NCBI GenBank assembly: GCA_944383915.1
Contig: CALWRJ010000009.1
Coordinates: 1-36,905, forward strand
From: an uncultured Clostridia bacterium
GTDB lineage: Bacteria; Bacillota; Clostridia; Christensenellales; UBA1242
Direction: 5' to 3'
Length of the DNA: 36,905 bases
Made by a program: the position numbers and the translations under genes. Of the stretch, positions 1-36,905 are shown piece by piece; position 1 is the first letter of the stretch, and each line of letters opens with the position of its first letter. The notes under the pieces are model-generated. The model saw nothing but the letters and a program-made list of their open reading frames with translations. It did no database searches and was not told the origin of the DNA.

Positions 1-132
1 AAAAAAGTAAATTATCAAGCAAAAAAATTTAACAAGTTAGATAACATACAGTCTAATAATACGCAAATAAATACTAAAAATCTCAACGCAACCCCTTGCG
101 CTTTTTTGCATTTCCAAAGGGGGTGCATCTAA
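1..132 (+). CDS. 3' end of BspA leader ORF (partial)
   Basis: The frame is open from the window edge to a TAA at 130-132 that directly abuts the ATG of the next gene. Its residues align with the end of the leader ORF at 34593-34919: both contain VNYQA, an INTK segment and the closing ATPCAFLHFQRGC. The 5' part, where a poly-G tract would be expected by analogy, lies outside the window. The end of the ORF contains the hairpin CGCAA-CCCC-TTGCG (87-100) followed by a T-run, and the Shine-Dalgarno of the downstream gene. Because stop and start are adjacent, ribosomes finishing this ORF could re-initiate on the BspA gene. Whether the peptide itself has a function is unknown. Confidence 0.6.
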   Translation, partial: KKVNYQAKKFNKLDNIQSNNTQINTKNLNATPCAFLHFQRGCI

Positions 133-1485
133 ATGCCTATTAAAGAAATTTTTAAAAAATATAAACTCTATACAATGCTCTGTATAATCACTCTTGTTTT
201 AATAACAAGCGGTATAATTTTAGGAATGTTGTTATTGAATTCCACGCCATCGACTAAAGCATTTACTTACCAGGATTACGAGATTGAGATAACATCAGAC
301 GGCATTACAATAACGGGATATACAGGAAGTTTTACAGCTTTACCGATACCAGCTATATTAATGGGGATTTATGTTACTAGTATTGGAACTGGAGCGTTTG
401 AAGGTGATGCAAATTTAACAGATGTAATCATTCCTGATAGCGTCACCAGCATAGGAAGTTGGGCGTTTCGTGATTGTAGCGTTTTAACCTCGGTAACAAT
501 AGGAAATAGTGTCACTAGTATAGGAAGTTCTGCGTTTCAAAATTGTACAGATTTAACCTTGGTATATTTTTACAACGATATTACCACAACTTCATCCATA
601 GGTTCATCTGCTTTTACAGGTGGTAACTCTAATGTAACCTATTACTTTAAAGACCAAACTAGTTTAAACAATGCCCTTACTTATCATAGTGATAAATTTT
701 CAAATACAAATTTTGAAACATTTGGTGCTACTATTACCGCTCAACCAAACAATGAGACTTACGGCTCAGTATCGGGTGGTGGTTGGTTTGAAAATGGTAC
801 AAGTTGTACCTTACAAGCCACCGCTAATAATGGTTACCGCTTTTTAGGGTGGGATACTAATGGAGACGGCCAGGCGGATAACACTTCAACCCCTTGGACT
901 TTTAATGTATCGCAAGATTTAAATTGTACTGCAATATTTGAAGTCGTACCAACTGTTACAATTCAAACAAACGACAGTACTCTTGGACAAATTTTTGCAA
1001 ACAATGTGCTAGGCAATTCTACAACAATTCAAGTACAAAGTGGTGGTGCGGTATCAAATATTATGGCGCTAGCCGTAGGTGGAAACGCTTTTGCATACTG
1101 GCAAATTGATAGGGGTGACGGAAATATAACCACCAGCACTGAAAACCCTTTAAGTTTAAATAACATCACCGCAGATACCACAGTTACAGCGGTGTTTGCA
1201 AATAGTTTGTTAGAAAACTTTGCGGTTGCTTCAATAGGTGGTGGAGAAGCAAGAATTAACGGTTACACCGAAGGCGATAGTTATATTCATTTAAGTGCGT
1301 TTTGCTACACAGGATACACCTTTGCTGGCTGGTATTATGCCGATGCAGAAACACCATTTAGCACGGATAAATCAATAGACCTAGACATTTCCACCGCCGA
1401 AAGCAAACTTATAATTGCTCGCTTTGTACCAACAAATAGTACAAACAACGGACAAACGGACACAGGCAACAGCGGAGTACTTTAA
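133..1485 (+). CDS. BspA-like LRR_5 surface protein with InlB-like B-repeats (copy 1)
   Basis: A 450-residue exported protein. The N-terminus is a short basic stretch followed by one hydrophobic segment (about residues 14-36) ending STKA, which looks like a Sec signal peptide or signal anchor. About three LRR_5 repeats follow (residues ~78-145, pattern VTSIGxxAFxxCxxLTSV). Then comes a YYFKDQTSLNNA linker shared by all four paralogues, and about three B-repeat modules of the divergent InlB type (GYxFxGW and TVTAVF signatures). There is no LPxTG motif; the end is NNGQTDTGNSGVL. BspA-like proteins of gut and oral bacteria are usually surface adhesins, so adhesion is a family inference. The SD AAAGGGGG lies 9 bases before the ATG, inside the leader hairpin region. 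This is the shortest of the four copies. Confidence 0.85.
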   Translation: MPIKEIFKKYKLYTMLCIITLVLITSGIILGMLLLNSTPSTKAFTYQDYEIEITSDGITITGYTGSFTALPIPAILMGIYVTSIGTGAFEGDANLTDVIIPDSVTSIGSWAFRDCSVLTSVTIGNSVTSIGSSAFQNCTDLTLVYFYNDITTTSSIGSSAFTGGNSNVTYYFKDQTSLNNALTYHSDKFSNTNFETFGATITAQPNNETYGSVSGGGWFENGTSCTLQATANNGYRFLGWDTNGDGQADNTSTPWTFNVSQDLNCTAIFEVVPTVTIQTNDSTLGQIFANNVLGNSTTIQVQSGGAVSNIMALAVGGNAFAYWQIDRGDGNITTSTENPLSLNNITADTTVTAVFANSLLENFAVASIGGGEARINGYTEGDSYIHLSAFCYTGYTFAGWYYADAETPFSTDKSIDLDISTAESKLIIARFVPTNSTNNGQTDTGNSGVL

Positions 1486-1490
1486 TTAAA

Positions 1491-1519
1491 AAATTCACTT
1501 CAAAAGGGGTGAATTTTTT
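1491..1519 (+). terminator. Intrinsic terminator after BspA copy 1
   Basis: An 11-bp stem AAATTCACTTC / GGGGTGAATTT (two G-U pairs) with an AAAA loop and a T-run starts 6 bases after the stop codon. The stem core (TCACTTC) is related to the terminators of copies 2 and 3. Confidence 0.85.
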
Positions 1520-1700
1520 AATAATTAGCAATTAGCAGTTAGCAGTTAAGGAAGGAAACCTTCCAAATTAGAAATTAGGAATTAGTAATTAGGAATTAAT
1601 GAGTTATTATCTAAAATAAATAATATACCCAGCAATAATTCAAAATTCAAAATTCAAAATTAAAAATTAAGCGAAGCTGAAAGGCGAAGCGCATAAGGTT
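1520..1700. repeat. Short-repeat cluster (AATTAGC / AATTAGG / AATTCAA units) downstream of BspA 1
   Basis: This gene-free stretch is built from tandem 7-8 base units: AATTAGC and GTTAGCA, then AATTAGG/AATTAGA, then AATTCAA repeated. It contains GGAAGGAAACCTTCC, a near-perfect dyad. TATACCCAGCAATAA (1624-1638) recurs inverted in the cluster after BspA copy 2 (15710-15724). Similar clusters follow all three complete BspA genes. They may be MITE- or REP-like, but no transposase or target duplication is visible. Confidence 0.7.
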
Positions 1701-1756
1701 TACTTTTTCTAATTAATTTGCTATAATAGTAAAAAGTTGAAAATTTTAAATTTTTT

Positions 1757-1840
1757 CGAAAATTTGTTCGAAAATCATTTGACTTTCTTTTAAATTGCTA
1801 TTATAATATGAGCGCACGAATTAGAAAATTTGTTCGAAAA
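1757..1840. promoter_or_regulatory. Paired SOS-box-like operator repeats around the alkD-like promoter
   Basis: The 17-mer GAAAATTTGTTCGAAAA occurs exactly twice, at 1758-1774 and 1824-1840, on either side of the promoter. The first copy sits in CGAAAATTTGTTCG, one change from the Gram-positive LexA (DinR) pattern CGAACnnnnGTTCG. The second is flanked by CGCAC/GTGCG arms that could form a hairpin in the 5' leader. SOS control of a DNA-repair gene is plausible but inferred. Confidence 0.45.
1779..1807 (+). promoter_or_regulatory. Sigma-A-type promoter of alkD-nudix operon
   Basis: TTGACT (1779-1784), a 17-base spacer and a perfect TATAAT (1802-1807). The start of transcription would be near 1814, giving a leader of about 80 bases before the TTG start. 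Confidence 0.75.
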
Positions 1841-1892
1841 CTTGTGCGGCTAAAAAGCGCAAAGCAAATTTTCTATAAAAGGGGGTAACACT

Positions 1893-2630
1893 TTGTCAAG
1901 CAAAAATAAAATTGATAAGGACGCGCTAAAAAGACTTTTTGATGTGCCTTTTGAAAATGAAAGTTTTATTGCGAATTTTCGTTCGCTACGGTGTCCTGAA
2001 AACATTGCTTTTGATTCAAAAATTTTGAATACGCCTAGCGAAGTCCTAGGAATACGCATACCTGTACTACGCACGATTGCAAAAATTCTCAAACCGCAAG
2101 CGAAAGAAATTGTGCTACGCCTTACGCCAAACTGTTACGAAATTTTTAGTCTAAAAGGGTTGTTAATTACTGAAATTGACGATGTGGACTTTGTCTTGTC
2201 AGCACTTCAAAATTTTGTGCCAACAATTGATAATTGGGCAACTTGTGACCTAATGTGCGGTGATTTAAAAATTGTGCAAAAAAATCGCGAGGTTTTTCTT
2301 GATTTTATAAAAAATTGCCTAAATGATGAAAGGGAGTTTGTGATTCGAGTTGGCGTAGTCTTGCTAATGAAATTTTATCTTGATGCTGAAAATTTAAAAA
2401 ATACTTTTTCGCTTTTAAATAATCTAAACAGCAAATATTATTATGTTAATATGGCTATTGGCTGGCTGATTGCAGAGGCATATTTGGTGAATAAGGCGGA
2501 TACAATTTCCTTTTTAAAAAATGCAAAAGTTAGCAATGATGCGATTAATTTAGGAATTAAGAAAATTCGCGAAAGTTACCGTGTTAGCCCCGTTGAAAAA
2601 CAAGAAATATTAATTTATAAAAGAAAATAA
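1893..2630 (+). CDS. AlkD-like DNA alkylation repair protein (HEAT-like repeat glycosylase)
   Basis: A 245-residue protein with the all-helical, HEAT-like layout and length of the AlkD family, DNA glycosylases that remove alkylated purines. The family's active-site pattern is visible: W115 and D119 in DNWATCD (compare W109/D113 of Bacillus cereus AlkD) and W191 in the AIGWLIAE segment (compare W187). The start is TTG at 1893, with GGGGG 7-12 bases upstream. It is first in a two-gene unit with the Nudix hydrolase 13 bases downstream, behind a strong promoter with SOS-box-like repeats. The family is fairly certain; the exact substrate is not known. Confidence 0.85.
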   Translation: MSSKNKIDKDALKRLFDVPFENESFIANFRSLRCPENIAFDSKILNTPSEVLGIRIPVLRTIAKILKPQAKEIVLRLTPNCYEIFSLKGLLITEIDDVDFVLSALQNFVPTIDNWATCDLMCGDLKIVQKNREVFLDFIKNCLNDEREFVIRVGVVLLMKFYLDAENLKNTFSLLNNLNSKYYYVNMAIGWLIAEAYLVNKADTISFLKNAKVSNDAINLGIKKIRESYRVSPVEKQEILIYKRK

Positions 2631-2643
2631 AGGAGAAAAAATT

Positions 2644-3246
2644 ATGAAAATAAAATTAATTGATGCGCTTATGGAACATCACCCACTTGACGAAAACGAG
2701 GCGGTAGCAGTCCGCGAAACACTGCGTTTTTTAAATGATAACCCAGAAAATGCGTTTGATAGGAATAATTTTGAAGGGCATTTGACAGGGAGTGCGCTTG
2801 TTATAGATAATCGCGGTAGAGTTTTATTAAATCATCACAAAAAGGCGAATATTTGGATACAATTTGGAGGGCATTGTGACGGCGATAGTAATATCGAACG
2901 CGTAGCATTACGCGAAACGATGGAGGAGAGCGGAATTGATGTTTGCGACCTTGAAATTTTGCCTAAACCATATATGACTTGTGCTGTTTACGAAATTCCA
3001 GCAAATCGCACAGAAGGCGAACCAGCGCACAAGCACTACGACATTGCTTTTTTGGTAATTGCTAAAAATACTAATTTTAAAGTTTCTAGCGAGTCCACCG
3101 AATTAAAGTGGTGTACTTTAGACGAGGCGAAAAAACTAGTTAATGGCGATGTCGCTTGTACTCATATGATAAAACGCGCGGAAATGTATTTTTCTGGTTT
3201 GGCAAATCATAAAGCAATAGCACTTAAAAATTTTAGTAACGCATAA
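2644..3246 (+). CDS. Nudix hydrolase
   Basis: A 200-residue protein with a Nudix box at residues 76-98 (GGHCDG, then RETMEESGI). The metal-binding RE..EE..G core is intact (R90, E91, E94, E95, G97). The first glutamate of the GX5EX7 consensus is a serine here, a substitution that need not abolish activity. Nudix enzymes cleave nucleoside diphosphate-linked substrates such as oxidised nucleotides, ADP-ribose or NADH; the substrate cannot be read from sequence. SD AAAGGAG lies 8 bases before the ATG. Pairing with an alkylation-repair gene suggests nucleotide-pool cleaning or damage tolerance, but that is inference. Confidence 0.85.
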   Translation: MKIKLIDALMEHHPLDENEAVAVRETLRFLNDNPENAFDRNNFEGHLTGSALVIDNRGRVLLNHHKKANIWIQFGGHCDGDSNIERVALRETMEESGIDVCDLEILPKPYMTCAVYEIPANRTEGEPAHKHYDIAFLVIAKNTNFKVSSESTELKWCTLDEAKKLVNGDVACTHMIKRAEMYFSGLANHKAIALKNFSNA

Positions 3247-3263
3247 AATTGCGTTATTTTTTT
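3238..3263 (+). terminator. Terminator overlapping the Nudix stop codon
   Basis: AACGCA-taaaat-TGCGTT followed by ATTTTTTT. The stop codon TAA lies in the loop. The stem is short (6 bp), typical of this window. Confidence 0.7.
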
Positions 3264-3327
3264 GTTTTTAAGGGTATTTTAGGCAATTTTAATCATTTTA
3301 AACGAGTTTTTGCCATAAATTAGCGGT

Positions 3328-4914
3328 ATGCAGAATGTTATAAATTTTAAACAAAGTCTTGACTATTATTTAAAATTAATTGATACGCGTGTTGGGAGTG
3401 GCGATTTTTTGGGTGCGCTCGACTCGGCTCGCAGGGCTCTTGAAAATGCAAAAACGCGCATTGATAGCGAAAGCATAAATATTTTAATAGGACAAATTTA
3501 TTTTGAAATGAAACTTTATCCGCTTAGTTGCGAGCATTTTTTTAGAGCCGTTCGTACCCCAGAAACGCGCGCAAGTGCTTTTTTCGGCATTGCTAAAAAC
3601 TTGGTTTTAATGGGGAATTATAAACTAGCACTAGATTATTTTTCCGCAACACTTGATACACCGTCTACACAAGATTTTGCTGGCGCAGTTTTAGAGTGGA
3701 CGCATAAAATTCGTGAAAATTTATCAATTGAACCAAAAACAAAGCCAACTCTTGCGGTTGCAAAAAATTTAGTAAAAATGAAAAAATTTGAACAAGCCAT
3801 TAGCCTACTTAGTCCGCTTGCGCATACTGATTACGAAGCAAAAATTTATCTTGCCGATGTTTTGGTTATGGCGCAAAAATACACCGAAGCCCGAGAAATC
3901 TTGTTTGGTATTTTACACGAAAATCCAGCCGACACGCACGCGATTTTAGTGCTTTGCTCATTATGTTTTGCGGAAAAAGATTTTTCTAGTCTTGAGATTA
4001 ACCTACAAAAAATTGATGGTATCCCCCTAAATTTAGGGCAGTATGTGCTAGTTGGAAACCTTTTTTCGAGTATGGGTAATTTTAAAACTGCGAAAAAATA
4101 TTATCAAAAAGCGATATCTATGGATGAATATAACATTCGCGTGATGCTGTATATAGCGATTTGTTTTTACAACGAAAATGATTTTGAAAATGCGATGTAT
4201 TATTTAAATCAAGCGCGTTGGGTGGATATCGAAAATCCTATTTTAAATGCGTACCACGAAATTTTTAGCCGAAAAAGTGCTGATACTCCGCTTGCGATAA
4301 AATTTCAATTACCAACTAAAATTGCCGAAAAGAAAGTGCAAAATATTTTAAGCGTCATAGATGGTGGAAATTTTTGTGACGAATTAAATCGTTCGCTATT
4401 TTTATCCGATGATATTGAGTGGTGCTTCACTATTACTGACAGCAATCTTTCGCGAAAGTTAGCAAGCGCTCTTTCAAGATGTAAGCGCAAAAAAGCGCTA
4501 AAAATGTATCGCAGATTTTTATTGTCTATAAGACTTAATCGCGAACAAAAATTTTATCTAACTAAATATGCCATTCTTAATGAAAATTTTAAAGCTATTG
4601 ATTTAAATGTTGGCTATCGATACCGTAGTTTCAATATAAAAATTCCTAGTATTTTTAATAAAAATAATAATTTGCGCTCGGGGTTTGCAAGTGCTGTAAG
4701 TTTTGCCGAAGTTTATGATTTAGAAGTTAATTTCGATAAAATAACGCGAAAAATTGCAAAAAATTTGCAAAAATCGAGTGAAATTGACGGAAATTTGCTT
4801 GCTTGCCTTTATTTTTGTGAAAATGCGCAAGTTTTAAATCAGGCTTGCATATATTTTGGAGTCGAGGGTGAACAAGTTTTTAAGGCAATAAATGAAATGC
4901 AATTACTCGTTTAA
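3328..4914 (+). CDS. TPR-repeat protein of unknown function
   Basis: A 528-residue soluble protein without signal peptide. Residues ~15-310 form a tandem array of tetratricopeptide-type helical hairpins; clear ones include MGNFKTAKKYYQKAISMDE and NENDFENAMYYLNQARWVD. The C-terminal ~200 residues are helical and basic without a recognisable domain. TPR arrays are protein-binding scaffolds. No good SD precedes the ATG at 3328; either a leaderless transcript or an internal start is possible, but the repeat array begins almost immediately so 3328 fits. The SD of the next gene overlaps its stop codon, so it probably heads an operon with the transporter and the two glmU-like genes. Confidence 0.7.
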   Translation: MQNVINFKQSLDYYLKLIDTRVGSGDFLGALDSARRALENAKTRIDSESINILIGQIYFEMKLYPLSCEHFFRAVRTPETRASAFFGIAKNLVLMGNYKLALDYFSATLDTPSTQDFAGAVLEWTHKIRENLSIEPKTKPTLAVAKNLVKMKKFEQAISLLSPLAHTDYEAKIYLADVLVMAQKYTEAREILFGILHENPADTHAILVLCSLCFAEKDFSSLEINLQKIDGIPLNLGQYVLVGNLFSSMGNFKTAKKYYQKAISMDEYNIRVMLYIAICFYNENDFENAMYYLNQARWVDIENPILNAYHEIFSRKSADTPLAIKFQLPTKIAEKKVQNILSVIDGGNFCDELNRSLFLSDDIEWCFTITDSNLSRKLASALSRCKRKKALKMYRRFLLSIRLNREQKFYLTKYAILNENFKAIDLNVGYRYRSFNIKIPSIFNKNNNLRSGFASAVSFAEVYDLEVNFDKITRKIAKNLQKSSEIDGNLLACLYFCENAQVLNQACIYFGVEGEQVFKAINEMQLLV

Positions 4915-4924
4915 AAGGGGTGGC

Positions 4925-5980
4925 ATGAAGGCTAAAAGTTTGGGGAAAGCGGTGCTTGTGGGTGCTGTTATGTTTGGTTCGATAGTGGGTGCAGGTTTTG
5001 CAAGTGGTAAGGAAGTCTGGTTTTATTTTGCGCAGTTTGGCTGGGTGTGCTTTCCTATGATTATACTTGCTGGAGTTTTACTTTTTGCCTTAGGATACAT
5101 TTTTCTCGAATTTGGCAAAAAGTACGGCATTAAATCTGTACAAGAAATGAACAGCAAACTTTTTGGCCGTTTTGGAACAGTTGCCGAAATTATTTTTATA
5201 TTTAGCAATTTTATATTGCTTAGTGCAATGTTTGCTGGGGCGAATTCGCTTTTTGATATAGTTATTTCTCAAGATTTTTATCGTTTTGCTAGTGTTATAA
5301 CTGCGATAATTGCAGTAATTATAAGTTGGCTTGGTTTTGAGAAAATGGTAAAAGTGAATTTAATTGTTGTGCCTGCGATGGTGCTAATAATTGCTGTTGC
5401 CTTTGTGTTTTGCCTTTCGACATCAAGTGGTATAACTATCCCTATGACTAGTGGTATCGAATCAATTACTTCGCTTGTATTTTGCGTTTTGTATGTTTGC
5501 TCTAATCTCTTTTTCGCTGGCTTTATTTTTGCTCGTTTGGGCGGGCAACATTCTAAAAAAATAAATTTAGCAGGAAGCGCGATTGGGGCAACTTTTATGG
5601 TTTTATGCTTAATTGGAATGGTTATTTCAATTTATTTAAATCCGTATAGTTCTATGTCTGATATGCCCCTCGTCTATATTGCAAGTAGCGCAAGTGACAT
5701 ATTTGGAATAATAACTCTAATTGTTGTTTGGATAGGGATAGCAACAACAGCCGTTTCACTTGTTTATACAATTTCTGCGTGGCTTGAAAGATATACACAT
5801 AGTTTTAAAATTTGCAGTATTGTTGTTTGTATAATTTGCTTGATAATATCAGGACTGGGGTTTGGTGCAATAGTAAATTATTGTTATCCCGTATTGGGTA
5901 TGTTTGGTGTCATTTTTATGGTACGAATGGTATATATATCTTATAAGGCTAAAAAACGAAAATTAGCAAAACAGGGGTAA
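4925..5980 (+). CDS. YkvI-like integral membrane transporter
   Basis: A 351-residue, very hydrophobic protein with about ten membrane segments. The first segment carries GSIVGAGFASGKE, the glycine-rich unwound-helix motif typical of the YkvI group, distant relatives of LeuT-fold amino-acid transporters. The start was placed at 4925 rather than the in-frame ATG at 4892 because AAAAGGGG ends 4 bases before it, and the upstream start would overlap the TPR gene and add a non-conserved polar extension. The substrate is unknown. It is in the middle of a tightly packed plus-strand unit. Confidence 0.7.
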   Translation: MKAKSLGKAVLVGAVMFGSIVGAGFASGKEVWFYFAQFGWVCFPMIILAGVLLFALGYIFLEFGKKYGIKSVQEMNSKLFGRFGTVAEIIFIFSNFILLSAMFAGANSLFDIVISQDFYRFASVITAIIAVIISWLGFEKMVKVNLIVVPAMVLIIAVAFVFCLSTSSGITIPMTSGIESITSLVFCVLYVCSNLFFAGFIFARLGGQHSKKINLAGSAIGATFMVLCLIGMVISIYLNPYSSMSDMPLVYIASSASDIFGIITLIVVWIGIATTAVSLVYTISAWLERYTHSFKICSIVVCIICLIISGLGFGAIVNYCYPVLGMFGVIFMVRMVYISYKAKKRKLAKQG

Positions 5981-5984
5981 AAAA

Positions 5985-6599
5985 TTGGAAAAAATAGCAA
6001 AAAAACATAAAAAAAAGCGTTTTTTATCAAAATTTCGTGATTTTTGTGTACTTTCACCAAAAAATACTCACATTGAAAAAGGTGCTACCATAGGTAAAGA
6101 TTGCATTATTTATCCAAACTGTTATATTGATAAAAATTGCGTAATAGGTGAAAATACAACATTATTTTGCGGGTGCATTCTATCAAGCGCTAAAACAGGT
6201 ATAAATTGTAAACTAGGTCCATTTTTACACGCTAGGCCAAATACAATTTTAGGCAACAATGTACGCTTAGGGAATTTTTGTGAAACAAAAAACGCAACTA
6301 TAGGCGATAACACAAAAATTGCGCATCTAACTTATGTTGGCGATGCTGATATTGGTAAAAATTGCAATTTTGGTTGTGGAGTTGTGTTTGCAAATTATGA
6401 TGGCAATAAAAAACATAAAACAATAATAGGTGATAATGTTTTTGTTGGGTGTAATGTAAATTTAATTGCGCCTGTTACATTAAAAAATAATTCTTTTATC
6501 GCCGCGGGTACAACAGTAACACAAGATGTGGCGGAAAATACTTTTGTTATTGGTAGACCAAATATTATAGAAAAATCTAATAAATTCACAAAAAATTAA
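5985..6599 (+). CDS. GlmU acetyltransferase domain as a separate protein (left-handed beta-helix)
   Basis: A 204-residue hexapeptide-repeat protein matching the C-terminal half of GlmU, which acetylates glucosamine-1-phosphate using acetyl-CoA. Diagnostic segments are all present: GPFLHARPNT (R84), GNFCETKNA (K102), the catalytic histidine in IAHLTYVGDA (H114), NYDG (137-140), and IGDNVFVGCN followed by APV and AAGTTVTQDV. The uridylyltransferase half is absent from this protein and is encoded by the next gene. The start is TTG at 5985 with AGGGGT upstream, 4 bases after the transporter's stop. The N-terminal ~20 residues are strongly basic. Separate GlmU activities are unusual for a bacterium. 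Confidence 0.85.
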   Translation: MEKIAKKHKKKRFLSKFRDFCVLSPKNTHIEKGATIGKDCIIYPNCYIDKNCVIGENTTLFCGCILSSAKTGINCKLGPFLHARPNTILGNNVRLGNFCETKNATIGDNTKIAHLTYVGDADIGKNCNFGCGVVFANYDGNKKHKTIIGDNVFVGCNVNLIAPVTLKNNSFIAAGTTVTQDVAENTFVIGRPNIIEKSNKFTKN

Positions 6600-6665
6600 A
6601 AAAATTTTTATTTTTTGGACTTTTTTTGCTAATTTTAATAAAAATTTATAAAAAGGGGAGAGCTT

Positions 6666-7751
6666 ATGGAGAATGTTGCTATAGTGTTGGCTGGTGGGAA
6701 GGGAACTAGAATGAAGCGGAAAACAAAAGTTTGTGAACTGTTATGTGGAAAGCCTATAATAAAACATATAGTTGACGCGTTACTTAATAAATGCGATAGA
6801 ATTATAATAGTAATTTCTCCTGATAGCCCTGTGCGCGAAATTTTGGGTGAAAGATTTGAATATGTCGTGCAAAATGTTGCATTAGGTACAGGGCACGCGC
6901 TAAAACTTGCTTGTGAACATTTAGGTAGCATTAATGCTAATGTTTTAATAATTAATGGAGATGGCCCTTTTGTGTCTAGCGATACTTTAGACGAAATGCT
7001 AAATTTGAATAATTGTGCTATGAAAATTTTAACTAGGAATATTAAAACGGAAAATTTCTTTGGGCGTATTATTAGAGATAAAAAAGGCGCTATTTGTGGT
7101 GTGCGTGAGTATAAAGATTGCACTTCAAACGAAAAAAAAATTACAGAAGTAAATTTAGGGCTTTATAGTGTCGAATATTCATTTTTATTGCATAATATAG
7201 CAAAAATTAAGCGGAATAACGCAAAAAATGAGTACTATGCAACAGATTTGATTAATTTAATCTATAAAGACGGTGGAGAAATTTGTGGAGTTAATGCTAA
7301 TAAAGTTTACGCAGGCGTAAACACTTTAAACGAATTAAACGCAGTCGAAAACGAAATGGAGAATGACATTTTATCAAGTTTGGCAAATGCTGGAGTTAGG
7401 TTTATTGGAAATAGTTTTGTTGATTGCGAAAGCGAAATTTTAGAGCATACAACTATAAATCCATTCTGTGTAATTAATAAATCTAAATTAGATAAAAATG
7501 TTACACTATTTCCACAGGTGTTTTTAGAATTTTGCAAAATCGGCGAAAGTACTAAAATTTATCATAATACTAGTCTTAATAATGTAATTGTTGGTGCAAA
7601 CACTTTAATTTTAGAAAACTGCATACTTAAAAATTGTATAATTGGAGATAATGTTGTTATAAAAGAAAAATGTATGTTAAAAAATTGTACAATTAAAGGT
7701 GAAACTGTTGTTGAAAGTGGAAGTTATTTTGAAAATAGAAAAATAAATTAA
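6666..7751 (+). CDS. GlmU-type N-acetylglucosamine-1-phosphate uridylyltransferase with shortened beta-helix
   Basis: A 361-residue protein with the GlmU pyrophosphorylase domain: LAGGKGTRM (8-16), GKP (28-30), LGTGHA (73-78), GDGP with the metal-binding D99, EVNLGLY, and NAKNEYYATDLI. The usual proline before the catalytic lysine region (PKV) is a threonine (TKV). The C-terminal ~120 residues form a shorter hexapeptide helix (IGDNVVIK) without the acetyltransferase histidine motif. It should make UDP-GlcNAc, acting together with the preceding gene's product, for peptidoglycan and wall polymers. The AGGGGAG SD is 6 bases before the ATG. The gene order (acetyltransferase first) is reversed relative to the domain order in normal GlmU. 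Confidence 0.85.
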   Translation: MENVAIVLAGGKGTRMKRKTKVCELLCGKPIIKHIVDALLNKCDRIIIVISPDSPVREILGERFEYVVQNVALGTGHALKLACEHLGSINANVLIINGDGPFVSSDTLDEMLNLNNCAMKILTRNIKTENFFGRIIRDKKGAICGVREYKDCTSNEKKITEVNLGLYSVEYSFLLHNIAKIKRNNAKNEYYATDLINLIYKDGGEICGVNANKVYAGVNTLNELNAVENEMENDILSSLANAGVRFIGNSFVDCESEILEHTTINPFCVINKSKLDKNVTLFPQVFLEFCKIGESTKIYHNTSLNNVIVGANTLILENCILKNCIIGDNVVIKEKCMLKNCTIKGETVVESGSYFENRKIN

Positions 7752-7777
7752 AAAAACGCAAAAACAAGTTTTTGCGT
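7752..7777 (-). terminator. Terminator for the minus-strand membrane-protein gene
   Basis: A 10-bp perfect inverted repeat ACGCAAAAAC / GTTTTTGCGT. Read on the minus strand it is followed by a run of Ts; on the plus strand it is not, so it mainly ends transcription coming from 8330, although it may act in both directions. Confidence 0.65.
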
Positions 7778-7823
7778 AATTAAAAGTTATCCACATTTAC
7801 ACATCTCTTTGAAAAAGTTTAAA

Positions 7824-8330
7824 CTATCGTTGATTAATTTTATCATTTGTGTTGGGTGGGGTTGGTGTGAAATAACTTTTGTATACATAAAAAGTATTTG
7901 CCACAAACCCGAGTGCTAGCACAATTGTGCTTATCCACATATATAATTGCTGGACATAGATTGACAAGAAACAGTATAAAAGAATTGTAAAAAATGTTAT
8001 AGGCATAGGGATAAAGCCGAACGCTTGGAAAAGATTTTCATACTTACACCCTGTAAAAAAATAATTTGTCCATACGGCAACATAACCAATAAAACTAACT
8101 ATTGATAACCAAAACCAAGGGTTACTTTCTATGCCAACAGTTTCAAGAGTATCTTGCGAAAGTGCAAGCAATACTGTACAACCAAGCAAACCGATATATG
8201 TTATAATGGTAAAAATTAAATTGTGCCCTTTGGGGTTTTTTGGTGTATCAGCAGGACGAAATATTAAAACTAATACAAAGGGAATAAGCGCCACAAGTCC
8301 TATTACCAACCCGATTACAGAAAAAGCCAT
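7824..8330 (-). CDS. Small multi-pass membrane protein, unknown function
   Basis: A 168-residue hydrophobic protein with about five membrane segments, beginning MAFSVIGLVIGLVALIP. The start at 8330 was preferred over the in-frame ATG at 8354 because AGGAG sits 5 bases upstream of it. No family was recognised. It follows the PD-(D/E)XK-like gene on the same strand after a gap of about 90 bases. Confidence 0.6.
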   Translation of the reverse strand: MAFSVIGLVIGLVALIPFVLVLIFRPADTPKNPKGHNLIFTIITYIGLLGCTVLLALSQDTLETVGIESNPWFWLSIVSFIGYVAVWTNYFFTGCKYENLFQAFGFIPMPITFFTILLYCFLSIYVQQLYMWISTIVLALGFVANTFYVYKSYFTPTPPNTNDKINQR

Positions 8331-8419
8331 ACTCACTCCTAAAATATAATACAATAAGCAATCTATATATTATATAATATAGATTTTTTCAAATTTTTAC
8401 AAGCAATTTTAGTATATTT

Positions 8420-9289
8420 TTAAATATTAAATCGAGTTTTCGCGCTTTCAATGATTTCTTTAAATAAGTCGTAATTATTTTCAAATTCATTAAAATCTTT
8501 AATTTTAAAGCGGTATCTGTTCCACTGATTATCGTAGTTAAAATCAAGGTCTGTTTGGTCTAATTTTTTATTAAATTCATCGTTTTCAAATGCCTTAATA
8601 TTAAGCCACAAAAATGCCTTTTTTGGTGTGAAATTAACAAAGTTTTTTGCAATTCCGTCAACGGTAAGACCAATATAAAATTTGGTATAGTTTAGGGAAT
8701 ACTTTTCCTTTTCACTTGCAAATAACTTGTTAAAAATATTATCAACCAATGTTAAAGTTTTTGGACTGGCATTCTTTTCCCAATACTTGCGGTCCGTAGG
8801 CTCTAAAACGTCCTCATCGTCAGAGCCGTATTCGTTTATATCTACAATTTTAGTAAATGTAATCGAAAATTCATCATCGTGAATTTTAAACGCATTAAGT
8901 TGGAGAGCGATTATTGGTACGCAACCATTCAATAAATTGATAACATTTAAGTATCTGCTGGATGAAACATTTTCAGCAATTATTACTGCGCAATGTTTAT
9001 AATTGGGAAATCGTTTTCTTTCTTTATCCCAATATTCGATAGTGCGAATTAAATGGCTGGGGTCAATTTCTCCGAGTTGAAGTTCGACTTCGTAGCGTGT
9101 TGTCAAGTTTTCATCTGCGAGTAAAATATCAATTCGACCACCACTAATTTGTGGTTTTTCCATCCTAATTGGCTTTAAGTTGCCAAGTCCTAAAATTTTA
9201 GGATTTTCATAAATTTTTTGTTGAATAAATTTTTCATTAATATTCGGTGCATCTTTTAATGAAATATTTTCAAGATTAATCATTCGCAT
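8420..9289 (-). CDS. PD-(D/E)XK nuclease-like protein with C-terminal DUF5655-like domain
   Basis: A 289-residue soluble protein. The N-terminal half carries a restriction-endonuclease-fold pattern: GGRIDILL with D54, then YEVELQ with E67 and E69, matching a D-x(n)-ExE type of PD-(D/E)XK core. The C-terminal ~120 residues (KFYIGLTVDGIAKNFVNFTP, then KKAFLWLN) resemble the DUF5655 domain often attached to such nuclease-like modules. The real substrate is unknown; members are sometimes near defence or repair genes. It starts 25 bases after gltX with GAGGAC upstream, so it is likely co-transcribed with gltX. Domain naming is by eye. Confidence 0.6.
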   Translation of the reverse strand: MRMINLENISLKDAPNINEKFIQQKIYENPKILGLGNLKPIRMEKPQISGGRIDILLADENLTTRYEVELQLGEIDPSHLIRTIEYWDKERKRFPNYKHCAVIIAENVSSSRYLNVINLLNGCVPIIALQLNAFKIHDDEFSITFTKIVDINEYGSDDEDVLEPTDRKYWEKNASPKTLTLVDNIFNKLFASEKEKYSLNYTKFYIGLTVDGIAKNFVNFTPKKAFLWLNIKAFENDEFNKKLDQTDLDFNYDNQWNRYRFKIKDFNEFENNYDLFKEIIESAKTRFNI

Positions 9290-9314
9290 ATTAATTTGTC
9301 CTCTTTAGAATTTT

Positions 9315-10766
9315 TTAATTTATACGTTCAAGAGTTGTTGCAAGGCGGGTAATGCTTTCATCTTTTCCCAATACTTCCATAATTTCTGTCGCGCCACCAA
9401 CGGTTACAATATTTCCAGAAAGTGCGATGCGAATTACCCACATCACAGTTACTGATTTTAAGACTAGACTATCAGCAACTTCATTAAGAATGGCAAACAG
9501 CGTGTCGTTTTCCCATGAGTCTACATTTTCGAGTTTTGCGATAGTTGTTGTTAAAATATCTTTCGCGTTTTCAAGAGTAGCTTTTTTCTTTTGATTTTCG
9601 AGTAAATTAATATCAAAATCAGGAAGTGCTTGGAAAAATTCTATTTTTTCTGGTATTTCGCTTAATATTTGTACACGCGGTTGGAGTAATTTTAAAAGCG
9701 CTTCGTAGTCCGCAACTTCGCGAGTTAGCACACTTGATATAAAAGGTTTAGCAACAAAATCAAATTCATCTAATGTCATATTGCTTAAATATTTTGCATT
9801 CATCCATTTAAGTTTATCATAATCGAAAATTGCGCTTGATTTACGAATATCGTCTGCATCAAACTCTTTTACGAGTTCGTCAAGTGAAAAAATTTCCCTT
9901 TTATCATCTTTTGGGTGCCAACCTAAGAGGGCAATGTAATTTAAAATTGCTTGTGGAAGGTAACCGAGTTCGAGCATTTTATCAAATGTCACCGAACCGT
10001 GCCTTTTACTCAATTTACTAACTGAACCATCATCATTTTTGCCCATAATAAGCGGTAGGTGATAGTAATCAGGCAATTCCCAACCGAAAGCGTTGTAAAT
10101 TTGTACATATTGCGGTGTGCTTGTAAGGAATTCGTTACCACGCAAAATAGTATTTACGCCCATAAGGTGATCATCAACGATGTGAGCAAAGTTGTATGTA
10201 GGGTAGCCGTCAGACTTTATCAAAATCAAATCATACATTTTGTTATTTTCGATTGTAATATCGCCAAAAATATGGTCGTGGTATGTAGTTGAGCCGTCAA
10301 GTGGCATCTTAAAACGAATTACATAAGGTATGTTTTGTGCCAAATTTTCAGCAACAATTTCTGGTGCTAAATTACGACAGTGCCTATCATAACCGCTTGT
10401 AGCGTTTTCAGTGTCGTTATCCGTTTTTTCTGTTTTAGAGCAAAAACAGTAATAAGCCTTGCCTTCGTCAACTAATTGTTTGGCATATTTTAAATAAATA
10501 TCCTTTCGCTCGCTTTGACGGTAAGGAGCGCTTGGTCCGCCAATGTCTGGGCCTTCGTCATAATTTAAGCCCGTTGTACGCAATGTATTAAAAATTACTT
10601 GTTCTGCGCCCTCGACATAGCGTTCGCGGTCGGTATCCTCGATTCTCAAAATGAATTTGCCACCAGCGTGTCTAGCGGCTAAATAAGAATAAAGCGCGGT
10701 ACGCAAATTACCTATGTGCATATAGCCTGTTGGGCTTGGAGCGAATCTAGTGACTATTTTTTTCAT
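9315..10766 (-). CDS. gltX: Glutamyl-tRNA synthetase
   Basis: A 483-residue class I aminoacyl-tRNA synthetase that charges tRNA-Glu (and possibly tRNA-Gln in organisms using the amidotransferase route). Visible signatures: FAPSPTGYMHIGNLRTAL with the HIGH-type motif (HIGN, 17-20), the GxxRRFEDTD-like segment FILRIEDTDRERYVEG, a cysteine cluster CFC...C around residues 100-125, and the KMSKS-type loop SKLSKRHG. The start was placed at 10766 because AAGGAAG lies 8 bases upstream; the longer frame begins inside the -35 element of its own promoter. It is the first gene of a minus-strand unit. Confidence 0.95.
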   Translation of the reverse strand: MKKIVTRFAPSPTGYMHIGNLRTALYSYLAARHAGGKFILRIEDTDRERYVEGAEQVIFNTLRTTGLNYDEGPDIGGPSAPYRQSERKDIYLKYAKQLVDEGKAYYCFCSKTEKTDNDTENATSGYDRHCRNLAPEIVAENLAQNIPYVIRFKMPLDGSTTYHDHIFGDITIENNKMYDLILIKSDGYPTYNFAHIVDDHLMGVNTILRGNEFLTSTPQYVQIYNAFGWELPDYYHLPLIMGKNDDGSVSKLSKRHGSVTFDKMLELGYLPQAILNYIALLGWHPKDDKREIFSLDELVKEFDADDIRKSSAIFDYDKLKWMNAKYLSNMTLDEFDFVAKPFISSVLTREVADYEALLKLLQPRVQILSEIPEKIEFFQALPDFDINLLENQKKKATLENAKDILTTTIAKLENVDSWENDTLFAILNEVADSLVLKSVTVMWVIRIALSGNIVTVGGATEIMEVLGKDESITRLATTLERIN

Positions 10767-10797
10767 TTTCAATACTTCCTTAAAAATTTGTATGTAT

Positions 10798-10826
10798 ATT
10801 TTAACTTTTGTAAATACTTTTGTCAA
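10798..10826 (-). promoter_or_regulatory. gltX promoter
   Basis: On the minus strand: TTGACA (10821-10826), a 17-base spacer and TAAAAT (10798-10803). A small dyad AGGTAATTAACCT lies just upstream of the -35. Confidence 0.75.
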
Positions 10827-10949
10827 GGTTAATTACCTTAAATTTGCACTGTTAAAAAGGAATATTGTTTTTTATTTTTATTGTTAAAATTTTAGCCTGC
10901 TTGAACAAATTGCTAAATTTGTCTAATTTTGTAAAAATATTTTAAACAT

Positions 10950-10979
10950 TTTACAAAAAACTGTAAAATAATTTATAAT
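10950..10979 (+). promoter_or_regulatory. Promoter of the GT4-PlsC fusion gene
   Basis: TTTACA (10950-10955), an 18-base spacer and TATAAT (10974-10979). The dyad TTTTACA-aaaaac-TGTAAAA (10949-10968) covers the -35 and spacer and could be an operator. Confidence 0.6.
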
Positions 10980-11010
10980 CTTTCTATCTAGTACTAATTA
11001 AGGAGACATA

Positions 11011-12945
11011 ATGAAAATAACAATTATAGCCGATATGTATGGAACGCAGGACAACGGCACAAGCACAGCAGTAAAAAATTTATCAAAAAATATGCAAAAG
11101 CGTGGGCATCAAGTCACGGTCGTGTCTTGTTATGCGGGAGAAAACGAGTCTGGCATTAAATATATCCAAGTCCAACCTCGTCATTTTATGGGGTTAAAAA
11201 ATTATATCCGCCGTAATGGAGTAATGCTTGGAAAACCAGAAATAGATAAATTAATTCAAGGCATCGTGGGGGCGGATATTGTACAATTAATGATGCCTTT
11301 TAAAATGAGTCGTGCGGTTATTCCGCTTTGTAAAATGCTAAATATTCCATTTACCACCTCGACTCATGTACAGCCCGAAAATATTTTCGCGCACATAGGT
11401 TTAAAAAATTGTCAACTTCTTAATTCGTGGTGGTATCGTCACTATTGGCGAAAATTTTATCGCAATATAGAATTTGTCCATTGTCCTACGCAGTTTATGG
11501 TAGATGAATTGCATAGTCACAAGTACAACAACCGTTTTCGCGTAATTACAAATGGTGTGCGTCCGCAATTTAAATTTATTCCTATGGAAAAGCCGAAAGA
11601 ATTTGCCGATAAATTTGTAATTTTATCTACAGGACGATACAGTAAAGAAAAGCGTCAAGAATTAATTATTAAGGCTGTAAAGAAAAGTAAATACCGCGAT
11701 AAAATTCAACTTGTTTTGCTTGGGCAAGGACCGTTAGAAAAGAAATTAAAAAGGCTCGCTCGCGGGCTTCCAAACCCTGCCATTTTTGGTTACCTTGATA
11801 ATGACGACTTTTTAAAAATGATTAATACCGCCGATTTGTATGTGCACGCAAGCGAAACGGAAATTGAGTGCTTGAGTTGTATGGAGGCTATGATTTGTGC
11901 GCGCCCGTGTATTTTTAGTGACCACAAGCACTGTGCAATTCGTTATTTTGCAAGAGATGAAAAGACTCTTTTTAAGGCAGGTGATTATCGCGACCTTGCT
12001 AAAAAGATTGATTATTTTATCGAACATAATGACGAGCGCCGAGAGTTAAGCGAGTATAACCTAAACTACGCGCTTGAACATTTTAATATGGACGAAGCGA
12101 TGGGAAAAATGGAAGACTTTTTTCGCGAAGTTATCGAGTATTACCACGAATATTACAAAAAGCACCCAGACGGTGGCGTTCATAGTGATTTTGAAGGAGC
12201 TGCCCACGACCATATAATAAACGCAGGCAACTCGGTAAACCGTCAAAAAGTAGATGAAAACTTTAAATACGAGCATAAAAATATTTTCTATCGTATGGGC
12301 TCCGATATCTTGCTCTTTTTTGCGAAAATTCTTTTGCCACCATTTACAAAAATCAAGTACGGATACAAATTAACAGGACAAAAAAACATACGAAAAATTA
12401 AACACAAAGGTGCAGTTCTTGTGTCAAATCATGTGCATGTTATGGATGGGGCGCTGATTTGCGCTCGCGTAGGCTGGCGCCGTACTCGTTTTGTTATGCT
12501 TGCCGAACATCTTGCAATCCCCGTAGTTGGTAGAATAATGCTTGCACTCGGCGGACACCCCATTGCAGATAATGTGGCAGGGGCAAGACATAGTATGCGT
12601 GTATTAAATAATGCTTTGGCAAATAATAAACTTGTACTAATTTTTCCTGAAAGCAGTATACATCCTTATTGTACGCACCTACGCCACTTTAATGACGGCG
12701 CTTTTAGAATAGCAAGCGCTAACAATGTCCCAATTGTGCCTTATGTGATTACTTTTAGACAAAAACAAAAAGGAAAAAAATTAAAGCAAAAAATGTATAT
12801 ACAAATTTGCGAACCAATTTACCCAGATTCGAAATTGGACCAAAAAGCACGCGCAAAAGATTTGGAGGAGCGCACACTAAAAGTTTATCAAGACACAATG
12901 CAAGCCTTTTATCAAAAACACCCCATTATTAAAGAAGTTAATTAG
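11011..12945 (+). CDS. GT4-family glycosyltransferase fused to PlsC-like acyltransferase
   Basis: A 644-residue two-domain enzyme. Residues 1 to ~390 form a GT-B glycosyltransferase of the GT4 type: N-terminal MKITIIADMYGTQDNGTSTA, then STGRYSKEKRQE and VLLGQGPLEKKL, with ASETEIECLSCMEAM as the nucleotide-sugar binding segment. Residues ~430-644 form a PlsC/LPLAT acyltransferase with the catalytic H(x)4D box NHVHVMD (H474, D479) and FPESS (545-549) in place of the usual FPEG. A likely role is making an acylated glycolipid at the membrane, for example a wall-polymer anchor; this is inference. SD AAGGAGA is 6 bases upstream of the ATG. It stands alone between a promoter and a terminator. Confidence 0.85.
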   Translation: MKITIIADMYGTQDNGTSTAVKNLSKNMQKRGHQVTVVSCYAGENESGIKYIQVQPRHFMGLKNYIRRNGVMLGKPEIDKLIQGIVGADIVQLMMPFKMSRAVIPLCKMLNIPFTTSTHVQPENIFAHIGLKNCQLLNSWWYRHYWRKFYRNIEFVHCPTQFMVDELHSHKYNNRFRVITNGVRPQFKFIPMEKPKEFADKFVILSTGRYSKEKRQELIIKAVKKSKYRDKIQLVLLGQGPLEKKLKRLARGLPNPAIFGYLDNDDFLKMINTADLYVHASETEIECLSCMEAMICARPCIFSDHKHCAIRYFARDEKTLFKAGDYRDLAKKIDYFIEHNDERRELSEYNLNYALEHFNMDEAMGKMEDFFREVIEYYHEYYKKHPDGGVHSDFEGAAHDHIINAGNSVNRQKVDENFKYEHKNIFYRMGSDILLFFAKILLPPFTKIKYGYKLTGQKNIRKIKHKGAVLVSNHVHVMDGALICARVGWRRTRFVMLAEHLAIPVVGRIMLALGGHPIADNVAGARHSMRVLNNALANNKLVLIFPESSIHPYCTHLRHFNDGAFRIASANNVPIVPYVITFRQKQKGKKLKQKMYIQICEPIYPDSKLDQKARAKDLEERTLKVYQDTMQAFYQKHPIIKEVN

Positions 12946-12967
12946 TTTGCTTTTTGTAATGGTACAT

Positions 12968-13039
12968 AAAAAGACAGTTTAAAATATGAACAAAATCCTA
13001 AAAAATAAATAGGATATTCTCTTTTTAAACTGCCTTTTT
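12968..13039. terminator. Bidirectional terminator between the GT4-PlsC and XRE genes
   Basis: AAAAAGACAGTTTAAAA (12968-12984) pairs with TTTTAAACTGCCTTTTT (13023-13039) with one A-C mismatch, enclosing an inner stem ATCCTA/TAGGAT. T-runs appear on both strands, serving the converging genes. Confidence 0.7.
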
Positions 13040-13049
13040 GTTTTGCTCT

Positions 13050-13367
13050 TTAATCTTTTTTGGAAGCGAGAAAGTCTATAAAATCAAGCACTTCGGTTAT
13101 TTTATCTTTTTCTAAATTTTTTATCTTAAAAATAATATTTATTTGTTCTGGAGTGAAGTCGTGAAAAACAGAATAATTTCTATTACACAAGTAATCAAGC
13201 GGAACTTTATAATAATCTGCTATTTTGATTAAATCATCTAAAGTTGGTTCATTTATATTTGCTTCCCAGCGTGCAAATTTTTGCTGTGAACAACCTAATT
13301 TTTCCGCTAGTTTTGCTTGAGTAATTTTTTCATTTTCGCGTAATTCCCTTAATCTTAACTCTGCCAT
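13050..13367 (-). CDS. XRE-family transcriptional regulator
   Basis: A 105-residue DNA-binding protein. The helix-turn-helix lies at residues ~10-62: ENEKITQAKLAEKLGCSQQKF, then ARWEANINEPTLDDLIKIAD and PLDYLCNR. The rest (to 105) is a helical tail of the kind used for dimerisation. The start at 13367 has AGGAG 7 bases upstream; the in-frame start at 13427 has no SD. It is divergent from BspA copy 2 across 450 bases, and the motif AAATCATAAGTA occurs near both genes, so control of BspA copy 2 and itself is a reasonable guess. Confidence 0.85.
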   Translation of the reverse strand: MAELRLRELRENEKITQAKLAEKLGCSQQKFARWEANINEPTLDDLIKIADYYKVPLDYLCNRNYSVFHDFTPEQINIIFKIKNLEKDKITEVLDFIDFLASKKD

Positions 13368-13817
13368 ACTTTCACTCCTAAATTTATATATTAATAATAT
13401 ATGATTGTACCGAAAATTAAAAATCATAAGTAAAATTTGATAAAAAACATAAAAAACAAATAAAATTGTTTGATTTTACAAGTTTTTTATGTTAAAATAT
13501 TACTAAATACTTATAAAATGAAACAATAAAAATAAGCAATTAAAAATTTAAAAATAAAAAATAAAAGGGAAATATGGCTGTTTTATATCTAATTTAATAT
13601 AAATTTAAAACAAATAACTAAATTTATACAAAAATATATCTAAAATAAAATATTTTTAAAAATTTCTAAAAAAGTCAATACAATATTGTAAATCATAAGT
13701 ATTTTATTTAATTATTAGTTATAATAAAACTATACTTGAAAAACAAAGCAATTTTTGTTTTACCAATAACTAAAATACCGACCAAAGCAAAAAATAAAAA
13801 CAGGAGAAAAACTTAAT
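13368..13817. promoter_or_regulatory. AT-rich divergent regulatory region with a repeated 12-mer
   Basis: A gene-free 450 bases. AAATCATAAGTA occurs at 13421-13432 (near the XRE gene) and again at 13690-13701 (about 120 bases before BspA copy 2). A palindromic TATATTATTAATATATA lies around 13387-13402, just upstream of the XRE SD. TATAAT occurs near 13730, but no good -35 is visible at standard spacing. Unlike the other three BspA genes, there is no poly-G leader, no CGCAACCCC hairpin and no open leader frame. Confidence 0.45.
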
Positions 13818-15593
13818 ATGGCAATAAAAGAATTATTTTCAAAATATAAACTTTATACAATGCTAGTTATTGTGTCTATAGTCTTAATTGCTACTGGTGT
13901 AATTCTTGGCGTTTTGTTGCCTAATACAACCCCTTCAAAAGCGGATACAGACGGCGATTTTGAATATACTGTCTCTGGTAGTAATGCAACTATTACTGAT
14001 TATACAGGAAGCGCAACAGAACTCATAATACCAAGTACATTAGGAGGTTATACAGTAACCAGCATAGGAAATTCTGCATTTTATAACTGTACTAGTCTAA
14101 CTTCAGTAGAAATACCTAATACTGTTACTAGCATAGGTGATGCTGCATTTCAAACCTGTTATAATTTAGCATCTGTAACAATACCTGATACTGTTACTTA
14201 CATAGGTGGTTCAGCATTTTGGCGCTGCGGTTTAACATCAATAGATATACCAAATGGTGTCACGAGCATAGGTAGTCAGACTTTTTATGGTTGTCAAAGT
14301 TTAACATCGGTAACTATACCAGATAGTGTTACAAGCATAGGTGATAGTGCGTTTTATTATTGTACAAATTTAACCTCAATAGTTTTACCAAGTGGTATTA
14401 CAAGTATAGGGAACAGCACATTTCAAAACTGTACTAATTTATTAAATATAACAATACCTAACGGTGTTACTAGAATTGGCATTAATGCGTTTTATCTTTG
14501 CTCTAGCCAGACTTCGATAACGATACCCGAAAGCGTTACTAGTTTTGCGATGGGAGCATTTGCTGGGTGTACTAGTTTAACTTCTGTTTATTTTTATAAT
14601 AATATTGCTAATGTAACATTTGAAAATAATGTTTTTGTAGATGGAAATTCTAATGTAACATATTATTTTAAAGACCAAACAAGTTTAAATTCTGCAGAAA
14701 ACTGGAGTTCTAATTTCACAAATAGTAGTAGCGGAAGTCCAAACTTTCAACTTATGACATTGAATATAAATATCACTGTTGAAAGTAATAATGAAAATTT
14801 AGGAACGGTAAGCAATAATAGTGGAATGTATATGGCAGGCACTTCAATTATTATAAGCGCAACACCTAACGAATACTATACATTTTTGGGCTGGAGTTTA
14901 GACGGTGGAAATTCAATTAAAGACGGTACTGAAAATCAAACAAGTTATACCGTAAATATAACTACAAATGCAACCTATACTGCAGTTTTTAGAAGTAATA
15001 CTACGATAATAATCACCACTAACGACAGCACTCTAGGGCAAGTTTCGGTAAATAATGAATTTGGTAATTCAATAACAGTATATGGTTCGTCAGTACAAAA
15101 TATAATTGCAGTAGCAAACAGAGATAGCACTTTTCTATGCTGGACAATTGAAAGTGGTGATAGTACTAGTACAAGTTATGAAAATCCTTTAAATTTAAAT
15201 AACATCACTGCAGACACAACGGTTACCGCGGTATTTTCAAATGGGCTTGTCGAAGGCATAGCAGTATCGGTACAATATCAAGGCAGTGAAACAAACTTAG
15301 CCGTAGCAGGTAGTGCTAAAATACTCGGCTACACTACCACAAACGGACTAGAAACAGTAAATGTAGTAGCGCAAGCGTACACAGACTATACCTTCCTAGG
15401 TTGGCAAGTAGACGGAGAATACATAACCTACCAAGACGAAAGCGGGCAAACAATCACCCTTCAAGGTTATGACTACATCAGCGCTAGCATACCGCTTTCA
15501 GTTATAGACGGTAAACAAATATTTGCAGTGTTCACATCATCAATTAATACGAACAACGGACAAACTGATAGTGGCAACAGCGGAGTCTTGTAA
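13818..15593 (+). CDS. BspA-like LRR_5 surface protein with InlB-like B-repeats (copy 2)
   Basis: A 591-residue exported protein. N-terminal KYKLYTMLVIVSIVLIATG is the family signal segment, with a possible cleavage after SKA. Residues ~70-260 hold about eight LRR_5 repeats (VTSIGxxAFxxCxxLTSVTIPxS). The shared YYFKDQTSLN linker follows, then three B-repeat-like modules (YYTFLGWSLDGG, TTVTAVF, YTFLGWQVDG) and the tail NNGQTDSGNSGVL. It differs from the other copies in lacking the poly-G leader and in having its own SD (CAGGAG, 10 bases upstream) and probably an XRE-controlled promoter. Adhesion at the cell surface is a family-level inference. Confidence 0.85.
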   Translation: MAIKELFSKYKLYTMLVIVSIVLIATGVILGVLLPNTTPSKADTDGDFEYTVSGSNATITDYTGSATELIIPSTLGGYTVTSIGNSAFYNCTSLTSVEIPNTVTSIGDAAFQTCYNLASVTIPDTVTYIGGSAFWRCGLTSIDIPNGVTSIGSQTFYGCQSLTSVTIPDSVTSIGDSAFYYCTNLTSIVLPSGITSIGNSTFQNCTNLLNITIPNGVTRIGINAFYLCSSQTSITIPESVTSFAMGAFAGCTSLTSVYFYNNIANVTFENNVFVDGNSNVTYYFKDQTSLNSAENWSSNFTNSSSGSPNFQLMTLNINITVESNNENLGTVSNNSGMYMAGTSIIISATPNEYYTFLGWSLDGGNSIKDGTENQTSYTVNITTNATYTAVFRSNTTIIITTNDSTLGQVSVNNEFGNSITVYGSSVQNIIAVANRDSTFLCWTIESGDSTSTSYENPLNLNNITADTTVTAVFSNGLVEGIAVSVQYQGSETNLAVAGSAKILGYTTTNGLETVNVVAQAYTDYTFLGWQVDGEYITYQDESGQTITLQGYDYISASIPLSVIDGKQIFAVFTSSINTNNGQTDSGNSGVL

Positions 15594-15596
15594 TTA

Positions 15597-15627
15597 AAAA
15601 TCTCACTTCAAACGAAGTGAGTTTTTT
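15597..15627 (+). terminator. Intrinsic terminator after BspA copy 2
   Basis: CTCACTTC (15602-15609), loop AAAC, GAAGTGAG (15614-15621), then TTTTTT. The same hairpin follows BspA copy 3. Confidence 0.9.
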
Positions 15628-15633
15628 AATATA

Positions 15634-15862
15634 ATTTTGAATTAGGAATTAGGAATTTTGAATTATGGTGCGCTTGCGCGCAAGCTCTTAAAAAATTAGC
15701 AATTAGCAGTTATTGCTGGGTATAAAATTAATATTATATTTAAATAATTCCAGCCGTAATTCAAAATTTAAAATTCAAAATTTAAAATTGGAGCGTCAGC
15801 GACCAAAATTCCTAATTTCTAATTTCTAATTCCTAATTTAAGCGAGCCAACGGCGAAGCGTA
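15634..15862. repeat. Short-repeat cluster downstream of BspA 2
   Basis: Units AATTAGG and AATTTTG run one way and AATTCCT/AATTTCT run the other way at the far end, so the block can fold back on itself. In the middle are AATTAGC units, a 14-base palindrome GCTTGCGCGCAAGC (near 15673) and TTATTGCTGGGTATA (15710-15724), the inverse of a segment in the cluster at 1520-1700. No coding potential is seen. Confidence 0.7.
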
Positions 15863-15879
15863 AAAGTAAATTCCAACGC

Positions 15880-15903
15880 AAAAAAGCATAACGATTGTTA
15901 TGC
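15880..15903 (-). terminator. Terminator of the second XRE gene
   Basis: Minus-strand hairpin GCATAAC-AATC-GTTATGC followed by a T-run. Confidence 0.8.
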
Positions 15904-15950
15904 CTAATTGTGTTAAAGAATAGCGTTAGTGGAAATTAAATTAAGACGAT

Positions 15951-16166
15951 TTAATCTTCAGTACGCCCAACAAGATAATCGATAGTGACGCCAAAAAAAT
16001 CTGCCATACGCCAGCAATCCATAACATTTGGTCGGTTAAGCCCTTTCTCCCATCTACAAATATTGGCTTGTTGTATTCCCGTGCTAACGGATAACTGTCT
16101 TTGCGTAACTCCAATTAAATGGCGCAACTCCTTAATTCTATTTTTAAATGGTTTTTCTTTAGCCAT
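15951..16166 (-). CDS. Small XRE-family regulator
   Basis: A 71-residue protein that is almost only a helix-turn-helix domain: IKELRHLIGVTQRQLSVSTG, then IQQANICRWEKGLNRPNVMD and FFGVTIDYLVGR. It resembles short Cro/SinR-type repressors. It sits downstream of BspA copy 2 on the opposite strand, which gives this BspA gene an XRE regulator on each side. Its targets are unknown. No strong SD is visible upstream of the ATG, so translation may be weak. Confidence 0.8.
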   Translation of the reverse strand: MAKEKPFKNRIKELRHLIGVTQRQLSVSTGIQQANICRWEKGLNRPNVMDCWRMADFFGVTIDYLVGRTED

Positions 16167-16460
16167 GCAAATAGTTTATGCTATTTTTTCAAAAAAAACT
16201 TTGAATATAAAAAATTGTATCTACATTTTTCGACAATTTTTTTACAAAAAATTCAAGAAAAGCCTTTATTTAAGGGAAAAACGACAAATTTTTTATCAAA
16301 AAAATAAAATTACATTTTTGTATCAAAAAATTTTTCTTGGAACATTTTGTGCCAAAAATCGCGATTTTTATGGTAATTATTGTAAAATTTTTTAATGAAC
16401 TTAGTATTTTATTTTTAAATATTATTGTGCAAATAGTACAAAAAAGTATTTTTAAAATAA
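16167..16460. other. AT-rich gene-free region
   Basis: I see no credible gene here; the open frames are low-complexity K/F/I/N strings. TTCGACAA at 16229-16236 is the reverse complement of TTGTCGAA, which resembles a Spo0A-binding 0A box, about 63 bases upstream of the XRE start. One such short match could be chance. Confidence 0.4.
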
Positions 16461-16482
16461 AAAAAGCCGGTTTTACGGCTTT
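16461..16482 (-). terminator. Terminator of the 488-residue gene
   Basis: Minus-strand stem AAAGCCG / CGGCTTT with a 6-base loop and following Ts, 7 bases after the stop codon. Confidence 0.85.
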
Positions 16483-16488
16483 AGTTGT

Positions 16489-17955
16489 TTAGCGTATAAT
16501 TTCAGCAAGTGGTGAAATAGTCGCTTGGCTTTTATGCTGGCAATAATAATTTTCGATTTCGCTACCAAAATCATCTAACGGAGTGCATTCTATTTCTATA
16601 TTTTTTATTGCAGACAAAAATTCACGCTTTTTCGTACGAAGTGATTTCCATGTGGTGTGTTGTGCTTTTTCTCTAATATCATTTTTTAAATAGCAAGTAA
16701 CTTTGTCTTTATTTTCCTTATACGCTACGCGACAGTTTTGTGCTTCCTTGGTTTGCATAATTTCTATTGCTTTTTTAATATCATTAATATTGTTTTTTGA
16801 TTTCGGGAAAGTACAAACGGGGAGTAAGTCTGATTCCAAGCACTCGCCATTTTTAGTAATTACATATGGAATTTTTGAAATATCATAAGAGGTGGTTTCT
16901 TTTGCTTTATTAATAAGCATTGGTGCGCGCTCTATTAAAAATTTTTGTAAATCTGCATCTTTACTTGTTAAAATTACATAGTTTGTATCGTTGTGCTCAA
17001 TTAGATGAGTTGAAAATTTGCAGTCGTGCAAAGTTTTATTGTAATTATACATTAGTGTTGCCATATGAGACAGATAATTTAAATCGGCTCTTGTTCCGTC
17101 TTTAATGATGTATATAGGACGATCCAAACCATTCTGCTTAGCCTTTTTAAGCACTTCTTTATATTCTGGCATTTCTTGAATTAGTGGACGGTTATCCATT
17201 TTGCGCAAATTTGCGTGCCCGTAATAATCGCGTGCAAGCCATTCGACCTTGTCTGAATTTATACTACCGATTGCGTTGTAATGCGTTAAATTGTTTAGAC
17301 CAAGTTTTTCCGCTTCTATTAATGCAGTATTTAATGCAATTTGGCGCTCATTTGTCGCTTCTCTGAGTGAAAGATTTTGAATAGGATTGTATTCTAGATA
17401 AAAATTCGCCTTTTTGTTATTACCACCAACTACGAGCGAGAATATATCATTATTGGCAAGATTTGTTGATAATTTGTTAGCAAGTGCTTCTATTTGCTTT
17501 TTATTGTCCTCATTTTTGGGAATAGACAATAGTGGTGAAAGCCCGAGCGGATAAAGTTTGTTGTAAGCATCAATCCACGCAATATCAATATTTTCAATTT
17601 CGTCAATTAAATCTTGCTGTGAACGAATATAACCTAATTTAGTTAGCCCTTGAATAATGGACTCATTGGTTGTGATTGAATCAAGTGTGTTGATAAAAAT
17701 CGGCGCACGAACTATCACTTGGTAATATAAATCTCGATTTTTTGGACAGTATATGTAAAATTGTTCTTTTGTCTTTAAATTTTCTTGAATATTTATTTCT
17801 GCACATTCATTACTAGATTTATTTTCTTTGGCGCTGCTAAGTGCGATATTTTGCAACATTTGAGTTACATAATCAAATAACCAAAGTTGCGTAGGGCTTG
17901 GATTGCGAATAACATACGCAGGGTACTGTGTTTCTTTTGCTTTTTCTTTTTCCAT
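16489..17955 (-). CDS. Unrecognised soluble protein with apparent internal duplication
   Basis: A 488-residue protein of no family I recognise, with no signal peptide or membrane segment. Two halves of roughly 230 residues appear related. PAYVIRN (13-19) and PIYIIKD each begin a half, followed by LWLFDYVTQMLQN versus LNYLSHMATLMYN. Then come VRAPIFIN versus ERAPMLIN, and LLSIPKNEDNKKQIEALANK versus VCTFPKSKNNINDIKKAIEI. Each half ends in a charged helical segment. It has an excellent promoter of its own and a clean terminator, so it is a real monocistronic gene. No catalytic motif is evident. Confidence 0.75.
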   Translation of the reverse strand: MEKEKAKETQYPAYVIRNPSPTQLWLFDYVTQMLQNIALSSAKENKSSNECAEINIQENLKTKEQFYIYCPKNRDLYYQVIVRAPIFINTLDSITTNESIIQGLTKLGYIRSQQDLIDEIENIDIAWIDAYNKLYPLGLSPLLSIPKNEDNKKQIEALANKLSTNLANNDIFSLVVGGNNKKANFYLEYNPIQNLSLREATNERQIALNTALIEAEKLGLNNLTHYNAIGSINSDKVEWLARDYYGHANLRKMDNRPLIQEMPEYKEVLKKAKQNGLDRPIYIIKDGTRADLNYLSHMATLMYNYNKTLHDCKFSTHLIEHNDTNYVILTSKDADLQKFLIERAPMLINKAKETTSYDISKIPYVITKNGECLESDLLPVCTFPKSKNNINDIKKAIEIMQTKEAQNCRVAYKENKDKVTCYLKNDIREKAQHTTWKSLRTKKREFLSAIKNIEIECTPLDDFGSEIENYYCQHKSQATISPLAEIIR

Positions 17956-17987
17956 AAAACATACTTCCTTTTTCTTGTTTTATATTT

Positions 17988-18016
17988 ATTATAGCATAAA
18001 AACGCATTATAGTCAA
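17988..18016 (-). promoter_or_regulatory. Promoter of the 488-residue gene
   Basis: Minus strand: TTGACT (18011-18016), a 17-base spacer and TATAAT (17988-17993), about 30 bases before the start codon. Confidence 0.8.
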
Positions 18017-18262
18017 TAGTCGTGGTTTGCAAGTGAGTTTTTAGGGGAATAAATACAATATAAAAGATAAATAAAGGCGTTTTGGCGATTGTTTTATTAA
18101 AATTTAAGAAATTAAAGATTTTAGTAAAAATGGCGGAATTTTTTAAGCAATTTTAAGCAAAAATAACAAAATTTTAAAAATTTTTCAAATAGACGCGTTT
18201 TTGCTAGTAATAATAGTAAATAAAAATTTTTTAGATTTTTTGTAAAAATGTGTTATTTCATT
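18017..18262. other. AT-rich spacer between divergent promoters
   Basis: Nothing recognisable. It separates the minus-strand promoter at 17988 from the BspA leader promoter at 18263. A repeated TTTTAAGCAA is present around 18140-18160. Confidence 0.4.
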
Positions 18263-18290
18263 TTGTATTTTTTACTTTTTCGAGTATACT
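18263..18290 (+). promoter_or_regulatory. Conserved promoter of BspA leader (copy 3)
   Basis: TTGTAT (18263-18268), a 16-base spacer and TATACT (18285-18290) in the context GAGTATACTAT. The same hexamers, spacing and flanks occur at 34529-34556 before copy 4, while the sequences further upstream differ. Confidence 0.75.
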
Positions 18291-18364
18291 ATTTCTGTAA
18301 AAATAAACAAAAAAGGGGAACAAAATATGTTAAAAACGCAAATTTCCCCTTCCCAAAACTGCAT

Positions 18365-18373
18365 GGGGGGGGG
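18365..18373 (+). repeat. Poly-G tract (9 G)
   Basis: Nine consecutive Gs in a very AT-rich region, inside the leader ORF. The homologous tract at 34631 has ten. Such tracts are typical slipped-strand mispairing sites. Confidence 0.85.
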
Positions 18374-18658
18374 CGCTTAAATAGCCCAAAATTACTTGTT
18401 TTAAAGCATTTTAAAGGCTGTTTATCCGCACTAAATACAGGTGTAAAGGAGATATACACTCCCACACAAATTACCCCAATAAATACAAGGTATTTACTAC
18501 TCCCAAATACTAACATAAATGCGGACTTTTTTTTACCCCAAAATACAACTATAAATAAATATCAAACTTTTAATTTACCACAACAAAACAATAATTTAAA
18601 AGTTTCTTTTTCGCTTTTAAATTCACCCCAACATAACAAAAATTTAATTAAAATCTTT

Positions 18659-18707
18659 AGCGCAACCCCTTGCGCTTTTTTAGCATTTCCAAAGGAGGTT
18701 CATCTAA
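18659..18707 (+). promoter_or_regulatory. Attenuator-like hairpin and SD block before BspA copy 3
   Basis: AGCGCAA (18659-18665), CCCC loop, TTGCGCT (18670-18676) and a T-run form a minimal intrinsic-terminator shape inside the leader frame. It is followed by CATTTCC and the SD AAAGGAGG, which can partly pair with it. The block is conserved at 87-132 and 34874-34918. Reading the leader through this region should disrupt both hairpins. Confidence 0.55.
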
Positions 18708-21700
18708 ATGCCTATTAAAGAAATTTTTTCCAAATACAAACTCTATACAATGCTTTGTATAATCACCCTAGTTTTAATCGCCGGTGGTGTAACTTTAGGT
18801 GTTACTTTATCAAAAGATACCGAACAACCAGTCAAAGCAGATGCTGTATATGTATATGATGATTATGGTAATGAATACTATTTTGAAACTTCAGGCGATA
18901 CTGCTGAATTGGTGTATGGAAATATATATGAGCCTTATACGGAAGTTGTTATCCCCAGTACAATTGAGGATGATTGGGGCAATCAATATACCGTAACCAG
19001 TATTGCATCTTATGCATTATCATGGTATGAAATCAGTTCTCTTTCGATACCTGATAGTGTTACAGATATAGGTGAGGGTGCTTTTTCTTATTGTGAGAAT
19101 TTGGAAACAGTAACAATAGGGGAAGGAGTTAATAATATATGGAATAATGCATTTGAAGGTTGTACTAGTTTAACTTCGGTAACTATTCCTTATAATGTTT
19201 TTTACATAGGTGATTATGCTTTTTTTAATTGTTCTAGCTTAGAATTTGCCAGTATAGGTAATCGAGTATTTTATATAGGTGAGAGTGCTTTTGAAGGTTG
19301 TGAAAATTTATCGTTTATAATTTTTAATTATACGAGTTCATCTGTTTATGACGACAACTACAATAGCCACGAAATTGAAATAGGGGCTAATTCTTTTATG
19401 TGTGCTGATAGTATGGCTTGTTATTTTGAAAACGAAGGTATTATGAATTATGTGTTAAATAATTATGGTAGCGCATTTTCTGATACTAGTGATTTTCAGT
19501 TGAATAGATTTACTACATATATAACAGCCGATGGTGTAGAATGCTCATCAAGTAATTATGATTTTTCTATATCTTATAAATTATTAAGTTCACAAACTTG
19601 TACTATAGAGGTTGTAATGCGTGGTAACTCGAGTGCTACTTCAATAATTATTCCTGAAATGGTATCGGATAATTCTTTTATAGTTGAAGAAATTTCTATG
19701 CGATATAGGGCAGAGATAGGCGTGTTTTATCATTCATATGTCACAAATATAATTTTACCAGATACCTTAAAAAGAATAGTAGGTTCAGCGTTTTATGCTA
19801 GTGATAATTTGGAAACAATAACTATAGGAAGTGGTTTAACTAGTATACAAGGGGCTCATGCTTTTAGAGCTTGCCCATTAACCACAATAAATGTAAGTGC
19901 AGATAATCCTAATTTTAAAGATATTGATGGAGTTATGTATTCAAAAGATGGTAAAACAATAGTTGCTTATCCTAGAGGGAGAGATGCGACTACCTATGCA
20001 ATTGAACCTAATTCGACAGCTATAGGAGATTATGCCTTTCGTTATTGTAATCGTTTGACCTCAATAGAAATCCCCGATAGTGTCACCAGCATAGGAGATT
20101 GTGCATTTGATAGTTGCACCAGTTTAACTTCTATAAAAATACCAGATAAAGTTACTAGTATAGGAGATGGTACCTTTAATTATTGTAGCGATTTAACTTC
20201 GATAACAATACCTAATAGTGTCATCAGCATAGGAGATTCTGCATTTGATAGTTGTAGCGGTTTAACTTCGATAACAATACCTGATAGTGTCACCAGCATA
20301 GGAGGTACGGCGTTTTCTAGTTGTAGCGGTTTAACTTCGATAACAATACCAGATAGCGTAGTTCAAATAGGAGACTATGTCTTTCCTAATTGTAGTAACT
20401 TAAGAACAGTTACTATCGGCAAGAATGTGGCTACTATGGGTTATCAGCTATTTTCAGGTTGTACTAATCTAACAACTATATATTTTTATAATGATATTTC
20501 CTCGGTTTCATCTACTATTGGTAGTAGTGCTTTTAGGGGGACTAGTTCAAGTGCAAGATATTACTTTAAAGATCAAACAAGTTTAAATAATGCGAGTAAT
20601 TACCATAGTTATAAATTTGCTAATTCAAATTTTCAACTAATGACTTTAAATACAAGTATCACTGTTCAAAGTAGTAATGAAAGTTATGGTACAGTCAGTG
20701 ATAGTACAGGAAGTTACGCTGTAGGCAGTTCGGTAGTAATAGGTGCTTATCCTCGTGATAATTATGAATTTTTAGGTTGGAGTTTAAATGGAGGAAATAC
20801 AATTATTAGTGGTACAGAAAATCAAACAAGTTATGTAGTAAATGTAACAAGCGATGCTACATATACCGCAGTGTTTAGATTAAAAAATTACACAATCACC
20901 ACTAGCACAGACGGAAATGGTACTATTTCAGCAACTGCAAGCTCGGTGCAAAGTGGAGGCAGTGTAACGGTAACCGCAACACCGTCTAGTTCAAGTTATG
21001 AATTTGACTATTTTATAGTAAACAACGGAAGCCCAATTTATACTAACCCATATACCGTTACAAACATTACGCAAAACACCACAATCACCGCATACTTTAA
21101 ATTAAAGACATACACCATAACTACCAACACAGACGGAAATGGAAGTATAACCGCTAGCGCTACTGTTTCTCACGGCGGAAGTTTTCAAGTAACCGCAACT
21201 CCAAATGCAAGTTATTTGTTTGATTACTTCATTCTAAACAACGACACCAGTAACCCAATAACAACCAATCCATACACGATTGAAAATATAACTCAAAACA
21301 CAACAATCGTGGCATACTTTAAACGAGCGTATGCGCAAACAACAGCAACAGCAGGTGGGGAAGTGCGGGTAACAGGAAATAACCTAGGCGCAGAACACAC
21401 GAGTGAAAGTGTTTCATACACTGCAATACCATATACTAACTATTACTTAATCGGCTGGTTTATAGACGGAGTACTATATACACAAAACGGAGCAACTGTC
21501 ATAGATAAAACAATAACATTATCGCAAGCCCAAGCCCAAGGCGCGTGGGTAGTACCAGTATTTAGTACCAACCCAAATGAAGCACCCGCTCTGAACACAA
21601 CCTTAGAAAATACAACCGCAGTTAACTCCACAATAGGCGGTGAAGCAAGAATGGTAGGGCTTGACAATACGGACACCCAAGCCACCCTAATAGCCAAAGT

Positions 21701-21875
21701 AGACGACAACTACCGTTTCATTGGTTGGTATGACGGAGAAACCTTACTCGGCACTGATTTAAGTATCCGCCTAAACCTTTCCGCCATCCAAAATAAAATA
21801 ATAATCGCCCGCTTTGAACCAATAACCACTAATTCAAACGACCAAACAGACAGTGGTAATATAGATATATTATAG
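18708..21875 (+). CDS. BspA-like LRR_5 surface protein with InlB-like B-repeats (copy 3, largest complete)
   Basis: A 1055-residue exported protein. The signal segment KYKLYTMLCIITLVLIAGG ends near VKA. There are two LRR_5 blocks: about five divergent repeats (residues ~95-210) and about nine more regular ones (~345-595). Between them is a region with no clear repeats (~215-345). The second block includes a longer insert, FKDIDGVMYSKDGKTIVAYP, also seen in copy 4. After the KDQTSLNNA linker come four or five B-repeat modules (ITTSTDGNGTISA, TNPYTVTNITQNTT). The tail is SNDQTDSGNIDIL. The SD AAAGGAGG is 9 bases upstream. The preceding leader is out of frame (G9), so expression may be reduced in this isolate if coupling matters. 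Confidence 0.85.
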   Translation: MPIKEIFSKYKLYTMLCIITLVLIAGGVTLGVTLSKDTEQPVKADAVYVYDDYGNEYYFETSGDTAELVYGNIYEPYTEVVIPSTIEDDWGNQYTVTSIASYALSWYEISSLSIPDSVTDIGEGAFSYCENLETVTIGEGVNNIWNNAFEGCTSLTSVTIPYNVFYIGDYAFFNCSSLEFASIGNRVFYIGESAFEGCENLSFIIFNYTSSSVYDDNYNSHEIEIGANSFMCADSMACYFENEGIMNYVLNNYGSAFSDTSDFQLNRFTTYITADGVECSSSNYDFSISYKLLSSQTCTIEVVMRGNSSATSIIIPEMVSDNSFIVEEISMRYRAEIGVFYHSYVTNIILPDTLKRIVGSAFYASDNLETITIGSGLTSIQGAHAFRACPLTTINVSADNPNFKDIDGVMYSKDGKTIVAYPRGRDATTYAIEPNSTAIGDYAFRYCNRLTSIEIPDSVTSIGDCAFDSCTSLTSIKIPDKVTSIGDGTFNYCSDLTSITIPNSVISIGDSAFDSCSGLTSITIPDSVTSIGGTAFSSCSGLTSITIPDSVVQIGDYVFPNCSNLRTVTIGKNVATMGYQLFSGCTNLTTIYFYNDISSVSSTIGSSAFRGTSSSARYYFKDQTSLNNASNYHSYKFANSNFQLMTLNTSITVQSSNESYGTVSDSTGSYAVGSSVVIGAYPRDNYEFLGWSLNGGNTIISGTENQTSYVVNVTSDATYTAVFRLKNYTITTSTDGNGTISATASSVQSGGSVTVTATPSSSSYEFDYFIVNNGSPIYTNPYTVTNITQNTTITAYFKLKTYTITTNTDGNGSITASATVSHGGSFQVTATPNASYLFDYFILNNDTSNPITTNPYTIENITQNTTIVAYFKRAYAQTTATAGGEVRVTGNNLGAEHTSESVSYTAIPYTNYYLIGWFIDGVLYTQNGATVIDKTITLSQAQAQGAWVVPVFSTNPNEAPALNTTLENTTAVNSTIGGEARMVGLDNTDTQATLIAKVDDNYRFIGWYDGETLLGTDLSIRLNLSAIQNKIIIARFEPITTNSNDQTDSGNIDIL

Positions 21876-21890
21876 AGTATATTAATTAAA

Positions 21891-21940
21891 AATCTCACTT
21901 CACATTAAAAAATCTCACTTCAAACGAAGTGAGGTTTTTT
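21891..21940 (+). terminator. Terminator after BspA copy 3 with duplicated left arm
   Basis: Full hairpin CTCACTTC (21914-21921), AAAC, GAAGTGAG (21926-21933) and a T-run. The left half-arm AAAATCTCACTTC is also present at 21889-21901, an apparent partial tandem duplication. The hairpin is identical to that of copy 2. Confidence 0.85.
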
Positions 21941-21941
21941 A

Positions 21942-22090
21942 TAATTATCAATTAGCAGGTAGCAATTAGCAGTTAAGGAAGGAATACTAAAAATATTATA
22001 AATAAATTCATTCCTTAATTCCTAATTCAAAATTCAAAATTCAAAATTTGAGCGTAGCGAATAAAATTCTTAATTCCTAATTCGCGTAGC
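21942..22090. repeat. Short-repeat cluster downstream of BspA 3
   Basis: AATTAGC-type units on the left and AATTCAA/AATTCCT units on the right, with GGAAGGAAT and ATTCCTT as inverted halves. It has the same architecture as the clusters after copies 1 and 2. Confidence 0.7.
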
Positions 22091-22093
22091 GTT

Positions 22094-22861
22094 TTATGCC
22101 AGGCAAATTGTTAAAATGCCGATTAAGATTAGGTAGGGGACGAAATATAGGAGATTGGCGCGAGCAACGAGTTTTTTCATAATAATTAGCCCACCTAGTG
22201 CTGAAACAAATGCGGTTATAAATGCTATAATAGTGCCTGTGATGTTTATATCAACAAAGAGTGTGGAATAGTCCGCGAAAATTAGTTCGTAAACCAGACT
22301 GGCTAAAATTATAGGGATAGACATTAAAAAGGAAAAATCTAGAGCGGTTTGGCGTTCGACTCCCGCAGTAAGCCCGAAAGCGAGTGTTGTTCCACTTCGG
22401 CTGAGCCCTGGGAAAATAGCAAATGCCTGGCTTACGCCCATTACAAGCACATTTTTATAATTTAATTGGCTAGGTGCTGTATTTCGTTTTGCGATAAACA
22501 CTGCAATAGTTAGGAAAAGTGCGGTAAGCAAAAAGCCGACACCGACCATTGCGGTACTACCAAAGACATTATTTACAAAATCATTAAACAGCAAGACAAA
22601 AATCACTGCTGGAATTGTGGCGACAACTAGGTATTTGTTCATTTGGCAGAAGGGGTGCATGATTAAATATTTGATTGTTTTACGATAATAAATAATGACG
22701 GCGAGAAGTGTTGCGACATGGAGCAAGACATTCAAGAAAAGGAAGGAGCCATTTAGCCCAAATAATTTTTCGAGCAAGACTAAATGCCCGCTACTTGAAA
22801 TTGGCAAAAACTCCGTTATTCCTTGCACTAACCCTAATAAAATCGGTACCCAAAACTCCAT
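22094..22861 (-). CDS. uppP: Undecaprenyl-diphosphatase
   Basis: A 255-residue integral membrane enzyme (BacA/UppP family). It dephosphorylates undecaprenyl diphosphate to recycle the lipid carrier of peptidoglycan and wall-polymer synthesis, and it gives bacitracin tolerance. Both catalytic signatures are visible: QGITEFLPISSSGH near the N-terminus and FPGLSRSGTT in the middle, with about seven or eight membrane helices. The start at ATG 22861 was chosen because GGAG is 8 bases upstream; an in-frame GTG at 22867 is too close to it. A likely minus-strand promoter is TTGATT-17-CATACT (22885-22913). Confidence 0.95.
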   Translation of the reverse strand: MEFWVPILLGLVQGITEFLPISSSGHLVLLEKLFGLNGSFLFLNVLLHVATLLAVIIYYRKTIKYLIMHPFCQMNKYLVVATIPAVIFVLLFNDFVNNVFGSTAMVGVGFLLTALFLTIAVFIAKRNTAPSQLNYKNVLVMGVSQAFAIFPGLSRSGTTLAFGLTAGVERQTALDFSFLMSIPIILASLVYELIFADYSTLFVDINITGTIIAFITAFVSALGGLIIMKKLVARANLLYFVPYLILIGILTICLA

Positions 22862-22937
22862 AGACACTTCTCCTTTTTTATATTAGTATGCGCAAATTTT
22901 TCAATATAATCAAAATAATCTAAAATGCGTGATTTGC

Positions 22938-22966
22938 TTGTTAATTTGAGTTTTTTTTGTTATACT
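22938..22966 (+). promoter_or_regulatory. Promoter of the era-yqzL-recO operon
   Basis: TTGTTA (22938-22943), a 17-base spacer and TATACT (22961-22966), just ahead of the era SD. Confidence 0.6.
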
Positions 22967-22986
22967 AAAAGAAAGGAGGGGATAAA

Positions 22987-23856
22987 ATGGCTTTTAAATC
23001 GGGTTTTGTTGCGGTTATTGGGCGCGCAAATGTTGGAAAGTCCACACTTGTAAACGCGTTGATTGGCAAAAAAGTTTCAATCGTTAGCCCAAAACCACAG
23101 ACTACGCGCAATGCTATTATGGGAATAGATAATGGTCCAGATTACCAAATTATTTACATTGATACACCTGGTATGCACGCGATAAAAAATAATTTGGATA
23201 AAGCAATGGAAAATGCGATAAATCAAGCGACCGCCGATGTTGATATGATTGTATATGTCCTTGACGGAAGCAAGCCTTTTTTGGACACTGATTTAAAAAA
23301 GTTGCAGTCATATGCAAAATCTAAGTATGAAGTGCTTGCTGTCGTGAACAAAAGCGATATTTGCTCTTACGAAAGCCTTTATCCCAAATTGGCTAAATTG
23401 AATAGTATTAAAGGATTGGCTGAAATTTTCGTAGTGTCCGCTAAAACAGGCAAAGACTTACCTTCCTTAAAAAATGCAATTATACAGCGACTTAAAGATG
23501 AAATTGAATATTTTCCGCGTGATTCGTACCGCGCGCAAGATGTTAAATTTGATTTGGCGGAGTTAATTAGAGAAAAAATACTTTGGCTTTTAAATGATGA
23601 AATTCCGCACGGCGTAGGCGTTGAAATTGATTCTTTTGAAAATGAAAATGGACTAGCTCGAATTTCTGCAACTATTTATTGCGAAAAGCAGAGCCACAAA
23701 AGTATAATAATTGGGGCTAAAGGGGCAATGCTTAAAAAAATAGGCACAGAGAGTAGACTTGCAATGGAAAAATACTTACACACAAAGGTTTATCTTGATT
23801 TGTTTGTTAAGGTAAAATTAAATTGGCGCGATAAAGTTAAGGTTGATAATGTATAA
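22987..23856 (+). CDS. era: GTPase Era
   Basis: A 289-residue GTPase that binds 16S rRNA and assists 30S ribosome maturation. G1 is GRANVGKS (12-19), the switch region has PQTTRN, G3 is DTPG, G4 is NKSD and G5 is VSAK. The C-terminal KH RNA-binding domain contains the SIIIGAKGAMLKKIG loop. The length is usual for the family. SD AAAGGAGG lies a few bases upstream of the ATG. It is first in the era-yqzL-recO arrangement known from Bacillota. Confidence 0.97.
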   Translation: MAFKSGFVAVIGRANVGKSTLVNALIGKKVSIVSPKPQTTRNAIMGIDNGPDYQIIYIDTPGMHAIKNNLDKAMENAINQATADVDMIVYVLDGSKPFLDTDLKKLQSYAKSKYEVLAVVNKSDICSYESLYPKLAKLNSIKGLAEIFVVSAKTGKDLPSLKNAIIQRLKDEIEYFPRDSYRAQDVKFDLAELIREKILWLLNDEIPHGVGVEIDSFENENGLARISATIYCEKQSHKSIIIGAKGAMLKKIGTESRLAMEKYLHTKVYLDLFVKVKLNWRDKVKVDNV

Positions 23857-23899
23857 TTAAGCCTTTTCTTGTATAAATTAATACAAAGGGGTGGCGAAA

Positions 23900-24082
23900 A
23901 TGAATGATAAAGAAAAATTTAGAGAACATAGAGAAATTGCTGATATTGCCTGGGATTTGTTTTGTGAAACAGGCGAGATTGGTTTTCATAATTTATACAA
24001 AAGATTGAGTGAGGATAGGGAAAGAGATGCGCGAATTGATAACACAAGGAATAGTACTTCGGAGTTTGGATTATCACGATAA
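23900..24082 (+). CDS. yqzL: YqzL-like small protein
   Basis: A 60-residue protein from ATG 23900 (AAAGGGG is 8 bases upstream; the in-frame GTG at 23891 directly abuts the SD). The core IAWDLFCETGEIGFHNLYKRL resembles the short YqzL family (W-x-x-F-x-x-TG ... YLLYK), whose gene lies between era and recO in many Bacillota. The position here is the same, which supports the name. The C-terminal ~20 residues overlap recO out of frame. The function of YqzL is not known. Confidence 0.7.
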   Translation: MNDKEKFREHREIADIAWDLFCETGEIGFHNLYKRLSEDRERDARIDNTRNSTSEFGLSR

Positions 24083-24752
24083 TGATAAAATAATTACTAT
24101 TTTAACTCCCGAGCACGGTAGATTAAGCGCTATTTTAAAAGGCGTTAAAAAGGTGACTGCGAAATTAAAATTTGCTTCACAACCTTTTAGTTATGTGCAG
24201 TTTAAATTGGTTGGTAAAAATGAACTGATGACTGTTGCCGGTGCGAGCGAAATTGAATCATTATTTGAGATAACACAAAATTACAAGGCAATGGTTTTAG
24301 GGAGCGCGATGCTTGAAATTGCAGATGGCGTAAGTATGAAATATGAACCCGACCATTTGCTTTTTACAGGGCTTTTAAATGCTCTTGAAACATTGGCAAA
24401 TACCGAAACTGACCCAGATGTTGTGTTAATGCGTTTTGCGTTAGGAGTCTTTAAAATAACAGGGTATCAAATGAATTTGCGCACTTGTGCTAATTGTGGC
24501 AAACCGCTAAACAGCGACCTTTTGCGTTTTGATACTGACGCTGGCGAGTTTGTTTGTATTCATTGTTCACGCGAAAACGCTTTTCCTGTGTCTGCGCGTA
24601 CTCTCGAAGTAATGCAAAATTTACCACATTTAGAGTTTAATCAACTTGAAAATATAGTTATAACGGACACGGAAGCGCGTGAATTTAGACAGATTATTCG
24701 AGCTAATTGCGAACTTCGTTATGGCAAAATCTTACGCAGTATAAGTAATTAA
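24027..24752 (+). CDS. recO: DNA repair protein RecO
   Basis: A 241-residue recombination mediator that helps load RecA onto SSB-coated DNA in the RecFOR pathway. The N-terminal OB-fold begins MRELITQGIVLRSLDYHDND, with TPEHGRLSAILKG typical of RecO. A C-terminal zinc ribbon has CANCGKPL and CIHCS. The start at 24027 was chosen from the SD-like AGGGAAAG upstream and from family length; an in-frame GTG exists at 24009. It overlaps the yqzL-like gene by 56 bases, indicating translational coupling. Confidence 0.93.
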   Translation: MRELITQGIVLRSLDYHDNDKIITILTPEHGRLSAILKGVKKVTAKLKFASQPFSYVQFKLVGKNELMTVAGASEIESLFEITQNYKAMVLGSAMLEIADGVSMKYEPDHLLFTGLLNALETLANTETDPDVVLMRFALGVFKITGYQMNLRTCANCGKPLNSDLLRFDTDAGEFVCIHCSRENAFPVSARTLEVMQNLPHLEFNQLENIVITDTEAREFRQIIRANCELRYGKILRSISN

Positions 24753-24761
24753 AAATTAGTT

Positions 24762-24787
24762 GGAGAGGGTATTAACTCTCTTTTTTG
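24762..24787 (+). terminator. Terminator after recO
   Basis: GAGAG-ggtattaa-CTCTC followed by TTTTTT. Confidence 0.75.
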
Positions 24788-24876
24788 TTTTATTTATTTG
24801 CTAATTATTATTTTTTTTGATAAAATTATTAAATAGGTAGCAAAATATTATTAAGTAAAATTTTCGGGGGCGGAAA

Positions 24877-25698
24877 TTGGGATTAATTCAAAATAAAAAA
24901 GCATTTAATAAAATTTTGGCATTTATACTTTGTTTGTGTATATTTTTGCCGAGTTTGATAATATTCGCAGGGTGTAACGAAAGCGCAACGAAATATTATT
25001 ACGGTATCGGTAGAATTAATAATGCTTCATTAGGTATTTCGGTTGTCGATGTTGGAATTTCTCGTGATGAGCAAGGGTATTATGTTGAGGAAGGGCGAAC
25101 TTTTTATGTAACTTTGGAACTTGCTGGCGGATATGATATTGGTACAATTGCTGTGTATTTAAATAATAGCCGTATACAGATGATACCAAATACAAATACT
25201 ACAAATACTGAGCCTAATCGCTTGCGTAATCGTTATATAAGTGCAATTTCTTATACGCCTACAGATACTTTTCGAATAACAGCAGATGGCGAGGCGGAAA
25301 AGTGGGATTATACTCTAAATTTAGCCTACAATACTAGCAGTAATGATGATGTATTAAATAATTACACGCTAAGACTTGATTCGAAAATTTTAACTGCCTT
25401 AGGTGTGCCCCGTGAAACGAGTATGACATTTTTAAGATTTAAAGAATTAATGACGGAATTTGATTTTAATCTGCCAATTGAAAATCTAACTTATGGCGAT
25501 ACCTTTACTATAACTGTTAGTCCAAACTGCGAAAATATCGCTTCGCTTGTTACCCTAATAAATGAAAATGATACTCAATCTTTAAATCTAACATCATATT
25601 CAAATCCGCTTGATAACGATACCGATTTTACTATTAATTTATTAAATCAAGCCGAACGCACACTTACTTTAACAATAAACGATGCCGTACTTGTTTAA
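24877..25698 (+). CDS. Putative lipoprotein, unknown function
   Basis: A 273-residue protein with a TTG start at 24877 and GGGGGCGG just upstream. The N-terminus has basic residues, a hydrophobic segment (AFILCLCIFLPSLIIF) and the lipobox-like FAGC, so the mature protein is probably lipid-anchored on the outer face at Cys33. The rest is beta-rich with several NT-rich segments and no recognised domain. It follows recO after a terminator, and the next gene begins 17 bases downstream. Confidence 0.65.
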   Translation: MGLIQNKKAFNKILAFILCLCIFLPSLIIFAGCNESATKYYYGIGRINNASLGISVVDVGISRDEQGYYVEEGRTFYVTLELAGGYDIGTIAVYLNNSRIQMIPNTNTTNTEPNRLRNRYISAISYTPTDTFRITADGEAEKWDYTLNLAYNTSSNDDVLNNYTLRLDSKILTALGVPRETSMTFLRFKELMTEFDFNLPIENLTYGDTFTITVSPNCENIASLVTLINENDTQSLNLTSYSNPLDNDTDFTINLLNQAERTLTLTINDAVLV

Positions 25699-25715
25699 AA
25701 TAATAAAATTAAAAA

Positions 25716-26504
25716 GTGAAAAATATGAGGAAATTAAGATTAAATAAATATTATTGGTGGTGCTTGTCGGCTGGTACTTTATGTTTTTTGCTATTTTTAA
25801 AATTAATACCGAATTTTCCTGAATGGGCAAGCATTTTATTAGATATTATCTCTGTTCTTGCAGGTGGAGTGTTTGCCTCTGCTATTGTTGCTATTTTTGT
25901 TGAGTTAATTAATATTCGAAAGCAAGAAGCCGATAAGGAATTTTTAAAGTCGCAAGTTTTTGCTGATATTGTAAATTGGCTCGAAATAATACTTTCTTGT
26001 GAATTAAGGAATGTAAATTTGGTTTATAAATTACTCCACAAAGAGAAAAAATGGGTAAAAAGCAATGAAAAATTAACTTTTTTTGAAGGAATTGATTATA
26101 TTTTAAATAAATTGAATGAAATCACTCCACAATTGGATAGTGATTATTTGCAAAGTATACCAAATGATAAGGATATCGAAAGTATAAATTATTGCCTTAC
26201 ACAAAATGGGCTTGTTTATTATGAAAAACTTGCACAAGAATTAAACCGAATTGATAGTAGCAAATTTTTGCATTATATCAATCATTTACTAAAAGATGAA
26301 GACAATAATAAAATAAATTATTTCTATTTGTTGGTGCAAGATTTAATTAGAGATAGCAAGGTGGGTAGTCTTGAAACTGTAATTGAATCTATGAAAGCGT
26401 TTTTTGTCGAACTAAAAAATTTTGTAGAGTATTTCTCAATGGCTGATGATGTTGAAAATTATAAAATATCAGGTTCAATTTATGTAGAACAAAAAAGCGT
26501 CTAG
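25716..26504 (+). CDS. Membrane-anchored protein, unknown function
   Basis: A 262-residue protein with two N-terminal membrane segments (about residues 12-30 and 38-65), then a long helical cytoplasmic part rich in charged residues. It resembles the general plan of two-TM sensor or scaffold proteins but no family is recognised. The start could be GTG 25716 or ATG 25725; neither has a strong SD. It probably shares a transcript with the lipoprotein gene. Confidence 0.55.
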   Translation: MKNMRKLRLNKYYWWCLSAGTLCFLLFLKLIPNFPEWASILLDIISVLAGGVFASAIVAIFVELINIRKQEADKEFLKSQVFADIVNWLEIILSCELRNVNLVYKLLHKEKKWVKSNEKLTFFEGIDYILNKLNEITPQLDSDYLQSIPNDKDIESINYCLTQNGLVYYEKLAQELNRIDSSKFLHYINHLLKDEDNNKINYFYLLVQDLIRDSKVGSLETVIESMKAFFVELKNFVEYFSMADDVENYKISGSIYVEQKSV

Positions 26505-26525
26505 TTTTTAACCAGATGCTTTTTT
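26491..26525 (+). terminator. Terminator overlapping the stop of the 262-residue gene
   Basis: AAAAAAGCGTCT pairs over 12 bp with AGATGCTTTTTT (one G-U). The stop codon is in the loop. Confidence 0.8.
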
Positions 26526-26609
26526 AAATTTAAAAATAAAAAATTAATAAAAATACTAATAATAAATTTTTAATTTAAGTATTTAAATAGTTTTTAATTT
26601 TAGTTTGTA

Positions 26610-27044
26610 TTATTCAAATTTAATTTTTTCACATACAGAATAGAAATCACTCATATTTTGATGGTCTAGATTTAAATAAAAGCAACGGCCAGTGTATTTA
26701 TTTTCACTTTCTCGTATTAAATTAAAGCCTTCATAATCTGCTACAATATTTACTAACAGTGCATCAAAAGGCATTTCATTGTGTGCTTGCTGTTCAGGAA
26801 AATCGAATTTTATCCAAATGCCGTTTTGCATCGCTTTTACTGTTTCATCGTGCAAACTAACTCCAAAAGCAGGCATTTCATAAGAGTCGCGAATCATTTC
26901 TCGAAAAGCAGACATTAACTCGTTAAATTCTATACTATCTTTATCATAAACTCGATTTTCTCCGTCCTTAAATAAAGTAATTTTATTGCTGTTTGTAAAA
27001 AAATCATAAAGTCGGTAATCTTGCAAAAAGTTTATTGTACTCAT
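26610..27044 (-). CDS. Unrecognised 144-residue protein
   Basis: A soluble protein with alternating strand and helix character (TGRCFYLNLDHQNMSDFY near the end) and no signal or membrane segment. AGGAG lies 7 bases upstream of the ATG, so translation is credible. I cannot name a family. It stands alone on the minus strand between two plus-strand genes. Confidence 0.6.
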   Translation of the reverse strand: MSTINFLQDYRLYDFFTNSNKITLFKDGENRVYDKDSIEFNELMSAFREMIRDSYEMPAFGVSLHDETVKAMQNGIWIKFDFPEQQAHNEMPFDALLVNIVADYEGFNLIRESENKYTGRCFYLNLDHQNMSDFYSVCEKIKFE

Positions 27045-27171
27045 TTTTGCTCCTATTTAAAGTTTATTTTTAATAAGCGTAAATGCTTATATTATTATAT
27101 CATAAATAGTTATTTTTAATCAAATAAATATTACTTTTATACCTTTGATTTTTGATTATAAAAATAGGTTC

Positions 27172-27200
27172 TTGACAAAATAGACAAAAAATACTAAAAT
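27172..27200 (+). promoter_or_regulatory. Promoter of the 219-residue gene
   Basis: TTGACA (27172-27177), a 17-base spacer and TAAAAT (27195-27200). Confidence 0.75.
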
Positions 27201-27231
27201 ATAGTAAATATTAGGAAGGTGGAATGGGAAA

Positions 27232-27891
27232 ATGGTTGTTGAATACGATTTGGCATATCAAAAGTTAAAAGAAGCATTAGGAAATGGGGATGAAAAGGCG
27301 GTACTTGATTGCGCTGTTGAGTACTTAAAAGTATGGAATAAAAACATTGCCGAAAATCAGTTTTACCATCTAGGGGAACATAGAGAAATGGGGGATAAAC
27401 TAACTAATTATATTTTAGCAGGGCATTTGCTAGATGGTATTGTGTCATATAATATTGCAGATATTTTAACCACAGGCGAGTTGGCGGAAATATTAGTATT
27501 GCAAGGCAAAAAATTAGATAGCGAAACATATGGTAAACTTTTTAATAAAATATTAGACACAGGAAGTTCACAGGATTTAATAATTTTAGCAAAAAGTGAA
27601 AAAGCAGATTTTGAAAGTATACAAGATAAAATTTTAAGTGGCACTGATACAACAGTAATGTCTAAATTTATGCAACAGTTTCCTGACAAAGCAAACGCAA
27701 ATAAAATTCATGCAAGAATATCTAATTTAATTATTTTTTCAAGTAAGAAATTGAAAACTAAAGAAGTGCGTATGAAAGATTTGGCTATTGTAGAACCTTA
27801 TTATAAAAAATACAAAGAAAATAAAAAAGCCGAACAAGAAAGGGAAGTAGAACGCAAATTTGCAGAACACAGTATGCTAGGGAGAAGTTAA
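27232..27891 (+). CDS. Unrecognised all-helical protein
   Basis: A 219-residue, mostly helical, charged protein without signal or membrane segment. It opens YQKLKEALGNGDEKAVLDCA, which has the look of a helical-repeat protein, and ends in a very charged helix (KYKENKKAEQEREVERKFAE). The promoter is strong and the SD AGGAAGGTGG is about 10 bases upstream of the ATG. No function can be assigned. Confidence 0.6.
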   Translation: MVVEYDLAYQKLKEALGNGDEKAVLDCAVEYLKVWNKNIAENQFYHLGEHREMGDKLTNYILAGHLLDGIVSYNIADILTTGELAEILVLQGKKLDSETYGKLFNKILDTGSSQDLIILAKSEKADFESIQDKILSGTDTTVMSKFMQQFPDKANANKIHARISNLIIFSSKKLKTKEVRMKDLAIVEPYYKKYKENKKAEQEREVERKFAEHSMLGRS

Positions 27892-27977
27892 AAAATGTTG
27901 GCTAAAATTATATATAATTTATAAAACTATAAAATCTAAAAAAACAGTAAAAATCATATAAAATTATATAAAATATA

Positions 27978-28003
27978 GGTACTATGCATATATGCGTAGT
28001 ACC
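27978..28003. terminator. GGTACTATGCAT hairpin between convergent genes
   Basis: GGTACTATGCAT (27978-27989), AT, ATGCGTAGTACC (27992-28003): 12 bp with one G-U and a 2-base spacer. The flanking T-runs are weak. The half-site GGTACTATGCA recurs at 31863-31873, with partial copies near 30333 and 32339, so it may be a dispersed repeat that also serves as a terminator. Confidence 0.5.
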
Positions 28004-28011
28004 TTTATCTA

Positions 28012-28674
28012 TTAAAAATAGTTTTTAATAAATGAATTTTTGTGGCGATTTAATTTTATTTTATCAGCAATTAAAGCGATAAATTCACTATTAGATGGCT
28101 TATCAAATTCTTTAAAAATATTAACTTTAAATAATTTATTTAACTCCATAATTCTGCCACTATTAAAACAGGTTTCCAATGCGTGCCTAATAGCGCGTTC
28201 TACTTTTGTAGGTGTTGCGCTATGCATTTCAGCAATTTTAGGATATAACTTTTTAGTTGTGTTTCTAAATAACATCGTTTGGTCGTTAATTGCTAATTTA
28301 ATTGCGGTTTTTATATAAATTGCTCCTATTAAACTTCGTTTTAAATTAATAGTTAAAAATACTTCGTCAATTAGACAATCAATGTGGTGTTCGTTATTTA
28401 AAATATCATTATTGGAAATGCGAACGCAGTACAGTTGCATCTCTTTGTCGTCATTAAAAACAAAATATTTTAACTCCGTATTTTCAAATTTATTGTTAAT
28501 TTCATCAATTATTTCTTTATTGCTTGAAACTATCATAAGGTTTTCTTGTTTGTCTAGTTTTGCATTTTTTAAATCTTGAATATATGTTATTTCTTGATAT
28601 TCAAAAAATTCCAACAAACTCTCTTGTATTTTTCTTGCTTTCAAGGCATCTTTTTCTATTAATAAAATTTTCAT
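28012..28674 (-). CDS. Spo0A-like response regulator with degenerate receiver
   Basis: A 220-residue protein. Residues ~114-210 match the Spo0A DNA-binding domain: LIGAIYIKTAI, KKLYPKIAE, the recognition-helix region TPTKVERAIRHALE and KPSNSEFIALIADKIKL. The N-terminal ~105 residues have the length of a receiver domain. However, the phospho-accepting aspartate position (expected in the LLLDxxMP-like segment) reads NLMIVSSN, and the acidic pair is weak. It therefore probably does not respond to phosphorylation in the usual way. A perfect AGGAGG lies 6 bases before the ATG. It could be a divergent Spo0A paralogue, or the only Spo0A-like regulator of a lineage that has changed or lost sporulation. 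Confidence 0.85.
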   Translation of the reverse strand: MKILLIEKDALKARKIQESLLEFFEYQEITYIQDLKNAKLDKQENLMIVSSNKEIIDEINNKFENTELKYFVFNDDKEMQLYCVRISNNDILNNEHHIDCLIDEVFLTINLKRSLIGAIYIKTAIKLAINDQTMLFRNTTKKLYPKIAEMHSATPTKVERAIRHALETCFNSGRIMELNKLFKVNIFKEFDKPSNSEFIALIADKIKLNRHKNSFIKNYF

Positions 28675-28824
28675 AATTTCCTCCTGAATTTTTATGTCTT
28701 AATTATAATTAAAAGCAAGTAATTTTTTATAATTTTTTAAAAAATTCATTATGTTAAAAAGATACCAATTTTGTTAAACTTTTAAATATTTTTATTAAAT
28801 ATGTACTTTTGTGTTATTTAATTT

Positions 28825-28856
28825 ATTAAAAAAGGCTTTGCTGATTGCAAAACCTT
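28825..28856 (-). terminator. Terminator of tRNA-Arg
   Basis: Minus strand: GGTTTTGC-aatca-GCAAAGCC (8 bp, one G-U) followed by TTTTTT, just downstream of the encoded CCA. Confidence 0.85.
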
Positions 28857-28857
28857 A

Positions 28858-28932
28858 TGGTATGCCCAGAGAGAATCGAACTCTCATTAAAAGTTCCGGA
28901 AACTTTTGTGCTATCCGTTGCACTATGGGCAT
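28858..28932 (-). tRNA. tRNA-Arg (anticodon CCG)
   Basis: Minus strand. Acceptor ATGCCCA/TGGGCAT, D-arm GTGC...GCAC, anticodon arm AAAGT-TTCCGGA-ACTTT with CCG, T-arm GAGAG-TTCGATT-CTCTC, discriminator A, and CCA encoded in the genome (28858-28860 on the plus strand as TGG). It reads CGG codons, which should be rare in this AT-rich genome. Confidence 0.95.
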
Positions 28933-28996
28933 ATGTATATATTATATAATGAAAAAAAATTTTTTTCAAGAATTATTTTTATTTATATAAAATATT

Positions 28997-29024
28997 TTGC
29001 TATTTCGCTAAAATGTGATAAAAT
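28997..29024 (+). promoter_or_regulatory. Putative promoter of the 29050 gene
   Basis: TTGCTA (28997-29002), a 16-base spacer and TAAAAT (29019-29024). Confidence 0.5.
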
Positions 29025-29049
29025 TGTTTAAAATAAATGGAGCGTGTTT

Positions 29050-29604
29050 ATGACAACTTTAGGAATTGTGTTAGCAGTATTCTTTTGTTTAATTACAATA
29101 GGGCTAGCTATTTTGTTGGGCTTTTATTTTAAAAAACTTTATAAAAAAATAAATAAATCGACAGAAAGCAATTTTATTGTAAAAAAAGCACCTTGGTATA
29201 TAGTGTTAGCATTTTTGGGTGCCATAATATCATTTTTTATGCTTGTGGCGTTTTCTACATTTTGGAATAGCGTAGTAAGTGTCGGCGTATATGTCCTTTT
29301 TGGTGTTTTATTCCTTCTTTTTATTGCAATAATGCTCTTATTAATGAGAGAAAAAATTATTGTACAAGGTGAAAATATAACTGTTATAAAATTTGTACGC
29401 AAAAAATATTACCATTTGGAAAATTTGAGTTATAAAGTTTCAGTAAACGGCGATTTTGGTTATTTCTACTTTATTGGTGATGATAAGATATTTTCTGTAA
29501 ATCAATATTGTTTAGGCTATTATCAAATGATAGAGTATACAAAAGATGTGCAAGAATTTGATTATATAAATGAGAAAAAACCAACGACTACTTCAAAAAA
29601 ATAA
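29050..29604 (+). CDS. Membrane protein with C-terminal PH-like segment, unknown function
   Basis: A 184-residue protein with three membrane segments in the first ~105 residues. A basic KKLYKKINK stretch lies between the first and second. The C-terminal part is soluble and beta-rich (KIIVQGENITVIKF, then FYFIGDDKIFSV), reminiscent of small bacterial PH-like domains. The start at ATG 29050 has GGAG 7 bases upstream; the in-frame GTG at 29044 is too close to it. Alone on its strand here. No function can be assigned. Confidence 0.6.
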   Translation: MTTLGIVLAVFFCLITIGLAILLGFYFKKLYKKINKSTESNFIVKKAPWYIVLAFLGAIISFFMLVAFSTFWNSVVSVGVYVLFGVLFLLFIAIMLLLMREKIIVQGENITVIKFVRKKYYHLENLSYKVSVNGDFGYFYFIGDDKIFSVNQYCLGYYQMIEYTKDVQEFDYINEKKPTTTSKK

Positions 29605-29658
29605 GTTTTTACTCATTATAAATTATTTTATAAAATTTGCTTTTTAGCATTAAATTAC

Positions 29659-29688
29659 TTGTATCAAAATTAATTTTTGCGCTATAAT
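29659..29688 (+). promoter_or_regulatory. Promoter of the flavin-reductase-like gene
   Basis: TTGTAT (29659-29664), an 18-base spacer and TATAAT (29683-29688). Confidence 0.65.
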
Positions 29689-29718
29689 TAGTCACATAAT
29701 TAAAAACGAGGTGATTTT

Positions 29719-30276
29719 ATGAGAAAAAATTTTGGTAAAAAAACTTGGTTTTATCCGTTACCGGTTTTAATAATCGGTACATATGATGAAAACGGCAACC
29801 CAAATGCTATGAATGCTGCTTGGGGTGTTATTCGTGATTATGGTAAAGTTGAAATCAATTTAGGAGAACACAAGACAACAGATAATTTGCGCACAACAGG
29901 AGCATTCACACTTGCTTTCGCCGATGCGAAACATGTTGTAGAAGCCGATTATGTTGGAATTGTTTCTGGAAATAATGTTCCTAATAAACTTGAAGTTGCT
30001 GGCTTGCACACAGTTAAAAGCGAATTTGTAAATGCGCCAATAATTGCTGATTTTCCTATGTCACTTGAATGTGAAGTCGTTGAAATAACCGATGATGACA
30101 AAGTTGTTGGCGAGATTGTAAATGTTAGCGCAGATGAAAGCGTGCTTGATGAAAATGGCGAGATTGATACGAAAAAACTCCACATAATTACATTTGACCC
30201 CGTGCATAATACTTATATAGAACTCGGTAACAAAGTCGGCAATGCCTTTAAAGACGGCTTAAAATTGAAAAAATAA
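29719..30276 (+). CDS. Flavin reductase-like (FMN-binding split-barrel) protein
   Basis: A 185-residue soluble protein of the flavin-reductase-like family, which binds FMN and usually transfers electrons from NAD(P)H or acts as a small flavoprotein. Typical features are PLPVLIIGTYDENGNPNAMNAAW near the start, then INLGEHKTTDNLRTTGAFTLAF and the IVSGNNVPNKLE segment. The length is normal for this family in anaerobes. SD GAGGTG lies 6 bases before the ATG. The gene is monocistronic, between its own promoter and terminator. The redox partner is unknown. Confidence 0.85.
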   Translation: MRKNFGKKTWFYPLPVLIIGTYDENGNPNAMNAAWGVIRDYGKVEINLGEHKTTDNLRTTGAFTLAFADAKHVVEADYVGIVSGNNVPNKLEVAGLHTVKSEFVNAPIIADFPMSLECEVVEITDDDKVVGEIVNVSADESVLDENGEIDTKKLHIITFDPVHNTYIELGNKVGNAFKDGLKLKK

Positions 30277-30287
30277 ACAAATATAAT

Positions 30288-30317
30288 ACTGCCTTATAAA
30301 TAAAAGGCGGTGTTTTT
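30288..30317 (+). terminator. Terminator after the flavin-reductase-like gene
   Basis: ACTGCCTT pairs with AAGGCGGT (8 bp, one G-U) and is followed by GTTTTT. Confidence 0.75.
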
Positions 30318-30427
30318 AATAAAGGTATGCACAGTACTATGATTTTTGTGTAAAAACTATGTTTTTGGTAATCAAATATATATTTTATAAAATTTTTATT
30401 AAATTTTACATTAATTTTGAAAAATGT

Positions 30428-30464
30428 AAAAGCATTATATTACAAAGATATAATGCTTTTTAAC
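30428..30464. terminator. Bidirectional terminator at the 3' side of the DEAD-box gene
   Basis: AAAAGCATTATA (30428-30439) and TATAATGCTTTT (30449-30460) form a 12-bp stem with flanking A and T runs on both strands. Confidence 0.75.
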
Positions 30465-30482
30465 TTTTATTTTTGGTATAGA

Positions 30483-31811
30483 TTAATAATAAATTTTGCC
30501 GATTTTTGATTTGTGTGTTTGGCGAATTGTGTGTTTTTTAGTGCCTTGTTTTGAGTTACCTCGTACATTAATTGCGCCATTTCTAGAATTTGTTCGTTGC
30601 GCACGCCCTGCAATAATTGCGCGTTTTTCACGAGATTTAATATTTAATTTTTTACCTATTTTTTTAGGTTTTTCATTAATTTTTTCAATATTTCCGTTTA
30701 AAGTGAGATTTGATAGAGTGATTTTTGATTTTGTCTTTTTTTCAATTTCCTGTAAATCTTTCACTTGTTCAGGTGTGTTTAATAAAGTGTATGCATTGCC
30801 AGAGTGACCTGCGCGCCCAGTTCTACCGACACGGTGAATGTAATACTCGTTATTTTGTGGTAAATCAAAATTTATTACCGAAATTATGTCCTTTACATCA
30901 ATTCCGCGCGCTGCAACATCAGTAGTTATTAAAATATTATTGGGTTCGGACTTGTATTCGTTCATAACCTTACGGCGAACATTTTGTGGCATATCACCAT
31001 GTAATGCAAGTGCCATAAAACCCATTTTTCTTAAATATACTTGCACACTATCCACCATTTTTTTAGTATTGCAAAAAACTATCGTGCGTCCGCGTGGAAG
31101 TTCCGTCAAAAGTGCGTGCAAAGCGCGTTTTTTCTTGTCCTTTGGACATATGAAATAACTTTGCTTTATGCTGGAAATCGTTGCGTTCGGTGTGCCAATT
31201 TGCAATTTTTCTGGTGAGCGCATATATTTTTTTGTAAGGCTTAAAATTTCATTAGACATTGTCGCGCTAAACATTATAGTTTGGCGTTCACGCGGAGTGT
31301 TATTTAAAATTTTTTCAATATCACCACGGAATCCCATATTTAGCATTTCGTCTGCTTCATCAAGTACAACAGTATGCACAAGCCCGAGTTTGAGAGTTTT
31401 TCGTGAAATATGGTCAAGGACGCGTCCAGGTGTGCCTATAATGATATTTGCACCGCGTTTTATCGCGTAAATTTGGCGCTGAATATCAGAGCCACCAAAA
31501 ACAGCAACTGCGCGAATGCCACTATTTTTACCTAGAATTTTTTTAAATTCAAGTAAAATTTGTTCTACAAGTTCTCGAGTAGGGCATAAAACTAACGCTT
31601 CGACATAATTTTCTTTTTTAATTTTATTTAAAATAGGCAATATAAAGGCAAGAGTCTTGCCCGTTCCAGTTTGAGAGAGCCCAACTAAATCTTTCCCTTG
31701 ATTTAAAATAGGAATGGCGCGTGCTTGTATTTCAGTTGGCGCATCAAAACCTTGTTCATATAAAGACCTAATAAATTGAGGGTGTATCCCTAAATCTTCA
31801 AATTTTTTCAT
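30483..31811 (-). CDS. DEAD-box ATP-dependent RNA helicase
   Basis: A 442-residue helicase that remodels RNA using ATP, likely in ribosome assembly, RNA decay or cold adaptation. Motifs in order: Q-motif region with FDAPTEIQ, Walker A SQTGTGKT (46-53), PTRELVEQ, TPGRVLDH, VLDEADEM, FSATMS, TTDVAARGIDVK and HRVGRTGRAG. The C-terminal ~80 residues are lysine- and arginine-rich, an RNA-binding tail. The start at 31811 was chosen because GAGGT is 8 bases upstream; the longer frame to 31877 has no SD. A leader of about 130 bases with strong secondary structure separates the promoter from the start, as in cold-induced helicase genes. Confidence 0.92.
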   Translation of the reverse strand: MKKFEDLGIHPQFIRSLYEQGFDAPTEIQARAIPILNQGKDLVGLSQTGTGKTLAFILPILNKIKKENYVEALVLCPTRELVEQILLEFKKILGKNSGIRAVAVFGGSDIQRQIYAIKRGANIIIGTPGRVLDHISRKTLKLGLVHTVVLDEADEMLNMGFRGDIEKILNNTPRERQTIMFSATMSNEILSLTKKYMRSPEKLQIGTPNATISSIKQSYFICPKDKKKRALHALLTELPRGRTIVFCNTKKMVDSVQVYLRKMGFMALALHGDMPQNVRRKVMNEYKSEPNNILITTDVAARGIDVKDIISVINFDLPQNNEYYIHRVGRTGRAGHSGNAYTLLNTPEQVKDLQEIEKKTKSKITLSNLTLNGNIEKINEKPKKIGKKLNIKSREKRAIIAGRAQRTNSRNGAINVRGNSKQGTKKHTIRQTHKSKIGKIYY

Positions 31812-31944
31812 AAAAAATACCTCGTTTTCATTTTTAGAAAGTACATATACGCATTTTATTGCGGTACTATGCAACAACTTAATCGCATAAATGTATGCAA
31901 GCGCTCTAAAAATAAAAAACGAATGGCGAGCGCCTATATTTAAG
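31812..31944 (-). promoter_or_regulatory. Long structured 5' leader of the DEAD-box gene
   Basis: On the minus strand the leader holds GCGCTC ... GAGCGC arms (6 bp) and the local palindrome GGCGCTCGCC, with ATGCGATTAAGTTGTTGCAT further down. It also contains GGTACTATGCA on the plus strand (31863-31873), a motif repeated elsewhere. Autoregulation or cold-responsive folding is inferred by analogy. Confidence 0.4.
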
Positions 31945-31950
31945 TATAAA

Positions 31951-31980
31951 ATATTACCATAAATTACTATAAAAAGTCAA
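31951..31980 (-). promoter_or_regulatory. Promoter of the DEAD-box gene
   Basis: Minus strand: TTGACT (31975-31980), an 18-base spacer and TAATAT (31951-31956). Confidence 0.65.
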
Positions 31981-32479
31981 TACAAAAGTAAAATAAAATG
32001 TTATAGTTGAATATAATAGAAAATAATTAGCAAAATTTATAAAATTATGCTCATTTTTGGTAAAATTCATATTTTTATATAAATATTTAAATTACTTTGA
32101 ATTTTTAATTTTTTAATAAATAGTAATTTAAAACTTTAAAAACGCGTTATTTGCAAAAATTTAATGTTTTTTATTAATTTTTAATGATTTTTTACTAATT
32201 TTCAACATCCATTGATTTTTCAACGAGTTCTATATATGTTGCTCTACTCTAATAGTATAGCAAATTAAATTAATTTTGTTAAATAAAATTAATTGTATAT
32301 TTTATATATTACACACATAATACCTATGCATAATACCTTGCATAGTACTTATTTTTTTAATATTTTTTTTGATTTTTTATAAAAATTTGTGCTTTTTAAA
32401 AAAAAATTTCATTAAAGATAATGCGATTTGTATAAATTTTTATTTAATTAATTAAAAATAGGAAAAAGTAAATAAAACA
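31981..32479. other. Gene-free AT-rich region
   Basis: About 500 bases of A/T-rich sequence without a credible gene. It contains ACCTATGCATAATACC (32322-32337) followed by TGCATAGTAC (32339-32348), related to the GGTACTATGCA motif seen at 27978 and 31863. Nothing else is recognisable. Confidence 0.5.
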
Positions 32480-32481
32480 AA

Positions 32482-32513
32482 AAAACAAGCCTTTAAAACA
32501 ATTGGCTTGTTTA
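32482..32513 (-). terminator. Terminator overlapping the stop of the 203-residue gene
   Basis: Minus strand AACAAGCC ... GGCTTGTT (8 bp) followed by Ts. The left arm begins at the stop codon. Confidence 0.85.
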
Positions 32514-33122
32514 TCTACTTAAAGCATTTGTGCTTTTTGTGTTAACGCGTGCGTGCTCTTTTTCCAAAGCGCTCCAGATGCAATCTTCAAGATTATATTT
32601 TTCCACAACAGGACTAGCAACAGGAAGGTTTGCGTTTGGTAGGCGAATGTCGTTTTCGTGTAACAAGTTTACATATTTGCGTTTAAAACTGTCGTACGCT
32701 TCTTGTTCATTAAATTCAAAAAACTTTTCGTTGTTAGCCATAATACTGCTTGAGTTATTGGCAATTTCTATTACTTCACCTGTTTGAGTGTTTTTCAGTT
32801 CAAGGCTATATGAATATGTGCGTAGTTCGCTGAGACCAAATTCATCTTTCTTTTTTTCTGATTTTACATCTTTTAATTTTATGTTGGGGATAAAAGTGTC
32901 GCCCGTTTCTTTTTCTAATTGAGTGCGAATTGCATCAGCGAGATTCATTGCATTAATTTTTAGCAAATCATTATACCTAACAATTTCGCCCAAAAGATAC
33001 ATAGAGCGGGTAAAACAAATATTAGCTCGTTCGCGTTTTGCTGGTAGCATCGCAATTTCGCGATACTCACGCATAAGCGCAACTGATTCATCATTCATTT
33101 TTCTTAACTCTTTAATATCCAT
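32511..33122 (-). CDS. Unrecognised 203-residue protein
   Basis: A soluble, charged protein. The first ~75 residues are predicted helices (MDIKELRKMNDESVALMREY). The middle has a beta-like segment (LRTYSYSLELKNTQTGEVIE), and the end is helical. There is no signal or membrane segment and no known motif. AAGGAG lies 6 bases before the ATG, and it has a strong promoter and terminator of its own, so the gene is real even though its role is unknown. Confidence 0.65.
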   Translation of the reverse strand: MDIKELRKMNDESVALMREYREIAMLPAKRERANICFTRSMYLLGEIVRYNDLLKINAMNLADAIRTQLEKETGDTFIPNIKLKDVKSEKKKDEFGLSELRTYSYSLELKNTQTGEVIEIANNSSSIMANNEKFFEFNEQEAYDSFKRKYVNLLHENDIRLPNANLPVASPVVEKYNLEDCIWSALEKEHARVNTKSTNALSR

Positions 33123-33148
33123 GATATTTCTCCTTGGTGATTTTTATT

Positions 33149-33177
33149 ATTATAACACGCCTTTGTTACTTTTTCAA
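33149..33177 (-). promoter_or_regulatory. Promoter of the 203-residue gene
   Basis: Minus strand: TTGAAA (33172-33177), a 17-base spacer and TATAAT (33149-33154). Confidence 0.75.
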
Positions 33178-33224
33178 TACTTGGCGCGCGATTTTTTATT
33201 ATTTTTTTGCTTGGTTAAAAGGGG

Positions 33225-33309
33225 GTGGGCGCTTTATCGATTTTGTTATCAAAAAAACGATTGGCTCGCGCTTTCGCGCGTGCCTGTGCGCTCGCGCACA
33301 AGCGCCCAC
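33225..33309 (-). ncRNA. Candidate structured RNA: GC-rich four-way junction
   Basis: GTGGGCGCTT (33225-33234) and AAGCGCCCAC (33300-33309) form a 10-bp closing stem. Inside are three hairpins packed almost without spacers: 33236-33261 (ATCG/CGAT plus TTTTG/CAAAA), 33263-33284 (GGC plus CGCGC, minus-strand GAAA tetraloop) and 33285-33300 (TGTGCG/CGCACA). The strand is uncertain; minus is preferred because of the GNRA loop. It is far richer in GC than its surroundings and is not coding. It could instead be a DNA-level repeat element. No dedicated promoter was identified. Confidence 0.45.
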
Positions 33310-33399
33310 ACTGGCTCAACTTATTAAATATTTATTAGTTATACACAAAATTTAAAGTTTTAGAATAAAGTACTTAATGTTTAAGGAAAGGGGGTAAGA

Positions 33400-34350
33400 A
33401 TGAATTATATAGACAAGCAATTTTTTACTTTGATAGATTCAATACAAGGAAAGGGAGTTTACGAACTATATACTCATATGCTTTTGCGCTTTAAAAGAAT
33501 AGCGCCTATTACACAGCAATCAACGGAAAATTTTTTAAATAAATATAAATTTTGGGGTGGGTTTGATAGCGCGCAAGAAAATTACGAAGTAATATATAAA
33601 CGCGCGCAATTGCTTGCAAATAGACTAGGGGAGTTTGTTATTTTATATAAAAGACTAAAAGATTATTATTCAAAATTTGTGCTGTATGCAATTTTAAATA
33701 ATATATATAATCAAGATTTCGATTCACTTCAAAAAGCAAAGGAAATGGTATTTAAACATTATTTTGATTTAAATATTTTACCTATTTGTAGCGACAAAGT
33801 TTTTGTCGATGTTGGTGCATACACAGGAGATACGGTGCTGGACTTTGTGGCTAGTTATGGAGAAAGTTACCGCAAAATTTATTGCTATGAAATGACGAAA
33901 GAAATGTTACCTTATATTGAAAACAATTTAGGCGGTTTACACGACATAGCCATAAAAAATTGTGCGGTAAGTGACGAAAACGAGCGGTTAACCTACACGA
34001 CAAACGCATTTTCGTGTTCGGCAAATACAATAAGCGAACACGGTGAACAAGAAATAAATGCCGTCCGCCTAGATGACGACATAAAAGAAAAAATTGATAT
34101 TATTAAAATGGATATTGAGGGCGGTGAGAAAAGGGCGCTAATCGGCGCGCGTGAACACATAAAAGTCGACTTGCCGATTTTGTATATTTCGGTTTATCAC
34201 GGCAACACAGATATTTTAGACATTCCGCGCCTTATTAATTCTATAACTAAAAAATACGATTTTTACTTACGGTACTATGGTGGGTGCGTCTTTCCAACCG
34301 AGATAGTTCTAATTTGTATGCCGAAAAAATTTCGAAAGGGGAAGTTTTAA
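33400..34350 (+). CDS. FkbM-family SAM-dependent methyltransferase
   Basis: A 316-residue protein. The C-terminal ~190 residues are an FkbM-type methyltransferase: SAM-binding VFVDVGAYTGDTV, YCYEMTKEML at the second strand, and IDIIKMDIEGGEKRALIGA, the family's signature. The N-terminal ~120 residues are helical and less typical. FkbM enzymes methylate hydroxyl groups of sugars or secondary metabolites, often in surface-polysaccharide loci; the substrate here is unknown. AAGGAAAGGGGG lies 5 bases before the ATG. It is transcribed alone and ends in a DnaA-box-like terminator. Confidence 0.85.
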   Translation: MNYIDKQFFTLIDSIQGKGVYELYTHMLLRFKRIAPITQQSTENFLNKYKFWGGFDSAQENYEVIYKRAQLLANRLGEFVILYKRLKDYYSKFVLYAILNNIYNQDFDSLQKAKEMVFKHYFDLNILPICSDKVFVDVGAYTGDTVLDFVASYGESYRKIYCYEMTKEMLPYIENNLGGLHDIAIKNCAVSDENERLTYTTNAFSCSANTISEHGEQEINAVRLDDDIKEKIDIIKMDIEGGEKRALIGAREHIKVDLPILYISVYHGNTDILDIPRLINSITKKYDFYLRYYGGCVFPTEIVLICMPKKFRKGKF

Positions 34351-34422
34351 CTTGCTTGATTAATTATAAATTTCTCGCGGTGGTTATAAGAATTTTGATT
34401 TAATGCAGTTTTTAAAATTTAA

Positions 34423-34469
34423 AAAAGTTATCCACAAAAATGTGTAAATGTGGATAACTTTTCTTTTTT
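34423..34469 (+). terminator. Terminator made of two inverted DnaA-box-like sequences
   Basis: AAAAGTTATCCACA (34423-34436) and TGTGGATAACTTTT (34449-34462) form a perfect 14-bp stem followed by CTTTTTT. Each arm holds TTATCCACA, the consensus DnaA box. It ends the methyltransferase transcript before the next BspA promoter. Confidence 0.8.
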
Positions 34470-34528
34470 ATAGGAAATAAGAAAAAGTAAAAATTTTGAG
34501 AAATTTTGCAAAAAGGTGTTAATTCGTT

Positions 34529-34556
34529 TTGTATTTTTAGTGTTTTTGAGTATACT
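34529..34556 (+). promoter_or_regulatory. Conserved promoter of BspA leader (copy 4)
   Basis: TTGTAT (34529-34534), a 16-base spacer and TATACT (34551-34556) within GAGTATACTAT, the same as before copy 3. Confidence 0.75.
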
Positions 34557-34592
34557 ATCCATATAATAATAAAGAAAAAAGGGGAACAAAAT

Positions 34593-34919
34593 ATGTTAAA
34601 AACGCAAATTTCCCCTTCCCAAAATTCGCTGGGGGGGGGGCGCTTAAATAGCCCAAAAATACTTGTTTTACCGCACTTTAAAGGCTATTTATCCGCACAA
34701 AATATAGGTGTAAAGGAAGGGTATTTATCTCAAACCTTTACTCCTAAAACAACCACTCCCACAAACATTAATACAACATCAAATAAAAGAAAAAATGTAA
34801 ATTATCAAGCAAATTATACAAACAAGTTTAAAACACTTTACAAAAACACAGAAATAAATACAAAATATCTTGACGCAACCCCTTGCGCCTTTTTGCATTT
34901 CCAAAGGGGGTGCAACTAG
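34593..34919 (+). CDS. BspA leader ORF, in frame through a G10 tract (putative ON state)
   Basis: A 108-codon ORF with SD AAAAGGGGAA 6 bases before the ATG. It begins MLKTQISPSQNSLGGGRLNS, where the glycines are encoded by ten Gs (34631-34640), and continues to ATPCAFLHFQRGCN. Its stop TAG (34917-34919) shares a base with the GTG start of BspA copy 4. Both ends match the leader at 18327 while the middle differs in sequence and length, which suggests that reading through matters more than the middle peptide. It has no signal peptide and is asparagine/threonine-rich. AAGGGGAA/TTCCCCTT (34579-34617) can enclose its own SD. Confidence 0.75.
   Translation: MLKTQISPSQNSLGGGRLNSPKILVLPHFKGYLSAQNIGVKEGYLSQTFTPKTTTPTNINTTSNKRKNVNYQANYTNKFKTLYKNTEINTKYLDATPCAFLHFQRGCN
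34631..34640 (+). repeat. Poly-G tract (10 G)
   Basis: Ten consecutive Gs inside the leader ORF, one more than at 18365. The flanks (CGCTTAAATAGCCCAAAA) are the same at both loci. Confidence 0.85.
34874..34918 (+). promoter_or_regulatory. Attenuator-like hairpin and SD block before BspA copy 4
   Basis: CGCAA-CCCC-TTGCG (34874-34887) followed by a T-run. Then TGCATTTCC can pair with GGGGGTGCA around an AAA loop, burying the SD of the BspA gene. The block is nearly identical at the first locus (87-127). Confidence 0.55.
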
Positions 34920-36905
34920 TGGCAGTAAAAGAATTATTTTCAAAATATAAATTATACACAATGCTTTGTATAATCACCCTAGTCCTAGCCACAGGTGGTA
35001 TAATTCTAGGTGTTTCATTATCAAAAGACACCGAACAACCCGCCGGAGCGGCAATAGGTAATGAGTTTACTGTAGGTAATTTAATTTATTCCATAACAGT
35101 AGAAGGTTTAAACGGAGAAGTCGAGGTAACTGGCACAACAAGTACAAGTATTAGTGGGAGTTTAACAATCCCTAGTTCCGTCAGTTATTCTGGTGTTACT
35201 TATAGTGTCACAAGCATAGGAGAAGGTGCGTTTTGGTCTTGTCGCAATTTAACCTCAGTAACAATACCTAATAGTGTCACCAGCATAGGAAGGCTAGCAT
35301 TTTCTGGTTGTAATAGATTAACTTTAATTACAGTTGCTTCAAATAACCAAACATATCAAAGTATAGATGGAGTAATATATTCTAAAGATGGCAGTACAAT
35401 AGTTATGTATCCTATAGGTAGAACAGGAGATTGTTTTATAAGAGAAGGAACAACCAGCATAGGAGATTCTGCGTTTGAATATTGTCGTATAACTTCAGTA
35501 ACAATCCCCGATAGTGTCACCAGCATAGGAGAGAGAGCATTTTCTTGTTGTAGTCGTTTAACCTCGGTAACAATAGGTAGCGGTATTACTAGCATAGGAG
35601 AGTATGTGTTTGATAATTGTCATAATTTATTTTCAGTAACAATCCCCGATAGTGTCACCAGCATAGGAAGTTCTGCGTTTTTTGCTTGTAATAGCTTGAC
35701 TTCTGTAACAATTCCCGACAGTGTCACTAGCATAGGAAGTTCTGCGTTTGGGAGTTGTGATAGTTTAACCTCGGTAGACATACCAGACAGTGTCACCAGC
35801 ATAGGAAGTCGGGCGTTTGCTGATTGTACTAGTTTAACCTCGATAATAATTCCTAATAGTGTTACCAGTATAGGAGATGAGGCGTTTAATAGTTGTAGCA
35901 GTTTAACCTCTGTAACAATAGGAGATAGTGTCACCAGCATAGGAGAGGAGGCATTTTCTGAGTGTGATAGTTTAACTTCATTTACAGTTGATCCAAATAA
36001 CCAAACATATCAAAGCATAGACGGAGTTATATATTCGAAAGATGGTAGTACAATTGTATTGTATCCAACGGGCAAATCAGGAGGTTACTCTATAATAGAA
36101 GGAACAACCAGCATAGGAAGTTCTGCGTTTTATGGTTGTAGTCGTTTAACCTCGGTAACAATACCTAATAGTGTCATCAGCATAAGAAATTTTGCGTTTT
36201 ATGGTTGTAGCGGTTTAACCTCGGTAACAATCCCGGATAGTGTCACCAGCATAGGAAGTTATGTGTTTTGGAATTGCTCTAGTTTAACCTCGGTAATATT
36301 ACCTAGTAGTAGACAGACTAGTAGCGGAAGTTACGTGTTTTTAGATTGTACAAGTTTAACATCGGTAATAATCCCTAATAGTTTTACCAGCATAGGAGAT
36401 TCTATGTTTTCAGGTTGTACCAGTTTAACCTCAGTAACAATAGGAGATAGTGTCATCAGTATAGGAAGTTCTGCGTTTTATAATTGTACTAGTTTAACTT
36501 CGGTATATTTTTATAATAATATATCAACTTCATCATCTAGTATAGGTTCATCTGCTTTTACTAATGGTAATTCTAATGTAATATATTATTTTAAAGACCA
36601 AACAAGTTTAAATAATACTAGTAATTTTCATAGTTCAAAATTCACAAATAGTAATAATGGTAGTCCAAACTTTCAATTAATGAGTTTTTTTATAAATATG
36701 AATACAGACGGGAATGGACAAATTTCTGCAAATGCTAGTACTGTTCAATATGGCGGTAATATAACGGTTACCGCAACGGCAAATACAGGGTATATGTTTG
36801 ATTACTTCATCTTAAACAACGATACAAATAACCCAATAACAACCAACCCATACACAATTGAAAATATAACTCAAAACACAACGATAGTAGCATACTTTAA
36901 ACGAG
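34919..36905 (+). CDS. BspA-like LRR_5 surface protein (copy 4, 3' end beyond window)
   Basis: Starts at GTG 34919, overlapping the leader stop, and is open to the window end (662 codons so far). N-terminal AVKELFSKYKLYTMLCIITL matches the family signal segment. About 16 LRR_5 repeats follow (VTSIGSSAFxxCxSLTSVTIPDS), with two longer units containing NQTYQSIDGVIYSKDGSTIV. Then come the KDQTSLNN linker and at least one B-repeat (TVQYGGNITVTATANTGYMF) whose DNA is nearly the same as in copy 3. It has the most regular repeats of the four. The in-frame leader suggests it is the expressed paralogue of the two with a visible tract. Confidence 0.85.
   Translation, partial: MAVKELFSKYKLYTMLCIITLVLATGGIILGVSLSKDTEQPAGAAIGNEFTVGNLIYSITVEGLNGEVEVTGTTSTSISGSLTIPSSVSYSGVTYSVTSIGEGAFWSCRNLTSVTIPNSVTSIGRLAFSGCNRLTLITVASNNQTYQSIDGVIYSKDGSTIVMYPIGRTGDCFIREGTTSIGDSAFEYCRITSVTIPDSVTSIGERAFSCCSRLTSVTIGSGITSIGEYVFDNCHNLFSVTIPDSVTSIGSSAFFACNSLTSVTIPDSVTSIGSSAFGSCDSLTSVDIPDSVTSIGSRAFADCTSLTSIIIPNSVTSIGDEAFNSCSSLTSVTIGDSVTSIGEEAFSECDSLTSFTVDPNNQTYQSIDGVIYSKDGSTIVLYPTGKSGGYSIIEGTTSIGSSAFYGCSRLTSVTIPNSVISIRNFAFYGCSGLTSVTIPDSVTSIGSYVFWNCSSLTSVILPSSRQTSSGSYVFLDCTSLTSVIIPNSFTSIGDSMFSGCTSLTSVTIGDSVISIGSSAFYNCTSLTSVYFYNNISTSSSSIGSSAFTNGNSNVIYYFKDQTSLNNTSNFHSSKFTNSNNGSPNFQLMSFFINMNTDGNGQISANASTVQYGGNITVTATANTGYMFDYFILNNDTNNPITTNPYTIENITQNTTIVAYFKR

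Follow-up and report, generated by a model that had tools for sequence, protein, structure and literature searches.

Poly-G leader ORFs as putative phase switches of BspA-type surface genes in an uncultured Clostridia bacterium

Phase-variable control of a surface locus through a leader peptide was described in Streptococcus gallolyticus by Danne et al. (2014), where GCAGA repeats in a leader-peptide ORF phase-vary the opening of an intrinsic terminator 5' of pil1 (PMC3894217). The same layout was reported for pil3, and the pil1 experiments comprised mutants of the terminator and of the leader start as well as added stops (PMC3894217). In the parts of that account drawn on here, the short leader ends 5' of the intrinsic terminator and the long one reaches and opens it, with a mixture of ON and OFF cells; terminator energies at two pilus loci are given as -18.7 (pil1) and -28.2 kcal/mol (PMC3894217). 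The same paper discusses trp-type leaders, in which the translating leader ribosome prevents an intrinsic terminator (PMC3894217).

The locus described here shares with pil1/pil3, as portrayed there, a short repeat in a leader ORF lying between a promoter and a surface gene, with a frame shift setting leader length (the promoter being recognised here by sequence only). A preliminary description of this DNA had known of no described system of this form, a statement that no longer stands since pil1/pil3 combine a repeat-bearing leader peptide with a terminator (PMC3894217). The leader family presented below may work like pil1; the likeness is one of logic and implies no kinship between the two.

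The leader at 18327 and its counterparts in the window

The window (the whole stretch of 36,905 nucleotides that was analysed; all features below lie on the + strand) contains three genes 3' of leaders, all of which match BspA-type LRR and InlB-type repeat models of Pfam. Upstream of the first leader lies a promoter-like element, TTGTAT - 16 nt - TATACT (18263..18290, GTATACTA), which is common to 16 of 16 leader copies of the genome, 34-38 nt 5' of the leader ATG; this element was absent from the list returned by a consensus promoter scan. The leader's Shine-Dalgarno sequence (SD) AAGGGGAA (18313..18320) is complementary to TTCCCCTT just within the leader. In its assembled state the leader ORF (18327..18380) is OFF: from the ATG at 18327 it enters a G9 tract, the putative slippage site (18365..18373), and stops after 17 codons, reading MLKTQISPSQNCMGGGA before the TAA at 18378-18380. 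The sequence CGCTTAAATAG, directly behind the tract (18374..18384), holds one stop for each of two wrong frames. The remaining frame, which reads TTA at 18377, continues unbroken over 113 codons (18377..18718) and ends at a TAA (18716-18718) within an 11-nt overlap with the ATG of the BspA gene (18708). The premature stop in the G9-bearing leader and the open neighbouring frame, both claimed in the preliminary description, were confirmed directly at these positions.

Two further elements lie within the open leader frame, namely a terminator-like hairpin, AGCGCAA-CCCC-TTGCGCT followed by T5 (18659..18681), which is an attenuator candidate, and the SD of the BspA gene, AAAGGAGG (18691..18698). 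The gene itself (18708..21875) encodes a BspA-type LRR surface protein of 1055 aa with a hydrophobic N-terminal segment (PF13306, 1.3e-90; PF18998, 1.2e-35).

The second leader (34593..34919, 108 codons) is preceded by a -10 element TATACT (34551..34556), carries a G10 tract (34631..34640) and is intact, i.e. ON. Its frame is open throughout, which bears out the earlier remark on an intact leader at the other locus. A hairpin CGCAA-CCCC-TTGCG, then CC and T5, lies within this frame as well (34874..34894). The leader ends in TAGTG, the G being common to its stop (TAG, 34917-34919) and to the GTG start codon (34919-34921) of a second BspA-type gene, which is open at the contig end (34919..36904; PF13306, 2.4e-112). 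The G9 and G10 tracts were the only runs of at least 7 G or C in the window. At the contig start appears the tail of a third leader (1..132), truncated there and bearing a hairpin at 87-100, whose TAA directly precedes the ATG of a further BspA-type gene (133..1485; PF13306, 1.4e-19). By eye this tail is the same sequence as the ends of leaders L003 and L005 (contigs C14 and C1) and therefore belongs to one of them; it was dropped as a seventeenth leader.

We propose, with a probability of roughly three in four, that the leader holds a slipped-strand switch and that its translation turns the gene on by terminator opening and/or SD unmasking. Behind the promoter-like element, slippage in cells would change the length of the poly-G tract in the short leader ORF. 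As either wrong frame meets a stop immediately behind the tract and only the third continues to the surface gene start, tract length would set how far ribosomes travel. In the OFF state they would get no more than a few codons past the tract; in the ON state they would run to the stop that overlaps or abuts the start codon of the surface gene. In long leaders the ribosomes would cover the terminator-like hairpin, letting RNA polymerase pass where it might otherwise terminate, and in short leaders they would open an SD-masking hairpin and pass translation on at the start codon that overlaps the leader. The predicted effect on expression would be that many surface proteins of one genome switch ON and OFF stochastically and independently of each other.

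A genome-wide family of tract-bearing leaders

The genome (G000) is a single metagenome assembly of 1.18 Mb in 23 contigs, 96.8% complete. It contains 16 leader copies, each with a poly-G tract of 9-14 (length 9 in two copies, 10 in two, 11 in seven, 12 in three, 13 in one and 14 in one). Overlapping G9 positions numbered 50 over the whole genome, which is exactly the sum of (length - 8) over the 16 leaders, so that no further G9/C9 run exists in it; about 0.2 such runs would be expected by chance, calculated from the base composition of the window. Loss of mismatch repair as the source of the tracts was ruled out, MutS1 scoring above the cut-off in 13 of 14 genomes including G000. Neither a distant search of a phage collection, made with the first leader, nor one pattern scan over viral contigs yielded a match.

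Conservation around the tract was marked. The sequence CGCTTAAATAG directly follows it in 15 of the 16 copies and offers a TAA to one wrong frame and a TAG to the other, whereby both wrong frames end within two codons; wrong-frame stops after 1 and 2 codons were recorded in all 16 copies. The post-tract open frame fell into five length classes (25, 79, 91, 113 or 117 codons). A gene was visible behind 10 of the 16 leaders, the six others lacking one because contigs end or join nearby. In nine of these ten copies the leader frame ended at 0, -1, -7 or -11 nt relative to the gene start, so that the stop overlaps or abuts the start codon, and the SD of the gene lies within the leader. The exception, L004, has its gene 392 nt past the leader stop, which counts against the proposed switch, as do L009 and L012, whose ends resemble that of L004 and behind which no gene was seen.

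For the six long leaders with a gene at the frame end, shuffling of the tract-to-gene sequence placed the frame's stop at -15..+3 relative to the gene start in 0-2 of 2000 trials per leader. For the three short leaders this occurred in 303-305 of 2000, and the stop position is therefore not significant one by one. Since the paralogs are not independent, support was rested on the length classes and on congeners rather than on copy counts.

The assembled frame states of the 16 leaders were 3 ON and 13 OFF, as given by a metagenome-assembly consensus that is error-prone at long homopolymers. Homopolymers of 9-14 get miscalled in short-read assemblies, and together with the contigs that end or join near the six leaders devoid of a visible gene this would fit a scenario in which the tract lengths are sequencing or assembly slips and all copies share one frame. 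We regard such an artefact as quite improbable: the tract and the two frame states are found again in four congeners, each assembled on its own (G001, G002, G006 and G008), and a slip-prone tract in the leader would remain anyway.

The proposed switch would serve two gene families. The first consists of BspA-like proteins with a KYKLYTML-type N-terminus; in the second, the one member searched displayed InlB-type repeats and a marginal DUF6273 match. Within the genome the first N-terminus had 17 matches, 8 of them behind leaders (including the gene of L004 and the gene at 133); the second had 4, of which 3 lie behind leaders. One stub of 70 aa follows a relic leader, L017, which is without tract. 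Five paralogs (L176, L179, L182, L184, which is the window gene at 13818, and L185) were read upstream and have no leader, displaying AGGAG Shine-Dalgarno sequences instead; this reading covered the matches other than L186, L187, L189 and L193 (4 of 21).

What selection retains in the leader was approached through pN/pS, which was 0.44-0.88 in four same-length leader pairs and not clearly higher in the other two frames (0.44-1.53); the remaining six of ten pairs, of unequal length (e.g. L001-L003), were left out as misaligned by a 3-nt indel. One leader peptide searched against Pfam had no match. Given this and the low residue constraint, a conserved functional leader peptide was ruled out. 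These same results, the tractless relic L017 before its 70-aa stub and the SD-like AAAGGAGG or AAAGGGGG that five of six long-class genes have of their own would suit a leader without regulatory function, be it a small protein gene that is decayed or cryptic or else a severed N-terminus; the surface gene would then be expressed from its own SD in any case, the G tract being a frozen relic. Such decay is unlikely in view of a frame that stays open for up to 117 codons with its indels in frame, that stops at the gene start at five lengths, and that occurs in both states among 16 copies. The five leaderless paralogs with AGGAG sequences of the same genome also speak against it. The kept feature is the open frame ending at the gene, not its residues. 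As the frame is kept and the residues are little constrained, the peptide is probably irrelevant and translation itself the signal.

Predicted hairpins of long and short leaders

The terminator-like hairpin was present in 11 of the 16 leaders, absent from the three short ones (L010, L014 and L016), and the last two leaders were cut by contig ends. It takes the form CGCAA-CCCC-TTGCG or the longer AGCGCAA-CCCC-TTGCGCT, then T5-T6, and looks like an intrinsic terminator. In all 11 cases it lies in frame, at six distances from the tract (start 195-309 nt after the frame mark). According to the frames of these 11 leaders, the short reading ends upstream of the hairpin and the long one crosses it. 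The T-run begins 29-31 nt 5' of the gene start in the five copies whose core is intact and whose gene overlaps or abuts the leader. The exact motif CGCAACCCCTTGCG was found 11 times in the genome, ten times in leaders and once in the leader tail (window 87-100), and not at all in the 11 other genomes searched. Among the ten intact-core leaders, an equally stable hairpin arose in 0-2 of 100 shuffles of the leader's own sequence.

Certain properties count against a terminator. The predicted hairpin energy of -4.5 to -9.0 kcal/mol is weak to moderate, that given for pil1 being -18.7, and L011 has one broken pair. A consensus terminator scan gave 2 sites versus 2.0 expected around the first leader, and 2 versus 0.6 around the second. 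One paired change was noted in the hairpin of the relic leader L017; covariation of pairs did not rise above shuffles in either hairpin, the terminator-like or the SD-masking one, and support was for this reason rested on hairpin position and frame.

In the short leaders, TTTTACCGC pairs with the gene's GGCGGTGAAA or GGCGGTGGAA. The folding energy of this predicted SD-masking hairpin stood apart from shuffles (z -3.1, -3.2 and -3.5), but a test of SD pairing by itself gave a weak result, 11-26 of 100 shuffles pairing the SD equally well. Masking in the long class did not rise above chance, where z ranged from -0.5 to -2.2 and 50-94 of 100 shuffles paired the SD at least as well; five leaderless control genes gave z of 1.2 to -2.0. 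In congener G008, a long hairpin takes up both SD and start codon in all four distinct leaders with an ATGYTAG overlap, and none of 200 shuffles was as stable; one compensating change was seen in it and is not significant. Gene starts in G001 were not clearly masked (z -1.2 to -1.9).

The base composition of the long leaders raises another way of reaching the OFF state, Rho-dependent polarity, by which a premature stop would expose C-rich, G-poor leader RNA to Rho. The post-tract C/G ratio was 1.71-2.35 in nine long leaders versus 0.85-0.90 in the window and two genes; the three short leaders are not C-rich. A divergent Rho-like ORF does exist, its score lying far below the cut-off, at 45 bits in G000 and at most 75 bits in G004. 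Yet no match reached the cut-off of 509 bits in G000 and five congeners, against 8 of 14 control genomes that passed. Since none of the six genus genomes searched exceeded it, we consider Rho polarity very unlikely. For context, two of four order-level relatives were below the cut-off too. The Rho-like ORF of G000 is only sub-threshold for Pfam ATP-synt_ab, and it reads GENTSGQT where, presumably, the P-loop lysine should stand, a point that we also counted against Rho.

A C-rich stretch in the leader could also act by structure, its pairing partner being either the leader SD or the G tract, such that tract length tunes leader initiation at the RNA or DNA level. For 15 of the 16 G000 leaders, those whose SD has a G-run, the predicted pairing of the leader SD fell from 0.79-1.00 before the tract is made to 0.04-0.56 with the tract. 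In 13 of the 15, at most 10 of 100 shuffles paired the SD as well, the others being L012 (26) and L013 (15). However, every tract length seen (9-14) is long enough to pair, so that by this explanation the copies should hardly differ. In G001, G006 and G008, moreover, both hairpins mostly coexist and the shuffle test was mostly weak, and the open frame with its stop at the gene start is left unexplained. Control by structure is thus highly improbable as the role of tract length.

The preferred reading remains the slipped-strand switch acting through leader translation. That the poly-G switch sits in a separate leader ORF, as the preliminary description had it, is supported by comparative sequence evidence from the 16 leaders and from congeners. 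Its suggestion of translational coupling or attenuation is likewise supported as the likely mode by the overlap of frame and stop with the gene, the in-frame hairpin and the folding of the SD.

Tract designs across the genus and comparison with known switches

RpoB of seven genus members was 85-94% identical to that of G000. In six congeners 41 poly-G sites were listed, of which 39 were taken in and two, at contig starts, left out. The 39 include four sites that are no leaders (L116, L127, L137 and L148, the last being a TrxB-like GGG stretch), as well as L120, truncated at its tract, and L147, which has no upstream part. A genome search recorded no G9 run in G003 and G005. Readable leaders were ON in 1 of 3 cases in G001, 2 of 7 in G006 and 3 of 12 in G008.

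Three designs could be distinguished. Congener G002 contains at least 30 tracts in 28 regions, 24 of them LNS-type among the matches listed. Among these listed matches, 20 of the 24 form one open frame of at least 76 codons into the protein, 3 run into a contig end within 25 codons and the last, L203, stops after 32 codons; 7 of 21 readable ones, again among the matches listed, were ON. Fused tracts occurred also in G004 (one), G009 (three) and in two cases in G007. Overlapping leaders compose the whole set of G001 (3 of 3 overlap the gene start, L141 with a different hairpin and ATGA), and G008 has both overlapping and detached leaders. Gaps of about 50-480 nt separate leader and gene in the detached design of G006 and of part of G007; the lack of overlap in these and in the detached leaders of G008 counts against the proposed switch. 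The hairpin motif searched for was found in 4 of 8 G006 leaders. In an rpoB tree of 13 genomes the fused and leader designs were mixed and some forks were weak, for which reasons no direction of change was inferred.

A broader reading, which we see as evenly poised between right and wrong, is that a product-less leader ORF with a slip-prone tract gates at least 10 dispersed surface genes via terminator opening and SD unmasking, and that within the genus one tract module has been rewired among three arrangements, namely fused into the protein, in an overlapping leader or in a detached one. The switch would then evolve as a movable promoter-leader cassette. In an uncultured clostridial lineage of the gut, a whole surface repertoire may be run by phase-variable leader control, which is known experimentally from one streptococcus; the natural ON and OFF copies offer a direct test. 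By keeping the tract out of the protein, one cassette could serve both BspA LRR and InlB-repeat proteins with their sequences unchanged. The congener series of fused, coupled and detached forms offers side-by-side material on the evolution of phase switches. For annotation it carries a warning, in that short frameshifted ORFs 5' of surface genes may be switches and not junk.

Differences from pil1/pil3, as far as the published account was drawn upon, concern the repeat, the leader end and the hairpins. The repeat is GCAGA at two loci in S. gallolyticus and poly-G at 16 dispersed loci here; GCAGA itself is not needed for the mechanism. The long leader ends just before, within or beyond the hairpin in pil1/pil3, in contrast to its end at or overlapping the gene start codon here. 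Unlike pil1/pil3, the short class here has a putatively masked SD and no such hairpin, and in congeners the tract is also found fused into the protein. Neither 'overlap' nor 'translational coupling' occurs as a term in the main text of PMC3894217. A literature search, with subscription papers lying outside it, returned no poly-G leader, no version with stop/start overlap and none at more loci than the two pilus ones.

As in the homopolymer phase variation described for Neisseria hmbR, for Campylobacter and for others, a G run sets the frame of an ORF, the targets are surface proteins and several loci occur per genome. In the accounts of these systems consulted, the tract is part of the expressed gene or its promoter, and not, as here, of a separate leader ORF. 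The classic in-protein form is seen in congener G002, with matching tract sequence. In attenuation of the E. coli pyrBI type, a ribosome translating a leader ORF prevents an intrinsic terminator. Such leaders, like those of the trp type, sense a metabolite, in contrast to the random tract length that we propose as input here. Translational coupling by overlapping stop and start codons is also known, and the leaders resemble coupled pairs in their TAGTG, ATGA, ATGGTAA and ATGCTAG overlaps and in an SD situated inside the upstream ORF. They differ from the usual coupled pairs by an upstream ORF that apparently has no product of its own and that carries a slip-prone tract.

Relic and leader-like sites

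A relic leader (L017:1500-1760, G000:C13:90885) displayed promoter and hairpin, the G tract being absent, and preceded a 70-aa surface-gene remnant. A locus from a termite gut Bacillota (L088, WRCD01000011.1, 1152-1169, minus strand) displayed G9 followed by CGCTAAATAGCATAAAAATACTT, which is similar to post-tract leader sequence, together with a short frame (LNSIKILLPI...) whose end lies close to an ATG; reading upstream of this tract and frame uncovered no leader start. At the far end of region L009 (G000:C12:1-140), a contig end of 55% GC abutted sequence of 31% GC, a junction that is probably an assembly chimera.

In-protein tracts of congeners

Fused surface genes of congener G002 (e.g. 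L195, L202, L204, L206) displayed in-frame repeat insertions (RNDTERE..., FRPSPLGRVE...) in their N-terminal part. A different surface-like protein (L128, G004:C14) carried G13 within an N-terminal hydrophobic segment, and this tract is another possible in-protein switch.

Rho-like ORF and motif before the tract

The own genome (L165, G000:C20:10167-11219) and congeners hold a Rho-like ORF, roughly 410 aa long, that scores far under the Rho cut-off (509 bits). In L165, GENTSGQT stands where a P-loop lysine is expected. A working Rho may be absent from the genus.

Several leaders of G002, G006 and G008 displayed, by eye, TTATCCAC(A/C) in either orientation 5' of the G tract. This motif also showed partial complementarity to the leader Shine-Dalgarno sequence, and resembles a DnaA box.
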